Shown: in pieces, positions 1-64,000 of the stretch
Position numbering within the stretch: the first letter of the stretch is position 1
Layout of the letters: every line of letters starts with the position of its first letter
Source of the DNA: Streptococcus infantarius subsp. infantarius ATCC BAA-102
GTDB taxonomy: Bacteria > Bacillota > Bacilli > Lactobacillales > Streptococcaceae
Direction of reading: 5' to 3'
DNA: 64,000 nucleotides
NCBI RefSeq assembly: GCF_000154985.1
Contig: NZ_DS572694.1
Coordinates: 124,001-188,000 of the forward strand
Notes under the pieces: generated by a model
The model's database searches: none
What the model was told of the DNA's origin: nothing
What the model saw: only the letters and a program-made list of their open reading frames with translations
Translations under genes and position numbers: made by a program

Positions 1-894
1 ACCCCAACCGTCATAATTACCATCATCACGCTTATAATTAATCCGAATAATGCGATCATCTGCCAACGGCTTATAGCTGTAAGTCATAAAATCAGACGTA
101 ACCCAAACTTCATTTACATCTTTTGATAAAGGTTTAATACTTTGGTCAGAGTCACTAGTTTTCTCGCCATTTTTAAGAAGGAGGTAACCAATATCACCGT
201 GACTGGCTGCCTGTCTCACATCAATATAATAACCAAAATCATCTTTTTGATTTGCTGAAAATGGCGTTGCCGCTGCAGGCCAATTATTGCCATCAGACGG
301 TTCAGCTACGGCTCCCCAAGTCCACAAGTCATACTGAGTGTAATTATCATCCGTAACTGCTTGGAAATGCATACGAATCGTATCTTCAGCAATTGGAGGA
401 TTTGACACTTGATTATCAGGTTGAGAAGATTTTAGGAGATTCACCTGATTGCTGTTTTCAGCACTTGTTACTGTTTTTACATCAGCAATTTCAGCTGTTG
501 CTGCTGTTCCTTGAACCTCTTGTGTCTGTGAAATAACTTCTTGAGGCTGTGACTCTGGCTCAGTTTCTTCTACCACTGGACTCTCTGGCTCAGTTGATTG
601 ACTTTCGCTATTATCAACTACGTCAGAAGCATTAACTGTTTCAATCGTTTGATTAACATCAACGGCTTTCTCTGACTCAAGAAGCGCCTCGCTGCTATCA
701 TCTGGAGAAGACGTCTCACTGACTACTTCTGAAGTAGCTGCTTGAGCAGTAATCTGATCCGCTGAAACGCTTGTTAATCCAGCACCCCAAAACAAAGCTG
801 TTGCAATTGCAACCGAAGCAACACCAACTTTTAGCTTACGAATCCCAAAGTACTCCCGCTTTTCTGGGAAAGAAAGCCGACTCACCTTTTTCAT
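1..894 (-). CDS. pulA: Cell-surface pullulanase, N-terminal part (cut by window edge)
   Basis: The frame is open from an ATG at 894 to base 1, 298 codons without a stop. Residues 1-45 form a long signal peptide with a YSIRK-like motif (FGIRKLKVGVASVAI) and a cleavage site near VSA. Residues about 45-140 are a Ser/Thr/Glu/Pro-rich linker. From about 150 come two CBM41 pullulanase-associated domains: the first has DLWTWGAV and a long aromatic-rich stretch, and the second starts at IRINYKRDDGNYDGWG just at the edge. CBM41 binds alpha-glucans, and the catalytic GH13 domain and LPXTG anchor should lie outside. It would debranch starch or glycogen at the cell surface. A GGAGG ribosome site sits just upstream of the ATG. 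The start is secure; the product rests on the CBM41 pair and surface signal. Confidence 0.85.
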   Translation of the reverse strand, partial: MKKVSRLSFPEKREYFGIRKLKVGVASVAIATALFWGAGLTSVSADQITAQAATSEVVSETSSPDDSSEALLESEKAVDVNQTIETVNASDVVDNSESQSTEPESPVVEETEPESQPQEVISQTQEVQGTAATAEIADVKTVTSAENSNQVNLLKSSQPDNQVSNPPIAEDTIRMHFQAVTDDNYTQYDLWTWGAVAEPSDGNNWPAAATPFSANQKDDFGYYIDVRQAASHGDIGYLLLKNGEKTSDSDQSIKPLSKDVNEVWVTSDFMTYSYKPLADDRIIRINYKRDDGNYDGWG

Positions 895-935
895 AGAAGA
901 CCTCCGTCTTAAAATTAATAGTATTTTATGCTTTC

Positions 936-973
936 AGTATACAAAATACTTTATGTTTGCGCAAGCGTTTTCG
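936..973 (-). promoter_or_regulatory. pulA promoter with an overlapping cre-like operator
   Basis: On the minus strand there is TTGCGC (959-964), a 17-bp spacer and TATACT (936-941). A LacI-family type palindrome, CGAAAACGCTTGCG (960-973), covers the -35 box and matches the CcpA cre consensus at about 11 of 14 positions. It could equally be a MalR-type site. The placement predicts carbon-source control of pullulanase by blocking RNA polymerase. Confidence 0.55.
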
Positions 974-1063
974 TAAAATAAATTTCGTTTTTAGGCATTA
1001 AATTCTAGTTTATTCCTAACACATCACTCATAATTAGTGCAATCGATTGCTTTTAAGGATATA

Positions 1064-1089
1064 AAGAAAAGTAGGAAATACTTTCCTAC
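1064..1089 (-). terminator. Terminator of the his operon
   Basis: An inverted repeat GTAGGAAA / TTTCCTAC at 1071-1089 is followed on the minus strand by TTTTCTTT. It lies directly after hisE, the last gene of the operon. Confidence 0.75.
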
Positions 1090-1098
1090 CTCTTCTGC

Positions 1099-1413
1099 TT
1101 AGTAATTTGTGATTTCTAGTCGGTCGTGAACGTTACTTTTTTTGCCTTGGCGAGCTTTCAAAACAGCTTCTACATCCTCAGTTGTAACACCAGTTTCAAC
1201 TAGCATGACAGCCAAGTGATACAAAACATCTGCCGTTTCATTTGCGATTTCATCTTTGTCAGCATTTTTAGCAGCGATAACAACTTCAGTTGCTTCCTCA
1301 CCAACTTTTTTCAAAATCTTATCCAAGCCTTTGTCAAAAAGGTAATTAGTGTAAGAACCTTCTTTAGGATTTTCTTTACGGTCTAAGGCTTCTTTATAAA
1401 GTGTTTCTAACAT
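1099..1413 (-). CDS. hisE: Phosphoribosyl-ATP pyrophosphatase HisE
   Basis: HisE hydrolyses phosphoribosyl-ATP to phosphoribosyl-AMP and pyrophosphate, the second step of histidine synthesis. The 104-residue protein has the MazG-like all-alpha signature: an E39-E40-x2-E43 metal motif followed by NETADVLYHLAVML, giving E59-x2-D62. It is the last gene of the operon, 11 bases after hisI, and the two activities are on separate proteins, not fused as in enterobacteria. The length fits stand-alone HisE proteins. Confidence 0.95.
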   Translation of the reverse strand: MLETLYKEALDRKENPKEGSYTNYLFDKGLDKILKKVGEEATEVVIAAKNADKDEIANETADVLYHLAVMLVETGVTTEDVEAVLKARQGKKSNVHDRLEITNY

Positions 1414-1424
1414 AGTTTTCCTTT

Positions 1425-1745
1425 CTATAAAATATCATTGAAGAAACAGCTGTAAGCACCTGTGTGACAAGCTGCTCCTTCTTGTTTTACAGCTACAAGT
1501 AGCGTGTCACAATCACAATCGGTTTTAATGGATTTAACGTATTGATAGTGACCACTTGTTGCTCCTTTGTGCCAAAGTTCATCGCGCGAACGACTCCAGT
1601 AGTGCATTTGCTTGGTTTCCAAGGTCAAACGGTACGCTTCTTCATTCATGTATGCCAACATCAAAACTTGACCAGTCTTATAATCAGTGACAATGACCGG
1701 AAGAAGACCATCTTGTTTGGCAAAATCAAGTTCAATATCACTCAT
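1425..1745 (-). CDS. hisI: Phosphoribosyl-AMP cyclohydrolase HisI
   Basis: HisI opens the adenine ring of phosphoribosyl-AMP (third step). The 106-residue protein carries the family signature [14 protein letters not shown], the acidic/cysteine cluster DCDCDTLL that binds Mg2+ and Zn2+, and the second zinc region [12 protein letters not shown] near the C-terminus. It overlaps the end of hisF by 4 bases (ATGA-type junction), which implies translational coupling. Confidence 0.96.
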
Positions 1746-2500
1746 CGTCTCACCTCAATTCCAGCTTCAGCCATAGCTGCTTTAGTATCTGCAATGGATA
1801 CCTTGCCATAATGAAAAATAGAAGCAGCTAAAGCACCTGTAGCCGTTGTCTTTTCAAAGACTTCAACCATGTGCTCAATATTTCCAGCACCACCTGAAGC
1901 GATAATAGGAACATTTACCACATCAGCAACAGCGTTTAACATTTCCAAATCAAAGCCAGATTTTGTGCCATCTTTATCCATGCTAGTTAGAAGAATTTCG
2001 CCCGCACCAAGACTGACTACTTTTTTAGCCCACTCAATCAAATCAATACCAGTGTCTTTGCGACCACCAGCAACATAGACATGCCAAGTGCCATCTGCTT
2101 CCTTACGAGCATCAATAGCTGATACCACACACTGATTACCAAACTTTTCAGCACATTCTTTGATGAGTTGTGGATTGGCAACAGCCGAGGAATTAACAGC
2201 TACTTTATCGGCACCTGCTTTTAGCATTTTATTCATATCCTCAACAGAACGAATACCACCGCCGACTGTAAAAGGAATAAAAACTTGGTCCGCAACACGT
2301 CTTACCATATCAACTGTCGTATCACGTTTTTCATGCGTTGCTGTGATATCCAAGAACACCAATTCATCACATCCAGCTTCATAATAAGCACGCGCTGCAT
2401 CAACTGGGTCACCAACATCCGTTAAATTAACAAAATTAACCCCCTTGACCACACGTCCATCTTTGACATCAAGACATGGAATAATGCGTTTTTTCAGCAT
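1742..2500 (-). CDS. hisF: Imidazole glycerol phosphate synthase cyclase subunit HisF
   Basis: HisF is a TIM-barrel protein that uses ammonia channelled from HisH to form imidazole glycerol phosphate and AICAR. The 252-residue sequence has the catalytic Asp11 in [13 protein letters not shown], the second catalytic Asp in SAIDARKE, and phosphate-binding loops VGGGIRS and ASGGAGN. The length is typical. It starts 3 bases after the hisA stop and overlaps hisI, in an unbroken operon. Confidence 0.97.
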
Positions 2501-2503
2501 AAG

Positions 2504-3223
2504 CTATCCTCCAAAAGCTTTCAATTCTTCAAGACTAATGTTGCCATTATAGTAAGCTTTACCGACGATTGTTCCAGCAACTCCGATTTCCTGCAATTTC
2601 ACCAAGTCAGACTGTTCAGCAATACCACCTGAAGCAATGACTTTAGCTGTTGTCAACTCAGCCACCAAGCGCTCATAGTGTTCAAAATTAGGTCCTGTTA
2701 GTGTCCCATCTCGATCAACATCTGTGTAGACAAAGAGAGTCACCCCAATTTTTTCCATGGCTTTAGCTAAGCTGATGTAATCAACATTACTTGTTTCAAG
2801 CCAACCTTCTGTAGCCACCATGCCATTCTTGGCATCGATACCGACAACGATTTTGTCACTGCCAAATTTTTCCAAAGCAGCTTTGACAAAGTCTGGATTT
2901 TTCACGGCCATTGAACCAATGATCACACGGTCAATACCTACCGCAAGATAATCTTCAATCTGTTCAAGCGTGCGAATGCCGCCACCAACTTCCACACCAA
3001 GTCCAGATTCTTTTTTCAATTTGGCAATCAAATCACGGTTTGTAGCTCGTCCATCAAGAGCTCCATCTAAATCAACAACATGAATAAAATCAATGCCAGC
3101 TTGCGCAAAGATTTTAGACTGCCCAATAACATCAGGGTTAACAACAGTCTTTTGATTAAAATCACCTTTAAAAAGACGAACTGCCTGTCCTTCTTTGATA
3201 TCAATCGCTGGAAGAATCTGCAT
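2504..3223 (-). CDS. hisA: ProFAR isomerase HisA
   Basis: HisA catalyses the Amadori rearrangement of ProFAR to PRFAR. It is a 239-residue TIM barrel with catalytic Asp8 (LPAIDIKEG), the second Asp in VGIDAKNG, and phosphate loops VGGGIRT and ASGGI. HisA and HisF are paralogous half-barrel duplications, and both are present in tandem here. Confidence 0.97.
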
Positions 3224-3270
3224 ATAAAACTCCTTTTCTCTTTTAAAATGCTACCCAAAAACTGTGAAAC

Positions 3271-3879
3271 TTATTTCTCACACAGTGCAATAAATTTTTT
3301 TAGAATTCCTAAGCCCACATCACCAGATTTTTCTGGGTGGAACTGGGCACCATAAACATTGTCCTTGTGAATCATAGCTGGCACATCAATGCCATAATTT
3401 GCAGTCACATCGATGTATTCTTTTGGAACATCTGTAAAATAACTGTGAACAAAATAAACAGACTGTCCTTCAAGACCATCTGTTAAAGGACTTTCATGTT
3501 TAACTGTTAAATTATTCCAGCCCATGTGGGGCACTGGCATGTTTTTGGTTGCTTTGATTTCTCTACAAACACCTGGAATAAAACCAAGTCCTTTCGTTTC
3601 TTGATGTTCTAAACCAACTTCTGTCAAGACTTGCATTCCAAGGCAAATACCAAGTAGCGGTGCTCCTTTAGCAACTGCTTCTTTAATTACTGGAACCAAA
3701 CCACGCTTAGTCAGCTCTGCCATGGCAGCTGGATACGCTCCAACACCAGGTAGTATGAGACCTCTAGCTGCTAAAATTTTTGTAGGGTCACTAGATAATT
3801 CAGCCTGAACACCAATTTTTTTCAAAGCCCTTAAGACATTAGCAGTATTTCCTGCATCATAATCAATTACAATAATCAT
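3271..3879 (-). CDS. hisH: Imidazole glycerol phosphate synthase glutaminase subunit HisH
   Basis: HisH is a class I glutamine amidotransferase that feeds ammonia to HisF. The 202-residue protein has the nucleophile Cys in LLGICLGMQ, the oxyanion region PGVGAYP, and the His/Glu pair in AQFHPEKSG. It lies between hisB and hisA. The 72-bp gap to hisB holds only a short inverted repeat (AAACAC/GTGTTT), too weak to call a terminator. Confidence 0.96.
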   Translation of the reverse strand: MIIVIDYDAGNTANVLRALKKIGVQAELSSDPTKILAARGLILPGVGAYPAAMAELTKRGLVPVIKEAVAKGAPLLGICLGMQVLTEVGLEHQETKGLGFIPGVCREIKATKNMPVPHMGWNNLTVKHESPLTDGLEGQSVYFVHSYFTDVPKEYIDVTANYGIDVPAMIHKDNVYGAQFHPEKSGDVGLGILKKFIALCEK

Positions 3880-3951
3880 AAGCTAAGTTATCGAACCTTG
3901 TAAACACCACTAAATAAGAGTGTTTCGGCTGATTTTCCTTTCTAGTTTTAA

Positions 3952-4536
3952 TTACAACAAGCCTTTTGTTGAGTTAACCCCGTGAATTTCTGGGTTAATG
4001 GTAATAGCTTCGCGAAGAGCACGTCCTGTTGCTTTGAAAAGACTTTCTGATTTATGGTGGTTATTTTTACCGTGTAAAATCTTCAAGTGCAAATTCATCT
4101 GAACATTAAAAGCAAAGGCTTGGAAGAATTCTTCCACGAGCTCTGTATCAAAATTGCCAAGTTTTGGATTATCGAATTCACAATCAAAAACAAGGTAACT
4201 ACGTCCTGACAAATCAAGACTTGCCATTCCAAGTGTTTCATCCATTGGAACAAATGATGTTCCGTAACGGTTAATACCCGCTTTATCGCCCAAAGCTTCT
4301 TTCAAAGCTTGACCTAAAACAATCCCAACATCTTCAACCGTGTGGTGACTATCAACATGAAGGTCGCCGTCGGCTTTAACTACAAGAGACATGCGGCTGT
4401 GTCTTGCAAAAAGAGTCAGCATATGGTCAAAGAAACCAACACCAGTATCAATAGAAACTGGCTCTTGGACATCAAGATTAAGGCTCAATTTAATTTTAGT
4501 TTCAAAGGTATTACGTTCAATCTCTGCTTGTCTCAT
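3952..4536 (-). CDS. hisB: Imidazoleglycerol-phosphate dehydratase HisB (monofunctional)
   Basis: HisB removes water from imidazole glycerol phosphate using a di-manganese site. The 194-residue protein has the two histidine-rich signatures [11 protein letters not shown] and [10 protein letters not shown] plus GFFDHML. It corresponds only to the dehydratase half of the enterobacterial HisB; the N-terminal histidinol-phosphatase half is absent. The phosphatase step must therefore come from another gene (see serB). Confidence 0.97.
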
Positions 4537-4561
4537 AACAACTCCTTTTTGATACTCTTAT

Positions 4562-5206
4562 CTATTTTTGACTATCTAAAATATCAATCACTTTATACAA
4601 ATTTGCTTCATTAATTTGGTAAGGGGCTTCTTTTCGTACAACTGGCTTGGCACAAAAGGCAATTCCGATACCTGCTGTTTTAATCATCGGAAGGTCATTG
4701 GCTCCATCTCCCATAGCAATGGTTTGACTTAAATCTAAGTCATTTTCAGCTGCCCATTCGATAAGGCTTGCTTTTTTGACATCTTTGGTAACCACATCAC
4801 CAAGCACTTTTCCTGTCAAAACGCCATCTTTAACTTCTAAACGATTAGCTTTAACATAATCAAGACCGATACGCTTAGCCAAGACATCAACAGTTTCATG
4901 AAAACCACCCGATACCACAGCAACTTTATAGCCACGATGATGAAGTTCAGCCACCAATTTTTCGGCACCATTTGTAAAATGCATGCGAGCAAGCACTTTA
5001 TCAAAGATACTTTCTGGCAAACCTTTTAATAAACCAACACGTTCATCTAAAGCTTGTTTGAAATCTAGCTCGCCATTCATGGCACGAGCAGTGATGTCAG
5101 CGATTTTTTCACCAACCCCTGCCTCTTCACCTAATAAATCAATACCTTCTTCTTGAATGAGGGTTGAATCCACATCCATTACTAACAAACCATTTACTTT
5201 AGTCAT
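4562..5206 (-). CDS. serB: SerB-type HAD phosphatase inside the his operon
   Basis: The protein (214 residues from ATG 5206) is a HAD-family phosphoserine phosphatase by motif: DVDSTL with both catalytic Asp residues, SGGFHE (motif II), K in motif III, and GDGANDLPM (motif IV). I chose the start at 5206 because the longer frame is unlike the family and GAGGTG lies just upstream. The gene overlaps hisD by 8 bases and is followed by hisB. By family it makes serine from phosphoserine. Its position in an operon that lacks any other histidinol-phosphate phosphatase makes that a reasonable alternative or second role, but this is inference. Confidence 0.85.
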   Translation of the reverse strand: MTKVNGLLVMDVDSTLIQEEGIDLLGEEAGVGEKIADITARAMNGELDFKQALDERVGLLKGLPESIFDKVLARMHFTNGAEKLVAELHHRGYKVAVVSGGFHETVDVLAKRIGLDYVKANRLEVKDGVLTGKVLGDVVTKDVKKASLIEWAAENDLDLSQTIAMGDGANDLPMIKTAGIGIAFCAKPVVRKEAPYQINEANLYKVIDILDSQK

Positions 5207-6476
5207 GACGCACCTCGATTGCTTTAGCGTGAGCCTGCAAGCCTTCGGCATAAGCAAGCGTCGTAATATCGTGACTAGCCGCATTAACAGCGACTTTTGA
5301 GTATTGCATGTACTGAATTCGTTTCACAAAATCATGCACTCCAAGCGCTGATGAAAAACGACTAGTGCTTGTTGTTGGCAAGACGTGATTTGCCCCAGCA
5401 TAGTAATCACCAATCGGTTCACTGGTGAAATGACCTAGGAAAACAGACCCAGCATTTTGTACTTTATCAAGATAATCATAAGCATTATCCATAGCCAATT
5501 CCAAGTGTTCTGGTGCCACTTGGTTCATCAAATCAAACATAGCATCAACCGAATCCGCAATGATAATGCGACCGTTATTTTCGATTGAAGGACGAGCAAT
5601 GTTTTCACGTAGCAAACGTTTAAGTTGCTCTTCAATCTCTACCTCAACAGCCTCAGCCAATTCAGCTGAATCAGTTACCAAAATCGCGCGAGCACGCACA
5701 TCGTGTTCCGCTTGAGAAAGCAAGTCTGCAGCAACGTATTTAGGATTAGCTGAGCTGTCTGCAATCACTCCAATTTCTGATGGCCCTGCAATCATGTCAA
5801 TTCCAACAAGACCGTAGACCATTTTCTTGGCTGTCGCAACAAAGATATTTCCAGGTCCTGTAATCTTATCAACACGAGGAATCGTTTCTGTACCATAAGC
5901 AAGAGCCGCAACCCCTTGAGCACCACCAACTTGAAAAATCTTATCGACACCAGCAAGTGAAGCAGCCACCAAAATAGCAGGTTCAAAATGTTTTTGCGGC
6001 GGTGTAATCATGATAATTTCCTTAACGCCAGCAATCTTCGCAGGAATCACGTTCATCAATACTGACGATGGATAAGCTGCCGTTCCACCTGGCACATAAA
6101 CCCCAGCTCGTTCGATTGGACGAATCAATTGACCACGAATAACACCATCAGTCGGTTGGTCTTCAAAACCTGATTCCAATTGTTGTTTGTGATAACTTTC
6201 AATGTTTACTTTCGCATTTTTAAGTGCTTCTAAGACTTCTGGATCAATCTCTTCAAAGGCTTGGTCAATCAAATCTTGACTCACTTCAAAGTCATCCAAA
6301 GCAATCTTGTCGAATTTTTCAGAATAAGCTTTTAAAGCCTTATCCCCATTTTTCTTGACATCTTCCAAAATTTGACGAACCGCATCGTCGACATCAAGGT
6401 TTTCTTTGCTTAATTCCACTTGCTCTTGATAGAGAATTTTTGAAATGTCTTCTGTCGTTCCTGTTAAAACTTTCAT
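5199..6476 (-). CDS. hisD: Histidinol dehydrogenase HisD
   Basis: HisD performs the last two NAD-dependent oxidations, L-histidinol to histidine, with a zinc ion. The 425-residue protein shows [35 protein letters not shown] (zinc-binding Gln/His) and the C-terminal GVHDFVKR / AEGLQAHA histidines. Length is standard. It overlaps hisG upstream by 4 bases and serB downstream by 8. Confidence 0.97.
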
Positions 6477-7120
6477 TTAAAAGCTACCTCCTCATTTCCA
6501 ACGATACTTTCCAATTTCTGGATAAATGGCATGATTTCTGGATTATTTTTCAAAGCTGCCTTATTGACAATCAGGCGAGCTGAGATACGACAAATGTCTT
6601 CATAAACCTTGAGACCATTTGCAACCAAAGTATTTCCTGTTTCTACAATATCAACAATAGCGTCTGCTAAACCGATAACTGGAGCAATTTCGACACTCCC
6701 TTGAATTGAAATAATTTCAACATCTTCGCCCTTTTTATTAAAATAATCAGTGGCAATTGTTGGGTATTTTGTGGCAATACGCTTGCGCTTGTGATCATGC
6801 GGTTTGTAAGCGTCCGTTGAAGCAACAGAAAACTTACACAACCCAAAATTCAAATCAAGCATTTCAAGGTAACCTATCGGATGCTCAATAAGCAAATCTT
6901 TTCCGACAACCCCAAGATCAGCAACACCATGTCGAACATAAGTTGTCACATCGGGTGCCTTAACAAGCAAAAAGCGGAATTTCTTATCCGGACTTTCAAA
7001 AATTAGGTTACGTCCCTTATCCGCCATAAAAGACATGTCAAAACCAGCTTTTTCCAAAAGTTTTACGGTATCTTTTTCAATACGTCCTTTGGTCAAAGCA
7101 ATCGTAATTTGATTTTCCAT
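6473..7120 (-). CDS. hisG: ATP phosphoribosyltransferase catalytic subunit HisG (short form)
   Basis: HisG condenses ATP and PRPP, the first committed step. At 215 residues it is the short form that lacks the C-terminal regulatory domain and needs HisZ. Motifs: [19 protein letters not shown] and the PRPP-binding region DIVETGNTL. The hisZ gene directly precedes it and touches its start, as expected for a hetero-octameric HisGZ enzyme where HisZ carries histidine feedback control. Confidence 0.96.
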
Positions 7121-8088
7121 TAGGCACCTCCTTCTAAACTATCGTGTACTGCTTGGTAAATGGCATCAATATCTACTGCCCAACCAACCGCTGTTAATTT
7201 TTTAGCGCCAAAACGTTCAAATAACTTATCGTAGCGTCCACCTGAAGCAAAGGCATCTGGAACTTTGTCCCCAAAGACTTTAAACATCACACCAGTGTAG
7301 TATGGCATAGATGGAATTTGAGCCAAATCAATATTGCTTTCAGGTAAAATATCAGATACTTGTGCCAACAAATCTTCCAAATCAGTCAAAGCAGCTAAGA
7401 CAGACTCATTTTTAACAAGCTTACGAGCTTTACTAAGCACTTGATGACTTTCACCAAAAAGATAAGGCAAGTTTTTCAAGAAATCGTCAAATTCACTTGG
7501 ATATTTCTTCGTTAACTCATTTAATTGCGTGATATTTTTGTCTTTAAGTGCCAAGTCCAATTCTTTTTCCGCTGCAGCTGGTAAGTTCAAATCATCAAAA
7601 ATCGTTTGTGAAATACCAGCATGTGAAAACTCAAATTGGTAAGATGGGATATCTGCCTTATCAAGCGATGCTTTTGCTGAAGCGATGGCTTCATAAACCG
7701 CCTCTTTAGCAGGATAACCAACAATTTCAATCCCTGCTTGTGTGTGCTCGTTCATCAAGCCACTCATTTCTTCATTGTATTTGAAGACCTTGCCTGAATA
7801 TGAAAATTTAATCGGCGTTTCAACTTGGGTTGAAGCAATCACACGTCCAATCTGACTAGTAATATCCGGACGAAGGGTCAACAGTTCGCCACTTTTATCA
7901 AAAAAATTATAATTATTTTTATTAAGCGTATCGCTAAAAACTTCAAAATGTTCCAAGGTCGGTGTTTCAATACGATTAAAGCCTTGACTCATCAAGAAAT
8001 CACTGATATCTCGTTCAATTTTGTAGGTTACACGTGCGCGTTTGAATAATTTATCGTGCATCCCTACTGGTAAAGTCGTTTTTTTCAT
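7120..8088 (-). CDS. hisZ: ATP phosphoribosyltransferase regulatory subunit HisZ
   Basis: HisZ is a histidyl-tRNA synthetase-like protein without the anticodon domain; it activates short HisG and mediates feedback inhibition. The 322-residue sequence has class II synthetase-type segments [13 protein letters not shown] (motif 2-like) and [11 protein letters not shown] place the start at ATG 8088, preceded by GAGGAG; an upstream TTG at 8103 is less convincing because it overlaps that ribosome site. The next gene upstream, hisC, ends 16 bases before this start. Confidence 0.93.
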
Positions 8089-8104
8089 TCCATCACTCCT
8101 CAAA

Positions 8105-9172
8105 TCATTTCAAACCTACAGCCAAGAATTCTTTAATCGCCTTAAGCACTTCTTCCATTTCATCTTGTCGACCAATCGAAATGCGCAAATGATTTTTAAT
8201 GCGTTCAACTTTTGGGAAATAGCGAACATAAATATTTTTAGCTTGTAAGTAGTCAAATAATAAGGTTGCGCCGTTATCTGGACATTCTACTAAGACAAAA
8301 TTTGTTTTTGATTCTAAAATCTTAAAGTCTAAAAATCTCAACTCTTTTGCAAACCAATCTCTGGTTACCATGATTTTTTGGCAAGTGTCTTCGTAGTAAT
8401 CCCAAGATTCAACAGCTGCAAGTGCTAATTTTTCAGCAATCAAATCAACATTATACGGATTAACGGAATTCTTAACCGCATTAATCACTGCCATTAATTT
8501 TGGACTTCCCATACCATAGCCAACTCGCAAACCAGCAAGTGAAGCATCTTTTGAAAATGTTCGTGTGATAAAAACATTTTCATATTTTTTAAGCAGTGGC
8601 AGAGCTGTTTGACCACCAAAATTAATGTAGGCTTCATCAATAATAACCACCACATCTTGATTAGCACGAATAATCTTTTCAAGCTCATCAAGCGATTTAT
8701 AAATGCCAGTTGGCGCATTAGGATTTGTAATGATAATTCCACCATTGTCAGCAATGTAATCACTAGAGTCAATCTCAAACTGCTCATTCAATGGAATTTC
8801 ATGGTAATTCACGTGATATAAATTCGCCCAAACCTTGTAAAATCCATAAGTTAAATCAGGAAACAAAACCGGATCATCACTATTAAAAAATGCTAGAAAT
8901 GCCATGGATAAAATATCATCTGAACCATTACCAACGATAATCTGATCAGGATCAAGACCATGTTGCTTAGCAAGCGCAATACGTAATGATTTTTGATCCA
9001 AGGTCGAATATTTTCTCAATTTATGGACATCAAACTGTGAAAAAACTTCTGCTACTTTTGGACTTGGTCCATAAGCATTTTCATTTGTATTTAGTTTAAT
9101 TAAATTTTCACCGCTTGGTTGGCTTCCGGCAACGTAAGGTTCAATTTCTCTCAATCCTTTAATAGTTGTCAT
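8105..9172 (-). CDS. hisC: Histidinol-phosphate aminotransferase HisC
   Basis: HisC is a PLP enzyme transferring an amino group from glutamate to imidazole acetol phosphate. From ATG 9172 it is 355 residues, typical for the family. Motifs: NENAYGPSP at the N-terminus, [17 protein letters not shown] and the PLP lysine in [16 protein letters not shown]. An in-frame extension to 9271 runs through the T-box leader and is not coding; AAAGGATC precedes the chosen ATG. It is the first gene of the operon. Confidence 0.95.
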
Positions 9173-9200
9173 AATTAGATCCTTTCTATTTTCTGATATA

Positions 9201-9461
9201 AAAAAGACGCCCTCGCAAAAAAACTTTGCAAGGACGTTAACAACGTGGTTCCACCTTTGATTCAACAGCAAGTCACCTTAACTGCTCTCATGAAGTACTA
9301 GACTTCTAATCCGTAACGTGGATCCATCCGTCGTGCACTACTAGCTAGAAGCATTCGCACACGCACTCAAGAATGTGTCGCCTAAGGATTGCATGCTTTT
9401 CTCACCACCAAGCACTCTCTGTCTGTTGTCTTAGGCTTTTTCTATCATCGCTTTTTATATT
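9201..9461 (-). promoter_or_regulatory. T-box(His) leader riboswitch of the his operon
   Basis: The minus strand carries the T-box AAAGGTGGAACCACGTT (9241-9257), which forms the antiterminator when uncharged tRNA binds. It is followed by a terminator with arms 9225-9237 and 9207-9219 and a run of six U (9201-9206). In the specifier region GCGACACATTC the triplet CAC (9377-9375), a histidine codon, is followed by A as usual. The leader of about 290 nt ends just before hisC. Histidine starvation should therefore switch the whole operon on. Confidence 0.9.
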
Positions 9462-9467
9462 AAAGCT

Positions 9468-9496
9468 ATTTTACAAGAAAATTCTGAAAATATCAA
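9468..9496 (-). promoter_or_regulatory. his operon promoter
   Basis: TTGATA (9491-9496), a 17-bp spacer and TAAAAT (9468-9473) on the minus strand give a transcription start near 9461, at the 5' end of the T-box leader. Confidence 0.7.
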
Positions 9497-9570
9497 GCTA
9501 AATTTTTAGAATTTTTTATATTATACCAAAAAATTTAAGCAGACTTAACCAGATACAGAAAATGAGGCAC

Positions 9571-9604
9571 AAAAAAAGGCTTAGAAAATTTCTAAACCTT
9601 TTTC
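9571..9604 (-). terminator. ezrA terminator
   Basis: An A/T-flanked hairpin with arms TTAGAAA/TTTCTAA and G/C clamps lies immediately after ezrA and is followed on the minus strand by a run of seven T. Confidence 0.75.
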
Positions 9605-9621
9605 TTATATGACATATCATC

Positions 9622-11346
9622 TTAGAAACGAATTTGTTCACGTGTTTTTTCGTATGATGATACGAAACGATCCGTTACACCTGGTTCAACTGTTTCAAGT
9701 GCATATGAGATTTCATCAAATGATGCTTGATAATTGTTATCTACTTCAAAGAGATGCAAAGCACGTTCAAAGCTACTTTGAACACTTGGCTCGAAGCTAC
9801 GGTAACGATTAGAGTATTGTAACAACTGTTCAGTCAATGTTGCATTTTGAACAACTTGATAAGTTGCTTCTTCAAGATTAGCAATTGCTGCAGTAGCAAC
9901 ATCTGTCAAACGAGAAACTGCTTCAATATCAATACGTCCACGGCTAAGCTCATCGATCAAAACTTCCAACTGTTTACTTGTTGTGAAGAATGCGCTCAAG
10001 AAATCTTGAGGAATTCCAGGCAAGTTACGTTTTTCCATGTAACGTTTGATTGAGTGCAAACGATTAATGTATTGATCTAAGCTTTGACGAGCAACGCTTT
10101 CGATTTGTTCAATATTTTTAACTTGTTCGAAGACTTGCATTTGACCTTCTTCAACCGCATCAAGAGTTTTCAATGTGCGATCAAAAATCAATTGAAGTTC
10201 AGAGAATGGTTTGTCTTGGTTATCAAAAGCTTCAATAATTGGCAATGTTTCTTGTTCGATTTCTTCCAAGTTTTTAGTAAATGAACGAAGGCTCAAGTTT
10301 TCATTGTCATTCAAGATATACTTGTGAGACAAGCGTTTGATTTCGTGTTCCAATTTCTCGTTATTGGCTTTAGCGTGTGCCAAATAATCTGGAATAATTT
10401 TGCTGTCTTTAAGCGCAGCCTTGTGAGCAGCAATTTCACGTTCAAACAATTCATACAATGAATCGATTTTTTCTTGGATGTGTTCATTTTCATCACGAGC
10501 ACGATCAAGATCCAAAGTCACAAGTTCTGATGAATTAGCACGGATTGCATCACGCACTTCTTGGAAACGAGCTTCAATGTCTTTTTCAGCGAAGTGGTAA
10601 TTTTGTTCAAGCAGACGACGGTAACCTTGTTCCAAATCATCAAGTTGATCTGGGAAATCATCTTCCAATTTAGCAACGATTGCTGGAATTTGTTCTGAAA
10701 TTTGACCAAGTGCAATAGTATGTTCTTCAGCACGATCAAGCACTTCAGAGGCTTCAACTGGGTCACCTGTTGAGTTAAGTGTTACAAATTGAGAGAACTC
10801 AGCTTCGATGTTCTTCAATTGTTTTTCAATCTCAGGCATTGTTGAACCAAAATTGTCTTCTTTTTCTGAAATAGAAGCTTGAAGAGTTTCATATAAGTCC
10901 AAAGCATGCTTCACACGCGCACTGTTCTTTTCTTCTTGTTCTTTCAAAACAGCAAGTGCTTCACGAATTGCATTGATATCTTCTTCAACCAAGTTCAATT
11001 GGCTTTCAACATTGTCAATTTCATGTTTCGCACTGATAAACTTGAAGCTATCGTTAAGAGCTTCAGCTTCAAAAATATGATTTTCAATATCTGAGAAAGA
11101 ATTTAATGAAAGGTCAACCCATTTTTGGTTCCATTCACGAAATGTTGTTTGACTTTGCCCGATAAGATGAAGATTTTTAACAGCTTCGACTTCTTCATTG
11201 ACTGGTAATCCAAATAACAATTGCTTTCTTTCTTCCAAACTTGCAATCAATGAATCATTTCGTTTGCGTACGATGACGCCAACTAGATAAGCAATAATGA
11301 CTAAAACAACTATTGCTACAAGCAGTAAAATAATTCCGCTCGACAT
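9622..11346 (-). CDS. ezrA: Septation ring formation regulator EzrA
   Basis: EzrA is a membrane-anchored cell-division protein that interacts with FtsZ and links it to the wall machinery. The 574-residue protein begins with one transmembrane segment (about residues 5-25) and a short basic stretch, followed by a long, almost wholly alpha-helical, Glu/Lys-rich coiled-coil region of spectrin-like repeats. The length fits the family (about 560-575). It has its own terminator, and gyrB lies just upstream in the same direction, an arrangement common in streptococci. Confidence 0.94.
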
Positions 11347-11451
11347 TTAAAACTCCTTATAAATTGTCTTTTTTATCGTAAAAAATAGCTATAACATTAC
11401 GATTATAACATACTTAGAGATTGTGTGCAGTATTTTTATGTTAATATTCGA

Positions 11452-13404
<1,953 letters not shown>

Positions 13405-13412
13405 TTACTTCA

Positions 13413-13964
13413 CTATCTCCAATAAGGATTTTTTTCATCAACTAACAAGGTATCAAAGCCAGCAGCCTGACCAGCTTCTTTATCAATTTCACGATCTCCA
13501 ATAACCAAAGCATTATCAATCTTATACTTTTCTTTGAGGTATAACATTGACTCTGGACTTGGTTTACGAGCAAAGCCGCTTTCTGATGTCACGACTTCAG
13601 TGAAATAAGGAAGTACCTTTGTTTTTTCTAAAATATCAAGGACTTGTTTATTTCGATGAGAAACCAAGAAATTTCTCCCACCGCTAGCCACAATTACCTG
13701 CAAAACCTCGCTGGCGCCTGTAAAAAGAACCGGTGTTTTCAAATAATCGGCTTCTAATGCTTTATATGCTTTCAAAAATTGTGGTTGGTTTGGGATAAAT
13801 TTGTTAATAGCGGCATCTGTTGATTCCTTCAGCTTTTCATAGACATCATCATGCGATGCTTGACAGCCAAAATCAGCTAAAGTTTTCACAAAAGCCTGAG
13901 TGGACATTTCGTAATTATCGAGTAAAGTGCCACCCAAATCCCAGATATAATCATGGTAATTCAT
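13413..13964 (-). CDS. HAD-like hydrolase with an altered motif I
   Basis: A 183-residue HAD-fold protein (start ATG 13964). Motif I reads IWDLGGTLLD: the nucleophile Asp is there but the usual second Asp (DxD) is Gly. The other motifs look intact: VSHRNK (II), the Lys of RKPSPES (III) and VIGDREID (IV). The second Asp is the general acid/base in phosphatases, so catalysis may be weak or different. It sits directly upstream of gyrB. An alternative TTG start at 13970 is less likely. Substrate unknown. Confidence 0.8.
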   Translation of the reverse strand: MNYHDYIWDLGGTLLDNYEMSTQAFVKTLADFGCQASHDDVYEKLKESTDAAINKFIPNQPQFLKAYKALEADYLKTPVLFTGASEVLQVIVASGGRNFLVSHRNKQVLDILEKTKVLPYFTEVVTSESGFARKPSPESMLYLKEKYKIDNALVIGDREIDKEAGQAAGFDTLLVDEKNPYWR

Positions 13965-13980
13965 AACCAATATTATATCA
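13964..13980 (-). promoter_or_regulatory. Extended -10 promoter placing the start at the HAD gene ATG
   Basis: TGATATAAT (extended -10, TATAAT at 13972-13977) ends seven bases before the A of the ATG at 13964, and no Shine-Dalgarno is visible. The predicted transcript would be leaderless. Confidence 0.5.
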
Positions 13981-14082
13981 CATTTTTACATTTTTTTATA
14001 GTCTCTACCTCATCAATTTCCAACACCAGAGAACAAAATTTTCAAATTATTTTTTGACTGGAAAAATAACTTTTTAGCCAAT

Positions 14083-14118
14083 AAAAAAGGCTTGGAAGAA
14101 TTTTCCAAAACCTTTTTT
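14083..14118 (-). terminator. rodA terminator
   Basis: A hairpin with arms AAAAAAGG-TTGGAA and TTCCAA-CCTTTTTT follows the rodA stop and ends in T on both strands. Confidence 0.75.
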
Positions 14119-15328
14119 AATAACGTTCACTTCGTCTGAAATGTTCTTCAACTTCTTGCTCATGGTGCAAATTATTTTGATAACTCATTGAGAGAATCAA
14201 ACCAACACAAATCAAGTTAGTAATCAATGATGAACCACCCTGTGAGATGAATGGCAATGGAATACCAGTCAAAGGTAAGATCCCAACAGCAGCACCAATA
14301 TTTTCAAAAATATGGAACAAAATCATCATGATAAATCCAGTTGAAATGTAAGTGTAGAATCGGTTGTTTGACTCAAAAGTCACACGAATCATGCGATAAA
14401 TCAAAACAAGATACAAGGTCATGACAACAGCACAGCCAACAAATCCAAAATCTTCAGCAATAACTGTGAAAATCATGTCACTTTCACGAACTGGAACAGC
14501 AAGGTCAATAACATTAAAACCTTTACCACTAAGCCCACCGCTACCAATTGAAATCATACCTTGAGTTTGTTGGTAAGCAATTGATTTAGCGTATGAAAAT
14601 GGATCTAACCAAGCTGAAATACGGTTAATTTGATAGGTATCCATTCCCAAGCCATAGAAGATATCTTTGCCATGCGGTGATAGAAAAAGGGCTAGAAAAC
14701 CTCCAATAATCAATGCTACCGCAATTACAACAGGCAAGATAATCCACCAAGAAATTCCTGACAATAAAATCAAACCTGCTAGAATAGCAGAGAATACCAT
14801 GGCTGTCCCAAGGTCTTTTTGCAAACCTAATAACACCATGACCGGCAAGGTAATCAAAGCAAAGATTCCAAGAAGCTTACAATCGTTTTTTAAATTATCT
14901 TCTGGTACTTTGTGTCTAAACCAAATCGATGCTCGAGCTAGCATCAAAATGTAAGAGACCTTCATGAATTCGGAAGGTTGAAATAAGGTTACTGACCCAA
15001 TGGTTACCCAGTTTTTGGCACCGGTTGATTCTACCAATTCTGGACTATAAAAAATCAAAGGTAAAATCATCAAAGCCAGGCCCAAGGCATACAAATAAGG
15101 GGTGACTTTCCATAAAAATTCAGTACTAAAGAGCATAACAACAAAGGCAACTACACACCCTAAAAAGATCCAAACACCTTGTTGTGTCATTACTTTTGTA
15201 ATTGTTCCAGGATAGTCATTTGACGTTGCAATATAAACGGCTACCAAACCAATTAGCAAAAGAAAAAAAACAGGTAAAATTACAGAATAGTCGATTCGAC
15301 TATCAATAGAATATTTTTTTCTTGCCAT
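14117..15328 (-). CDS. rodA: SEDS peptidoglycan polymerase RodA (FtsW/RodA family)
   Basis: A 403-residue polytopic membrane protein of the SEDS glycosyltransferase family, which polymerises lipid II with a partner class B PBP. About ten transmembrane segments are visible. Family motifs: QKDLGTAMV, GSGGLSGKGFN, AEDFGFVG and IPLPFISQGGSSL near the end. I start at ATG 15328 after GAAGGAAG and not at the TTG at 15352. The short N-terminal tail and the position next to gyrB favour RodA (elongation) over FtsW. Confidence 0.9.
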   Translation of the reverse strand: MARKKYSIDSRIDYSVILPVFFLLLIGLVAVYIATSNDYPGTITKVMTQQGVWIFLGCVVAFVVMLFSTEFLWKVTPYLYALGLALMILPLIFYSPELVESTGAKNWVTIGSVTLFQPSEFMKVSYILMLARASIWFRHKVPEDNLKNDCKLLGIFALITLPVMVLLGLQKDLGTAMVFSAILAGLILLSGISWWIILPVVIAVALIIGGFLALFLSPHGKDIFYGLGMDTYQINRISAWLDPFSYAKSIAYQQTQGMISIGSGGLSGKGFNVIDLAVPVRESDMIFTVIAEDFGFVGCAVVMTLYLVLIYRMIRVTFESNNRFYTYISTGFIMMILFHIFENIGAAVGILPLTGIPLPFISQGGSSLITNLICVGLILSMSYQNNLHHEQEVEEHFRRSERY

Positions 15329-15472
15329 CTTACTTCCTTCGTTTCTAGTCAAAAAATATTATATCATTTTTTAATTAGAATTGAGGAAAAAACCTGGTGA
15401 AAATACGAGAATTTTTCAGAAAAAATTAAGTTGCATTTTTCAGGAATTTTCCTGTACATTTTCAAGAAAACT

Positions 15473-15504
15473 AAAAAAACTGAACCCTATTAGGATCAGT
15501 CTTT
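15473..15504 (-). terminator. tRNA-Arg terminator
   Basis: ACTGA-CC / GG-TCAGT hairpin with a run of seven T on the minus strand, downstream of the tRNA. Confidence 0.75.
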
Positions 15505-15563
15505 TACCGGTCAAGCAAGTCAATTTAGCTCAGTCTGAACGACCTAAATAAACTCGCCTCTTC

Positions 15564-15635
15564 TCTCCCCTGCCGGAATCGAACCAGCAACTACTCCTTA
15601 GGAGGGAGTTGTTATATCCATTGAACTAAGGGGAG
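15564..15635 (-). tRNA. tRNA-Arg (anticodon CCT)
   Basis: The minus strand folds into a full cloverleaf: acceptor CTCCCCT/AGGGGAG, D arm, anticodon stem ACTCC/GGAGT with loop CTCCTAA (anticodon CCT), variable loop, T arm CTGG-TTCGATTC-CGGC and discriminator A. No CCA is encoded. Confidence 0.95.
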
Positions 15636-15640
15636 CTATG

Positions 15641-15670
15641 AAAAAATCTGTCGCAAGGACAGATTTTTAT
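15641..15670 (-). terminator. rplS terminator
   Basis: AAAATCTGTC / GACAGATTTT hairpin with T-runs, between rplS and the tRNA. Confidence 0.8.
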
Positions 15671-15692
15671 TATCGAATCTTTATCGTCAAAA

Positions 15693-16040
15693 TTAACGAC
15701 GGATTTCTTTAATACGAGCAGCTTTACCTTGTAATGCACGCAAGTAGTAAAGTTTAGCACGACGTACTTTACCGTGACGAACAACTTCGATTTTTTCTAC
15801 ACGTGGAGTGTGAACTGGGAATGTACGTTCAACACCGATACCACTAGAAATTTTACGAACTGTGTACATTTCTGAGATCCCTTGACCTTTACGTGAAATT
15901 ACCACACCTTCGAAAATTTGGATACGTTCACGGTTTCCTTCAACAACTTTTGCGTGAACACGAACAGTATCACCAGGTTGGAATACAGGGATGTCAGTAC
16001 GTAGTTGACCTTCAGTCAAGCTTTGAATTAATGGATTCAT
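15693..16040 (-). CDS. rplS: 50S ribosomal protein L19
   Basis: The 115-residue protein sits at the 30S-50S interface. It has the L19 core [29 protein letters not shown] and the basic C-terminal [15 protein letters not shown]. The length is typical. It is a single-gene unit with its own leader and terminator. Confidence 0.97.
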
Positions 16041-16135
16041 TTAATTATTCTCCTATCTTACTAATCATTAGGTGCTTGTCCCAGCGGATTAGCTGTATTT
16101 TAGTGCGTCCATTACACACTCTTCAAATTTTACCA
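16041..16135 (-). promoter_or_regulatory. Probable L19 autoregulatory leader
   Basis: The 5' untranslated region of rplS contains AATCCGCTGGGAC followed by AAGCACCTAATGA and a GATAGGAG ribosome site. This resembles the L19 leader RNA described upstream of rplS in Bacilli, where L19 represses its own synthesis. The match is from memory; a covariance search was not possible. Confidence 0.45.
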
Positions 16136-16185
16136 AAAATACCTATAGCTGTAAAGCAAAATGCCTGACTTTTTTGAGCTTTTTT

Positions 16186-17406
16186 CTAGAAGGCTAGAAC
16201 TTCTTGTCCTGTGTAAATAGAATGGTTTCGATTAAGACTGTAAGCAAAAATCATAACCAAAGCAAAATATGGTAAATTTGCAAAACCAAAGACTTCTCCA
16301 CCAATAAAGATTGGAGCCAAAAGCGTATTTGTAGCACTTCCGAAAACACTGATGTAGCCAGCTGCGGCGACGAATTCAACTGGTAAACCAAAGACCTTTG
16401 CTAAAACAACACCGAGTGATGCACCGATGGCAAAGAGTGGTGTGACTTCACCACCTTGAAAACCAATTGCCAAAGTTGCCACAGTCAAAACTAGTTTCAA
16501 TAACCAATCATAAAAGTAGATGACTTTGCCAGAAAAACTAGCATCAATCAGATTAGTTCCAAGGCCTGAATAACGTCCATGATACAACATCAAGAAAAGA
16601 AGACTAAGCACAATCCCACCAAACAAAATTCGATAGTAGGGATTATCCATAACTTCTTTGGCTTTTTGCTTAGCATAGGCAAGTAAAGCAGCAAAGGCAT
16701 TGCCGACTAGTCCAAAAATAAGTCCTAGCAAAGCAAGTTTGCAAAACAGCCAAGCATTAAAAGTTAGTGAAACATTGACAAAGTGGGCAAATTTCTCTAA
16801 TCCTAATGCGTGCGATGTTGCACTTGCCACAAATGAAGCAATTGTCATTGGTAAAAGAGCTGGTAATTGCAATTTTCCAAGAACTAATATCTCAAGTCCA
16901 AAAAAGACAGCCGCTAAAGGGGTTTGAAACAAACCAGCAAAACCAGCTGCCATACCCGTTACAAGAAACAAGCGGGAGCTATTTTCAAAAGAGAAAAACT
17001 TGCTAAAAGCATGTGAAATCGTCGCCCCAAGTTGGACAGCAACACCTTCACGACCAGCACTTCCTCCAAAAAGATGAGTTAGCCAAGTTGCTACAGTTAC
17101 CAAAGGTAACATGACCAAGGGAATTTTCTTTTCATCTCCTTGACTCACCGCAAAAAGTAGACCCATTCCTTTGCTAGCTCGACTGTCCGCTTTTTGATAA
17201 AGAAAAACAATAACAAGCCCAATTAGTCCCAAAAATGGAATCACATAATTGAAGTTTTCTGTTCGAAAAGCACTAAGCATTAACAAGACGCGACCAAATA
17301 CAGTATCGACACAGCCTATTAAAATTCCAATAAGAAAACTTGCGCCGATAAATTTTAAGAGGACACCATAAGAATAATCTTGGTTATCTTTTAACTTTTT
17401 AATCAT
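16186..17406 (-). CDS. CLC-family fluoride/proton antiporter (EriC1-like)
   Basis: A 406-residue CLC membrane protein. The gating-glutamate motif reads GREGVAVQLGA, and the second anion-pathway motif is FQGGEVTPLFAIGASLG instead of the chloride type GGIFAP. A GSGIP-type serine loop is not seen; the nearest segment is GLGTNLI. These differences are those that define the CLC-F fluoride exporters, such as the EriC1 proteins of S. mutans. It should export F- in exchange for H+. It follows a chorismate mutase gene by 13 bases. Generic annotation would be a voltage-gated chloride channel. Confidence 0.85.
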   Translation of the reverse strand: MIKKLKDNQDYSYGVLLKFIGASFLIGILIGCVDTVFGRVLLMLSAFRTENFNYVIPFLGLIGLVIVFLYQKADSRASKGMGLLFAVSQGDEKKIPLVMLPLVTVATWLTHLFGGSAGREGVAVQLGATISHAFSKFFSFENSSRLFLVTGMAAGFAGLFQTPLAAVFFGLEILVLGKLQLPALLPMTIASFVASATSHALGLEKFAHFVNVSLTFNAWLFCKLALLGLIFGLVGNAFAALLAYAKQKAKEVMDNPYYRILFGGIVLSLLFLMLYHGRYSGLGTNLIDASFSGKVIYFYDWLLKLVLTVATLAIGFQGGEVTPLFAIGASLGVVLAKVFGLPVEFVAAAGYISVFGSATNTLLAPIFIGGEVFGFANLPYFALVMIFAYSLNRNHSIYTGQEVLAF

Positions 17407-17419
17407 TAGAGCTACCTTC

Positions 17420-17707
17420 TTAATCTAAATCAGCCTTTAATTGTTTAGCTTGATAATCGCGAGAATTTTTTATAATATCCGCAAAAGTATCAACTAATGT
17501 TGCCTCAAAAGCTTTATTTTGAACACGACTAGCAACTTTTTTTAAGACAGCATCTTCACGACTGGTATCTAAAATAGCTTTTCCAGTAGCTTTTTTATAT
17601 GCTGCTACTTGATTCACCAAGGTCATGCGTTTTTCAAGAAGTACTACTAATTCCTGATCCACTTGATCAATTTCTTGACGGATAACATCCAAATCTTTTA
17701 CTGACAT
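17420..17707 (-). CDS. Chorismate mutase (AroQ class)
   Basis: A 95-residue all-helical AroQ-type chorismate mutase, converting chorismate to prephenate for phenylalanine and tyrosine synthesis. Key residues: IRQEIDQVDQELVVLLEKRM (helix 1 with the catalytic Arg and Leu-Lys-Arg pattern), VAAYKKATG with the catalytic Lys, and DTSREDAVL. I start at ATG 17707 (AAGGA upstream); the longer frame overlaps the upstream membrane protein and is not family-like. It has no fused dehydratase domain. Confidence 0.92.
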   Translation of the reverse strand: MSVKDLDVIRQEIDQVDQELVVLLEKRMTLVNQVAAYKKATGKAILDTSREDAVLKKVASRVQNKAFEATLVDTFADIIKNSRDYQAKQLKADLD

Positions 17708-17741
17708 TTTTTCTCTATCCTTATCTTTTTTTGAATTTCTA

Positions 17742-18449
17742 CTATAAAAATGACTTATTCTTTTTTCGTTTGATATAAGTTCCCAATAAGCTGATGGCAA
17801 TAAAAATAACAAGCAGTACAATAATCAGTCTTAAATTTCCCGCGACGACCGCATCACCACCTAAGGCATACAATAAACTACTCGGCAATACTCCGATTGT
17901 AACGTAGAGAACCCATCTGCGCCAAGGCAATTTGATTTTTGCCACTTGATAATTGATCAGCAGGGTTGGAATCACAGGAATCATGTAACCTAGCATAATG
18001 CCTAGTTCTTGATTTTCAACAACATTGATGACATTTTTAAATCCTGCAAAATGTTTCTTCAACTTGCTATCATTGTCCTTCAAATCAATCATTTCCAGAA
18101 CTCTGACAAAGAGAAAATTTCCAAGAACATTTGCTGAGAGATTCATCAAAAATCCAATAGCAGGTCCGTAAATCAAGCCATTAAAGATAGCAAAAATTGC
18201 ATTCGACATAAAAGGAATGACTGCTGTCAGAGCTGTCAAAAATAGCAAAATAGTGATATTCAGCAGATTTTTTGTTCGTAACTGCATCAAAAACTGTGTC
18301 AAAGCTGTCTTTGAGCTAGATTGCCAAAAAGAAACGATCAATTGCCAGTGCCTGATGACATAAATCATAAAATAGCCACAAATACTAAACAAACCAAGAA
18401 TTACTAATAACTTGCATAGCTGACCATATTTGTACTCATGTTTTTTCAT
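17742..18449 (-). CDS. TVP38/TMEM64 (VTT domain) membrane protein
   Basis: A 235-residue protein with about six transmembrane segments and the SNARE-associated/VTT signature region AIFAIFNGLIYGPAIGF...NVLGNFLFV, then PVIPTLLINYQVAKIKLPW. Proteins of this family (DedA relatives) are integral membrane proteins with poorly known function, possibly lipid scrambling or transport. It lies between chorismate mutase and sufB. I see only weak ribosome-binding complementarity (GGAAATGAT). Confidence 0.8.
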   Translation of the reverse strand: MKKHEYKYGQLCKLLVILGLFSICGYFMIYVIRHWQLIVSFWQSSSKTALTQFLMQLRTKNLLNITILLFLTALTAVIPFMSNAIFAIFNGLIYGPAIGFLMNLSANVLGNFLFVRVLEMIDLKDNDSKLKKHFAGFKNVINVVENQELGIMLGYMIPVIPTLLINYQVAKIKLPWRRWVLYVTIGVLPSSLLYALGGDAVVAGNLRLIIVLLVIFIAISLLGTYIKRKKNKSFL

Positions 18450-18533
18450 ATCATTTCCATTATAAAGAAAAGTTTATAGCTTGACAAGAAGACTCAAGAG
18501 ATAAAAAGATTATTTTTTAGAATTTTTAAACAT

Positions 18534-19918
18534 TTATCCAACAGAACCTTCCATACTCATAGTAATCAAACTATTCATTTCAACGGCATATTCCATAGGA
18601 AGTTCTTTGGTAATCGGCTCCATAAAGCCATTAACAATCATGGCTGTTGCTTCTTCTTCAGAAATTCCTCGACTCATCATGTAATAGAGTTGTTCCTCAG
18701 AAACTTTTGAAACCTTAGCTTCGTGTTTCAAAGATACATTTGAGTTATGAATTTCATTAAATGGGATAGTATCTGAACTTGATAAATCATCCATTAAAAT
18801 CGTATCACATTCAATGTGTGATTTTGAGCCTTCACTATGCTTGCCAAAGTAAACTGAACCACGATAGTCTGTCTTGCCACCATCCTTAGCTACTGATTTT
18901 GAAATCAAGGTTGATGAGGTATGTGGAGCATTGTGATAAACTTTACAGCCAGCATCTAGGTGTTGACCATAATTGGCAAATGCCATGGAAAGCACTGACG
19001 TTTTGGCGTGTGGACCGTCTAAAATCGAACATGGATATTTCATATTGACCTTACTTCCGAGGTTACCATCAATCCATTCTAACATGCCGTTTTCTTCGAC
19101 CTTACCACGTTCAGTTACTAGGTTGTAGACATTATCAGACCAATTTTGCATGGTCGTGTAACGAAAACTAGCATCACGTTTGACAATAATTTCTACCGTT
19201 GCTGCGTGAAGACTATTGGTTGTGTAATTGGGAGCGGTGCAACCTTCAATGTATTGAATTGAAGCTCCTTCGTCGATAATAATCAAACTACGTTCAAATT
19301 GTCCTGCATTTTCACCATTAATACGAAAATAAGTCTGTACTGGAATATCACACTGCACGCCCTTTGGCACGTAAATAAAAGTTCCACCTGACCAAACAGC
19401 ACCATTTAGAGCTGCAAATTTGTGTTCACTGTTTGAAACAATTTTCCCAAAATACTCTTTAAATAGTTCAGGATATTCTTGCAAAGCCTATCAGTATCAG
19501 TGAAAATAATTCCTTGTTTTTGGAACTCTTCTTTCATATTATGATAAACCACTTCAGACTCGTACTGAGCTACAGCACCAGAAAGGTAGTCTCGCTCTGC
19601 TTGTGGAATCCCTAAACGCTCAAAAGTTTCTTTAATCTTATCTGGAACATCATCCCAGTCATTAACCTTCTTATCTGCTAGCTTTTGAAAATAAATGACA
19701 TCATCAAATTCAATTCCAGATAAATCTGGTCCAAAATCTGGCATAGGAAGTTTATAAAACAACTCCAAGCTCTTCAAACGATAATCAAGCATCCATTTAG
19801 GTTCATGCTTGTAAGCAGATATATTTCGCACGATTTTTTCTGTTAACCCCTTACCCGTCGAATAAGTCGGAGTAAGATCATCGTGAAAACCATAATCGTA
19901 ATCTCTATTTTTAGTCAT
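18534..19918 (-). pseudogene. sufB: SufB, Fe-S cluster scaffold, split by a one-base deletion
   Basis: Two overlapping frames (19918-19406 and 19484-18534) together make one SufB. The first ends its SufB-like part at FTDTD, where the family continues [10 protein letters not shown]; here AGGCTTTGC (19481-19489) lacks one base relative to a Ser-Ala-Leu-Gln reading. The second part carries [39 protein letters not shown] and the C-terminal MEGSVG. SufB works with SufC and SufD. No sufC, D, S or U is adjacent: flavodoxin lies upstream and a TVP38 gene downstream, so this copy is an orphan. It may be a second, decaying copy, or the deletion may be a sequence error. Confidence 0.85.
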
Positions 19919-19960
19919 AATGACACCTCACTTTATAAAAAATTCTTTATGAAAAGAAGA

Positions 19961-19993
19961 GAAAAAAGAGATTGGAGCACACTCCAACCTCAG
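19961..19993 (-). terminator. Flavodoxin gene terminator
   Basis: GAG-TTGGAG / CTCCAA-CTC hairpin with TTTTTTC on the minus strand, between flavodoxin and sufB. Confidence 0.75.
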
Positions 19994-20001
19994 TTTCTTA
20001 T

Positions 20002-20445
20002 TTAGTTTACTTTTTCAGAAATAGTTTCTGCGAAAGCTTCTAGATTTGCAATATCTTCATCTTCTGCAGCTAAGTCAACTTTAACTGAATCCGCACCTTT
20101 TGTTGCACCAGTCAAGGCAAATTGTGCTTCAAATTCGTCAACTGCTTTACAGAAGTAATCGTAGAAAGTATCACCAGATCCAACAACACCGAAGATTTTA
20201 TCTGTCAAATCAACATCTGCAAGATCTTCGTAAAAATCAACGATTTCATCTGGCAATTCACCATCACCGTATGTGTATGATGCAACAATCGCAACATCAG
20301 CATCTTCAAAATCAGCTGCATCAACTGTTGTACATTCGTCTACTTCGACAGTGTGTCCAAGTTCTTCGAACTTATTTCCAACAATGTCAGCAATTTCTTC
20401 AGTATTTCCTGTCATGCTGGCATAGACAATCTTAACTAAAGCCAT
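20002..20445 (-). CDS. fld: Flavodoxin
   Basis: A 147-residue acidic flavodoxin. The FMN phosphate loop is YASMTGNTEEIADIV; the 50s loop is SYTYGDGELPDE and the 90s loop GSGDTFYDYFCKAVDE. It is a low-potential one-electron carrier. I start at ATG 20445 with GGAGGG upstream, not the TTG at 20457. It follows add with no terminator between them. Its partner reductase is not in the window. Confidence 0.95.
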   Translation of the reverse strand: MALVKIVYASMTGNTEEIADIVGNKFEELGHTVEVDECTTVDAADFEDADVAIVASYTYGDGELPDEIVDFYEDLADVDLTDKIFGVVGSGDTFYDYFCKAVDEFEAQFALTGATKGADSVKVDLAAEDEDIANLEAFAETISEKVN

Positions 20446-20486
20446 AGTTCCCTCCAAACATAAATTACCACTATTGTAGCATATTT

Positions 20487-21506
20487 TTACAGAAATGTTT
20501 TATATAGATTGTCAATTTTCGATAATAAATCAGCTTTTTGGGCTTCTGTTGTAAAGGATGCTTGGATAGCATTTTTATTAAATGTTAGGAAATCATCTAT
20601 ACCAACACCAAAGTATTTGACAAAGAGTGTGTATTCTCTTGTTAAGTTAGTATCAGAAACCGTACGGTTATCAGTGTTAATGGTAATCTTAGCACCAGCA
20701 TTTTTCAAGGCAAGAAAAGAAAATTCTTCCAAAGATTTCGCAGCTTTGGTTTGGAGATTACTTGTCAAGCATAACTCAGCTGTCACACCTTTTTTGACAA
20801 ATTCTTGAATCAATTCAGGTTGGTCATAAATAGCTGTGGTATGACCAAGGCGCTTGATATCAAGGGCGATAGCATCTGCAATATACTGAGCGCAACCACA
20901 CTCACCAGCGTGAAATGTCAAAGGAAGTCCTAACTCCTGAGTGTGCTTGATAATAGCCTCTAATTCTGCAGGTGGAAAATCTAGTTCATTTCCTGCAAAA
21001 TCAAAACCAGCTAATCCTTTGTCAGCTAACTGGATAACATGGTCAAAAATATCACGTGTCACATGTGCAGGCGATTGTTTCATGCCACAGACAAGAACCT
21101 TAGCCACAATGCCAAAATCTGCTTCTGCCTTTTTAAGACCTGAAAGTACAGCTTCAACGGTTTCAGAAGCTGATAAGCCTTGGTCCATTGAAAATTCAGG
21201 CGCAAAGCGAATTTCAGCATAAATCACATTTTCCTGCGCAGCTTGTCTAGCAACATCATAAGCAGCCAAATGAAGAGCTTCTTTCGTCTGCAAAAGCGGA
21301 CGGACAAAATCAAATGCTTTTAAATAATCCATCAAAGATTCTGCCTCAGCAGGTGCGGTAACTAAGTCTTTCAAATCTTCATCTGCTGCTGGAACAGCAA
21401 TATCTGCCATATCTGCTAATTGACGAATTGTCTCCAATGAGATGGAACCATCCAAGTGACAATGTAATTCTGTCTTTGCCAAGTCTTTTAACGTTGTTGT
21501 ATCCAA
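20487..21506 (-). CDS. add: Adenosine deaminase
   Basis: A 339-residue metal-dependent deaminase turning adenosine into inosine for purine salvage. Motifs: zinc HxH in [16 protein letters not shown] with His and catalytic Glu, LGHTTAI, and INTDNRTVS, where the Asp pair of SLNTDDP in the animal enzyme is changed in the way common in Firmicutes. It is likely transcribed with flavodoxin. Length and motif order are complete. Confidence 0.95.
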
Positions 21507-21580
21507 GTTAGCCTCCTCTAATTAAATTTTTTAGGTACTATCTTAACACATTCTTTTTGTTTTGCAAAGAAATTTTTCTT

Positions 21581-21614
21581 AAAAAATAAGTCACAGGATT
21601 TTTCCTGCAACTTA
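21581..21614 (-). terminator. Alcohol dehydrogenase gene terminator
   Basis: AAGT-CAGGA / TCCTG-ACTT hairpin with TTTTTT on the minus strand. Confidence 0.7.
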
Positions 21615-21627
21615 TCCAAGTTTTAGC

Positions 21628-22779
21628 TTAAAATAGCTGTTTGTAAAGAGCGATTGTTTCTTCCAATGTTGGCATAAAAGGATTGCCTGGTGCGTAAGCA
21701 TCAAGCAAAGCGTTTTTAGAAAGAAATTCGAAGTCGAATTCTTCTTCCTTAATATCAAGTTCTGTCAATTTCTTAGGAATACCAACGGTTGCTGACAATT
21801 TTTCGATTTCTGCAATAGCATAATCAGCACATTCTTGGTCACTTTTATCTTCTGTATGAAGTCCTAGTCCTTTAGCCACATCTCGGAAAGCTGCTGGAAC
21901 GTGTTTGGCATTTTCACGTTCTACAATTGGTAAGATCATCGCACAGCAGACACCCTGTGGCAAATGATAAACAGCACCAAGTTGGTGAGCCATCGCATGC
22001 ACGTAACCAAGTCCTGCATTATTAAATGCCATACCACCTAAGAAAATAGCATTGACCATAGCTTCACGCGCTTCCAAATCTTCACCATTTTCAACAGCTC
22101 GTGGCAAAAATTCTTTGATTAACTCAATCGCACCAACTGAAAGTTTTTTCGTTGCAGCATAAGCACCTGGTGTTACCAATGCTTCGATAGCGTGAGTTAA
22201 TGCATCCATACCAGTTGCTGCAGTTAATGACTTAGGCATTGAAACCATAAGTTCTGGGTCATTAACTGATATCAAGGCTAAGCTATTTTTATCAACCATA
22301 ACCATTTTAACTTTGCGTTCTTCATCTGTGATGACGTAGTTGATTGTAATTTCAGCTGATGTTCCTGCAGTCGTATTAATGGCTACAACAGGAAGACCTT
22401 TTTTAGATGATTTTTTAACACCTTCGTAGTCTTGCGGACGACCACCATTTGTTGCCAAAATTGAAATACAACTAGCAGCATCTTGTGGTGAACCACCTCC
22501 AAGTGAGATGATAAAGTCACAAGCATTTTCTTTCAAAGCAGCTAGACCTTCTTCGACATTTTTGACTGTTGGATTTGGATCAACATCGCTATAAACAACA
22601 TAATCAATATTTTCTGCATCAAGTGGTGCCGTTACTTTAGGTAAAATATCACTTCCAGCAATAAAATGATCTGTTACCAAAAGAGCCTTTTTGTAGCCTA
22701 ATTCTTTAATATGACTTCCGATTTCTTTAACCACTCCGCGACCAATAAGGTTTTGAGATGGAACATAAAATACTGACAT
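21628..22779 (-). CDS. Iron-containing alcohol dehydrogenase (group III)
   Basis: A 383-residue NAD(P)-dependent dehydrogenase of the iron-activated family (lactaldehyde/1,3-propanediol dehydrogenase type). Nucleotide loop LGGGSPQDAAS; iron ligands in MDALTHAIEA and AMAHQLGAVYHLPQGVC. Start ATG 22779 gives an 8-base gap to AAGGAGG; the ATG at 22785 is too close to it. It is a single-gene unit with a cre site upstream, so it is likely glucose-repressed. Substrate cannot be decided from sequence; ethanol, lactaldehyde and propanediol are all options. Confidence 0.9.
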   Translation of the reverse strand: MSVFYVPSQNLIGRGVVKEIGSHIKELGYKKALLVTDHFIAGSDILPKVTAPLDAENIDYVVYSDVDPNPTVKNVEEGLAALKENACDFIISLGGGSPQDAASCISILATNGGRPQDYEGVKKSSKKGLPVVAINTTAGTSAEITINYVITDEERKVKMVMVDKNSLALISVNDPELMVSMPKSLTAATGMDALTHAIEALVTPGAYAATKKLSVGAIELIKEFLPRAVENGEDLEAREAMVNAIFLGGMAFNNAGLGYVHAMAHQLGAVYHLPQGVCCAMILPIVERENAKHVPAAFRDVAKGLGLHTEDKSDQECADYAIAEIEKLSATVGIPKKLTELDIKEEEFDFEFLSKNALLDAYAPGNPFMPTLEETIALYKQLF

Positions 22780-22811
22780 GAGCATAGCCTCCTTATGATT
22801 TTTTGTTTTTT

Positions 22812-22825
22812 AGAAAACGTTTACA
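22812..22825 (-). promoter_or_regulatory. cre site upstream of the alcohol dehydrogenase
   Basis: AGAAAACGTTTACA agrees with the CcpA consensus TGWAANCGNTNWCA at 13 of 14 positions and lies about 33 bases upstream of the start codon, where bound CcpA would block transcription. Confidence 0.65.
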
Positions 22826-22916
22826 TATATTATTCTAGCACTTTACTTCTAAAAATTTAAAAAAACCTTTGATTTATTTCAAAAATCCTCATTACCACCT
22901 CGCGGTCATTTCATGC

Positions 22917-22922
22917 TATAAT
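22917..22922 (+). promoter_or_regulatory. Extended -10 promoter of the DHH phosphatase gene
   Basis: TGCTATAAT is an extended -10 box 35 bases before the ATG; the -35 region (near 22894) is poor. Confidence 0.5.
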
Positions 22923-22956
22923 AGGGTAAATCTCTAGCTTACAAAGGAATTTAGAT

Positions 22957-23892
22957 ATGAATACATTTGAAGAAATTTTAGAAAAAATTAAAGCTTACGA
23001 TACTATTATCATTCACCGTCACCAAAGACCTGACCCAGATGCTCTAGGTAGCCAAGCTGGTTTGCGTGAACTCATTAAGCATAATTTCCCAGCTAAAAAA
23101 GTTTTGGCAACTGGTTTTGATGAGCCAACTCTTGCATGGATTACGACAATGGATAAAGTGTCTGATAGCGATTACGATGGGGCTCTGGTCATTGTCACTG
23201 ACACAGCAAACACTCCACGTATCGACGATGAGCGCTACACAAAAGGCGATTGCCTCATTAAGATTGACCACCACCCTAACGAAGATGTTTATGGTGACCT
23301 CTTGTACGTCAATACGAACGCCTCAAGTGCCAGCGAAATCATCTCTGACTTTGCTTTCTCTACTGGCTTAGCCCTTTCTAGCGAAGCTGCCCGATTGCTT
23401 TACTCAGGTATTGTCGGAGACACTGGACGTTTCCTTTACCCAGCCACAAGCAGCAAAACATTCATGATTGCAAGTAAACTTCGCGAATATGACTTCGATT
23501 TTTCAAGTCTTGCTCGACAAATGGATTCTATTTCATTTAAAATTGCTAAACTTCAAGGCTTTGTTTACGATAACTTAGAAGTTGATGACAATGGGGCTGC
23601 GCGTGTTATCTTGACGCAAGAAACCATGAAAAAATACAATGTCACAGAAGCTGAAACATCTGCTATCGTTGGGGCACCAGGTCGCATTGATTGCGTCCAA
23701 TCATGGGCAATCTTTGTCGAACAAGCAGACGGAAACTATCGTGTCCGCTTGCGCAGTAAAACAAAAGTCATCAACGAAATTGCCAAACGTCATGACGGCG
23801 GAGGCCACCCTCTTGCCAGCGGAGCCAATTCTTACAGCTTAAAAGAAAACGAACAAATCTACCAAGAAATCAAAGATTTACTAGCTGAGTAA
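22957..23892 (+). CDS. pde2: DHH/DHHA1 phosphatase, NrnA/Pde2-type
   Basis: A 311-residue DHH-DHHA1 protein. Motifs: HRHQRPDPDALGS (I), VTDTANTPRID (II), KIDHHPNED (DHH) and the DHHA1 substrate loop HDGGGHPLASGA. Members degrade nanoRNA and pAp (NrnA); the streptococcal Pde2 subgroup cleaves c-di-AMP and its product pApA. It lacks the membrane and GGDEF-like parts of GdpP. I favour Pde2 because of genus, but activity cannot be told from motifs alone. rpmE2 follows with its own promoter. Confidence 0.85.
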   Translation: MNTFEEILEKIKAYDTIIIHRHQRPDPDALGSQAGLRELIKHNFPAKKVLATGFDEPTLAWITTMDKVSDSDYDGALVIVTDTANTPRIDDERYTKGDCLIKIDHHPNEDVYGDLLYVNTNASSASEIISDFAFSTGLALSSEAARLLYSGIVGDTGRFLYPATSSKTFMIASKLREYDFDFSSLARQMDSISFKIAKLQGFVYDNLEVDDNGAARVILTQETMKKYNVTEAETSAIVGAPGRIDCVQSWAIFVEQADGNYRVRLRSKTKVINEIAKRHDGGGHPLASGANSYSLKENEQIYQEIKDLLAE

Positions 23893-23965
23893 AAACACGA
23901 TTGAACCTTACCAGACTAGACTTTATAACAATTACATTTCAATTCAATTATTTTGCACAAAAGTC

Positions 23966-23995
23966 TTGTACAAAAATTGGTTTATTTGATAAACT
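23966..23995 (+). promoter_or_regulatory. Promoter of rpmE2
   Basis: TTGTAC (23966-23971) and TAAACT (23990-23995) with an upstream TG, 18-bp spacer. Confidence 0.45.
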
Positions 23996-24056
23996 AAAGA
24001 AGTTAAAATAACTATGGTGCGGAAAAGCGCCATGGCAGAAAGGAAATCTTTTAACA

Positions 24057-24299
24057 ATGAAACAAAATATCCACCCAGAATACCGTCCAGTAGTATTCAT
24101 GGACACAACTACTGGTTACAAATTCCTTAGCGGATCAACTAAGTCTTCTAAAGAAACTGTAGAATTCGAAGGTGAAACTTACCCACTTATCCGTGTGGAA
24201 ATTTCATCAGATTCACACCCATTCTACACTGGTCGTCAAAAATTCACTCAAGCAGACGGACGTGTGGACCGCTTCAACAAGAAATACGGTCTCAAATAA
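24057..24299 (+). CDS. rpmE2: 50S ribosomal protein L31 type B
   Basis: The 80-residue protein matches the zinc-free, long L31 type B ([43 protein letters not shown]) and lacks the CxxC zinc ligands of type A. In bacteria with both forms, type B replaces type A under zinc shortage. The gene sits at the left edge of the presumed island, and its terminator is next to the likely integration point. Confidence 0.97.
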
Positions 24300-24333
24300 T
24301 CAGCGCTTTGAAATTGCTGAAAATGTTGATTTT

Positions 24334-24366
24334 AAACCATTCCTATTCGTTAGGAATGGTTTTTTT
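24334..24366 (+). terminator. rpmE2 terminator
   Basis: AAACCATTCCTA / TAGGAATGGTTT with loop TTCG and a run of T. Strong intrinsic terminator. Confidence 0.9.
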
Positions 24367-24394
24367 ATTATAAAAGTAACGGAAAAAGTAACGG
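24358..24394. repeat. Left-end att-like core and paired AGTAACG repeats
   Basis: TGGTTTTTTTATTAT (24358 on) resembles TGGTTTTTTTGTTAT at 34780. AGTAACGG occurs at 24375 and 24387, a 12-bp period. The same AGTAACG pair with the same period occurs near the right end (34592, 34604). Such spaced repeats are typical integrase arm sites; the assignment is inference. Confidence 0.4.
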
Positions 24395-24400
24395 ATAGGG

Positions 24401-24606
24401 TTAAATTCCTAAAAATTGAGCAAATTTCTCCGCCGTTTTTTCTTTTACATTATCAGTAACATGGGTGTATATATTCATCGTTGTTTTTATATCCTCATGC
24501 CCTAATCGCTCCTGTACTTCTTTTATACTTGCCCCCGCTTCGAAAAGTAAACTGCAATGAGTATGACGGAAACCATGCGGGGTGATATAAGGCAGATTAT
24601 ATTTTT
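24401..24606 (-). pseudogene. Tyrosine integrase, C-terminal remnant
   Basis: Translation from 24606 to the stop at 24401 gives about 67 residues of a phage/ICE tyrosine recombinase: [10 protein letters not shown] with the catalytic Arg (HxxR), LGHEDIKTT with the catalytic His, and the nucleophile Tyr in MNIYTHV. A stop codon lies just before this part and the next base pairs belong to the 3' side of the nickel-transporter ATPase gene, so the N-terminal and core domains are gone. It marks the left end of a mobile element. Confidence 0.85.
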
Positions 24607-24627
24607 AATGAATCAATATCAAAAGCC

Positions 24628-25344
24628 TTAATACTTTGCTAAAATATCTTGAATCGCCTGATCTGCTTTGACCTGATCCGCAGTAAAATATCGTACTCTC
24701 TTATCTTCAAAGAGCAGAATATCCGCTTCTTCATGATTGACATGCTTGAAGTGGTGTGACGACATGATGATGGTTTTTCCAAAAATATGCAGTTCATGCA
24801 GAACCTCTTTTAAAAGATAATCAGCTTCCTTTGCTAAATTATTAAAGGGTTCATCTAGGATATAAACATCAGGATTAATCACCATAATGCTTGCAAAAGC
24901 AACCTTCTTCTTTTCACCGCCAGATAACTGATAAGGAACCCTGTCTTTTAGATGAGTAATATGAAAGAGCTCTAAAACATCCATTACGCGCTGCTCAATC
25001 ACTTCTTCTGTCACCTCTAACTGACGAAGAGAAAAAGCCACTTCGTCATAAACCGTACGATTAAACAGCTGAACATCGACATCTTGAAAAAGAATTCCTA
25101 AACGTGCATAAAATTGACGTTTTGTTTTGTTATGTTTTAAAAGCTGTGATAAATCTTGACTGTCAAAGGATAGCTTACCTGAAAGTGGTGCAATAAAGCC
25201 TGCTATCAGATTGATAAAAGTTGATTTTCCTCTACCATTTTCACCCATTAAAATCAAATACTGACCTTTTTTAATATTAACTGTTAAATGTTCGAAAACA
25301 ATGTGATTATCATATGCACACATCACATCTTCAATATTATACAT
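24628..25344 (-). CDS. ureO: Nickel ECF transporter ATPase (CbiO/NikO-type, UreO)
   Basis: A 238-residue ABC ATPase. Walker A GENGRGKSTF, Q-loop LFQDVDVQLF, signature LSGGEKKKVAFA, Walker B VYILDEPF and switch His in SSHHF. I start at ATG 25344 after AGAGGGAT; the longer frame runs into the preceding gene. It powers uptake with the UreQ and UreM membrane proteins. In urease clusters of the salivarius group this transporter supplies nickel to urease, and the order D-M-Q-O is the same here. Confidence 0.9.
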   Translation of the reverse strand: MYNIEDVMCAYDNHIVFEHLTVNIKKGQYLILMGENGRGKSTFINLIAGFIAPLSGKLSFDSQDLSQLLKHNKTKRQFYARLGILFQDVDVQLFNRTVYDEVAFSLRQLEVTEEVIEQRVMDVLELFHITHLKDRVPYQLSGGEKKKVAFASIMVINPDVYILDEPFNNLAKEADYLLKEVLHELHIFGKTIIMSSHHFKHVNHEEADILLFEDKRVRYFTADQVKADQAIQDILAKY

Positions 25345-25346
25345 AG

Positions 25347-26126
25347 TTATCCCTCTAAAATAATCAAAACTGAAAGCAAAAGACAAATAACAATAACGGC
25401 ATAATCCACTAGAAGCAGTCGCCTCTTACTATCATAATATTCTCCTGTAAAGCAACGCGCTTCCATGGCATGTTGCAGCTCCTTACCATACTCAACAGCC
25501 TTAATATACAGCATACCCCAGATATTACTGCCTACTTGAAATTTCAGATACCTGCCAACAGCTCTCGCTTCAATAGCTTTTAAAATAGCTACAAGCATTT
25601 GTCCAAAGATATAAATATACTTAACAGTAATATCCAATTGTAGCAAAACCAGATCTGGAAAACGTAATTTTTTCAAGGCTGCTAATAGATCCGTCATCGT
25701 CATTAATTCTGAATAGCTAGCAACCAAAAAAAGAATCAAAGGCATTCTCAGCAAGAAAACAAATGTTGCTCTTCCCCAAAAAACAGCCGGTAAATACAGA
25801 ATCAGGGGAGGGATTAATAAGAAAAAGGTTTTCTTCAAAATAGCCATCATGCTGTCATAGGGCAGCACTGCCACAAAAGTACCCAGCAGAAGCGCCAAAA
25901 TCCAGAAAAAAAGAATATTATCAAACAGACTAATTGTTAATAAGAAGATAAAGAGAATTAAGAGCCAAGAGACAGGATGCAAAAAAGAAGTCACCATCAA
26001 AACAGGTTTATTTCTAAATGTTCGTAAAACCGCAGCTAAGACTCCCCGATTGCGAATTAAGAAATGTTCTCTGCCACTATGTACAGCTATGCTTTTATCT
26101 TCTGATAACCAATTAGGAAGTTTCAT
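25347..26126 (-). CDS. ureQ: Nickel ECF transporter transmembrane protein (CbiQ/NikQ-type, UreQ)
   Basis: A 259-residue T-component with about five membrane segments and the EcfT-type coupling motifs with Ala-Arg-Gly: AIEARAVGRYLKF and AMEARCFTGEYY. It links substrate-binding UreM to the ATPase. It overlaps ureM by 4 bases and ends next to ureO. Confidence 0.9.
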   Translation of the reverse strand: MKLPNWLSEDKSIAVHSGREHFLIRNRGVLAAVLRTFRNKPVLMVTSFLHPVSWLLILFIFLLTISLFDNILFFWILALLLGTFVAVLPYDSMMAILKKTFFLLIPPLILYLPAVFWGRATFVFLLRMPLILFLVASYSELMTMTDLLAALKKLRFPDLVLLQLDITVKYIYIFGQMLVAILKAIEARAVGRYLKFQVGSNIWGMLYIKAVEYGKELQHAMEARCFTGEYYDSKRRLLLVDYAVIVICLLLSVLIILEG

Positions 26127-27118
26127 TTCACCATCTTTCTATGAAAAATAATACGATAAATAATAAAGAAAATTAGTACAGCGCTCAAGGCACAAAGAAT
26201 ATAACCAATTACTTCAGGAAGGCCTGAAATACGATAGTCAGACAATAAAGCGCTGAAAGACCAACCTTTAGCCATACCAGCTGGAGCTGCTTGATGAAGA
26301 TGATACTGAGATAAGTTCTCTACCAAACTTTTTAAGTCCCATTCAGCAAAAGCATCGCCTGTCGCTAACAATCCCAGTGGCGTCAAACTAATCATGGCAG
26401 CAATTAAAATCAGCAAATAGCTAATTTTTGAATCTTTTCGACTTTTATTTGAAAGTGCTGACTTCATCTCACCCTCTTGCAGCTTGTGAACAAATTGGCA
26501 GACTCCCATGGTAAAAAAGCCTTCAACAAATCCAATCAAAAGGTGAGTCAACCCCATGGCCGAAACAGTCACTGCTAGGGGATAAGGATTATAAAGAGGA
26601 TTGCCGTTGCTGTCCTTGAACAAAAGAGGTTGAATACCCAATAAAACAGCCACTGCCAAAGCAGCTACATTAATTCCTAGGTAACCTCCTAAGAAGGCAC
26701 CTAGTGCTTGATGCTTTCCTTTGTAGGTAATCAGTTTATAAATGCCATATCCTGTAAAAGGCATGAGAAAAGCCATTGTAAAACAGTTAGCCGCTAGTGC
26801 TAGAATACCGCCATCTCCAAAAAGGAAGGCCTGCATTGACAGAGCCACACTTATTGAGAGAGTAGCGGTCCAAGGATCCATTAAAATGGCAATCAAAACA
26901 GCACCTACCGCATGAGCTGTTGTACCGCCGGGAGCCGGTAAATTAAACATCATAATGAGAAAGGACAGTGAGGTTGTAATCCCCAGCATAGGAACTATCT
27001 CCTTGTCCTCCTTAACTTTTATTTCAACCTGTTTTACCGCCCTGTACCAAACTGGAAGCATAATGGCTCCCATGGCCGCACAAGTGGCTGGGCTTAAGTA
27101 ATTCTCTGGAATATGCAT
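26123..27118 (-). CDS. ureM: Nickel ECF transporter substrate-binding subunit (CbiM/NikM-NikN fusion, UreM)
   Basis: A 331-residue membrane protein starting MHIPENYLSP; the N-terminal Met-His-Ile-Pro and His2 bind Ni2+ or Co2+ in this family. Further signature GTTAHAVGAVLIAILMDPW. The C-terminal third, after about residue 220, holds an extra two-helix part (TGDAFAEWDL... and a final membrane segment) like NikN/CbiN fused to the end. The urease context argues for nickel over cobalt. Confidence 0.9.
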   Translation of the reverse strand: MHIPENYLSPATCAAMGAIMLPVWYRAVKQVEIKVKEDKEIVPMLGITTSLSFLIMMFNLPAPGGTTAHAVGAVLIAILMDPWTATLSISVALSMQAFLFGDGGILALAANCFTMAFLMPFTGYGIYKLITYKGKHQALGAFLGGYLGINVAALAVAVLLGIQPLLFKDSNGNPLYNPYPLAVTVSAMGLTHLLIGFVEGFFTMGVCQFVHKLQEGEMKSALSNKSRKDSKISYLLILIAAMISLTPLGLLATGDAFAEWDLKSLVENLSQYHLHQAAPAGMAKGWSFSALLSDYRISGLPEVIGYILCALSAVLIFFIIYRIIFHRKMVK

Positions 27119-27120
27119 AA

Positions 27121-27966
27121 TCAGCGTCTCCTATCATTTTTGCGTAAATTCAATTCTGGCAGATTTTTGATGTTCCTTCTAAAATAATTGACACAAGCCA
27201 TCATTATTTTTCTGTTCTCTTCACCCTTATAGCCAAGAATTTTAACAGCTATCCCAGAAGCAGATAATTCCGAAATTCCAAATTCAGAAACAAAGGATTC
27301 TTTTTCCAAATATTTCCGAAGGCCAGCAACAAAAACGCTATCAATCTTATCTGAAACAATCACCAAATTATTGTAATTAGTATAACCTTCAAAATAACCC
27401 AGCTGCGTCATATCTTCTTTCTTGGGTTCTAACAGCATATTATCGTGAAAAATCAGCTTTCCATCTTGATAAATTTGTGTTAGTGAATGAAAATAATCAT
27501 AAGGGAAAAAGCTTTCATCTCCCGACCAACCGGCCGTTATTCCATCCGAATAAATCAGTTCTGCTCCCTTATTGAGATAAAATTGATTTTTCTGAAAGTA
27601 GCGAGAGTTGACATAGGGAATAATTTCATCTGCCAAATACTCCAAATAAGAGCCTTCTTGTAAAGTTGCTTGAGTTGTCTGCTGTGTTAAGCCGCCAAAT
27701 TTTTCACACTTAAAGACATAAGTGGGCGCCTGAGTTGTTACCAAGGCTTGTGCTTTATTCCCTAAATCAAGAATTATTAGGTAATTTTCGCCTTCAAGAA
27801 AGCCGCCACCCATATTAATTAAGAAATAATAAGGGATAAGAGACTGTTTCTGCGACGTATCTGCCGAAACTCGCGAATTGCCTTCGTAAAACTTTTTATG
27901 AGTAATCGTCCGTCCATTTCGTTCTAAAAAACCTAGATGGACAAGACCATCATATTGCTCAGTCAT
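27121..27966 (-). CDS. ureD: Urease accessory protein UreD
   Basis: A 281-residue UreD/UreH protein that binds the apo-urease with UreF and UreG to insert nickel. Family segments: [30 protein letters not shown]-like [28 protein letters not shown] and [16 protein letters not shown]. It ends the urease part of the operon before the transporter genes, 2 bases from ureG. Confidence 0.95.
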
Positions 27967-27967
27967 T

Positions 27968-28582
27968 TTATAAACCCTCTAAGAGAAAATGCTTACGCAC
28001 CCAATTTTCAACTTCTTTAACATTTTCTGCATTATTTAAATTAGTAAAAACGAAGCTATCTTCTTGACGAAAATGCAGAGTATCTTCCCGCATACGATCG
28101 AGATTAGCTCCAACATAAGGAGCAAGATCTGTTTTATTAATGAGGAAGAGATCACTCTTAATCATTCCCTGGCCCGCTTTACGCGGAATTTTTTCTCCTT
28201 GGGCGACATCAATGATGTAAATTGTGAAATCGACTAAATCTGGACTGAAAGTCGCTGCCAAGTTATCACCGCCGCTTTCTAAAAAGATAACATCTAAATC
28301 ATGATTAAAACGTTCTTGCAGCGTTTCAATGGCTTCAAAATTCATAGAAGCATCCTCACGAATAGCCGTGTGAGGACAGCCGCCAGTCTCGACACCAATA
28401 ATCCTATCTTCACCAAGATTAGAGTTTTTAGCCAAAAAGAGGGCATCTTCTTTGGTATAAATATCATTTGTAATAACAGCCAAGTTTAAATCCGACATTC
28501 GGCGGGTTAAACGTTCTACTAACAAAGTCTTGCCTGAACCGACAGGTCCGCCAATCCCAATAACAACTGTACGTTTTGCCAT
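27968..28582 (-). CDS. ureG: Urease accessory GTPase UreG
   Basis: A 204-residue SIMIBI GTPase that delivers Ni2+ to urease. P-loop [15 protein letters not shown], switch region [10 protein letters not shown], metal-binding Cys-Pro-His in [16 protein letters not shown], and [11 protein letters not shown] for guanine. Start ATG 28582 has a better spacing from GAGGA than the ATG at 28588, which would add two residues. Confidence 0.96.
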
Positions 28583-28597
28583 ATTCATTCCTCTTTT

Positions 28598-29311
28598 CTA
28601 AGACATGAAAAGCCTAAAAATCTGTGTTTCATGCTTGACCTGCGATAACTCTATTCCAGGAGTATTTACGCCCAACAAAGAAGCATCACAAGTACTAATT
28701 TCCTGATACAATGTTTCCAAAATTGGAAAGGTATTTTTTAATATATCCTGACCTGCAATCTGACCAAGCGGTATTGCACGTACAGCATTTTGAACCATAG
28801 TTGAAACGATGCTATAGCCGTATAACATCAAAGCTTCTTGAGCATTCAACCCCTTGAAATAAGTGTACAGAGCAAAGACAATCCCGGGATTGCCATAACT
28901 CTTGCCCTGACGAATACGCCTTTGATAGTCTGCCAATAAGTCTATCTCATGCAAATGTTGAATGAGTTTGAGCATCTGCTTGGCAATCATTTTAGTTCCA
29001 TCACGAGTTTCACGCGCCTGAGAGGACATGGTGAGAATACTGTCGTATTCCCAAACCAATTCTAAATGTCCTTCTTTTAAAGCACGATAAATCAATTCAA
29101 TAACCAGACCTTCACCATATTTAAACTGTGTTTTAAGATAGGTATCCTGCCACATTTCAAAACCTTTGGCATCATGAATCTTCTCTTCTCTCAGGTAATT
29201 TTCCATGCCAAATGAATGATTGAAGGTTCCAATAGGAAAAGTCGAATCACAAACCTGAACTATTTCTAAAAAATCACTGGTCCTTATATTAGATAATGTT
29301 TTAATGTTCAT
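28598..29311 (-). CDS. ureF: Urease accessory protein UreF
   Basis: A 237-residue all-helical UreF, the bridge between UreD and UreG in the activation complex. Diagnostic parts: [18 protein letters not shown] at the N-terminus and [14 protein letters not shown]-like region [14 protein letters not shown]. It overlaps ureE by 11 bases and ends 15 bases before ureG. Confidence 0.95.
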
Positions 29312-29753
29312 GGGCAGTCAAATTAACGTGACGAAGCGGTTTATCAAGAACAACTTCTTCAATCGTATAAGCAATATCCTTTTGAGTCAGTACTTGTTCC
29401 ACCACTGGGTCTACTTCCAAATAAATCTTAGCATTTTTAACCTCAATTGGTTTATGGGTATTTCCCAAAATATGAGCAGTAATTCCCATCTCATCCATAT
29501 CTTTTGGTGAAATGACAATCAAATCTTGAGATTCGACACCAATAGCCAAAACATGGTGATCGTCAATGAAAAAAGCGGAACCATTCTGTAACTTCTCGCC
29601 TTCATCCAGACGAATCCCAAATTCATTTCCGTGATCGCTTTTAACACGAATAATTTTTTTATTTAAATCATCACTTGACAAAGTCACTGTCTTAATATGA
29701 TATTTATCCACGTCTAAATCTTTGACCAGTGCATCTACTTTTGTAAAAATCAT
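29301..29753 (-). CDS. ureE: Urease accessory nickel metallochaperone UreE
   Basis: A 150-residue UreE with peptide-binding N-terminal half and the metal domain: [18 protein letters not shown] with the conserved His. Its C-terminal tail ends NLTAHEH and lacks the long His-rich tail of the Klebsiella type. It hands nickel to UreG. Confidence 0.94.
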
Positions 29754-29829
29754 ACATTCCTCACTTTAGTTAAAAAATAGAAAAGAGGTCGAAATCAATT
29801 CTCTCAGCCTCTTATCAAGAGTCACTATC

Positions 29830-31551
29830 TTAAAACAAGAAGTAACGTTGCGATAAAGATGTCGTTTCAACAGGGTCACAAGTGACCACTTCGCCATCAA
29901 TGGTAACATCAAAAGTCAATGGATCAACAACAATCGTCTTAGGTGTATAATCGTTCAACTTCATATCACGTTTGGTGATATTGCGTGTATTATGCACTGG
30001 TAAAACAATTTTATCAAGTCCAATTTCTTCTTTAATACCATGATCATAAGCATATTGCGACACAAAGGTAATATTGGTTTCATGGACAGCTTTACCATAA
30101 GCGCCATAGAGTTTCCGCATAAGGCGTGGTTGAGGCGTTGGCAGACTAGATCCTGCATCTCCCATGACACCATAAGTTAACATACCGCATTTCAACACCA
30201 ATTTAGGCTTTGCCCCAAACTTATCTGGTTCCCAAATAACAAGATCGGCATATTTTCCAACCTCAACAGAACCAATATAATCTGATACCCCGTTTACAAT
30301 GGCAGGATTGATGGTATATTTGGCAACATAACGTTTAATCCGATTATTGTCATTATAATCTGAATCTCCTTCTAAAGGACCTCTTTGTGTTTTCATCTTA
30401 TCAGCCAACTGCCAACACCGCATAGCTACTTCACCAATACGTCCCATAGCCATAGCATCTGAAGTCATCACACTAATAGCCCCCATATCATGCAAAACAT
30501 CTTCTGCCGCTACCGTTTGTTTACGTACGCGAGATTCTGCAAAAGAAACATCTTCTGGGATTTTAGGATCTAAGTGGTGACAAACCATAACCATGTCAAG
30601 CAGTTCACCGATAGCATTTGTTGTGTAAGGATTGGTTGGATTGGTTGATGATGGCAAAATATTATCTTTACCAACAGCAATCATAATATCTGGAGCATGT
30701 CCTCCACCGGCTCCTTCTGTATGAAAGGTATGAACAGTGCGACCTTGGAAAGAAGACAAAGTATTTTCCATGAAACCACCTTCATTTAAGGAGTCCGTAT
30801 GAACAGCAAAGGAAACATCATACTTGTCAGCTACTTTCAGAGAATTATCAATCCCTGCATAAGTTGCTCCCCAGTCTTCGTGAGTTTTGATACCAGCAGC
30901 ACCGGCTTCAATTTGCTCAGAAATAACCTCTGGAACAGCACCGCTTCCTTTTGCTAAGAAACCAAAGTTAGCTGGCATATTGTCTACAGATTGAAGCATA
31001 CGATGAATGTGAAACTTCCCCGGTGTGCAAGTTGTCGAATTGGTTCCTTCCGCCGGTCCTGTACCACCACCAAAAAGTGTTGTAATACCATTATCCAAAC
31101 CAAACTCAGGAAGATCTGCTGAAATATAATGGACATGTAAATCCAGTCCGCCAGCAGTTACAATTAACCCTTCGGCTGAAATAGCTTCGGTGCTAGAACC
31201 TACAACAAAATCAATGTTATCCATATTATCTGGATTACCGCCCTTACCAATGGCAACAATTTTACCATCTCTAATACCAATATCCGCTTTAATAATACCA
31301 GTATAGTCAATAATGGTAGCACCGCTAATGATAGTATCAACAACAAAAGGATTGTCTTCTCTGCATTCCGTGGCATTGACCCCCATACCGTCACGTAGCA
31401 CTTTACCACCGCCATACATACTTTCTTGACCATAAACAGTATAGTCTTTTTCAACTGCAGCAAATAAATTTGTATCTCCCAGACGGATGCTATCTCCTAC
31501 TGTCGGTCCAAAAATTTCTGCATATTCTTCACGTTCCATTTTAAAGCTCAT
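29830..31551 (-). CDS. ureC: Urease alpha subunit UreC
   Basis: The 573-residue catalytic subunit of urease, splitting urea to ammonia and carbamate. Visible active-site parts: [11 protein letters not shown] (nickel-ligand HxH), [12 protein letters not shown] with the carbamylated Lys, [15 protein letters not shown], and the mobile flap [20 protein letters not shown] with the catalytic His. Complete length. It should assemble with UreA and UreB. It lies 15 bases after ureB and starts [10 protein letters not shown]. Confidence 0.97.
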
Positions 31552-31566
31552 GATATTTCACCTCTT

Positions 31567-31890
31567 CTATCTCGCCTGTTCATCCAGAAAACCATTGACT
31601 TTGTTATTGAAACCAAAAATACGACGTTTTCCTCCAAAATCAATCAAATCAACCGTTCTTGTTTCCCCCGGTTCAAAACGAATAGCTGTTCCAGCAGCAA
31701 TATCCAAACGTTTTCCCCAAGCTTTTTCACGATCAAAACGTAAACCTTGCTCATTAGCTTCGTAAAAATGGAAATGCGAACCAACCTGAACAGCACGATC
31801 ACCCACATTTTTGACTTCAATCAAAATACTGTCATAGCCTGCATTATAGTCAATAGGCTCTTTCGCTAAATGATATTCACCTGGAATCAT
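31567..31890 (-). CDS. ureB: Urease beta subunit UreB
   Basis: The 107-residue beta subunit has the family core [27 protein letters not shown]-like [22 protein letters not shown] and [14 protein letters not shown]. It is a separate chain, not fused with UreA as in Helicobacter. Confidence 0.96.
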
Positions 31891-31903
31891 ATTTACACCT
31901 CAC

Positions 31904-32206
31904 TTATTGGATTGGATCATGAACAGTAACCAATTTTGTACTGTCTGTAAATGTCGCCTCAACCTGAATCATGGGAATCATTTCTGCAATACCTTCCATA
32001 CAATCTTCACGTGTAATGAGAGTTCTTGCCTCATCCATAAGCTGAGCTACCGTTTTTCCTTCACGCGCTCCTTCAACAACATAATCTGTAATCAAAGCAA
32101 CACATTCTGGATGGTTTAACTTAATTCCCTTATCTTTTCGCCGTTGAGCAATCATAGCCGCAAGGCTAATCATCATTTTTTCTTGTTCTCGCATTGTTAG
32201 TTGCAT
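31904..32206 (-). CDS. ureA: Urease gamma subunit UreA
   Basis: The 100-residue gamma subunit, [18 protein letters not shown] at the start, [22 protein letters not shown] and [18 protein letters not shown] at the end. Length and order are standard. AAGGAGG-type ribosome site precedes the ATG. Confidence 0.97.
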
Positions 32207-32322
32207 CTTTTTCCTCCTTATAATTATTGTTGAATAGAACCGATTTTAGACAAGCTGACAAAATCAGACAGCAGTAAGTAGGGCCAGCCAAAGTCAACAA
32301 TGTAGCAAATCAGTTTCAAATC

Positions 32323-32841
32323 CTACCATTTACCAATTAACATTAAAAATCCCGGTATCCAAGCTGTGACAATTCCTTCAAATATAGCTAAGTAAGGAAC
32401 GAATTTCCCGAGATTTTTTTTCAAATTAATCTCAATAAAAGCTGTTAACCAGAGGCCGCCCCAAAGCCACCAGATAATTCCATATAAAGCATTGCCGCCA
32501 TAACCAGATATTAAGCAAAGCAAACCAGCAGGAATAGAATTAAGAGCCACAAACAAACTGAACCAACCATATAGGCGTTGGTCAAAGTCAAAAATCGTGT
32601 TGATGGCTGTATAAAGGTAGGTAAAGGCAAATAAGAGTCCCGTCGCACTGCCATAAAACCATTCGGCACTTTGTCCTGTCGCATTTCCATAAGCAATGGC
32701 AATAAGATTTAAAATCAGCCCCAGAGCACCTGTAAAGATATTCATAACAACATTTGATTTATCGGAAATACCTTCCAAACGATAGAGACCGTTACTCATT
32801 AAGACCATGCCGACATACAAAAGAATAACACCAAGCATCAT
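32323..32841 (-). CDS. ureI: Acid-activated urea channel UreI (AmiS/UreI family)
   Basis: A 172-residue integral membrane protein with six segments. It has the family parts VGMVLMSNGLYRL, GSATGLLFAFTYLYTAIN, WFSLFVALNSIPAG and WLWGGLWLTAFIE. UreI lets urea enter, in some species only at low pH. It is the first gene of the ure operon, as in the salivarius group, so the operon is ureI-A-B-C-E-F-G-D-M-Q-O. Confidence 0.94.
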   Translation of the reverse strand: MMLGVILLYVGMVLMSNGLYRLEGISDKSNVVMNIFTGALGLILNLIAIAYGNATGQSAEWFYGSATGLLFAFTYLYTAINTIFDFDQRLYGWFSLFVALNSIPAGLLCLISGYGGNALYGIIWWLWGGLWLTAFIEINLKKNLGKFVPYLAIFEGIVTAWIPGFLMLIGKW

Positions 32842-33343
32842 AAGTTCCTCCTTTTTAATAGTTATTATCTTACTACTTCAAAAATAGAAAATCAAGCAAT
32901 TTTTTGAATTTTTTGAATTTTTTTAATATTTCATGAAAACTATGTTAGGTTTTCTAACATAGTTTTTGCTATATTCTTTTCCAGCCAAAAAGCAAGAAGA
33001 AAGACACAAGTTATCTTCTTGGTATGAAGAAGGCATTGAATTATAAATACCCGTAATTCAGAATATAGTCTAATAAGATAACAAACAACAAATAGGGTGG
33101 CAAAGAGATAAAGAAAAACTATATATGATTGCAATCGTATCGAGGAGATATGCTCACACATGACTTGTCGAATGAATGGGAGTACCCAAATTAATTGTCT
33201 TAACCAATATTTAAAGCGACTTCTTTCAAGGATTCAGCCACAAGAAAATAGTTGCAGGTTCTATAAAAGTATCGTTGCGATTTGATTCCTAACTCATCTA
33301 AAAAATAAAAAAATAAAAACAGTTTTTTCACTATTCTATATTT
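32842..33343. other. ure promoter region and non-coding stretch
   Basis: Minus-strand promoter: TTGATT (32890-32895), 17-bp spacer, TAAGAT (32867-32872), with an AGGAGG site before ureI. Upstream are three repeats of AATTTTTTG (near 32898-32925), A/T-rich like a CodY target but not a clear match. A perfect 11-bp inverted repeat (AACTATGTTAG/CTAACATAGTT) lies at 32939-32964 with T on both sides, a possible two-way terminator. The remaining bases to 33343 show no recognisable gene on either strand. Confidence 0.55.
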
Positions 33344-33370
33344 TTGAAAATAAGACTTTTATGCTATAAT
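33344..33370 (+). promoter_or_regulatory. Promoter for the phage adaptor-like/Fic gene pair
   Basis: TTGAAA (33344) and an extended -10 TGCTATAAT (TATAAT at 33365-33370), 15-bp spacer. AAGGAG follows at 33400. Confidence 0.5.
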
Positions 33371-33417
33371 GTTTCCTAAAATACCACTTATATTTTTTGA
33401 AAGGAGAAACGCAAGGA

Positions 33418-33783
33418 ATGATTAAAAAGAAATCTTTTAAAAATAATTCCACTCATAACGGAACTTTAAGAACTTCAGTCACCTTTAAACACCCCTCATT
33501 GTCTGACGATGTTTTTGAAAGTATTCAATTACAAGATGAAGGATACACTTGTTGGGCTGAAATTTCAGATGCAGAACAACGGGATTATAACTTGCTGCGC
33601 GAAACAAATTCACAAGAAACACTCACGTTGAAAATTCGTGACCCATTAAGTACATTTCAACCTAAAAATTCAGATGTAGTAATCGTAAACGACCAAAGAC
33701 ATAATAATGAGTTGTGGAATGTTATAAACATCAAACCAGATTTTTATAATCGGAAATTTTTAACCGTTACCTTAGCAAAATAA
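33418..33783 (+). CDS. Phage head-tail adaptor-like protein
   Basis: A 121-residue beta-rich protein (start ATG 33418; an in-frame TTG at 33397 overlaps the ribosome site). Its shape, GTLRTSVTFKH...WAEISDAEQRDYNL...ETLTLKIRDP...VVIVNDQRHN...LWNVINIKPDFYNRKFLTVTLAK, resembles the head-tail joining proteins (phage head closure) of Siphoviridae, with the typical W-A-E and final LTVxLAK strand. No other phage structural genes are present, so it is an isolated remnant or a domesticated cargo gene. It is 41 bases from the Fic gene. The family call is moderate. Confidence 0.5.
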   Translation: MIKKKSFKNNSTHNGTLRTSVTFKHPSLSDDVFESIQLQDEGYTCWAEISDAEQRDYNLLRETNSQETLTLKIRDPLSTFQPKNSDVVIVNDQRHNNELWNVINIKPDFYNRKFLTVTLAK

Positions 33784-33824
33784 AAACAGTAAAAACGGTT
33801 ATATAAAATAACGGAGTTCACAAC

Positions 33825-34496
33825 ATGACATATACGCAAGATTATTTAGATGATGTTTTAGTAAGAATCGCTTATCATTCAAGCGGTATCGAAGGGAACA
33901 CTATTTCACTACCTGAGACAGTCAGCATCATCTTAGAAAGTAGTTTGCCAACAAGTAGAAAAAGCATTAGGGAATTTTATGAGATTGAAAATCATAAGCA
34001 AGCCTTTTCCTATATTCTTGACCTATTAGGGAATGAACAATCATTAAAAATAGGGCAAATTCAAGATATACACGCGCTATTAGTGGACCGCCTACAACAT
34101 GACCGCGGACAGTTTAAAAGCCAGCAAAATGCTATTATAGGAGCGGAGTTTAAGACCACAACCCCTACAGAAACCCCTATACTAATGCGCCAATGGGTGG
34201 AAAATACCGCCTATAGATTAGACATTGCCACTAGCGAACGCGAAAAGCTAGAAACGTTAGCTGATACGCATATACAATTTGAACGTATTCACCCCTTTTC
34301 AGATGATAACGGACGGACAGGGAGATTAGTTTTAATGTATTTAGCTATGAAATATTTAAAAGCCCCTGTTATTATCTCAAAAGATATTAGGGCAGACTAT
34401 ATGGAACTACTAGCCCAACAAGATATAACGGGACTTGCTAATGTGTTAGGAAAGTCTTTAGAGACTGAACGAGAACGAGTGCAATACTTCCAATAA
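33825..34496 (+). CDS. Fic-domain protein with built-in inhibitory helix (class II)
   Basis: A 223-residue Fic-fold protein; typical members attach AMP from ATP to Ser/Thr/Tyr of a target. The N-terminal inhibitory motif SSGIEGNT fits [S/T]xxxE[G/N]. The active-site loop is HPFSDDNGRTGR: the catalytic His is present, but the Gly of D/E-G-N-G-R is Asp. ATG 33825 follows GGAG. It lies inside the island next to a phage-like gene, as many Fic genes in mobile elements do. Target unknown. Confidence 0.85.
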   Translation: MTYTQDYLDDVLVRIAYHSSGIEGNTISLPETVSIILESSLPTSRKSIREFYEIENHKQAFSYILDLLGNEQSLKIGQIQDIHALLVDRLQHDRGQFKSQQNAIIGAEFKTTTPTETPILMRQWVENTAYRLDIATSEREKLETLADTHIQFERIHPFSDDNGRTGRLVLMYLAMKYLKAPVIISKDIRADYMELLAQQDITGLANVLGKSLETERERVQYFQ

Positions 34497-34826
34497 AAAA
34501 GAAGGTCTGGAAACCAACTTTTAATTATTCATATCACTGTATAAAAAATCATACTTTTTATTCTATCACTTGGGCGAGCAAACCTAAAATAAGTAACGTT
34601 TTTAGTAACGTTTGATGATAATTATATATAAATGTTGATTATACATTTTATCGCCATTACTATATTTACCAATGTTTTTTATCTATTGAAGGTTATCAAC
34701 ATATCAAGAGGGATAAAATACGGTTTCACAAAATAATAAACCGCATTTTACTACAGAAAAAACCAACTCTATTAAGAGCTGGTTTTTTTGTTATATAAAA
34801 GACGTTAACTTGAAAACTAACGTCTT
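34497..34826. other. Right end of the island, non-coding, with terminators and repeats
   Basis: This 330-base gap holds no gene I can support. It has AGTAACG at 34592 and 34604, mirroring the left end, then an AT-rich stretch, a hairpin AACCA-CTCT/AGAG-TGGTT with T-run (34760-34789) and a perfect hairpin AAAAGACGTTA/TAACGTCTTTT (34797-34829) that ends the minus-strand glucosaminidase gene. TGGTTTTTTTGTTAT at 34780 resembles the sequence after rpmE2. Confidence 0.5.
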
Positions 34827-35551
34827 TTAACTAATATATGCTATCCACGCTTCATCTTCTGCTAAGATGTCTTTACTTGTATATGATCCGCGGTACTTAT
34901 TCCAAACATGATTTGGGTCAGTTGTCTGTTCACTATTTGTCTGATTCTCTTCTTCAACAACGACAGGGTCATCATATGTTGTTAAACCGTACTGCTCAAT
35001 TAGTGCATTTAATTTATCAGCATATGCTGTATCTGTTGCATATCGACCTGTGAGTGCTGCTGTTGCATCCTGATAAGATGTGGTATTTGATTTCCAGGTA
35101 TCTGCATAAAGATCCCAACTTAACAAATTAGCATAATCATTAAGCGAATCTGACAAGCTATTATAGGAACGAAAATCTTGGTCGACCTCGTAAGTGTAGC
35201 CACTACCATCATCTTCCCATGTCTGCATGGTCACTGAATTGCCATTGTAAGCTCCCTTAATACCAAAAAATTATAATAAGGTTGCTGACTAAGTGCGGAT
35301 TGACCACTATTTGATTCTAAAACAGCTTGTGCAATCATCACTGAAGCATAAAGATTTCGTTCTTGACCAATTTGTCGAGCTATTTCACCAATACTTGCGA
35401 TAAAATCTGCCGTTGCAGTTGGCGAAACCTCACCAGACTCAGCAATCACTGCGTGAGCAGCGTGACGAAATGTGAGATTAATCCCAAGAGTAATGCAAGT
35501 AACTAAGGTCGAACAAGCTAAAAAGAATTTCGTAACTTGTTTTTCTTTCAC
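34827..35551 (-). pseudogene. GH73-type endo-beta-N-acetylglucosaminidase, split by a one-base deletion
   Basis: Two frames (35551-35231 and 35234-34827) join into one cell-wall hydrolase of the glucosaminidase domain family. The N-terminal half has a signal/anchor segment ([15 protein letters not shown]), then [26 protein letters not shown] (catalytic Glu in VLES) and QQPYYNF; the family continues FGIKGAYNG, but the A6 run at 35265-35270 is one base short, so the frame goes off. The second half has TWEDDGSGYTY and the helical end. The GTG at 35551 follows AGGAGG. It would act in wall turnover or daughter-cell separation. Confidence 0.8.
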
Positions 35552-35642
35552 GTGGCCTCCTAAAATGTAAGTGCTATCTTGTTTCAATTATAACAAAGAT
35601 TTCAAGGACTGACAACGTACGAAATTTCATCATCATACAATC

Positions 35643-35676
35643 AAAAAAGGTCTGAATCAAATGATTCAAACCTTTT
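35643..35676 (-). terminator. adcA terminator
   Basis: AAAAGGT-TGAATCA / TGATTCA-ACCTTTT hairpin right after the restored adcA stop. Confidence 0.75.
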
Positions 35677-35680
35677 AATC

Positions 35681-37191
35681 TTAATGAGCAACAAGATCTT
35701 GAGCAATTTCTTGACCTGATTTGCTTGCTGGGAAGTAAGTTGGCCAGTTATCCATTTCTTTTAGAATAGCTTTTTGGCTAGTGCTCCCCCAGAATAAGTG
35801 GAAATGCTCTGCTTTTGTTGATGAAATGTTGTGATCACTAAATTGAATGTACTTAAAGTCACCAGCATTATCATCTTTTGCTTCAAATAAGTAACGAACA
35901 CCACGATTCCTTTTTCGTATTTCAAAATTTTGTAACCTACATATTTGTAAATGTACTTGTGTTCTTCACCGTTTTGAACGAATGTAACAGTGTTTTTCTT
36001 ACCGTCAATAATGATTTTTTCAACATCAGTTTTGTAACCAGTTGTGTAATAATCTTTGACTTCTTGGGCTGTTTCTTCACCTTTTGAGGCATCTGCCTTA
36101 TATTCCCAAACCTCATCAAGTGTCCCATCAAGCAGATATGGGTAAACAGATTGCCATGTTCCTGACCAATCTGTTAGTTTACGGTCAGTGACGTCTTTAT
36201 CTTTAAAATAACCGTGCTGAACCGTTTTAGTATCGTCTGTTTCAGCCTTAATTTCTTTACCTTTAACGTCTGTTGTCAATCGCAAAGCTTTTAAGTTATC
36301 TTTCATCACAGTGAAGTAATCTTCGCCTGCTTTAATTTCTTTTGTCGTCAAACTTTCAAGCGGATTTAGCACAGCAGTTTTAACTCCAGCTTCGTCTGCT
36401 AAAGTTGCTGCAACTTTGCTTGAAGCATTTTCTTCAAAGTAAATGTATTTGATGTCGTATTTTTTGACATATTTTGTAAGGCTTGCTAGACGTTTGGCTG
36501 AAGGTTCAGATTCAGCTGATACACCAGTAATTGGAATTTGGTTCAAGCCGTAATCAAGTGCTAAGTATCCAAAAGCAGCGTGCTGAGTAACAAAACTTTT
36601 TTGCTTAGCATTTGATAAAGCATCTGAATACTTTTTATCTAAATCATTAAGCTTTTCAATGTAAGCTGCACTGTTAGTCTTAAAAGTTTCAGCTTTATCA
36701 GGATATTTCGCCACAAAAGCATCACGGATATTTTCAACCAATGTGACAGCACGTTTTGGTGATAACCAGACATGTGGGTCATACTCATGACTATGCCCTT
36801 CATGACCTTCTTCCTCTTCTTCAGCAGTGCCAGCCATCAAAAGCATATCACCAGTAGATTTGACAACAGTTAAATCATCAGAATTAATTGATTTTTGAAC
36901 TTTTTTAACCCATGTTTCCATGCTATCATCCATATAAACAAACATGTCAGCATCAGAAATCGTTGCGACATTTTTTGTAGATGGTTCAAAATCATGTGGC
37001 TCAGTTCCTGCTTTAATCAGCATCGACACATCGGCTGAATCTCCTGTGACAGCTTTGGTGAACTCATAGACAGGATAAAAAGTTGTCACAACTTTAATCT
37101 TGTCATCTGCTGAAACTTCCTTGATATGGCTAACTTGCCATGCAAACAAAAGTGCAAGTAAATTTATGAACAAAAGAAATTTCTTCTTCAT
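35681..37191 (-). pseudogene. adcA: AdcA, zinc-binding protein with ZinT domain, frameshifted near the C-terminus
   Basis: AdcA captures Zn2+ for the AdcBC importer. The N-terminal cluster A-I domain has zinc ligands TEPHDFEP, DPHVWLSP, TQHAAFGYL and IYFEENASS plus a His-rich loop EEEEEGHEGHSHEYDPH. The C-terminal third is the ZinT domain (QHGYFKDKDVTDRKLTDW SGTWQS). The reading frame drifts at GGAATCG (35905-35911): adding one A restores GNRGVRYLFEA..., AEHFHLFWG and a stop at 35681. The signal peptide lacks a lipobox Cys and ends VSADDK. Its promoter carries two AdcR-type palindromes. Confidence 0.88.
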
Positions 37192-37205
37192 GATGGCTCC
37201 TTTTC

Positions 37206-37265
37206 TTAACTAGTTAAGTTAATAGTTTACCAGTAAAGTATATCTAAACTTTTAGTTTTTTGCAA
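37206..37265 (-). promoter_or_regulatory. adcA promoter with two AdcR operators
   Basis: TTGCAA (37260-37265), 17 bp, TATACT (37237-37242). TTAACTAGTTAA (37206-37217) is a perfect match to the AdcR consensus TTAACNRGTTAA, and TTTACCAGTAAA (37226-37237) is a near match at the start site. Zinc-loaded AdcR bound here should repress adcA. Confidence 0.85.
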
Positions 37266-37285
37266 GCATTTTTTGCTTAAAAAAT

Positions 37286-37314
37286 AAAAATCCCTTGAAA
37301 AACTTCAAGGGATT
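37286..37314 (-). terminator. pepD terminator
   Basis: ATCCCTTGAA / TTCAAGGGAT hairpin with TTTTTA after it on the minus strand. Confidence 0.8.
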
Positions 37315-37320
37315 GAACGA

Positions 37321-38718
37321 TTAGTCACTTACTGAGAAACGGTTTGTCATGAGATTGCTTGCATCAAAAAGAATTTTATTCAAAAGATTTTGAGTTTCTT
37401 CTTGGATGTAATCACTCATAGCTTGGTTTTCAGCATCGAAATCGACACTTTCACCATTTGCCAAAGCACAATCAACACGTTTGATGCGTGCATGTCCTGC
37501 TGCCATTGTTTTTTCAACATAGGCTTCAATATCACCTTCGTGTTGGTGGAAATGTGGATCAGCAATCGCAGCAATCAAGCGGTTTGCCCAGTAGAATGAA
37601 TCTGTTGAAACATTTTCGCCAGTATTTGCAAAATATTCTGGTGTTGTAGAAATTTGAGTAAAGAATGGCACCATTGTTCCAAAAGGCATTGAGCCATATG
37701 CCAACCATTGGATACCTGTTGTGTCGTGTGGTTGATCTGGACGCAATTGAAGAATAGCTGTTTGGCTTGTGCGGTTGATACCGATTGTACGGAAGGTACG
37801 TTGGCTAACAGCATCACCTTCTGGTCCATATGGGTCAAATTCAGTATCTTGATAATGATTGCTCAAGACATATTTCACATCTTCGACAGTAATTTTGCGG
37901 TATGGTTTTTGTGCCCATGGGATAAAGAAACTGCGTGGGTCTTGTTTGATTTCTGGATTCAAGAAACGTTGCATTGCCCAAGCACGTGGAGTGTTATAAT
38001 GACGGTCTTTATCACGTTGACTACCAAAGGCATAACGAGGATTGAAATGTTCGTTTGAATAAGTCAAATCCAAGTTATTATCATCAATAAAGTCACGCAA
38101 ATCGCTTGAACACATGTAGTCATCTGGGTTATTAAATTCAAAGTGGTCAATTCCAAGTTGGTTAGGATTTGTCACGTAGCAATCATCTGGCACACGGCGA
38201 GCAATCCAGTGGTGACCACCGACTGTTTCCAACCACCAAATTTCATCAACGTCTGAAATAGCAACACCATTTGATTCATAAGTACCGTATTCTTCAAGAA
38301 TCGCACCAAGACGTTTTACACCTTCACGCGCTGTACGGACATATGGAAGCACCAATGTTAACATATCTTCTTCACTGATACCTGATTCAACGAGCGGATC
38401 AGCACCCAAAACACGCGCATTTGTTGTGATTGTTTCTGTCTCGCTCATCGCAACATTAGCTTCGTTGATACCTGCTTCACCCCAAATACCATCTTTACGC
38501 AAAGCATCAGGCACTGAAGTGTAGCGCATTGGATTGTCTGGCAAATCGATTTCAAATGAAGATAAAACTGATTTATAGTGACGTGGTTGGTCTTCTGGAT
38601 TAACCACGATAAATTGTTTCGGTGTAAAATCACCACTTTGTGAATCTTCTGTACGGGCAATCATTGTTGAGCCATCATAAGACGCTTTTTTGCCGACGAG
38701 AATTGTAGTACATGCCAT
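37321..38718 (-). CDS. pepD: C69-family dipeptidase
   Basis: A 465-residue N-terminal-nucleophile peptidase. The sequence begins [17 protein letters not shown]; Cys3 is the catalytic nucleophile exposed by removal of the first residues. Other family parts: [43 protein letters not shown] and [14 protein letters not shown]. No signal peptide, so it acts in the cytoplasm on dipeptides. It has its own terminator. Whether it is PepDA or PepDB cannot be told. Confidence 0.93.
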
Positions 38719-38736
38719 AGCAAATATTCCTTCTTT

Positions 38737-39648
38737 CTATAATTCATTTGCAATTTTATTGATTTTGCGAAGTCGGTGGTTAACGCCACTCTTCGTTAGG
38801 GTGCCTTCCAAGTGGTCAGCAATCTGCTGGATTGAGTAGTCTGGGTTCTCAACACGGATTTTTGCAACTTGCTGAAGCTCGATTGGAAGTGTTTCAAGAC
38901 CAATAGTATCCATGATTTTGATGATGTTATTGATTGTCTTCATGCTGGCTGTTACTGTCTTTACGATATTAGCAGTCTCAGCATTATTAGCACGATTGAC
39001 ATCATTACGTGTCTCACGCATAATCTTGACTTCCTCAAAAATCTCTTTACATTCCATGGCACCAATGACAATCAAGAAATCCATGATATCCTCAGCTTTT
39101 TGAAGATAGGTCACTGCACCATTTTTATGCTCAATAACCTTGGCATCAAGGATAAATTTTCGCATCAAGTTAGCCAAATCTTCGGCGTGGTCCTGATAAA
39201 CAGAAAAAATCTCTAGCTGATATTTCCCTGATTCAGGGTCACGAATAGTTCCCGTTGCAAGAAAGGCTCCGCGCAAATAAGCACGTCCCTTGTCGTCATC
39301 ATCTAAAATCGTTGGGGTAATCCCCATCTCAATACCAAAGAATGAGTCTGCCAACTGCAAGTCTGTCAAAATTTCTCTGACATTCTCAGCAACAAAAACG
39401 TTATAAACACGATTCTTACGGAGATTTGTCTTTTGGTGATATTTGATTTCAGGTTGAACATGATAAATGGTTTCAATCAACTCGTAAATATGACGAGCAA
39501 CTTTGGCATTTTCGGTTGTGATAGACAAGGTCAAACCTGAAGAAGTTAATCCCAAACTTCCTGACATTTTGATAATCGCTGACAACTCGCTCTTATCAAA
39601 TCGCGATAAATTCAACAATTCTTCTTTAACTTTTACTGTAAAACTCAT
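38737..39648 (-). CDS. whiA: WhiA, sporulation/cell-division DNA-binding regulator
   Basis: A 303-residue WhiA: an N-terminal LAGLIDADG-like domain ([20 protein letters not shown]) without nuclease residues, and a C-terminal helix-turn-helix [26 protein letters not shown]. In Firmicutes it affects cell division and chromosome segregation. It overlaps yvcK by 4 bases in the conserved rapZ-yvcK-whiA unit. Confidence 0.95.
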
Positions 39649-40622
39649 CGCTTCTTAATCCTCACAAGGTCCATTAATTCTTGAACGACATAGTCGCCAT
39701 TGTGAAAAGCTCCGCCATTTTCCAAACGAAGAAAATCTGATGAAATCACGCGCTTAACTTGCTTACGAAGTCCCGCAAAATCATGCTCAACTTGAACCAA
39801 ATATTCGTCAAACTTATTGTAATCCATGTAATCTTGCGGCACTTTTTCGATGTTGACAAGAACGGTATCAATCACGTTTTCACCGAGATGTCGATTAAGC
39901 ACTTCAACGTGATTAGCATCTGTGAAATGCTCGGTCTCGCCGTACTGTGTCATGATGTTACAAACATAAGCAACCTCAGCATCCGTTTCAATTAAAGCTT
40001 GCTTGATTTCTGGAATCACTAGATTTGGCAAAATTGATGTAAATAAAGAACCAGGTCCAAGCACAATCATGTCGCTATTCATAATAGCATTGACGACTTT
40101 ACGACTGGCTGTTGGCTCTTCATTGTTATAAGTATTGGTGACGTAGACATGGTCAATCATGCCTTTGTAATCAGCAATATGACTTTCTCCTGCCACCTCA
40201 TGACCATCTTTAAAAACAGCATGCAAGGTTAATGGATTTTCACTTGCTGGGTAAATTTTCCCAGTAACGTGAAAAAATTTTGTCAAAATCTGCATAGCGC
40301 TGTAAGTAGAGCCTTCCATTTCAGCGATTCCTGAAATAATAAGGTTTCCAAGAGGGTGGCCAGCAAGCGGACCATCTCCTTCAGCAAAACGATATTGAAA
40401 GACTTTTTCGTAAAACTTAGGCATATCACTCATAGCCACGAGGACATTCCTAAGGTCTCCTGGTGGTGTCAATTGCATGACCGAACGCAAAGCTCCTGAA
40501 CTACCGCCATCATCAGCGACCGTTACGATGGCTGTAATATCGACTTCTTCATGCCTTAAACTATTTAAAATAACAGGAATTCCTGTTCCTCCACCGATAA
40601 CGGTAATTCTAGGTTTTCTCAT
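39645..40622 (-). CDS. yvcK: YvcK, gluconeogenesis/morphology factor (CofD-like)
   Basis: A 325-residue CofD-fold protein with [44 protein letters not shown] and [14 protein letters not shown]. YvcK binds UDP-sugars and links carbon status to wall growth; it is not the lactyl transferase of F420 synthesis. It overlaps rapZ and whiA by 4 bases each. Confidence 0.94.
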
Positions 40623-41509
40623 GAACGGTTCACAGTCTCCTTGCGACGATTTTTATCACGATGAGTTTCATTAACCACCCAATCCGCTTTAAGGTCTTCA
40701 GCCAAGCGATGAGCAAAGGCAACACTTCGGTGTTGACCACCTGTACACCCAATAGCAATGGTCAATACAGATTTTCCTTCTTTTTTGTAGCCTGGCAAAA
40801 TAGGTTTAATGAGATCAATCAAATGTTGGTAGAAATCTTCTGATTCCTCATGATTCATGACATAATCATAAACATCTTTTTCCAGACCTGTTTGATTGCG
40901 AAGTTCTGGTTTGTAGTATGGATTTGGCAAGAAACGTACGTCAAATACCAAGTCTGCATCGAGTGGCAAACCATATTTAAAGCCAAAACTCATAACCTCA
41001 ATACGGAAAGATACTTGATTTTCATCACTTGAAAATTGTTCAGAAATAGTTTTACGCAATTGACGTGGTGTCAATTCTGTCGTATCAACAACATTCTGAC
41101 TCAAGTTTTTCAAAGGTGCCAAGAGTTCACGTTCTAACTTGATACCATCCAAAATACGACCATCAGCAGCTAATGGATGACTACGACGTGTTTCTTTGTA
41201 ACGTGCCACAAGCTCACCATCTGTAGCATCCAAGAATAAAATCTTGAAATCAATTTTCGGATTAGAATCAATTTTATCAAGGACTGAATTAATTTCATTG
41301 AAAAAGAGACGACTGCGCATGTCAACAACAAGAGCAACACGATTATTGTCACTTGTTTTTTCAACTAATTCAATAAATTTTGGCACCAAAGTCGGTGGCA
41401 TGTTATCGATGGTAAAATACCCTAAATCTTCAAAGGATTGAATAGCGACTGTTTTACCAGCACCGCTCATCCCAGTTACAATAACTAAGTTAATCTCTTT
41501 ATCAGGCAT
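40619..41509 (-). CDS. rapZ: RapZ/YvcJ nucleotide-binding protein
   Basis: A 296-residue P-loop protein: Walker [50 protein letters not shown], and the C-terminal [19 protein letters not shown]. In E. coli RapZ is an RNA adaptor for GlmZ; in Gram-positives (YvcJ) it binds ATP and GTP and its role is less clear. It overlaps the DUF1003 frame by 8 bases at the 5' end. Confidence 0.94.
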
Positions 41510-42272
41510 TTTCTTCGCTCCTTCTCATTTTTTCAATTTGCCCCACTAAACGTGCCTGTTCTTCCTGCATACTCACTAGTTGTTTTGTCAAAGAAGCTAA
41601 CATTTCCGTTTGTAATTTCTGAATTTCTAGTAAATCCGACTGATCTTGCTGAACTAAGTGATCCAATTTTGTATGTAACAATCGAATGCCTTCTTCTGAT
41701 ACCTTGTTAACATTGTAATCATTCTTAGCTTGCAGACGATCATAGTCAGAAGCACGGTTCTGGCTCATCATAATCAAAGGGGCTTGAGTCGCTGCTAGCG
41801 TTGACAAGACGAGATTTAACAAAATAAATGGATATTTATCAAATACAATGCCAAAAGGCTTCAAAACATTCAAAGCCATCCAAGCTCCCATAAAGCAGAT
41901 GAAGGTAATAATAAAGGTCCAAGACCCACCAAAACGAGCCACATCATCCGCAATTTTTTGTCCAAATGTGATCTTTCTGTCCAATTGGTCTTGGACATCT
42001 AAAGCTGTATAACCTTGGTGCTTAGTCGCGTCGTAGACAGCTTCACGGACGTAGTCATTTTTACGATTAGCTTTATCGATAATCTCCTCTAAAAAAAGAA
42101 GACGGTAATAAGTCAGATTCTTATGGCTAATAAAGGCACCACTAGCAATATCAGGATGCTACTTTTTGATAATCTCTTGTAATCTAATATCCAGAGAATC
42201 GATGATAACTCCCTCTTCAATTGGATAATCGCGATGATCAATGCTATCTTGCATTAGCTGTTTTTGACTCAT
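41502..42272 (-). pseudogene. DUF1003 membrane protein with an in-frame stop
   Basis: The frame from ATG 42272 (AGAAGGAT upstream) reads MSQKQLMQDSIDHRDYP..., then a TAG at 42161-42159 after LQEIIKK, then continues HPDIASGAFISHKNLTYYRL and on through LDRKITFGQKIAD and two membrane segments (WTFIITFICFMGAWMALN, FILLNLVLSTLAATQAP) to the stop at 41502. The total would be 256 residues. DUF1003 proteins are of unknown function with a conserved NRASDYDRL after the second helix. The region after the stop can still be read from an internal start, giving a shorter protein. Confidence 0.8.
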
Positions 42273-42344
42273 AAGATCCTTCTTTCTGTCTGTTCCATTA
42301 TACCAGAAATAAAACAAAAAAGCTGACTTCTCAGCTCTTTTCTA

Positions 42345-42956
42345 CTAATCTTCTCGGTCGATGATGACACCCATAACGGTAAGGTGCCCGTTACTAACCA
42401 AGGTCAAAACCAAGCGGGCTAATTCTTTTGCTGGCATTGAAAAATTTGACTTAATCCACCAAAGTAAAGTCCCTGAAAAAATACTGGTCAGATAGGCTAC
42501 GATAAATTCTGTTGGCACTTGCTCGCCAGATTCAGTGACATTTAGTTTTGCAAGCAAATGGTCGTATTTTTCATGTACCAAACTTCCAAATTCTTCTTGC
42601 ATGACTTCCTGAGAGATGCTTTTTAGAACAATTTTAGCAATCGCAGCATTTTTTTCCAATCCATGATAAAACTCCGTTAAAAGTTTCTCAGCTCGCTTAA
42701 CTTTTACACGTTCACCGTTTGTAATCTGTGCTGCATCAATCATGTCAGACATTTGCTCTAGAACTTGTTGTTGAATACCTTTTTGAAGGTCATCTTTATC
42801 AGCATAGTGAGCATAAAAGGTGGCACGATTAATCATAGCCTCATCAGCAATATCTTGCACTGTAATTTTCTCATAAGGTTTCTCGCTGAGAAGTTTGGCA
42901 AAGGCATCAAAAATCAATTTTTCTGTTCTCAAATAGCGAATATCAGTAAATTTCAC
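42345..42956 (-). CDS. TetR/AcrR-family regulator
   Basis: A 203-residue regulator with N-terminal helix-turn-helix ITVQDIADEAMINRATFYAHYADKDDL. I start at GTG 42956, seven bases after GGGAGG; the longer frame to 43037 enters the operator region. The ligand domain is divergent. It is divergent from the activase gene pair, so it probably controls it through the palindrome between them. Ligand unknown. Confidence 0.9.
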   Translation of the reverse strand: MKFTDIRYLRTEKLIFDAFAKLLSEKPYEKITVQDIADEAMINRATFYAHYADKDDLQKGIQQQVLEQMSDMIDAAQITNGERVKVKRAEKLLTEFYHGLEKNAAIAKIVLKSISQEVMQEEFGSLVHEKYDHLLAKLNVTESGEQVPTEFIVAYLTSIFSGTLLWWIKSNFSMPAKELARLVLTLVSNGHLTVMGVIIDRED

Positions 42957-43045
42957 AGCGACACCTCCCGAGATAAACAACAGATTGTCGGGAATGTGTT
43001 GCTTAAACAACACAACGCCCAAAATTAGCGATTGCAATTGACAAT

Positions 43046-43078
43046 GAGTGTTTTATAATACTATTATAACAAACACTC
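43046..43078. promoter_or_regulatory. Candidate TetR operator between the regulator and the activase genes
   Basis: GAGTGTTTTATAATA - C - TATTATAACAAACACTC is a near-perfect 33-bp palindrome apart from two extra bases in the right arm. It contains TATAAT-like boxes on both strands. A second small palindrome TAACACTGTGTTA lies at about 43109-43125. Confidence 0.6.
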
Positions 43079-43253
43079 TGTTGAATAAGCAACAACTTGT
43101 TGTGGCATTAACACTGTGTTAGATATCGTAAGAAAGGATTGAAATAGTGTTAAAGAACAGCCGACGTAACTATATTATTCGTTGCTAGATAATGAGTCAT
43201 TTTTAGGAATGATATTTATCTACTACCTTCTAACACTTTTAGGTTTTTTATTA

Positions 43254-45035
43254 ATGTATAAAGCAGGTATAGATGTCGGATCGACCACTGTTAAAGTTGT
43301 CATTTTCGATGATAATTATCAGTTACTATTTTCACGTTATGAGCGTCACTTTTCAGACGTCAAAACAGCAACTATCAAGGTTTTAAATGAAGCTATCTCA
43401 GAAATTGGTGACCACAAGGTCAGTATTGCCATAACTGGTTCTGGGGGAATGGGCTTAGCAGATGTTGCTAAAATTCCATTTGTCCAAGAAGTTATCGCAG
43501 CCACTACTACCGTTGAAAAATTCATCCCACAAACTGATGTCGTCATTGAACTTGGTGGTGAAGATGCCAAAATGACCTTTTTTGGTGATACTCTTGAACA
43601 ACGTATGAACGGGACATGTGCCGGTGGTACAGGTGCCTTCATCGACCAAATGGCTGGACTTTTAAAAACAGATGCCAACGGGGTCAATGAACTTGCCAAA
43701 GGTTACGAAACCATTTACCCAATTGCCAGCCGTTGTGGGGTATTTGCTAAAACTGACGTCCAACCCTTAATCAATGAAGGGGCCAGAAAAGAAGACATTG
43801 CAGCTTCGATTTTCCAAGCCGTTGTCAATCAAACTATTGCTGGATTAGCTTCTGGGCGTAAAATCACTGGAAATATTGCCTTTCTTGGTGGACCGCTCTT
43901 TTTTATGAGTGAACTTCGTAAGCGTTTCATTGAAACCCTTGATATCAAACCAGAACATGTGATTTTCCCTGAAAATCCACAACTTTTCGTTGCCATGGGA
44001 GCTGCTCTTGATGAGAACCAAACCCAAATCAACTTATCTGGAATCATTCATAATTTAGAAAATAATACTTCAAAATCCCTAGTTCCTAAAAATACTCTTG
44101 ATGTTCTTTTCAAAGATCAAGCTGAACTGGATGCTTGGCGCGCCCGTCACGATGAAGCTAGCGTTGAATACAAAGACATTACCACTGCTTCTGGGCCTCT
44201 TTTCCTTGGTATCGATGCAGGATCAACCACTTCAAAAGTTGTCCTCACAGATCCTAAAGGAGCTATTTTATTCCAACACTATGGCAATAACCAAGGACAA
44301 CCTCTTGAAAATGTTATTTCTATCCTAAAAGAACTCTATCTCCAATTGCCAGAAGATGCTTTCATTGCTCGTTCTTGCGTGACTGGATATGGTGAAAATT
44401 TGATTAAAGCTGCTCTTCACGTTGACTACGGTGAAGTTGAAACCGTTGCTCACTTTAAAGCTGCCAACTACTTCAACCCAGGTGTTGATTTTATCCTTGA
44501 TATTGGTGGTCAAGATATGAAAGCCATGAGTGTTCGCGATGGCGCTTTATCGAGTATCCAACTAAACGAAGCTTGCTCTTCAGGTTGCGGCTCATTTATT
44601 GAAACCTTTGCCAAATCTCTTAAATACGATGTCAAAGATTTTGCCAAAGTTGCTCTTCTTGCTAAGCACCCCGTTGACCTCGGCTCACGCTGCACAGTCT
44701 TTATGAACTCTAAGGTAAAACAAGTTCAAAAAGAAGGGGCTACGGTTGCTGATATTTCAGCAGGACTTTCATACTCTGTCATCAAAAACGCCCTTTACAA
44801 AGTTATCAAATTAAAACGTCCCGAAGATTTGGGTGAGAAAATCGTCGTTCAAGGTGGAACTTTCTACAATGAAGCTGTTCTTCGTGCCTTTGAACTCGTC
44901 AGCGAACGCGAAGTCGTTCGACCAAGCATTGCTGGACTTATGGGAGCTTATGGCTGCGCTATTATCTCTAAAGAAAAATATGAAGATGAACTAGCCAACC
45001 AAGAAGCTACTCTTGAAGTCAGCGCGGTACAGTAA
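43254..45035 (+). CDS. Acyl-CoA dehydratase activase, duplicated BcrA/BadF/HgdC-type ATPase
   Basis: A 593-residue ASKHA ATPase built of two halves. Each starts with a phosphate loop ([13 protein letters not shown] near residue 3 and [14 protein letters not shown] near 320), a Cys-Gly motif ([13 protein letters not shown] and [13 protein letters not shown]) and an SRC motif ([18 protein letters not shown]). In the dehydratase activases these Cys bridge a [4Fe-4S] cluster across a homodimer; here both sets are on one chain. It uses ATP to push an electron at low potential. I start at ATG 43254 because the family begins there; the ribosome site is weak. Confidence 0.85.
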
Positions 45036-45047
45036 AGGAGGAATTGC

Positions 45048-47627
45048 ATGACTGAAACATCACTTACAGCCAATCACACTAAGTCAAGTTTGATGGGGCT
45101 CGAAGAACTCGATCAATTTACTACTCAAAAAGAATTCACTCGTTGCGGCATGTGTGAAAACAACTGTGCACTGACTGTTACCATCTTCAACGACGGCTCA
45201 AAATTCGTTACTGGTAACCGCTGCGAACGCGGTGCTGAAAAAGTAACTAAAATCAAATTCGACCGCAGCAACCAAAAAGAAAATCTGGTTGATTACAAAT
45301 ATAAAAAACTCTTTAAATTTAAAGCACTCTCAAAACGTGACGCTGTCCACGGTGTCGTTGGAGTTCCACGTGTGCTCAACATGTACGAAAATTACCCACT
45401 TTGGCACACGGTCCTTACTGACTTGAAGTTTCGTGTTCAAATCTCACCAAAATCAGACAAACGTTTATTTGAAAAGGGAATCGAAACCATCCCAAGTGAT
45501 ACGGTTTGTTACCCTGCCAAAATGGTGCACGGTCACATTCAAAGTTTAATCGACCGCAAAGTAGATGCTATTTTCTACCCTAGTGTCATTTACGAACAAA
45601 TTGAAAATAGCAAAGCACCTAACCACTACAACTGCCCAATCGTCCAAAGTTATCCAGAAGTCATTGAAAAAAACATGGACCCTATCCGAAATGGTGAGGT
45701 CAAATACTTCCATCCATTTGTTAACTTGGCCGACCATGAATCTGTTGTCAAATCACTTGTCAAAAGCTTTGCTGATTATGATGACATTACAGAAGCTGAT
45801 ATTCGCGAAGCCGTTGAACATGGTTACCAAGTCTTAGCTGACTTCAAGAAATATTTGCAAGACAAGGCAGATGAGCTCCTTAGCAAGCTAGCCCTCAACA
45901 ATGAAAAAGCGATTGTGCTTTCTGGTCGTCCATATCACCTTGACCCTGAAATCAACCACGGGATTGCTAACATCATCACCCAAGAAGGTTTCCACGTTTT
46001 AACAGAAGATATGGTATCAGGTTTAGAAGAGGTAGCTGGTCTGCGCGTAGTTAACCAGTGGGTCTACCACTCACGTTTATACGCTGCTGCTAAAGTAGTC
46101 TCTAAAAATCCTAATCTTGAATTAGTCCAATTAAATAGTTTTGGTTGCGGACTTGATGCTGTAACAACGGACCAAGTCGAAGAAATCATGCGAGCTCACA
46201 ACAAACTTTACACTGTGCTAAAAATCGATGAAGGAAGCAACCTCGGTGCTATCCGTATTCGTCTTCGTTCCCTCAAAGCAGCCGTTGAAGAACGTGATAA
46301 GAAAGCTAAAAAAGCCAATCTTGACCACATTTTCAACCAAGCACCACAATTTAATAGCTCTGTTGATATTGAAGAAGTTAAAGAACCTGTCTTCACTAAA
46401 GAAATGAAGAAAAAACACACTCTTCTTATGCCGATGCTTTCACCTATTCACCAAAATGGTCTTATTGAAGAAGCCTTCAAACAAGCCGGTTATAACGTTG
46501 CTATTTTACCAGCTATGGACCGAAAAGCCGTTGATGTTGGTCTAAAATATGTCCACAATGATGCTTGCTACCCTGCTATTATCACTATCGGTCAGCTGAT
46601 TGAGGCACTTCAAAGTGGTAAATACGATCTCGAAAATACCAGTGTTATGATGACGCAAACAGGTGGTGGTTGCCGTGCAACAAACTATATTCCACTCTTA
46701 CGAAAAGCTCTAAAAGATGCCGGATATCCTCAAATTCCTGTTGTTTCTGTTTCTATGGGAAATCAAGGTACCGAAGAAACACCTGGTTGGAATATTACTT
46801 TACCATTTGTAAAACGTCTACTTATCAGTGTGCTTTATGGTGACCTCTTTGAGCGTGTGCTTTACCGTGTCCGTCCATATGAAGCCGTTCCAGGTTCTGC
46901 CAATGCTCTGTATGAAAAATGGTTAGAAATTGCCCGTAAAAATGTCAAATTAGGCTCATACTTCGAGTTCAATCACAATATGAAACGTATCATCAAAGAG
47001 TTTGACACACTTGAAACCATTGATTTTGGACAAAAACCACGAGTTGGTGTGGTAGGAGAAATTTTAGTTAAATATGCTCCTACAGCAAATAACGATATCG
47101 TTGCTATCATTGAAAATGAAGGTGGTGAAGCCGTTGTACCAGACTTGATTGGCTTTATGAATTACTCACTTTTCAACCAGATTTGGAAAGCTGACGAACT
47201 TAACATGAGTCAAAAATCAAAACGCTTAGCTAAACTTGGTATCGATGCTATCAATCTTCTTGAAAAACCAATGAATAAAGCTCTTGAAAAATCTGAGCGT
47301 TTCGAAGGAATTGAATCCATCTACGATATTGCAAAAGGTGCCGCAAAAGTCGTTTCAATCGGTAACCACACTGGTGAAGGTTGGTTCTTGACTGGTGAAA
47401 TGATTGAATTACTAAATAACGGTGTTAAAAATATCGTTTGTCTTCAACCATTTGGTTGTCTTCCAAACCACATCGTCGGAAAAGGAATGCTAAAAGAACT
47501 CCGCCGACAATTCAAAGGTGCCAATATCTCACCAATCGATTACGACCCAGGTTCATCAGAAGTTAACCAATTAAACCGTATCCGCTTGATGATGACAACC
47601 GCCAAAAAAATGCTAAAAGCAAATTAA
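45048..47627 (+). CDS. Activase partner protein with HGD-D/DUF2229 domains
   Basis: An 859-residue protein 12 bases after the activase, with GGAGG ahead of the ATG. Near residue 35 a Cys cluster (TRCGMCENNCALTV ... NRCERG) can bind an Fe-S cluster. The DUF2229-like part follows, and two dehydratase D-component-like parts hold NSFGCGLDAVTTDQVEE, TQTGGGCRATNYIPLLRKA and CLQPFGCLPNHIVGKGM. Elsewhere these and the activase halves can be fused in one chain of about 1400 residues. No hydroxyacyl-CoA dehydratase, transferase or carrier is next to it, so the substrate is unknown. Confidence 0.8.
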   Translation: MTETSLTANHTKSSLMGLEELDQFTTQKEFTRCGMCENNCALTVTIFNDGSKFVTGNRCERGAEKVTKIKFDRSNQKENLVDYKYKKLFKFKALSKRDAVHGVVGVPRVLNMYENYPLWHTVLTDLKFRVQISPKSDKRLFEKGIETIPSDTVCYPAKMVHGHIQSLIDRKVDAIFYPSVIYEQIENSKAPNHYNCPIVQSYPEVIEKNMDPIRNGEVKYFHPFVNLADHESVVKSLVKSFADYDDITEADIREAVEHGYQVLADFKKYLQDKADELLSKLALNNEKAIVLSGRPYHLDPEINHGIANIITQEGFHVLTEDMVSGLEEVAGLRVVNQWVYHSRLYAAAKVVSKNPNLELVQLNSFGCGLDAVTTDQVEEIMRAHNKLYTVLKIDEGSNLGAIRIRLRSLKAAVEERDKKAKKANLDHIFNQAPQFNSSVDIEEVKEPVFTKEMKKKHTLLMPMLSPIHQNGLIEEAFKQAGYNVAILPAMDRKAVDVGLKYVHNDACYPAIITIGQLIEALQSGKYDLENTSVMMTQTGGGCRATNYIPLLRKALKDAGYPQIPVVSVSMGNQGTEETPGWNITLPFVKRLLISVLYGDLFERVLYRVRPYEAVPGSANALYEKWLEIARKNVKLGSYFEFNHNMKRIIKEFDTLETIDFGQKPRVGVVGEILVKYAPTANNDIVAIIENEGGEAVVPDLIGFMNYSLFNQIWKADELNMSQKSKRLAKLGIDAINLLEKPMNKALEKSERFEGIESIYDIAKGAAKVVSIGNHTGEGWFLTGEMIELLNNGVKNIVCLQPFGCLPNHIVGKGMLKELRRQFKGANISPIDYDPGSSEVNQLNRIRLMMTTAKKMLKAN

Positions 47628-47644
47628 TCAATCTAATGCAATAG

Positions 47645-47678
47645 AAAAAAGTTCGCCGAGAGAGTAGCGAACTTTTTT
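47645..47678. terminator. Two-way terminator
   Basis: AAAAAAGTTCGC / GCGAACTTTTTT hairpin between the converging activase-partner and ridA genes. Confidence 0.85.
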
Positions 47679-47704
47679 CGTGTCAAATAATATTAAGAGA
47701 ACAT

Positions 47705-48085
47705 CTAGTCGAGATAAGCGATGACTTCAATTTCTACCTTGACGTCTTTTGGCAAACGAGCAACTTCAACAGCAGAGCGCGCTGGGAAATCAGCTTTAAA
47801 GGCCGTAGCATAAACTTCATTAAATGGAACAAAGTCATCCATGTCGCTTAAGAAACATGTCGTTTTAACCACATGGTCAAAATCAGTACCTGCTTCTGCT
47901 AAAATCGCAGAAATATTTTTAAGGACTTGTTTGGTTTGTTCTTGAATGCTTGTCCCAATAACTTCACCAGTTTCAGGTGACAAAGGAACTTGACCTGAAG
48001 CAAAAAGGAAGTTACCAACAACTTTTCCTTGAACATAAGGACCAATTGCTGCTGGCGCTTTGTCCGTGTGAATTGTTTTCGCCAT
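47705..48085 (-). CDS. ridA: RidA (YjgF) enamine/imine deaminase
   Basis: A 126-residue RidA-family protein: APAAIGPYVQGKVVGNFLFASGQVP at the start with the substrate Arg near the C-terminus in FPARSAVEVARLP and IEVIAYLD. It hydrolyses reactive 2-aminoacrylate and related imines made by PLP enzymes. Divergent from the queuosine operon. Confidence 0.95.
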   Translation of the reverse strand: MAKTIHTDKAPAAIGPYVQGKVVGNFLFASGQVPLSPETGEVIGTSIQEQTKQVLKNISAILAEAGTDFDHVVKTTCFLSDMDDFVPFNEVYATAFKADFPARSAVEVARLPKDVKVEIEVIAYLD

Positions 48086-48183
48086 AAATTTTCACCTTCT
48101 CTCAAATAGATTAGGATTATTATAACAAAATATTCTGAAAATTGAAACATATTAATAAATAAAAATGCATTTATTTTCAAATA

Positions 48184-48212
48184 TTTACAAAAAGGCGATT
48201 TGTTTATATAAT
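48184..48212 (+). promoter_or_regulatory. Promoter of the preQ1 riboswitch operon
   Basis: TTTACA (48184-48189), 17-bp spacer, TATAAT (48207-48212); predicted start near 48219. Confidence 0.75.
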
Positions 48213-48245
48213 AGAAGGCGTGCATAATCAAAAGTACTACTTTTG

Positions 48246-48280
48246 GACTGGTTCGAAAACTCCCAGAATAAAAAACTAGC
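48246..48280 (+). promoter_or_regulatory. PreQ1-I riboswitch aptamer
   Basis: CTGG - TTCGAAAACTC - CCAG forms the P1 stem and loop, followed at once by AATAAAAAACTAG, the A-rich tail that docks in the stem groove. The pattern GGTTC ... CCC ... ATAAAAAACTA is that of the known class I preQ1 aptamer. It lies about 110 nt upstream of a nucleoside hydrolase and an ECF S-component. Confidence 0.85.
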
Positions 48281-48293
48281 TATCTACAAATTG

Positions 48294-48322
48294 AGACCTG
48301 CTCTTTGTTGAGCGTCTTTTTT
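48294..48322 (+). terminator. First leader terminator of the preQ1 operon
   Basis: AGAC-GCTC / GAGC-GTCT hairpin (two-base bulge) followed by TTTTTT. Just after the aptamer, so it is the likely expression platform. Confidence 0.65.
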
Positions 48323-48325
48323 GAG

Positions 48326-48359
48326 TGGCTTTGTTTTTTAGAAAACAAGGTCATTTTTT
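48326..48359 (+). terminator. Second leader terminator of the preQ1 operon
   Basis: TGGCTTTGTTTT / AAAACAAGGTCA (two G-U pairs, loop TTAG) followed by TTTTTT, three bases after the first terminator. Confidence 0.7.
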
Positions 48360-48394
48360 ATTTTCTATAATTATTCTTAAGAAAGGAGGAAAAG

Positions 48395-49378
48395 ATGACT
48401 AAGCAAAAAATTATTATCGATTGTGATCCTGGTATCGACGATACACTTGCACTACTTTATGCCCTTAAACATCCAAATTTAGAAGTCGTTGCAATCACCA
48501 TCGTCGCTGGAAATTGTCCAACAGATATCGGCGTTAAAAATACTTTTACAAGCCTAGAACTGCTTGATCGACTAGATGTTCCTGTCTACCAAGGAGCTAG
48601 TACACCGCTAACACGAGATTACATTTCTGCCCAAGATACTCATGGTATGGACGGGCTTGGCGAAAATAATTTCCAACTCAAACACACTCCTCATATTCAA
48701 GATAAATCAGCAGAGCAATTTTTAGCCGATTACTTTAAAGCCCCTACAGATACTTCTATCATTGCCCTAGGTCCGTTAACCAATATCGCAAAAGCTCTTG
48801 AACTAAATCCTAAGCTCGGCGAAAACTGTCACCGTTTTGTCAGCATGGGAGGAAATTTCAAATCACACGGCAATTGTTCACCTGTTGCTGAATACAACTA
48901 CTGGTGCGACCCTCATGCGGCACAAATCACTTTTGAACGTTTAGGTCGCAAAGTCGAAATGGTCGGGCTTGACGTCACTCGCCACATTGTCTTAACACCA
49001 AATCATTTAGAATATATGAGTCGTATTAACGCTGAAATGACAGCATTCATCACAAAGATTACCCGTTTTTACTTTGATTTTCACTGGAAATACGAACATA
49101 TCATTGGCTGTGTGATTAATGACCCTCTTGCATTGGCATATTTTGTCAACAGTGAGGTCTGCACAGGTTTTGAGGCTTACACTGATGTTGTTACTGACGG
49201 CATCGCTATTGGGCAAACTGTCGTCGATCAATACGATTTTTACCACAAACCTAAGAACAGTACTATTTTGACTCAGGTTAACCCAAGCCTATTCTGGGAA
49301 GATTTTCTAACCGTACTTTTAGATGCACAAAAAGACATCATTCAAGATGATCTCAAAAATCTAAAGTTAGAAAGTTAA
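48395..49378 (+). CDS. Nucleoside hydrolase, probable queuosine hydrolase (QueK-like)
   Basis: A 327-residue inosine/uridine-preferring hydrolase fold. Calcium motif IIDCDPGIDDTLALL, ALGPLTNIAKAL, VSMGGNF, and the C-terminal ligand in INDPLALAYF. It cuts the N-glycosidic bond of a nucleoside. Under a preQ1 riboswitch and with an ECF S-component next to it, the best guess is cleavage of queuosine to queuine, as shown for QueK of C. difficile. The evidence is genomic context; ordinary purine or pyrimidine nucleosides remain possible. Confidence 0.82.
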   Translation: MTKQKIIIDCDPGIDDTLALLYALKHPNLEVVAITIVAGNCPTDIGVKNTFTSLELLDRLDVPVYQGASTPLTRDYISAQDTHGMDGLGENNFQLKHTPHIQDKSAEQFLADYFKAPTDTSIIALGPLTNIAKALELNPKLGENCHRFVSMGGNFKSHGNCSPVAEYNYWCDPHAAQITFERLGRKVEMVGLDVTRHIVLTPNHLEYMSRINAEMTAFITKITRFYFDFHWKYEHIIGCVINDPLALAYFVNSEVCTGFEAYTDVVTDGIAIGQTVVDQYDFYHKPKNSTILTQVNPSLFWEDFLTVLLDAQKDIIQDDLKNLKLES

Positions 49379-49381
49379 ATT

Positions 49382-49939
49382 ATGAAAAATTCATCAATTC
49401 GTATCATTTCTTTTATGGCAATTGCCATTGCAATTAACTATATCGGCGCAAATATCGCTTTATTCTTACGTCTGCCAATTTATCTTGATATGATTGGAAC
49501 ATTGTTGGTCGCTGTTGTCTTTGGACCATGGCTTGGTGCTGGTGCTGCCATTGTCAGCGCATTAATCAGCTGGATGACGACTGATATCTTTGCTATTTAC
49601 TTTGCACCTGTAGCTATCGTAGCTGCTTTTATTGCAGGTTTCTTAGTTAAAGAAACAAGCAAATCAAAAGACTTAATCTGGAAAAGCTTACTTGTCTCAC
49701 TTCCTGGAACAGTTGTTTCATCAAGTATCACAGTCATTCTTTTCCATGGTATTACTTCAAGTGGTTCTGGCATCTTGGCACAAATTCTTCACAGCTTAGG
49801 CATTGACATGACAGCAAGTTTAGTTTTGGTTCAAGCCATTACTGACTATGCTGACCGTCTCATTAGCCTTGCTTTGGTACTTGCTATCATCAAATCACTC
49901 AAAACTTTTGCGCCAAACCTTATGACTGCTAAAAACTAA
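49382..49939 (+). CDS. ECF transporter S-component, probable queuosine/queuine type (QrtT-like)
   Basis: A 185-residue membrane protein with about six segments: IISFMAIAIAINYIGANIALFLRLP, LDMIGTLLVAVVFGPWLGAGAAI, and helices to the C-terminus. It has the fold of ECF substrate-capture proteins, which share a common EcfAA'T module encoded elsewhere. Its start is 3 bases after the hydrolase stop. Riboswitch control points to a 7-deazaguanine ligand. Specificity is inferred. Confidence 0.8.
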   Translation: MKNSSIRIISFMAIAIAINYIGANIALFLRLPIYLDMIGTLLVAVVFGPWLGAGAAIVSALISWMTTDIFAIYFAPVAIVAAFIAGFLVKETSKSKDLIWKSLLVSLPGTVVSSSITVILFHGITSSGSGILAQILHSLGIDMTASLVLVQAITDYADRLISLALVLAIIKSLKTFAPNLMTAKN

Positions 49940-49942
49940 AAC

Positions 49943-49973
49943 AAAAATCCCAACCAATTAGGCTGGGATTTTA
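49943..49973 (+). terminator. Terminator of the preQ1 operon
   Basis: ATCCCA-CC / GG-TGGGAT hairpin with TTTTA. Confidence 0.75.
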
Positions 49974-49975
49974 AC

Positions 49976-50260
49976 TTATGTCAAGGTCTGACAAGTAATC
50001 GAAGCAATTGCCTCATGCTTCCCTAAATCTGAAAAGTGTTCCTGCAAAGCTCTGATAAAAAAAGTTTTACTAAAGAAAGTATCTCTTACTAAGCTTTTAA
50101 AGCTATCTGAAAGAGTTTCTTGCCAGATTTGTAAATCATGCTCAACTAAACCTACTTGTCGTTTAATCTGTTCTAGAAGCGGGTGCGACACCCTTTTTAG
50201 GTCTAGTGCAATACAAAATGTCTTATCAAAAAAGGTAATTTTCGCGATATAAGTTATCAT
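49976..50260 (-). CDS. Conserved-looking hypothetical protein
   Basis: A 94-residue acidic/basic mixed protein (start ATG 50260 after GAGAGGTG; a GTG at 50269 is an alternative). No signal peptide or membrane segment. It has an initial beta-type stretch (ITYIAKITFFDKTFCIALDLKR) and then helices with EHDLQIWQETLSDSFKSL. I do not recognise the family. It is the only gene between asnS and the preQ1 operon. Confidence 0.5.
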   Translation of the reverse strand: MITYIAKITFFDKTFCIALDLKRVSHPLLEQIKRQVGLVEHDLQIWQETLSDSFKSLVRDTFFSKTFFIRALQEHFSDLGKHEAIASITCQTLT

Positions 50261-50304
50261 GTTAATCACCTCTCACAAGAGATTTTAGCAAATATTTCTT
50301 AAAT

Positions 50305-50340
50305 AAACTTAAAAATCCTGAACTTTTGAGTTCAGGATTT
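50305..50340 (-). terminator. Hairpin terminator downstream of asnS
   Basis: AAATCCTGAACT / AGTTCAGGATTT hairpin; with T-rich flanks it can end transcripts from asnS. Confidence 0.6.
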
Positions 50341-50352
50341 AATAATATTTAT

Positions 50353-50517
50353 TAAGGTTTAATACCACTCCTTAGTCAAATCTCGCCTCACTTCGCTCCG
50401 CTGATTTGACACGCTAAGCCCTATTGGAACTTAGCTAAAGTACTGACTGGCTTTTAGAATGAAAAAGTTTCGTTTTCATTCTAAAAGCGTCGCGGTCAAC
50501 TTTCTAAGGTTTAATAC
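50353..50517. repeat. Small insertion-like element flanked by a 13-bp direct repeat at the 3' end of asnS
   Basis: TAAGGTTTAATAC occurs at 50353-50365 and again at 50505-50517, where it is the end of asnS (Arg-Ile-Lys-Pro-stop). The 139 bases between hold a perfect 16-bp hairpin (GCTTTTAGAATGAAAA/TTTTCATTCTAAAAGC, 50452-50488) and a second inverted pair (CTTAGTCAAATC / GATTTGACACGCTAAG, 50380-50429). The repeat looks like a target-site duplication that also rebuilt the asnS C-terminus. Confidence 0.55.
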
Positions 50518-51850
50518 GGTGTAGCATACGTGGGAATGGAATTGCTTCACGAATGTGTTTAGTTCCAGCTACGAATGTTACCATACGCTCGATACCGATA
50601 CCGAATCCAGCGTGTGGCACTGAACCATATTTACGAAGGTCAAGGTAGAATTCATATTCTGATTTATCCATACCAAGGGCATCCATTTTAGCAACAAGTG
50701 TATCGTAGTCATCTTCACGAACTGAACCACCGATGATTTCTCCGTATCCTTCTGGTGCAAGAAGGTCAGCACACAAGACGCGTTCTGGGTTATCAGGAAC
50801 TGGTTTCATGTAGAAAGCTTTAAAGCTTGCTGGGTAGTTGATAACAAATGTTGGTACACCAAAGTAATTTGAAATCCAAGTTTCGTGTGGTGAACCAAAG
50901 TCGTCTCCGTGTTCTAGGTGTTCATAATCAGCATCTTCATCATTTTCGTGTTCTTGAAGAAGATCGATAGCATCATCGTAAGATACACGTTTGAATGGTT
51001 CTGCAATGTATTTTTTAAGCAAATCAACATCACGTTCCAAGATTTCAAGAGCTTGTGGAGCACGGTCAAGAGCACCTTGGATAAGTGCTTTAACATAAGC
51101 TTCTTGAAGATCAAGAGATTCTTCGTGTGATAGGAATGAATATTCAGCATCCATCATCCAGAACTCAGTCAAGTGACGACGAGTTTTTGATTTTTCAGCA
51201 CGGAATACAGGACCAAAGTCAAAGACACGACCAAGTGCCATAGCACCAGCTTCAAGGTACAATTGACCTGATTGGCTCAAGTAAGCAGGTGTACCAAAGT
51301 AGTCAGTTTCAAACAATTCTGTTGAATCTTCAGCAGCGTTTCCTGACAAGATTGGGCTATCAAATTTGATGAAACCATTTTTATCAAAGAAATCATATGT
51401 AGCGTAGATGATAGCGTTACGGATTTGCATGATAGCCATTTGTTTACGTGAACGCAACCACAAGTGACGGTGATCCATCAAGAAATCAGTACCGTGTTCT
51501 TTTGGAGTGATTGGGTAATCTTCTGAATGACCAACGATTTTAAGGTCAGTCACATCAAGTTCGTAACCAAATTTTGAACGTGAATCTTCTTTTACGATAC
51601 CAGTGATAAGGATAGAAGTTTCTTGGCTAAGGTGTTTAATTGTGTTGAATTTTTCAGTTCCTTCTTCTTCACCGTATTTTTCGATAAAGTTTGGTTTGAA
51701 AGCAACTGCTTGGAAGAATGCTGTCCCGTCACGAAGTTGTAAGAAAGCAATTTTTCCTTTTCCTGATTTGTTAGCTACCCAAGCCCCTATTGTGACTTCT
51801 TCGCCAACATGATCTTTAACATCAATAATTGATACGTAATCTTTAGACAT
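50504..51850 (-). CDS. asnS: Asparaginyl-tRNA synthetase
   Basis: A 448-residue class IIb synthetase with an OB-fold anticodon domain ([24 protein letters not shown]) and catalytic motifs [21 protein letters not shown] (motif 2) and [12 protein letters not shown] (motif 3). It has no T-box upstream; it is expressed with aspC and the I42 gene. Its last codons overlap one copy of the 13-bp direct repeat. Confidence 0.97.
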
Positions 51851-51868
51851 AATTCCTCTTTTCGAATA

Positions 51869-52312
51869 TTACTCTGACAGTTTTGTCAGTTTAATCTTAT
51901 TAATTTTAGTTTTTGAACTACTGATAGTAACGCGGTAAGTCAATTCTTTTTTACCGCCTTCCCAATCTTGGCAATAGGTTAAATGAAATTGCGTCTGACC
52001 AGCTTTTTTGACTTTTCCGGTCACACGACTGTAGCCACCAGACCCGACTCGATTGTCTTTACTAGGATAAGCTTGATAAACAATATCATCTAAGGTGTAA
52101 TTTTCCTTATCCACATCACTGGCAGTCCAAGTATAACCAGTCGTGCTGTTGCTAGCCAGATCAATCTCAAAACGCATGCCCTTGGAAGTAACCGAGTAAT
52201 CCCCCAGTTTGGTTAATTCTGGGGAAGTTGGTTTAAAATGAATGCCAAGTCCAACTGCAACAATTCCTGAAAAAGCAACTAATGCAATAATAAGTTTTCG
52301 TTTTTTGGACAT
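51869..52312 (-). CDS. Secreted chagasin-type cysteine protease inhibitor (I42)
   Basis: A 147-residue protein with a signal/anchor segment (LIIALVAFSGIVAVGLGI). Its body matches the inhibitor I42 fold: ASNSTTGYTWTA (the NPTTGY loop with Ser for Pro), RVGSGGYSR (the GxGG loop) and YCQDWEGG in place of the RPW loop. Chagasins block papain-type cysteine proteases. It sits between aspC and asnS in an otherwise conserved operon. The family match is good; the target protease is unknown. Confidence 0.75.
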   Translation of the reverse strand: MSKKRKLIIALVAFSGIVAVGLGIHFKPTSPELTKLGDYSVTSKGMRFEIDLASNSTTGYTWTASDVDKENYTLDDIVYQAYPSKDNRVGSGGYSRVTGKVKKAGQTQFHLTYCQDWEGGKKELTYRVTISSSKTKINKIKLTKLSE

Positions 52313-52313
52313 C

Positions 52314-53495
52314 TTATTTTTCCATGAATGCTTTCAAACGTCTTACAGCTTCTTTCAAAGTATCCATATCAGTCGCATAGCTCAAACGAACATTCTCAGG
52401 AGCACCGAAACCAGCACCAGTAACAAGAGCTACTTCTGCCTCTTCAAGAATAGCTGTTGTAAAAGCAGTCACATCAGTGAAGCCTTTCATTTCCATCGCT
52501 TTTTTCACGTTAGGGAAAAGATAGAAAGCACCTTGAGGTTTAATCACTTCAAAACCAGGAACTTCGCAAAGCAATGGATAAATGGTATTAAGACGTTCTT
52601 CGAAAGCCTTGCGCATAACTTCAATAGAATCTTGTGAACCAGTAAATGCTTCAATTGCTGCGTATTGTGACACTGCCGTTAAGTTTGAAGTGGTTTGGCT
52701 GATAACTTTTGCCATACCTGAGATGATTTCTTCATTACCAACCGCAAAACCAACACGCCAACCAGTCATGGCATAAGTTTTTGAAGTACCATTTACAACA
52801 ACTGTTTGATTTCTGATAGCTTCAGAAATTGTTGAAATTGGTGTGAATTCATTTCCATTATATACCAAACGACCATAAATATCGTCTGCCAAAATTAAGA
52901 TATTGTGTTCAACAGCCCAATTACCAATTACTTCTAATTCATCACGGCTGTAAATCATACCAGTTGGATTAGATGGTGAATTCAATAAAAGAACTTTTGT
53001 TTTATCTGTACGAGCAGCTTCAAGTTGTTCTACAGTAGCTTTAAAGTCATTTGCTTCAGTTGTCGCAACTGTTACAGGAACACCATCAACCATTTTAACT
53101 TGATCGACATAAGACACCCAACATGGTGTTGGAATAATAACCTCATCGCCTGGATTAAGAACAGTTGTAAAGAAAGTATAAAGAATGTATTTAGCACCTG
53201 TTGCAACAACCACTTGATTACGATTAACTGAGTAACCGTAGAAATTTTCCATGTAATTGTTGATTGCATCCTTCAATTCTGGAAGACCAGAAGCGACAGT
53301 GTAGAAGCTTGCTTTACCATTTTGAATAGCTTCTATTGCTGCATCTTGGATATTCTTAGGAGTTACAAAATCAGGTTCTCCCAAAGTTAGTGATAGAATA
53401 TCACGTCCTTGTGCTTTCAAGGCTTTGGCACGCGCACTTGCTGCTAAAGTCACACTTTCTTTCATGTTCAACACGCGATTTGATAAGTTTGTCAT
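52314..53495 (-). CDS. aspC: Aspartate aminotransferase (class I)
   Basis: A 393-residue PLP aminotransferase of the Bacillus AspB group: LTLGEPDFVTP, SPSNPTGMIYS, DDIYGRLVY, and the PLP Lys in NGTSKTYAMTGWRVGFAVG, with C-terminal VRLSYATDMD. It interconverts aspartate and oxaloacetate; other amino acids may be accepted. Its stop abuts the I42 gene and its start overlaps ypmB by 4 bases. Confidence 0.94.
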   Translation of the reverse strand: MTNLSNRVLNMKESVTLAASARAKALKAQGRDILSLTLGEPDFVTPKNIQDAAIEAIQNGKASFYTVASGLPELKDAINNYMENFYGYSVNRNQVVVATGAKYILYTFFTTVLNPGDEVIIPTPCWVSYVDQVKMVDGVPVTVATTEANDFKATVEQLEAARTDKTKVLLLNSPSNPTGMIYSRDELEVIGNWAVEHNILILADDIYGRLVYNGNEFTPISTISEAIRNQTVVVNGTSKTYAMTGWRVGFAVGNEEIISGMAKVISQTTSNLTAVSQYAAIEAFTGSQDSIEVMRKAFEERLNTIYPLLCEVPGFEVIKPQGAFYLFPNVKKAMEMKGFTDVTAFTTAILEEAEVALVTGAGFGAPENVRLSYATDMDTLKEAVRRLKAFMEK

Positions 53496-53962
53496 ATGCC
53501 CTCCTTCTTCACGAGCTCACTTGTTTCAAAATTCACAAGATAATAACCATCAGTAGCTGTGACTTCCCAAATTGGGGTCTTGCCATCAATTCCGTAAACA
53601 ACTTTTGAAATACCAGTCGCCCCATTTGCTGCAGCTACTTGCTCAGCTTGTTTACGACTAATCCCATCAGTGACAGAATAAACAAATACCTTACCATTGT
53701 CTTCACCTACAGCAACAATCTTCTGATCACCTGATGCTGTCGTTCCAAAAACACTATAGTATGTCTTAGAACCATTATAAAGGTCAACAGAAGACGTTTT
53801 AACTAAATCAGCTTTTTCAATGGCTACTTGGGTCGCCAATTTTGCTGCTCTCTGTCTTGGTTGCATTGCCAAATCCAAAATAGTTGCAGCAGAAATCAAG
53901 AGAACTAATAAAATCAAGCTAAAACCAAGTAAAAATTGTTTTACTGGAGTTAATTTTTTCAT
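53492..53962 (-). CDS. YpmB-like DUF5590 membrane-anchored protein
   Basis: A 156-residue protein with one N-terminal membrane helix (FLLGFSLILLVLLISAATI) and an extracellular DUF5590/PepSY-like region that ends IWEVTATDGYYLVNFETSELV. It is found between dinG and aspB in Bacilli, as here. Function unknown. The short protein is likely exposed outside the cell. Confidence 0.85.
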   Translation of the reverse strand: MKKLTPVKQFLLGFSLILLVLLISAATILDLAMQPRQRAAKLATQVAIEKADLVKTSSVDLYNGSKTYYSVFGTTASGDQKIVAVGEDNGKVFVYSVTDGISRKQAEQVAAANGATGISKVVYGIDGKTPIWEVTATDGYYLVNFETSELVKKEGI

Positions 53963-53992
53963 TTACTTCTCCCTTTTTGTTTATCCCTTTTA

Positions 53993-56476
53993 TTATAGCA
54001 GAAAATTCTTTATTTCAGTGAGACTCTTTGAAAATTTTTGATGAGAAATATAAAATTCTTCAGATAATGCATCACTGATTATTTTTCCGTACGATTTTGT
54101 CAAAATTCGTGGGTCAAGCAAAAGCACAGCCGAACGTTGATTTTCACGTCTCATGGTTCTTCCAATAGCTTGTTTTAGTTTTAAAATAGCCAACGGTAAA
54201 GAATAATCATTGAACGGTGATTTAGCTTGCGCTAGCAAATGATTGCTGATTTTCTGAACGAATAAATCTTTTGGATTTTCAAATGGTAAACGTGTAATGA
54301 CCTCAATCATTTTATCGGATTGTACAAAATCCACACCTTCCCAGAAAGCACCAGTCCCAAGTAAAATATGACTTTCACCACGTTCAAAACGACGCTTAAC
54401 ATTGTAAGCTGTACCGTTTTTCTCTTGTGTCAGATGATGAAGGTCCATCTCATCTAAAAGCTCTGAAACATCAAACATGGCTTTCTTAGAGTTAAATAAC
54501 ACTAGCATTTGCTCATCTAATTGCCTAATTTGATAAATTCGCTCAGCAATCGCATCAGCGTATACTTCATCTGAAATTTCAGCAACATTTGGCATTTCTT
54601 CATCAATCCAAATACGTTGTGACGTTTGCTTGTCTCGCTCAATGCTCATGTAATGGTACTGCTCAAAACCAAGCAAATCTGCAAGACTAACCTGCGGACT
54701 GATGTGCAATGTCGCAGAAACCATGTAAGTCTTGCGTGTTTCTGGCAAGAATTCTTGGAAATTCAAGAGTTCATCACTACTTGCATTCAAATAGGTCTGA
54801 CGTTTTTCATTTTCAAAACTTGTCTCAAACCAAAAATCCGTAAATGGCTGTGCAAATAGGGATAACAAATCTTCCAAGCACAGATAACGCCACTCAGGAT
54901 TAAGAGCAAGCAACTCTTTAGCAGCTTGTTCTACTCGGTTAACATCTTCTGTCGTCACATAAATTTCTTGATTTTGATAAAAACGTGTGGCAAGATGACT
55001 CAATTGGAAAGAAAGACTCTCAATCAAACGTTTTTCAAGCGTTGGCAGGGCAGCATCCAAATGCTTTTCAAGTTTTTGAACCAATTGCGTTACATTAACA
55101 CGACGTCGTGAAAATTGTTCTAAGTTCAAAATCAATTTTTGCGCTTCGTCAAATACCAAAATTTTCTTAGCCGCAAAAGCCTTATCATCTTGAACACGTT
55201 CTAAGAAATACGCATGATTAATAATTAAAAGCTTACTATGCTTAGCATTTTCATAAGTACGATTCCAAAAATCGACATCCTTATACAAGGATTTTTCACT
55301 CAGATTACCATCATGCTTAATCTGTTCAAAATAAGCCTCAAAACGCTGCTTCTGTCTGATTTCATCCAAATCTCCCGTTAAAGTTTCTGTTAACCAGACA
55401 AGCAATTGCATTTTATAACGATTAACTAGGCGATTGTCCCCTTCTCGGTGCAAGGTTTCCGCAAAAGAATCCAACTTAATATAGTTGCCAGGTCCTTTGA
55501 TGGATTGGCAAGAAATGTTAAAGACTTCTTGAATCTTTTTAGCTTCATTAGCCATGATTTGGTCTTGTAAAATCTTTGTTGGCACTGAAACAATAATTTG
55601 CTCATCTTGTGCTAGCTGCAAAAGTGGCAAAAGATAGCCATAAGTTTTTCCGAGACCAGCCTGAGCTTCTAAGAATAAGATTTTTGAACTTTGAAAATCA
55701 TCTTTAACCATTTGAGCAAATCGGCTCTGCTTCTCACGCGCATCCAAGCCTAGAAGTGCCATATTTAACTCAAAATCATCAGACAACTTACGTTCACTGC
55801 CAATGGCTTTTGCACGTCGTAAAATCAAACCACCAACTTCTTGGTAATCTTTTTTTGACATGACTTTCGCCTTTTTAAAGCTCTCCTCAACCAACATTCC
55901 CGTTTCAAATAAGAGATTATCAGAAAAAGGTAAGAGTTGTTCTAGCAATTCTTTTGGCAGACTTTCCATTTTTTCTTTTAGTTTTAACAATAGCTGAGCA
56001 GTCGCATAAGCATCGGAAATAGCCGTGTGCGCATCTGTCAAATCTAGTTGTAAAACATCTGCTAGGTGACCTAGCGTGTATTTTTCAAGGGTCGGATAGA
56101 AAACTTGTGATAACTCAACCGTATCGACAAGCGGCGTACGTAGTTCGTATCCTTCTAAGAATAATTTTTCTGCTAAAAGATTGGCATCAAATTTCACATT
56201 GTGAGCCACAAATACACAGTCCGAAATCAAGTGATAAATTTCTTGAGCAACTTTTGAAAAATCTGGCGCTTTTGCCAATTGCTCATCTGTTATCCCTGTT
56301 AAATGAATAATGTGTTCAGTTAAGGCCTCGTGCGGATTAACATCCGTTTGATAGGTCTTCACAATCTGATCATTTTCAATAATGACAATGCCAACCTGAA
56401 TAATTTCTGCCATTGCGTGGGCACCCGTTGCCTCCAAATCCACAACAGCATATTTTTGAGAATTAACTTGCATCAT
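53993..56476 (-). CDS. dinG: DinG: DnaQ-like exonuclease fused to a superfamily 2 helicase
   Basis: An 827-residue protein. Residues 1-170 are a DEDDh exonuclease (VVDLEATGAHA, HNVKFDANLL, DAHTAISDAYAT). From about 230 comes an XPD/DinG-type helicase: QAGLGKTYGYLLPLL (Walker A), VFDEAQKL (DEAQ box), GAFWEGVDF and LKQAIGRTMRR (motif VI). The four Fe-S Cys of enterobacterial DinG are not seen. It probably handles DNA ends in repair. An extended -10 box (TGGTATAAT, 56486-56491) lies so close that the message would have almost no leader. Confidence 0.92.
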   Translation of the reverse strand: MMQVNSQKYAVVDLEATGAHAMAEIIQVGIVIIENDQIVKTYQTDVNPHEALTEHIIHLTGITDEQLAKAPDFSKVAQEIYHLISDCVFVAHNVKFDANLLAEKLFLEGYELRTPLVDTVELSQVFYPTLEKYTLGHLADVLQLDLTDAHTAISDAYATAQLLLKLKEKMESLPKELLEQLLPFSDNLLFETGMLVEESFKKAKVMSKKDYQEVGGLILRRAKAIGSERKLSDDFELNMALLGLDAREKQSRFAQMVKDDFQSSKILFLEAQAGLGKTYGYLLPLLQLAQDEQIIVSVPTKILQDQIMANEAKKIQEVFNISCQSIKGPGNYIKLDSFAETLHREGDNRLVNRYKMQLLVWLTETLTGDLDEIRQKQRFEAYFEQIKHDGNLSEKSLYKDVDFWNRTYENAKHSKLLIINHAYFLERVQDDKAFAAKKILVFDEAQKLILNLEQFSRRRVNVTQLVQKLEKHLDAALPTLEKRLIESLSFQLSHLATRFYQNQEIYVTTEDVNRVEQAAKELLALNPEWRYLCLEDLLSLFAQPFTDFWFETSFENEKRQTYLNASSDELLNFQEFLPETRKTYMVSATLHISPQVSLADLLGFEQYHYMSIERDKQTSQRIWIDEEMPNVAEISDEVYADAIAERIYQIRQLDEQMLVLFNSKKAMFDVSELLDEMDLHHLTQEKNGTAYNVKRRFERGESHILLGTGAFWEGVDFVQSDKMIEVITRLPFENPKDLFVQKISNHLLAQAKSPFNDYSLPLAILKLKQAIGRTMRRENQRSAVLLLDPRILTKSYGKIISDALSEEFYISHQKFSKSLTEIKNFLL

Positions 56477-56601
56477 AATATTTAAATTATACCATTTTTA
56501 AAGCCCACATTCACCTAATCCAAAAAATAAGATAGCGAAAAAATTGCGTTTGGCAAAAGAGATTGTATGACTTTTAAAGACTTTTTTGATACACTTTTTT
56601 T

Positions 56602-57243
56602 ATGAAGATTTTTAGATTATTAAACCACGTTGCACGTGAAAATACCTACTTATTGGTCAATGACCAAGCTATCATTGTTGTTGACCCTGGTAGCAATACA
56701 GATAAAATTAAAGAAAAAATTACGGCTATTGATAAACCCATAGCTGCTATCTTAATCACACACGCTCATTATGACCATATTATGGGGCTTGATGTGATTC
56801 GTGATGCTTTTGGACAGCCTCCTGTTTATATCTCTGAAAAAGAAGCGTCTTGGCTTTATTCACCCAAAGATAATTTCTCAGGCTTAGACCGTCATGCTGA
56901 CATGGATGATGTGATTTTAAAACCTGCCGAGTACCACTTTCAATATCAAGAAGATTATGTATTAGCTGGTTTTCGTTTTCAAGCACGTCAAACACCAGGA
57001 CATTCATGGGGAAGTGTTTCGCTAGTTTTCCCTGATGATGACCTTGTTCTCACTGGTGATGCGCTCTTTCGTGAAACCATTGGACGAACTGATTTGCCAA
57101 CTGGTAACGCAGAACAATTACTAAATAGTATCAAAACTGAACTCTTTAGTCTTCCAAATCACTTCACCGTATACCCTGGTCATGGTCGTGAAACGACTAT
57201 TGCACATGAAAAGAATTTTAACCCATATTTTAACACACTATGA
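56602..57243 (+). CDS. Metallo-beta-lactamase fold hydrolase (glyoxalase II-like)
   Basis: A 213-residue MBL-fold enzyme with the zinc signature THAHYDHIMGL, QTPGHSWGSV (third His), TGDALFRETIGRTD (bridging Asp) and VYPGHGRETTI. It is the streptococcal small MBL protein; a glyoxalase II-like thioesterase is one possibility. The -10 box TACACT (56590-56595) ends seven bases before the ATG and no ribosome site is visible, so the transcript may be leaderless. The next frame starts at 57240, overlapping the stop. Confidence 0.88.
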   Translation: MKIFRLLNHVARENTYLLVNDQAIIVVDPGSNTDKIKEKITAIDKPIAAILITHAHYDHIMGLDVIRDAFGQPPVYISEKEASWLYSPKDNFSGLDRHADMDDVILKPAEYHFQYQEDYVLAGFRFQARQTPGHSWGSVSLVFPDDDLVLTGDALFRETIGRTDLPTGNAEQLLNSIKTELFSLPNHFTVYPGHGRETTIAHEKNFNPYFNTL

Positions 57244-57953
57244 AAAAAATTAAAAAATGACTACTCTACTTTTTGGTTTGTTTAACAACTCTGCTTGTTC
57301 TAGGCCTTGGTTTTATTCGTTATAAAACCTACCAAGCGCATCAAAGTTTCATGGCAGCTGCTAAATCCGCTAAAATCACAAAGGACTATCTACTCTTTTA
57401 AAGTAAAGAAAGCGCAAAAGCAACTATTATCTTTTACCAAGGTGCTCTCGTTGAGGAAAAAGCCTACGCTAATTTAGCAAATGATTTAGCCGAATCAGGA
57501 TATAATGTTTACATCTTGAAAACACCCCTAAATCTACCTGTGCTATCGAGTAAAAAAGCTTTAGCCATCATCAAAGAAAAAAACTTAAAAAATGTCTACC
57601 TCGCTGGGCACTCACTAGGTGGCGTTGTTGCCTGCATGAACGCTGATGCAGCCAAAACAAACGTTACTGGTTTAATTCTTCTTGCAAGCTATCCAAGTGA
57701 GAAAACAGACTTATCAAAAGACAAGCTAAAAGTTCTCTCAATCACAGCTAGCAAAGATAAAATCCTTAAATGGAACCATTATAACAAAGCTAAAAAGAGA
57801 CTTCCGCAAGATACAAAATACGTCAATATCTCTGGAGGTAATCACAGCGAATTTGGAGATTATGGTCACCAAGCAAAAGATGGAAAAGCAAGTATTTCTC
57901 AAAAAGAACAAGAAAAAGAAATTACTACAGCTATTACAAGCTTTATAAATTAA
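57240..57953 (+). pseudogene. Alpha/beta hydrolase with two in-frame stop codons
   Basis: From ATG 57240 the frame reads MKKIKK, TGA, then a membrane anchor LLYFLVCLTTLLVLGLGFI, then ...KDYLLF, TAA, then SKESAKATIIFYQG and through to the stop at 57953 (238 codons). The serine hydrolase core is intact: nucleophile GHSLGG, and a His in SGGNHSEFGDYG. Both stops can arise by single transitions (TGG to TGA, CAA to TAA). The intact part from 57516 could still be made from a late start, but a start there lacks the beta strands before the nucleophile. Confidence 0.85.
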
Positions 57954-57985
57954 AACAACTTCTGAAAATCAGAAGTTGTTTTTTT
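57952..57985. terminator. Two-way terminator
   Basis: AACAACTTCTGA / TCAGAAGTTGTT hairpin with T-runs on both sides, between the hydrolase gene and ftsX. Confidence 0.85.
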
Positions 57986-57986
57986 A

Positions 57987-58916
57987 TTAAATTTTAAGAT
58001 AACGTCTCATTGAGATAACTGAACCAAGTGATCCAATAAGAATACCCACAACGAACATACCACCAATAATCATTGGAAGGAATGTATCCGCAGGATATAG
58101 AGTCAATCCTTGTACTTCAAATTGTGGATTTACTGATGCGTAAACAGCTTTATAGCCAAAGTAAATGATGATTGATGGAACAATTGCCCCAAGCAAACCA
58201 ACCCAAGCACCTTCAAAGAAGAATGGGCCACGGATATAAGAGTTCTTCGCACCAACCAAACGCATGATTTCAATATCACGGTGACGAGACATGATAGTCA
58301 TACGAATCGTATTTGAAATCAAGAAAATAGCTACAACAACGAGAAGAACAGTACCTGCAACTCCCCATGTGCGGATAAATTTAGAAATCTTGAAGAGTTG
58401 ATCTGAGTTTGAACCACCATAGTTAACTGATTCAACACCTTCAATTTTAGAAATTTTATTAGCTAATTTCTTAACTTTTGATGCTGATGTCGCTTCTACA
58501 ACGTAAACATCTTGCAATGGATTTGAATCTCCATCAAACATTGCCCAGTCATCACCATATGTTTCTTTCAACTTAGCTAATTGGTCATCTTTACTTGAGA
58601 AAGTAACTGATTTAACACCAGAAAGTGCATTGATTTGGTCATAAACTTGGTGATAAGCATCATTTTGAACAGTTTCACCAACTTCATTTGTTTTTGTTTC
58701 TGAATTATCAGCAGAGTTAACATCCAAATAAACACTAATTTGAATATTATTTTCAATACCTTGAGCAATTTTTTCAATGTTCAAGAGCACAGCTGCAAAA
58801 ATACCAACAAGTGTCAATGTAATCGCAACTGAGCTGACTGATGCAATGGTCATCCAGATGTTTCGTTTTAAACTTTTAATAGATTCCCATAAGTGGCGGA
58901 AAAAGTGTCTAATCAT
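57987..58916 (-). CDS. ftsX: FtsX, cell-division ABC-type permease
   Basis: A 309-residue membrane protein with a first helix (NIWMTIASVSSVAITLTLVG), a large extracellular loop (residues about 50-170) and three C-terminal segments. With FtsE it controls peptidoglycan hydrolases (PcsB in streptococci) from the division site. I start at ATG 58916; the start lies 8 bases inside ftsE. Confidence 0.95.
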   Translation of the reverse strand: MIRHFFRHLWESIKSLKRNIWMTIASVSSVAITLTLVGIFAAVLLNIEKIAQGIENNIQISVYLDVNSADNSETKTNEVGETVQNDAYHQVYDQINALSGVKSVTFSSKDDQLAKLKETYGDDWAMFDGDSNPLQDVYVVEATSASKVKKLANKISKIEGVESVNYGGSNSDQLFKISKFIRTWGVAGTVLLVVVAIFLISNTIRMTIMSRHRDIEIMRLVGAKNSYIRGPFFFEGAWVGLLGAIVPSIIIYFGYKAVYASVNPQFEVQGLTLYPADTFLPMIIGGMFVVGILIGSLGSVISMRRYLKI

Positions 58917-59601
58917 TATATCCGTATTCTCCTTCCTCTTCATCACGTACAATACGTCCTTCTTCAATTGCGATAACGCGATGGCGAAGATTATCAACGA
59001 TTTGTTTGTTGTGTGTTGCCATTAGAACGGTTGTTCCTTGAAGGTTGATACGTTCTAACAATTGCATGATTTCCCAAGAAATTTCTGGGTCAAGGTTACC
59101 AGTTGGTTCGTCAGCAATCAAAACTTTTGGATTGTTAACGATGGCACGCGCAATTGCCACACGTTGTTGTTCACCACCAGATAGTTGATCAGGGAATGAA
59201 CGCATTTTGTGTTTAAGCCCGACAAGTTCAAGCACTTCAGGCACACGTTTTTTGATTTCACGTGGCTTTTCACCAATTACTTGCATGGCATAAGCAACGT
59301 TTTCAAAAATAGTCTTCTTAGGAAGAAGTTTGTAATCTTGGAAGACAACGCCAATGCTACGACGTAAAATCGGGATTTGACGTTTTTTCATTTTTGTAAG
59401 GTTAAATTCCCCAACTTTAAGTGTCCCAGCAGAGACTTTTTCTTCGCGGTAAAGCAATTTAATGAAACTTGATTTACCAGCACCAGAAGGACCAACAATA
59501 TAAACAAATTCACCTGGGTTGATAGATACATTAATATCTCTCAAAGCAGTTGTTGAGCGGTGATACTTTTTAGTTACACCTTTCATTTCAATTAATGCCA
59601 T
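58909..59601 (-). CDS. ftsE: FtsE, cell-division ATPase
   Basis: A 230-residue ABC ATPase: [14 protein letters not shown] (Walker A), VFQDYKLLP (Q-loop), [14 protein letters not shown] (signature) and [13 protein letters not shown] (Walker B). It hydrolyses ATP to signal through FtsX. It overlaps ftsX and follows prfB by 47 bases, a common order in Firmicutes. Confidence 0.97.
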
Positions 59602-59648
59602 TTGTATTTTCCTTTACGATTTTGTTATCCAAAAATTTTACTTTTAAA

Positions 59649-60744
59649 TTAATCAATTCGCCATTTCAAGAAAGCGTCGATGAAGCCATCAATGTCACCA
59701 TCCATGACTTTATCGACTTGAGCAACTTCATAGCCTGTACGGTGGTCTTTAACCATTGTATATGGAGTGAAGACGTATGAGCGGATTTGACTTCCCCAAG
59801 TGATTTCTTTTTTATCACCTTTAAGAGCATCCACTTCTTGCGCTTTTTTCTCTTGTTCTAATTGATAAAGTTTTGCTTGCAACATTTTCATGGCGCGGTC
59901 ACGGTTACCGTATTGAGTACGGTCAACAGTTGACGCAACAACGATTCCTGTTGGAATGTGGGTCAAACGGATACCAGTAGAAACCTTGTTGACATTTTGT
60001 CCACCAGCACCACCTGAACGGAAAGTATCCATCTTGATATCATCATCACGAATTTCAACTTCAACCGTATCATCCAATTCTGGCATTACTTCGACAGAAG
60101 AGAATGATGTGTGACGACGTTTAGCTGAATCAAATGGTGAGATACGAACCAAACGGTGAACACCCATTTCTGATTTCAAAAGACCATATGCATTTGGACC
60201 TTCAAAAGAAAGAGTCACTGATTTGATACCAGCTTCATCACCAGCTTGGTAGTCAAGGGTTTCAACTTTAAAGCCTTTGGCATTTCCATAACGTGTATAC
60301 ATACGGAAAAGCATATCAGCCCAGTCTTGAGCTTCCGTACCACCTGATCCTGGGTGAATTTCCAAGATAGCATTATTACGGTCGTATGGTTCTGATAGAA
60401 GAAGTGTCATTTCATAACTTGTCATGATTTTATCAAGTTTTTCAAGAGTTTCTTCTAACTCAGCTTGAATAGAATCATCTTCATCTAACATTTCCAAATA
60501 TAGTTCTGTCTCATCAGACAATTCTTGCATCTCGTTAAATGTTTCATAGGTTTGTTTCAAACCGTTCAATTCTTGAGATGTTTTCTGCGCTGCAATGTTG
60601 TCATTCCAAAAATCTGGCTCAGTCATTTTATTTTCAAGAAGCGCAATGTCTTCTTCCAAACGATCTAAGTCAAAGAGACCTCCTGAAGCTAGTCAACTTC
60701 TCTTGATTTTCTACTATTTTTTGGCGGATTTCAGCCACTTCCAT
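59649..60744 (-). CDS. prfB: Peptide chain release factor 2, with programmed +1 frameshift
   Basis: RF2 ends translation at UAA and UGA. The first 24 codons run from ATG 60744 to [10 protein letters not shown]...FRRSL and a UGA at 60672-60670. The site reads AGGAGG-TCT-CTT-TGA-C, the well-known shift signal with an internal Shine-Dalgarno; a +1 shift continues CTT-GAC into [10 protein letters not shown] and the main frame to 59649. The main frame has the SPF recognition motif [11 protein letters not shown] and the GGQ motif [13 protein letters not shown]. The stop is therefore regulatory and not a mutation. Confidence 0.96.
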
Positions 60745-60760
60745 GAGATAACTCCTTTAT

Positions 60761-60971
60761 TAAGATATTAAGTTCGTTAAACGAGTATAACAAAAATAGG
60801 AATTTTGACGGAGAGCTCTTAAGCTCTAGGAAAAATTATCTTTTTTGCACAACTCGTAGAACGTATTCTGTTAACATAAGATATTAAGTTCGTTAAGAAA
60901 GCAAAATGAAAATAGGAATTCAATGCTGTGTCTCATGACACAAGGAGAATTATCTTTTTCACTCTGCTTTT
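60761..60971. repeat. Two copies of an intergenic hairpin repeat upstream of prfB
   Basis: TAAGATATTAAGTTCGTTAA begins both copies (60761-60780 and 60877-60896), about 116 bp apart. Each is followed by an outer arm, AATAGGAATT, a variable inner hairpin (GAGCTCTTAAGCTC; TGTGTCTCATGACACA), then AATTATCTTTTT and the other outer arm. Arm sequences differ between copies but still pair (CGAGT/ACTCG; AAAGCA/TGCTTT). Confidence 0.65.
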
Positions 60972-61159
60972 TAGACTTAATTAATCAAATCTATAATCAG
61001 TTTATCTTTACTTTTTGACACTTTTATAGATTTCCTTACTGCCTTTTTATTTTATCATAAAGGCTATAAAATTGCTATTGGCTAACATTAGCAGCCATTT
61101 TCTTTACCTAGCTTAGGCTACTATTCCTAAAACAATTACTTTTCAATATGACAATGCCT
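60972..61159. other. Non-coding stretch between the repeat pair and the HAD gene
   Basis: About 190 A/T-rich bases without a supportable gene; the 188 bases include TTTATTTTATCATAAAGG-type AT tracts. The prfB promoter may lie in this stretch or in the repeats; I see no convincing -35/-10 pair. Confidence 0.4.
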
Positions 61160-61807
61160 TTAAACTTCTTTTTCAATTACTTGCACAGCTTCGGTTAAAC
61201 TATCAACTAAAAGGCTAGCTTGTGATTGATCAATGCCAAATACTTTATCACGAATAGCAATCACTCGCACACCTGCCGCTACTCCAGCTTGAATTCCTTT
61301 TTGACTATCTTCAATAATAACAATATTACCTTTATCGAATCCTAATTTAGCACAAGCAGCATTGTAAATTGCAGGATTTGGTTTACCTTCTTTAAAATCA
61401 TCACCTGTCAAAATGTAGGTAAAATATTCAATCAAACCACATTTCTTCAAAGCTCGTTCAACATCTTTTCGCACAGTGTTTGAAGCCAATGCTAAGACAA
61501 ATCCTTTTGCCTTTAAATCAGCTAAAACTTTTTTAGCATCTGGAAAAATTAATTGGCTATAATCTGGTCGATGAACATTTTTATAAGCAGTGTACTCTGC
61601 TTCCAAAGCTTTTGTATCATAGTCTGAAATCTTGTCGCCTAAAATTTTTTCCCAGAACTGATCCATCCGTCCACCTACAAAAAATTTAGGTGGCAAATGC
61701 TTGATAGAAATGCCTTTACTTCCTAAAAATGCCTCACGACGGTCAAAATAAAAATTCTCAGTGTTAAATAAAACACCATCCATATCAAATATAATCGCTT
61801 TAATCAT
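61160..61807 (-). CDS. HAD-IA phosphatase (beta-phosphoglucomutase-like)
   Basis: A 215-residue HAD-superfamily protein with a cap domain. Motif I IFDMDGVLFNTENFY, motif II LASNTV, motif III the Lys of GKPNPAIY, motif IV VIIEDSQKGIQAG. This is the PgmB/GS1-like group, which removes phosphate from small sugars or nucleotides. Start ATG 61807 after GGGAGG. Substrate unknown. Confidence 0.88.
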   Translation of the reverse strand: MIKAIIFDMDGVLFNTENFYFDRREAFLGSKGISIKHLPPKFFVGGRMDQFWEKILGDKISDYDTKALEAEYTAYKNVHRPDYSQLIFPDAKKVLADLKAKGFVLALASNTVRKDVERALKKCGLIEYFTYILTGDDFKEGKPNPAIYNAACAKLGFDKGNIVIIEDSQKGIQAGVAAGVRVIAIRDKVFGIDQSQASLLVDSLTEAVQVIEKEV

Positions 61808-61861
61808 GAAAGCCTCCCCAGAATATTCTACCATAAATTTTTCAAAGATTTTCAGAAAGCA

Positions 61862-61890
61862 AAAAAGCTAGGACAATTTGTCCTAGCTAA
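61862..61890 (-). terminator. Terminator of the Ca2+ ATPase gene
   Basis: AGCTAGGACAA / TTGTCCTAGCT hairpin with TTTTTT on the minus strand. Confidence 0.85.
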
Positions 61891-61903
61891 TAGTTAGCAT
61901 ATT

Positions 61904-64000
61904 TTAAATAGCTTTTTCATCTTGACCAAGGGCACGTTGGATAGCTTTGACAATTTCTGTCAAAACAACCATGAGCAAGCTTCCGATGATGACTGCTAAC
62001 CATTGTGTCACACTCAAGTGTGAAACGTGGAATAATTGGTTAAATCCAGGTACTACAATAGTTACCATCAATAGTAGGAAGGCTACTGGAATTGCCCTGT
62101 TAAAGGTTCTATTTCTGAAAGCTCCAACTGTAAAGATTGATTGGTAAACAGACTTAACGTTAAAGGCATGGAGCAATTGAATCAAACCAAGAGTTGCAAA
62201 CGCCATTGTCAAAGCATCTTCGTGCATCATGCGGTTTGAAGCATGTTCTGGGAACATCAATGCCCATCCGTAAACACCTAAAACAAGTAAAGTTTGGAAA
62301 ATACCTTGATAGATAATTGCGCCCATAACCCCACCATCAAAGAAGTTTGATTTACGTCCACGAGGTTTGTGAGTCATCACATCTGGTTCAGCTGGTTCAA
62401 CACCAAGCGCAATCGCTGGTAGCGTATCTGTTACCAAGTTAATCCAAAGAAGGTGTACAGGTTGAAGAACATCCCAACCAAATAGTGTGGCAAAGAAGAT
62501 TGTGAGGACTTCTGCCATATTAGCTGAAAGAAGGTATTGAATTGATTTTTGGATATTAGAGAAGACCTTACGTCCTTCTTCAACAGCGACGATAATCGTT
62601 GCAAAGTTATCATCAGCAAGGACCATGTCAGAAGCCCCTTTAGAAACTTCTGTACCAGTAATCCCCATGCCGATACCGATATCAGCTGTCTTAAGTGATG
62701 GTGCATCATTAACACCGTCACCAGTCATGGCAACAACTTTACCTTCATTTTGCCAAGCTTTAACGATACGGACTTTGTGTTCAGGAGACACACGTGCATA
62801 AACTGAATATTGTTTGAAAACTTTTTGGAATTCTTCATCTGACAATTCATTAAGTTCAGCACCTGTGAAGACGTGGTCTTGACCGTCATCTTCAATGATA
62901 CCAAGACGTTTAGCAATAGCTTCTGCTGTATCTTGGTGGTCACCAGTAATCATAATTGGACGAATACCAGCTTCCTTAGCAACAGCAACAGCTTTCGCTG
63001 CTTCTGGACGTTCTGGGTCAATCATTCCGACAAGACCTGAGAAAATCAAATCAGACTCAACAATTTCTGATTCAAGCGTTGGCACTTCAGAAACATATTT
63101 ATAAGCCATCATCAAAACACGAAGAGCTTGTTTTGCAAGGTCTTTATTGACTTGCAAAATAGCTTGCTTCTCATCAGCTGTAATATCACGAACTTGACCA
63201 TTTTCTTCGATACGAGTCACACGTTTAAGCAATTGATCTGGTGCACCTTTAACAGCAACAAGGTACTTACCATCAGCTTCTTTGTGAATCGTTGACATTA
63301 ATTTACGTTCAGAATCGAATGGTAATTCTGCCACACGTGGTTCTTTTTTAAGAACTTCACGAATGTCAAAACTATGGTCAAGACCAAATTGAACAAGTGC
63401 TGTTTCAGTTGGGTCTCCGATTAATTTACCATTTGGATCAATTTTTGTATCATTGGCAAAGTTCATGATACGAAGTGTGTTGTTATCAGCTGAAATTTCG
63501 CTAGTAGCATTTTGCAATTGACCATTTGTGTACACTTTTTCAACTGTCATTTGGTTCATTGTCAATGTCCCTGTTTTATCTGAGGCAATGATTTCTGTAG
63601 AACCAAGTGTTTCAACAGCTGGCAATTTACGAACGATAGCATTACGTTTGGCCAAGGTTGTTGTCCCCATTGACAAAACGATTGTTACAATGGCTGGCAA
63701 ACCTTCTGGAATAGCAGCAACAGCAAGTGCAACGGCAACCATTAATCCGTTAAGCGGAGCTTCACCACGAACAAAGACACCGATAAGGAAAGTAACAGCA
63801 GCAATCCCTACAATCAAGTAAGTCAATACTTTAGACAATTGGTTAAGGCTTTGTTTAAGTGGTGTGTCTGTTTCATCTGCATTTGCAAGCATATCAGCAA
63901 TTTTACCAACTTCGGTAAACATACCAGTGTTAACAACCACACCAACACCACGTCCGTAGGTAACATTTGAGTTTTGGTAAGCCATATTCACACGGTCACC
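61904..64000 (-). CDS. P-type Ca2+-transporting ATPase (cut by window edge)
   Basis: About 699 residues of a type IIA/IIB-like calcium pump; the frame stays open to the window edge, so the N-terminal part and first helices are missing. Visible: AAIPEGLPAIVTIV (ion-binding helix 4), SDKTGTLTMNQM (phosphorylated Asp), KGAPDQLL, TGDHQDTAEA, GDGVNDAPSLK, NLVTDTLPAIALG (helix 6) and a C-terminal membrane domain. It should expel Ca2+ (or Mn2+) from the cytosol. Confidence 0.94.
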   Translation of the reverse strand, partial: GDRVNMAYQNSNVTYGRGVGVVVNTGMFTEVGKIADMLANADETDTPLKQSLNQLSKVLTYLIVGIAAVTFLIGVFVRGEAPLNGLMVAVALAVAAIPEGLPAIVTIVLSMGTTTLAKRNAIVRKLPAVETLGSTEIIASDKTGTLTMNQMTVEKVYTNGQLQNATSEISADNNTLRIMNFANDTKIDPNGKLIGDPTETALVQFGLDHSFDIREVLKKEPRVAELPFDSERKLMSTIHKEADGKYLVAVKGAPDQLLKRVTRIEENGQVRDITADEKQAILQVNKDLAKQALRVLMMAYKYVSEVPTLESEIVESDLIFSGLVGMIDPERPEAAKAVAVAKEAGIRPIMITGDHQDTAEAIAKRLGIIEDDGQDHVFTGAELNELSDEEFQKVFKQYSVYARVSPEHKVRIVKAWQNEGKVVAMTGDGVNDAPSLKTADIGIGMGITGTEVSKGASDMVLADDNFATIIVAVEEGRKVFSNIQKSIQYLLSANMAEVLTIFFATLFGWDVLQPVHLLWINLVTDTLPAIALGVEPAEPDVMTHKPRGRKSNFFDGGVMGAIIYQGIFQTLLVLGVYGWALMFPEHASNRMMHEDALTMAFATLGLIQLLHAFNVKSVYQSIFTVGAFRNRTFNRAIPVAFLLLMVTIVVPGFNQLFHVSHLSVTQWLAVIIGSLLMVVLTEIVKAIQRALGQDEKAI

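Follow-up and report, generated by a model that had tools for sequence, protein, structure and literature searches.

The window analysed here, a 64,000-nucleotide stretch of the genome of Streptococcus infantarius subsp. infantarius ATCC BAA-102, carries a preQ1-I aptamer followed by genes for a nucleoside hydrolase and a probable ECF transporter S-component, and sequence comparison supports the view that these two genes form a queK-qrtT module of the C. difficile kind, serving queuosine salvage. The pair is already known from gut clostridia; the enzyme expected to act next, QueL, was found in no streptococcal, enterococcal or lactobacillus-type genome searched. With moderate confidence, we read the locus as a queK-qrtT-type operon for the salvage of queuosine or queuine that is repressed by preQ1 and would depend on an enzyme other than QueL to make preQ1 from queuine.

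The leader contains a promoter-like site, TTTACA-17-TATAAT (48184–48212, forward strand), that agrees with the consensus in 11 of 12 letters; shuffles of the region yield 1.9 such sites on average, and by itself the site is not significant. The aptamer matches Rfam family RF00522 at 48242–48285 on the forward strand; it scores 42.4 bits, above the gathering cut-off of 39 (E 3e-05 for the 64 kb window searched). An initial reading of the sequence by a model (the first-pass annotation) had recognized here a preQ1-I aptamer with a CTGG/CCAG stem and its tail and had proposed a covariance search of 48200–48300; the search of the whole window returned the above-threshold match just given, and the stem strands (CTGG at 48248–48251, CCAG at 48263–48266) and the tail AATAAAAAACTAG (48267–48279) can all be read in the sequence. 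The UU that follows the 5' strand of P1 (48252–48253), the UC that precedes the 3' strand (48261–48262) and the tail C at 48276 assign the aptamer to type I, according to the published rule of UU and UC flanks of P1 and a C in the tail (PMC11625349). Two stacked preQ1 molecules in a single pocket have been described for a type I riboswitch (PMC8752633).

Two terminator-like hairpins are predicted between the aptamer and the hydrolase gene on the forward strand, compared with an average of 0.2 in shuffled sequences: the first spans 48299–48322, with its stem-loop at 48299–48314 and a T run, and the second spans 48323–48356, with a T run behind it. In the minimum-energy fold of the leader (z −2.98), the segment UAAAAAAC of the tail (48269–48276), the candidate first strand of an antiterminator, pairs with 48333–48340, inside hairpin 2. 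Since a tail held by preQ1 would thereby let the terminator form, the leader probably has the usual OFF-switch form, in which terminator and antiterminator are predicted to be mutually exclusive and preQ1 would repress. When preQ1 is plentiful, the aptamer would keep the A-rich tail in a pseudoknot, hairpin 2 would form and transcription would stop; when it is absent, the tail would pair with 48333–48340 and transcription would continue. Together with the Rfam score, this predicted arrangement supports the preQ1-I control that had been proposed at the outset. A Shine-Dalgarno sequence, GGAGG, lies at 48385–48389 on the same strand. Many Enterococcus leaders, examined with a simple pattern, have only about 30 bases between the tail and the start codon and lack a terminator, and control in leaders of this short type is therefore probably translational.

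An additional hairpin, designated P0 (48228–48246, forward strand), ends one base 5' of P1; its stem, UCAAAAG/CUUUUGG, is mostly present in the minimum-energy fold and covaries in relatives. Alignment with MAFFT and RNAalifold missed P0, since the variable length of its loop led to misaligned arms, and covariation was then scored by counting stems after swapping arms between sequences. A stem of at least five closing at the same base is found in 43 of the 55 distinct 26-mers upstream of the relatives' aptamers, and the mean stem length is 5.67, compared with 3.81 for swapped arms (maximum of 4.16 in 500 swaps). The inner pairs vary among A-U, G-C, C-G and U-A, and the UC/GG base of the stem is nearly invariant. 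Among the six leaders of clostridial loci that carry a short-chain dehydrogenase gene, discussed below, five have a stem of at most three bases and one (L098) has a stem of six. P0 could stack on P1 and aid its folding. The window's aptamer thus shares the P1 flanks and the tail C with the type I riboswitches described in PMC11625349 and differs from them in the conserved 5' hairpin that abuts P1, such that the Rfam match begins inside the 3' arm of P0; a literature search for such a P0 retrieved no paper on a preQ1 riboswitch, judged by title.

The hydrolase gene (48395–49378, forward strand) encodes a QueK-like protein of 327 amino acids that belongs to family PF01156 (E 9.8e-90) and is 96% identical to a protein of S. 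equinus Sb05 and 97% identical to the copies in two Streptococcus genomes, which places the window within or close to the S. equinus group; its AlphaFold-type model has a mean pLDDT of 91.3, with loop 162–169 below 50. The second open reading frame (49382–49939, forward strand) starts three bases past the hydrolase stop and encodes a 185-residue membrane protein that we tentatively assign to the QrtT-like ECF S-components on the basis of its context, its helical model and a match to PF12822 just below the cut-off (29.5 bits, cut-off 30.7). It also matches NF045596 with an E-value of 9.6e-22 and 77.5 bits, where the cut-off is 180, and the AlphaFold model is all-helical (mean pLDDT 90.9) and compatible with six membrane helices. 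An IunH-type hydrolase with an S-component gene three bases on had been called from the letters alone; the hydrolase and the spacing of the two genes are borne out, and the S-component is probable. Elsewhere in the window, we observed a match to the Rfam 5' ureB sRNA family (31105–31398, 74.7 bits) on the strand opposite to a 573-codon open reading frame (29830–31551), two neighbouring open reading frames related to acyl-CoA dehydratase activases (43182–47627; TIGR00241 and DUF2229) and a gene for a Chagasin-family (I42) peptidase inhibitor (51869–52312).

The distribution of the module was surveyed in 147 Streptococcus genomes, and all genome-wide statements made here concern such relatives and not the window's own genome. 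RF00522 matches occur in 20 of the 147, with 19 scoring over the cut-off, and exactly the same 19 genomes (hereafter carriers) encode a hydrolase at or above 60% identity, a co-occurrence that argues against a chance association. The remaining genome, G131, has a below-threshold match in which a P1 pair is broken; the match lies some 200 bases away from where the fetched sequence ends, and no hydrolase was found in this genome. Six further genomes encode distant hydrolases only (27–47% identity), without RF00522. One carrier (G125) has a second hydrolase copy, 57% identical (L190, 1495–2475), with no aptamer match or S-component beside it, and in Streptococcus didelphis the hydrolase match (L039, 6001–6975) is split across two reading frames.

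In a broader sample, consisting of the best 80 of 181 hydrolase relatives found in genome contigs, a relative of the S-component lies downstream of the hydrolase in all 80 loci. A 20-aptamer model, built from the window and 19 of these loci, which match by construction, recognizes the window and 79 of the best 80 loci, 77 of them with at least 54 bits; the two weak matches are L087 (23.6 bits) and L097 (21.5 bits), and the single miss, L081, has only 127 bases of upstream sequence. In L089 the aptamer sits between the two genes. No third gene common to the Lactobacillales loci was seen beside the pair among these best 80 of 181. The pair with its aptamer is also borne on plasmids (L211, L212), namely pCF3A-343-2 of Enterococcus faecalis and pLPCN-2 of Lacticaseibacillus paracasei, the latter typed as conjugative. 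In Enterococcus cecorum, two loci of which (L059 and L060) carry the hydrolase/S-component pair, the same arrangement of a preQ1 riboswitch and a nucleoside hydrolase has been published as a site where a prophage inserts (PMC10117131); the main text of that report does not contain the term queuosine and does not mention queuosine salvage.

The identification with queK-qrtT follows from gene linkage, as orthologues of both proteins share an operon with QueL: the third gene encodes a radical-SAM protein in 18 of the best 80 of 181 loci. The protein of L066 matches the structure 6P78, 'Queuine lyase', with an E-value of 1.6e-80, and the other 17 are 67–90% identical to it. In C. difficile, a preQ1-I riboswitch precedes queK, qrtT and queL (PMC11477304), and the reported targets of preQ1 riboswitches include queCDEF, queT and yhhQ (PMC11625349) as well as queK, queL and qrtT (PMC12519234). 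The streptococcal locus resembles that of C. difficile in having the riboswitch before hydrolase and S-component genes and differs in that no queL adjoins them and none was found in related Lactobacillales genomes. By family (PF01156) and by linkage to qrtT and queL the hydrolase qualifies as QueK-like, with the queL linkage being seen in orthologues (the same 18 loci); in the window itself, the S-component is its sole linked module partner. The first-pass annotation had proposed both a queK-qrtT-type salvage and the lack of a QueL-type lyase next to the genes, and on both points the comparative data agree with it.

No Lactobacillales genus is named in the record titles of the 18 QueL-bearing loci, two of which do not reveal the order. 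Whole-genome profile searches found no QueL in any of the 19 carrier streptococci or in G131, in any of seven other Lactobacillales or in any of nine more Lactobacillales, three of them streptococci; overall, QueL was found in none of 35 Lactobacillales carriers, a number in which species shared by the two collections may appear twice. The 12-row search profile reaches divergent QueL proteins (239 bits in G167, 213 bits in G168) and identified seven positive genomes, all outside Lactobacillales, five of which were expected from their operons. On these counts, the indirect pathway of QueK and QueL, as known, probably does not operate in the Lactobacillales carriers searched, and the early suggestion that a lyase lies elsewhere in the genome finds no support in the relatives searched. 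In the literature passages searched for QueK in streptococci or enterococci, including those of PMC11130926, where QueK families are treated broadly, we found no statement about QueK without QueL, although one may be in print.

The alternative offered at the same time, that queuine is used directly by a queuine-accepting Tgt, is likewise not supported as it was worded. A tgt gene is present in all 14 carriers searched, and the Tgt pocket, checked in 15 of the 20 genomes with RF00522 matches (14 carriers and G131), has the preQ1-type motif GGLAVG in each of the 14 carrier streptococci examined, out of 19. Queuine-salvaging Tgts typically contain GG[LS][AS]G, and the Tgt of Bartonella henselae, with GGLAVG, can nevertheless process queuine at elevated concentration (PMC11570991), so that a queuine-type Tgt is weakened as a candidate by a motif that is typical and not absolute. 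The other queuosine genes are largely retained. queA is found in 18 of the 19 carriers, queH and/or queG in all 19 (G125 has queH beside a broken queG match) and queT in all 19. queC is found in four carriers, in one of them with an in-frame stop; these four have hydrolases 89–97% identical to that of the window and are its nearest relatives, and salvage is therefore not obligatory there. For these assignments, we take TIGR00276 to be QueG and TIGR00364 to be QueC. Of the genes that were to be looked for according to the first-pass annotation, tgt and queG (or queH) are thus present in the relatives, and queL was not found in the Lactobacillales carriers searched. With queA and queG or queH retained, 18 of the 19 carriers could finish preQ1 to queuosine. 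Only one of the 147 Streptococcus genomes lacks a match to queA, namely the carrier G006, whose Tgt has GGLAVG.

Since no QueL was found and the Tgt is of the preQ1 type, queuine must either be converted to preQ1 by an as yet unrecognised enzyme or enter tRNA via the preQ1-type Tgt. The second route, in which the hydrolase frees queuine and the Tgt inserts it as such, with no lyase needed, we regard as rather unlikely. It would fit the absence of QueL from the 35 carriers and has a precedent in the B. henselae enzyme, and the queA-less G006 accords better with direct insertion than with a missing enzyme. Against it stand the GGLAVG pockets, that of G006 included, the retention of queA and of queG or queH in nearly all carriers, and the preQ1 switch itself, which makes most sense if preQ1 is the product. 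The same features distinguish the carriers from Chlamydia trachomatis, where direct queuine salvage likewise operates without QueL (PMC11570991): their Tgt pocket is of the preQ1 type, and nearly all of them keep queA and queG or queH.

A hydrolase that acts not on queuosine but on the riboside of preQ1 or preQ0, yielding preQ1 or preQ0 directly, would account for both the absence of QueL and the preQ1 switch. However, no alignment column separates the QueL-linked hydrolases or S-components (17) from the other 64, among which L100, later found to be QueL-linked, was counted (the test required different majority residues at more than 85% in each group), and the two sets of proteins therefore probably share a substrate. 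Free preQ1 riboside would, moreover, presumably be a rare nutrient, and we consider this alternative improbable. With RihA, RihC and UriH, the window's hydrolase shares the PF01156 family and the Asp-rich DCDPGIDD motif; it differs from them in a conserved NCSPVAEYNYWCDP stretch and in Asn242, which stands where five aligned PDB chains, including two of RihA, have the His of the HDP motif and is invariant across the 39 hydrolases of alignment A4. A 7-deazapurine base lacks an N7 that could be protonated. That the operon comprises an ordinary inosine/uridine hydrolase and an unrelated vitamin-type S-component under a coincidental riboswitch is very improbable: the nearest NCBIfam families are indeed of the RihA, RihC and UriH types, but all far below their cut-offs, and the S-component profile has two matches in the PDB, one to a folate S-component (E 6e-05) and one to a protein entered as 'conserved hypothetical membrane protein' (E 1.7e-04), but the aptamer accompanies 79 of the best 80 of 181 loci, co-occurs exactly with the hydrolase in 147 genomes, and is joined by QueL as an operon partner and by the changed active-site motif.

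In the reading that we prefer, salvage through an enzyme other than QueL, the S-component, together with the cell's shared ECF module, would import queuosine or queuine, and the hydrolase would cleave queuosine to queuine and ribose. Queuine would be converted to preQ1 by the missing enzyme, whose existence is suggested by the absences in relatives; the ordinary Tgt would then insert preQ1, and QueA and QueG or QueH would finish it to queuosine. A candidate comes from six clostridial loci (L073, L079, L085, L096, L098 and L099; titled Blautia or Lachnospiraceae, with L098 from Anaerofilum), in which a gene for a short-chain dehydrogenase (SDR) takes the place of queL. A relative of it lies nearby on the opposite strand in L082 and L086, and in L097 a different SDR follows the pair by 9 bases; a relative of that SDR, 66% identical, occurs in L079 as well. 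Profile searches found QueL in none of these nine genomes. Two loci, L063 and L071, adjoin neither QueL nor an SDR, and a divergent QueL is encoded at another place in their genomes. L087 and L089, two carriers that do not belong to Lactobacillales, likewise adjoin neither gene, and no QueL was found in their genomes. The divergent QueL gene of the L063 genome (L206, 1480–2211) is preceded by a weak aptamer-like sequence (12.2 bits) and followed at 2201–2920 by a frame that, by eye, looks like a QPTR-type transporter.

These loci lead us to suggest, tentatively and as a possibility short of even, a second, non-radical route from queuine to preQ1, which the SDR would start in clostridia and another, unlinked enzyme in Lactobacillales, with queK-qrtT as a shared entrance to several exits. 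Oxidation of the cyclopentenediol by the dehydrogenase would allow the ring to come away from the aminomethyl group. The dehydrogenase has no PDB relative at an E-value of 1e-15, and no close relative was found in 32 genomes of Streptococcus and other Lactobacillales, in which the best-scoring matches are to generic SDRs (38–41% identity over part of the protein); no paper linking queuine with a short-chain dehydrogenase was found by title in the literature search.

Queuine is a micronutrient that animals obtain from food and gut bacteria (PMC4425180). If its salvage in streptococci, enterococci and lactobacilli proceeds with neither QueL nor a queuine-type Tgt, genome-based predictions miss a pathway, which would affect the assignment of makers, users and competitors for queuine in the gut and the mouth. 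The two-gene operon would then offer a handle on the missing enzyme, with the dehydrogenase found in the place of queL as the first candidate.
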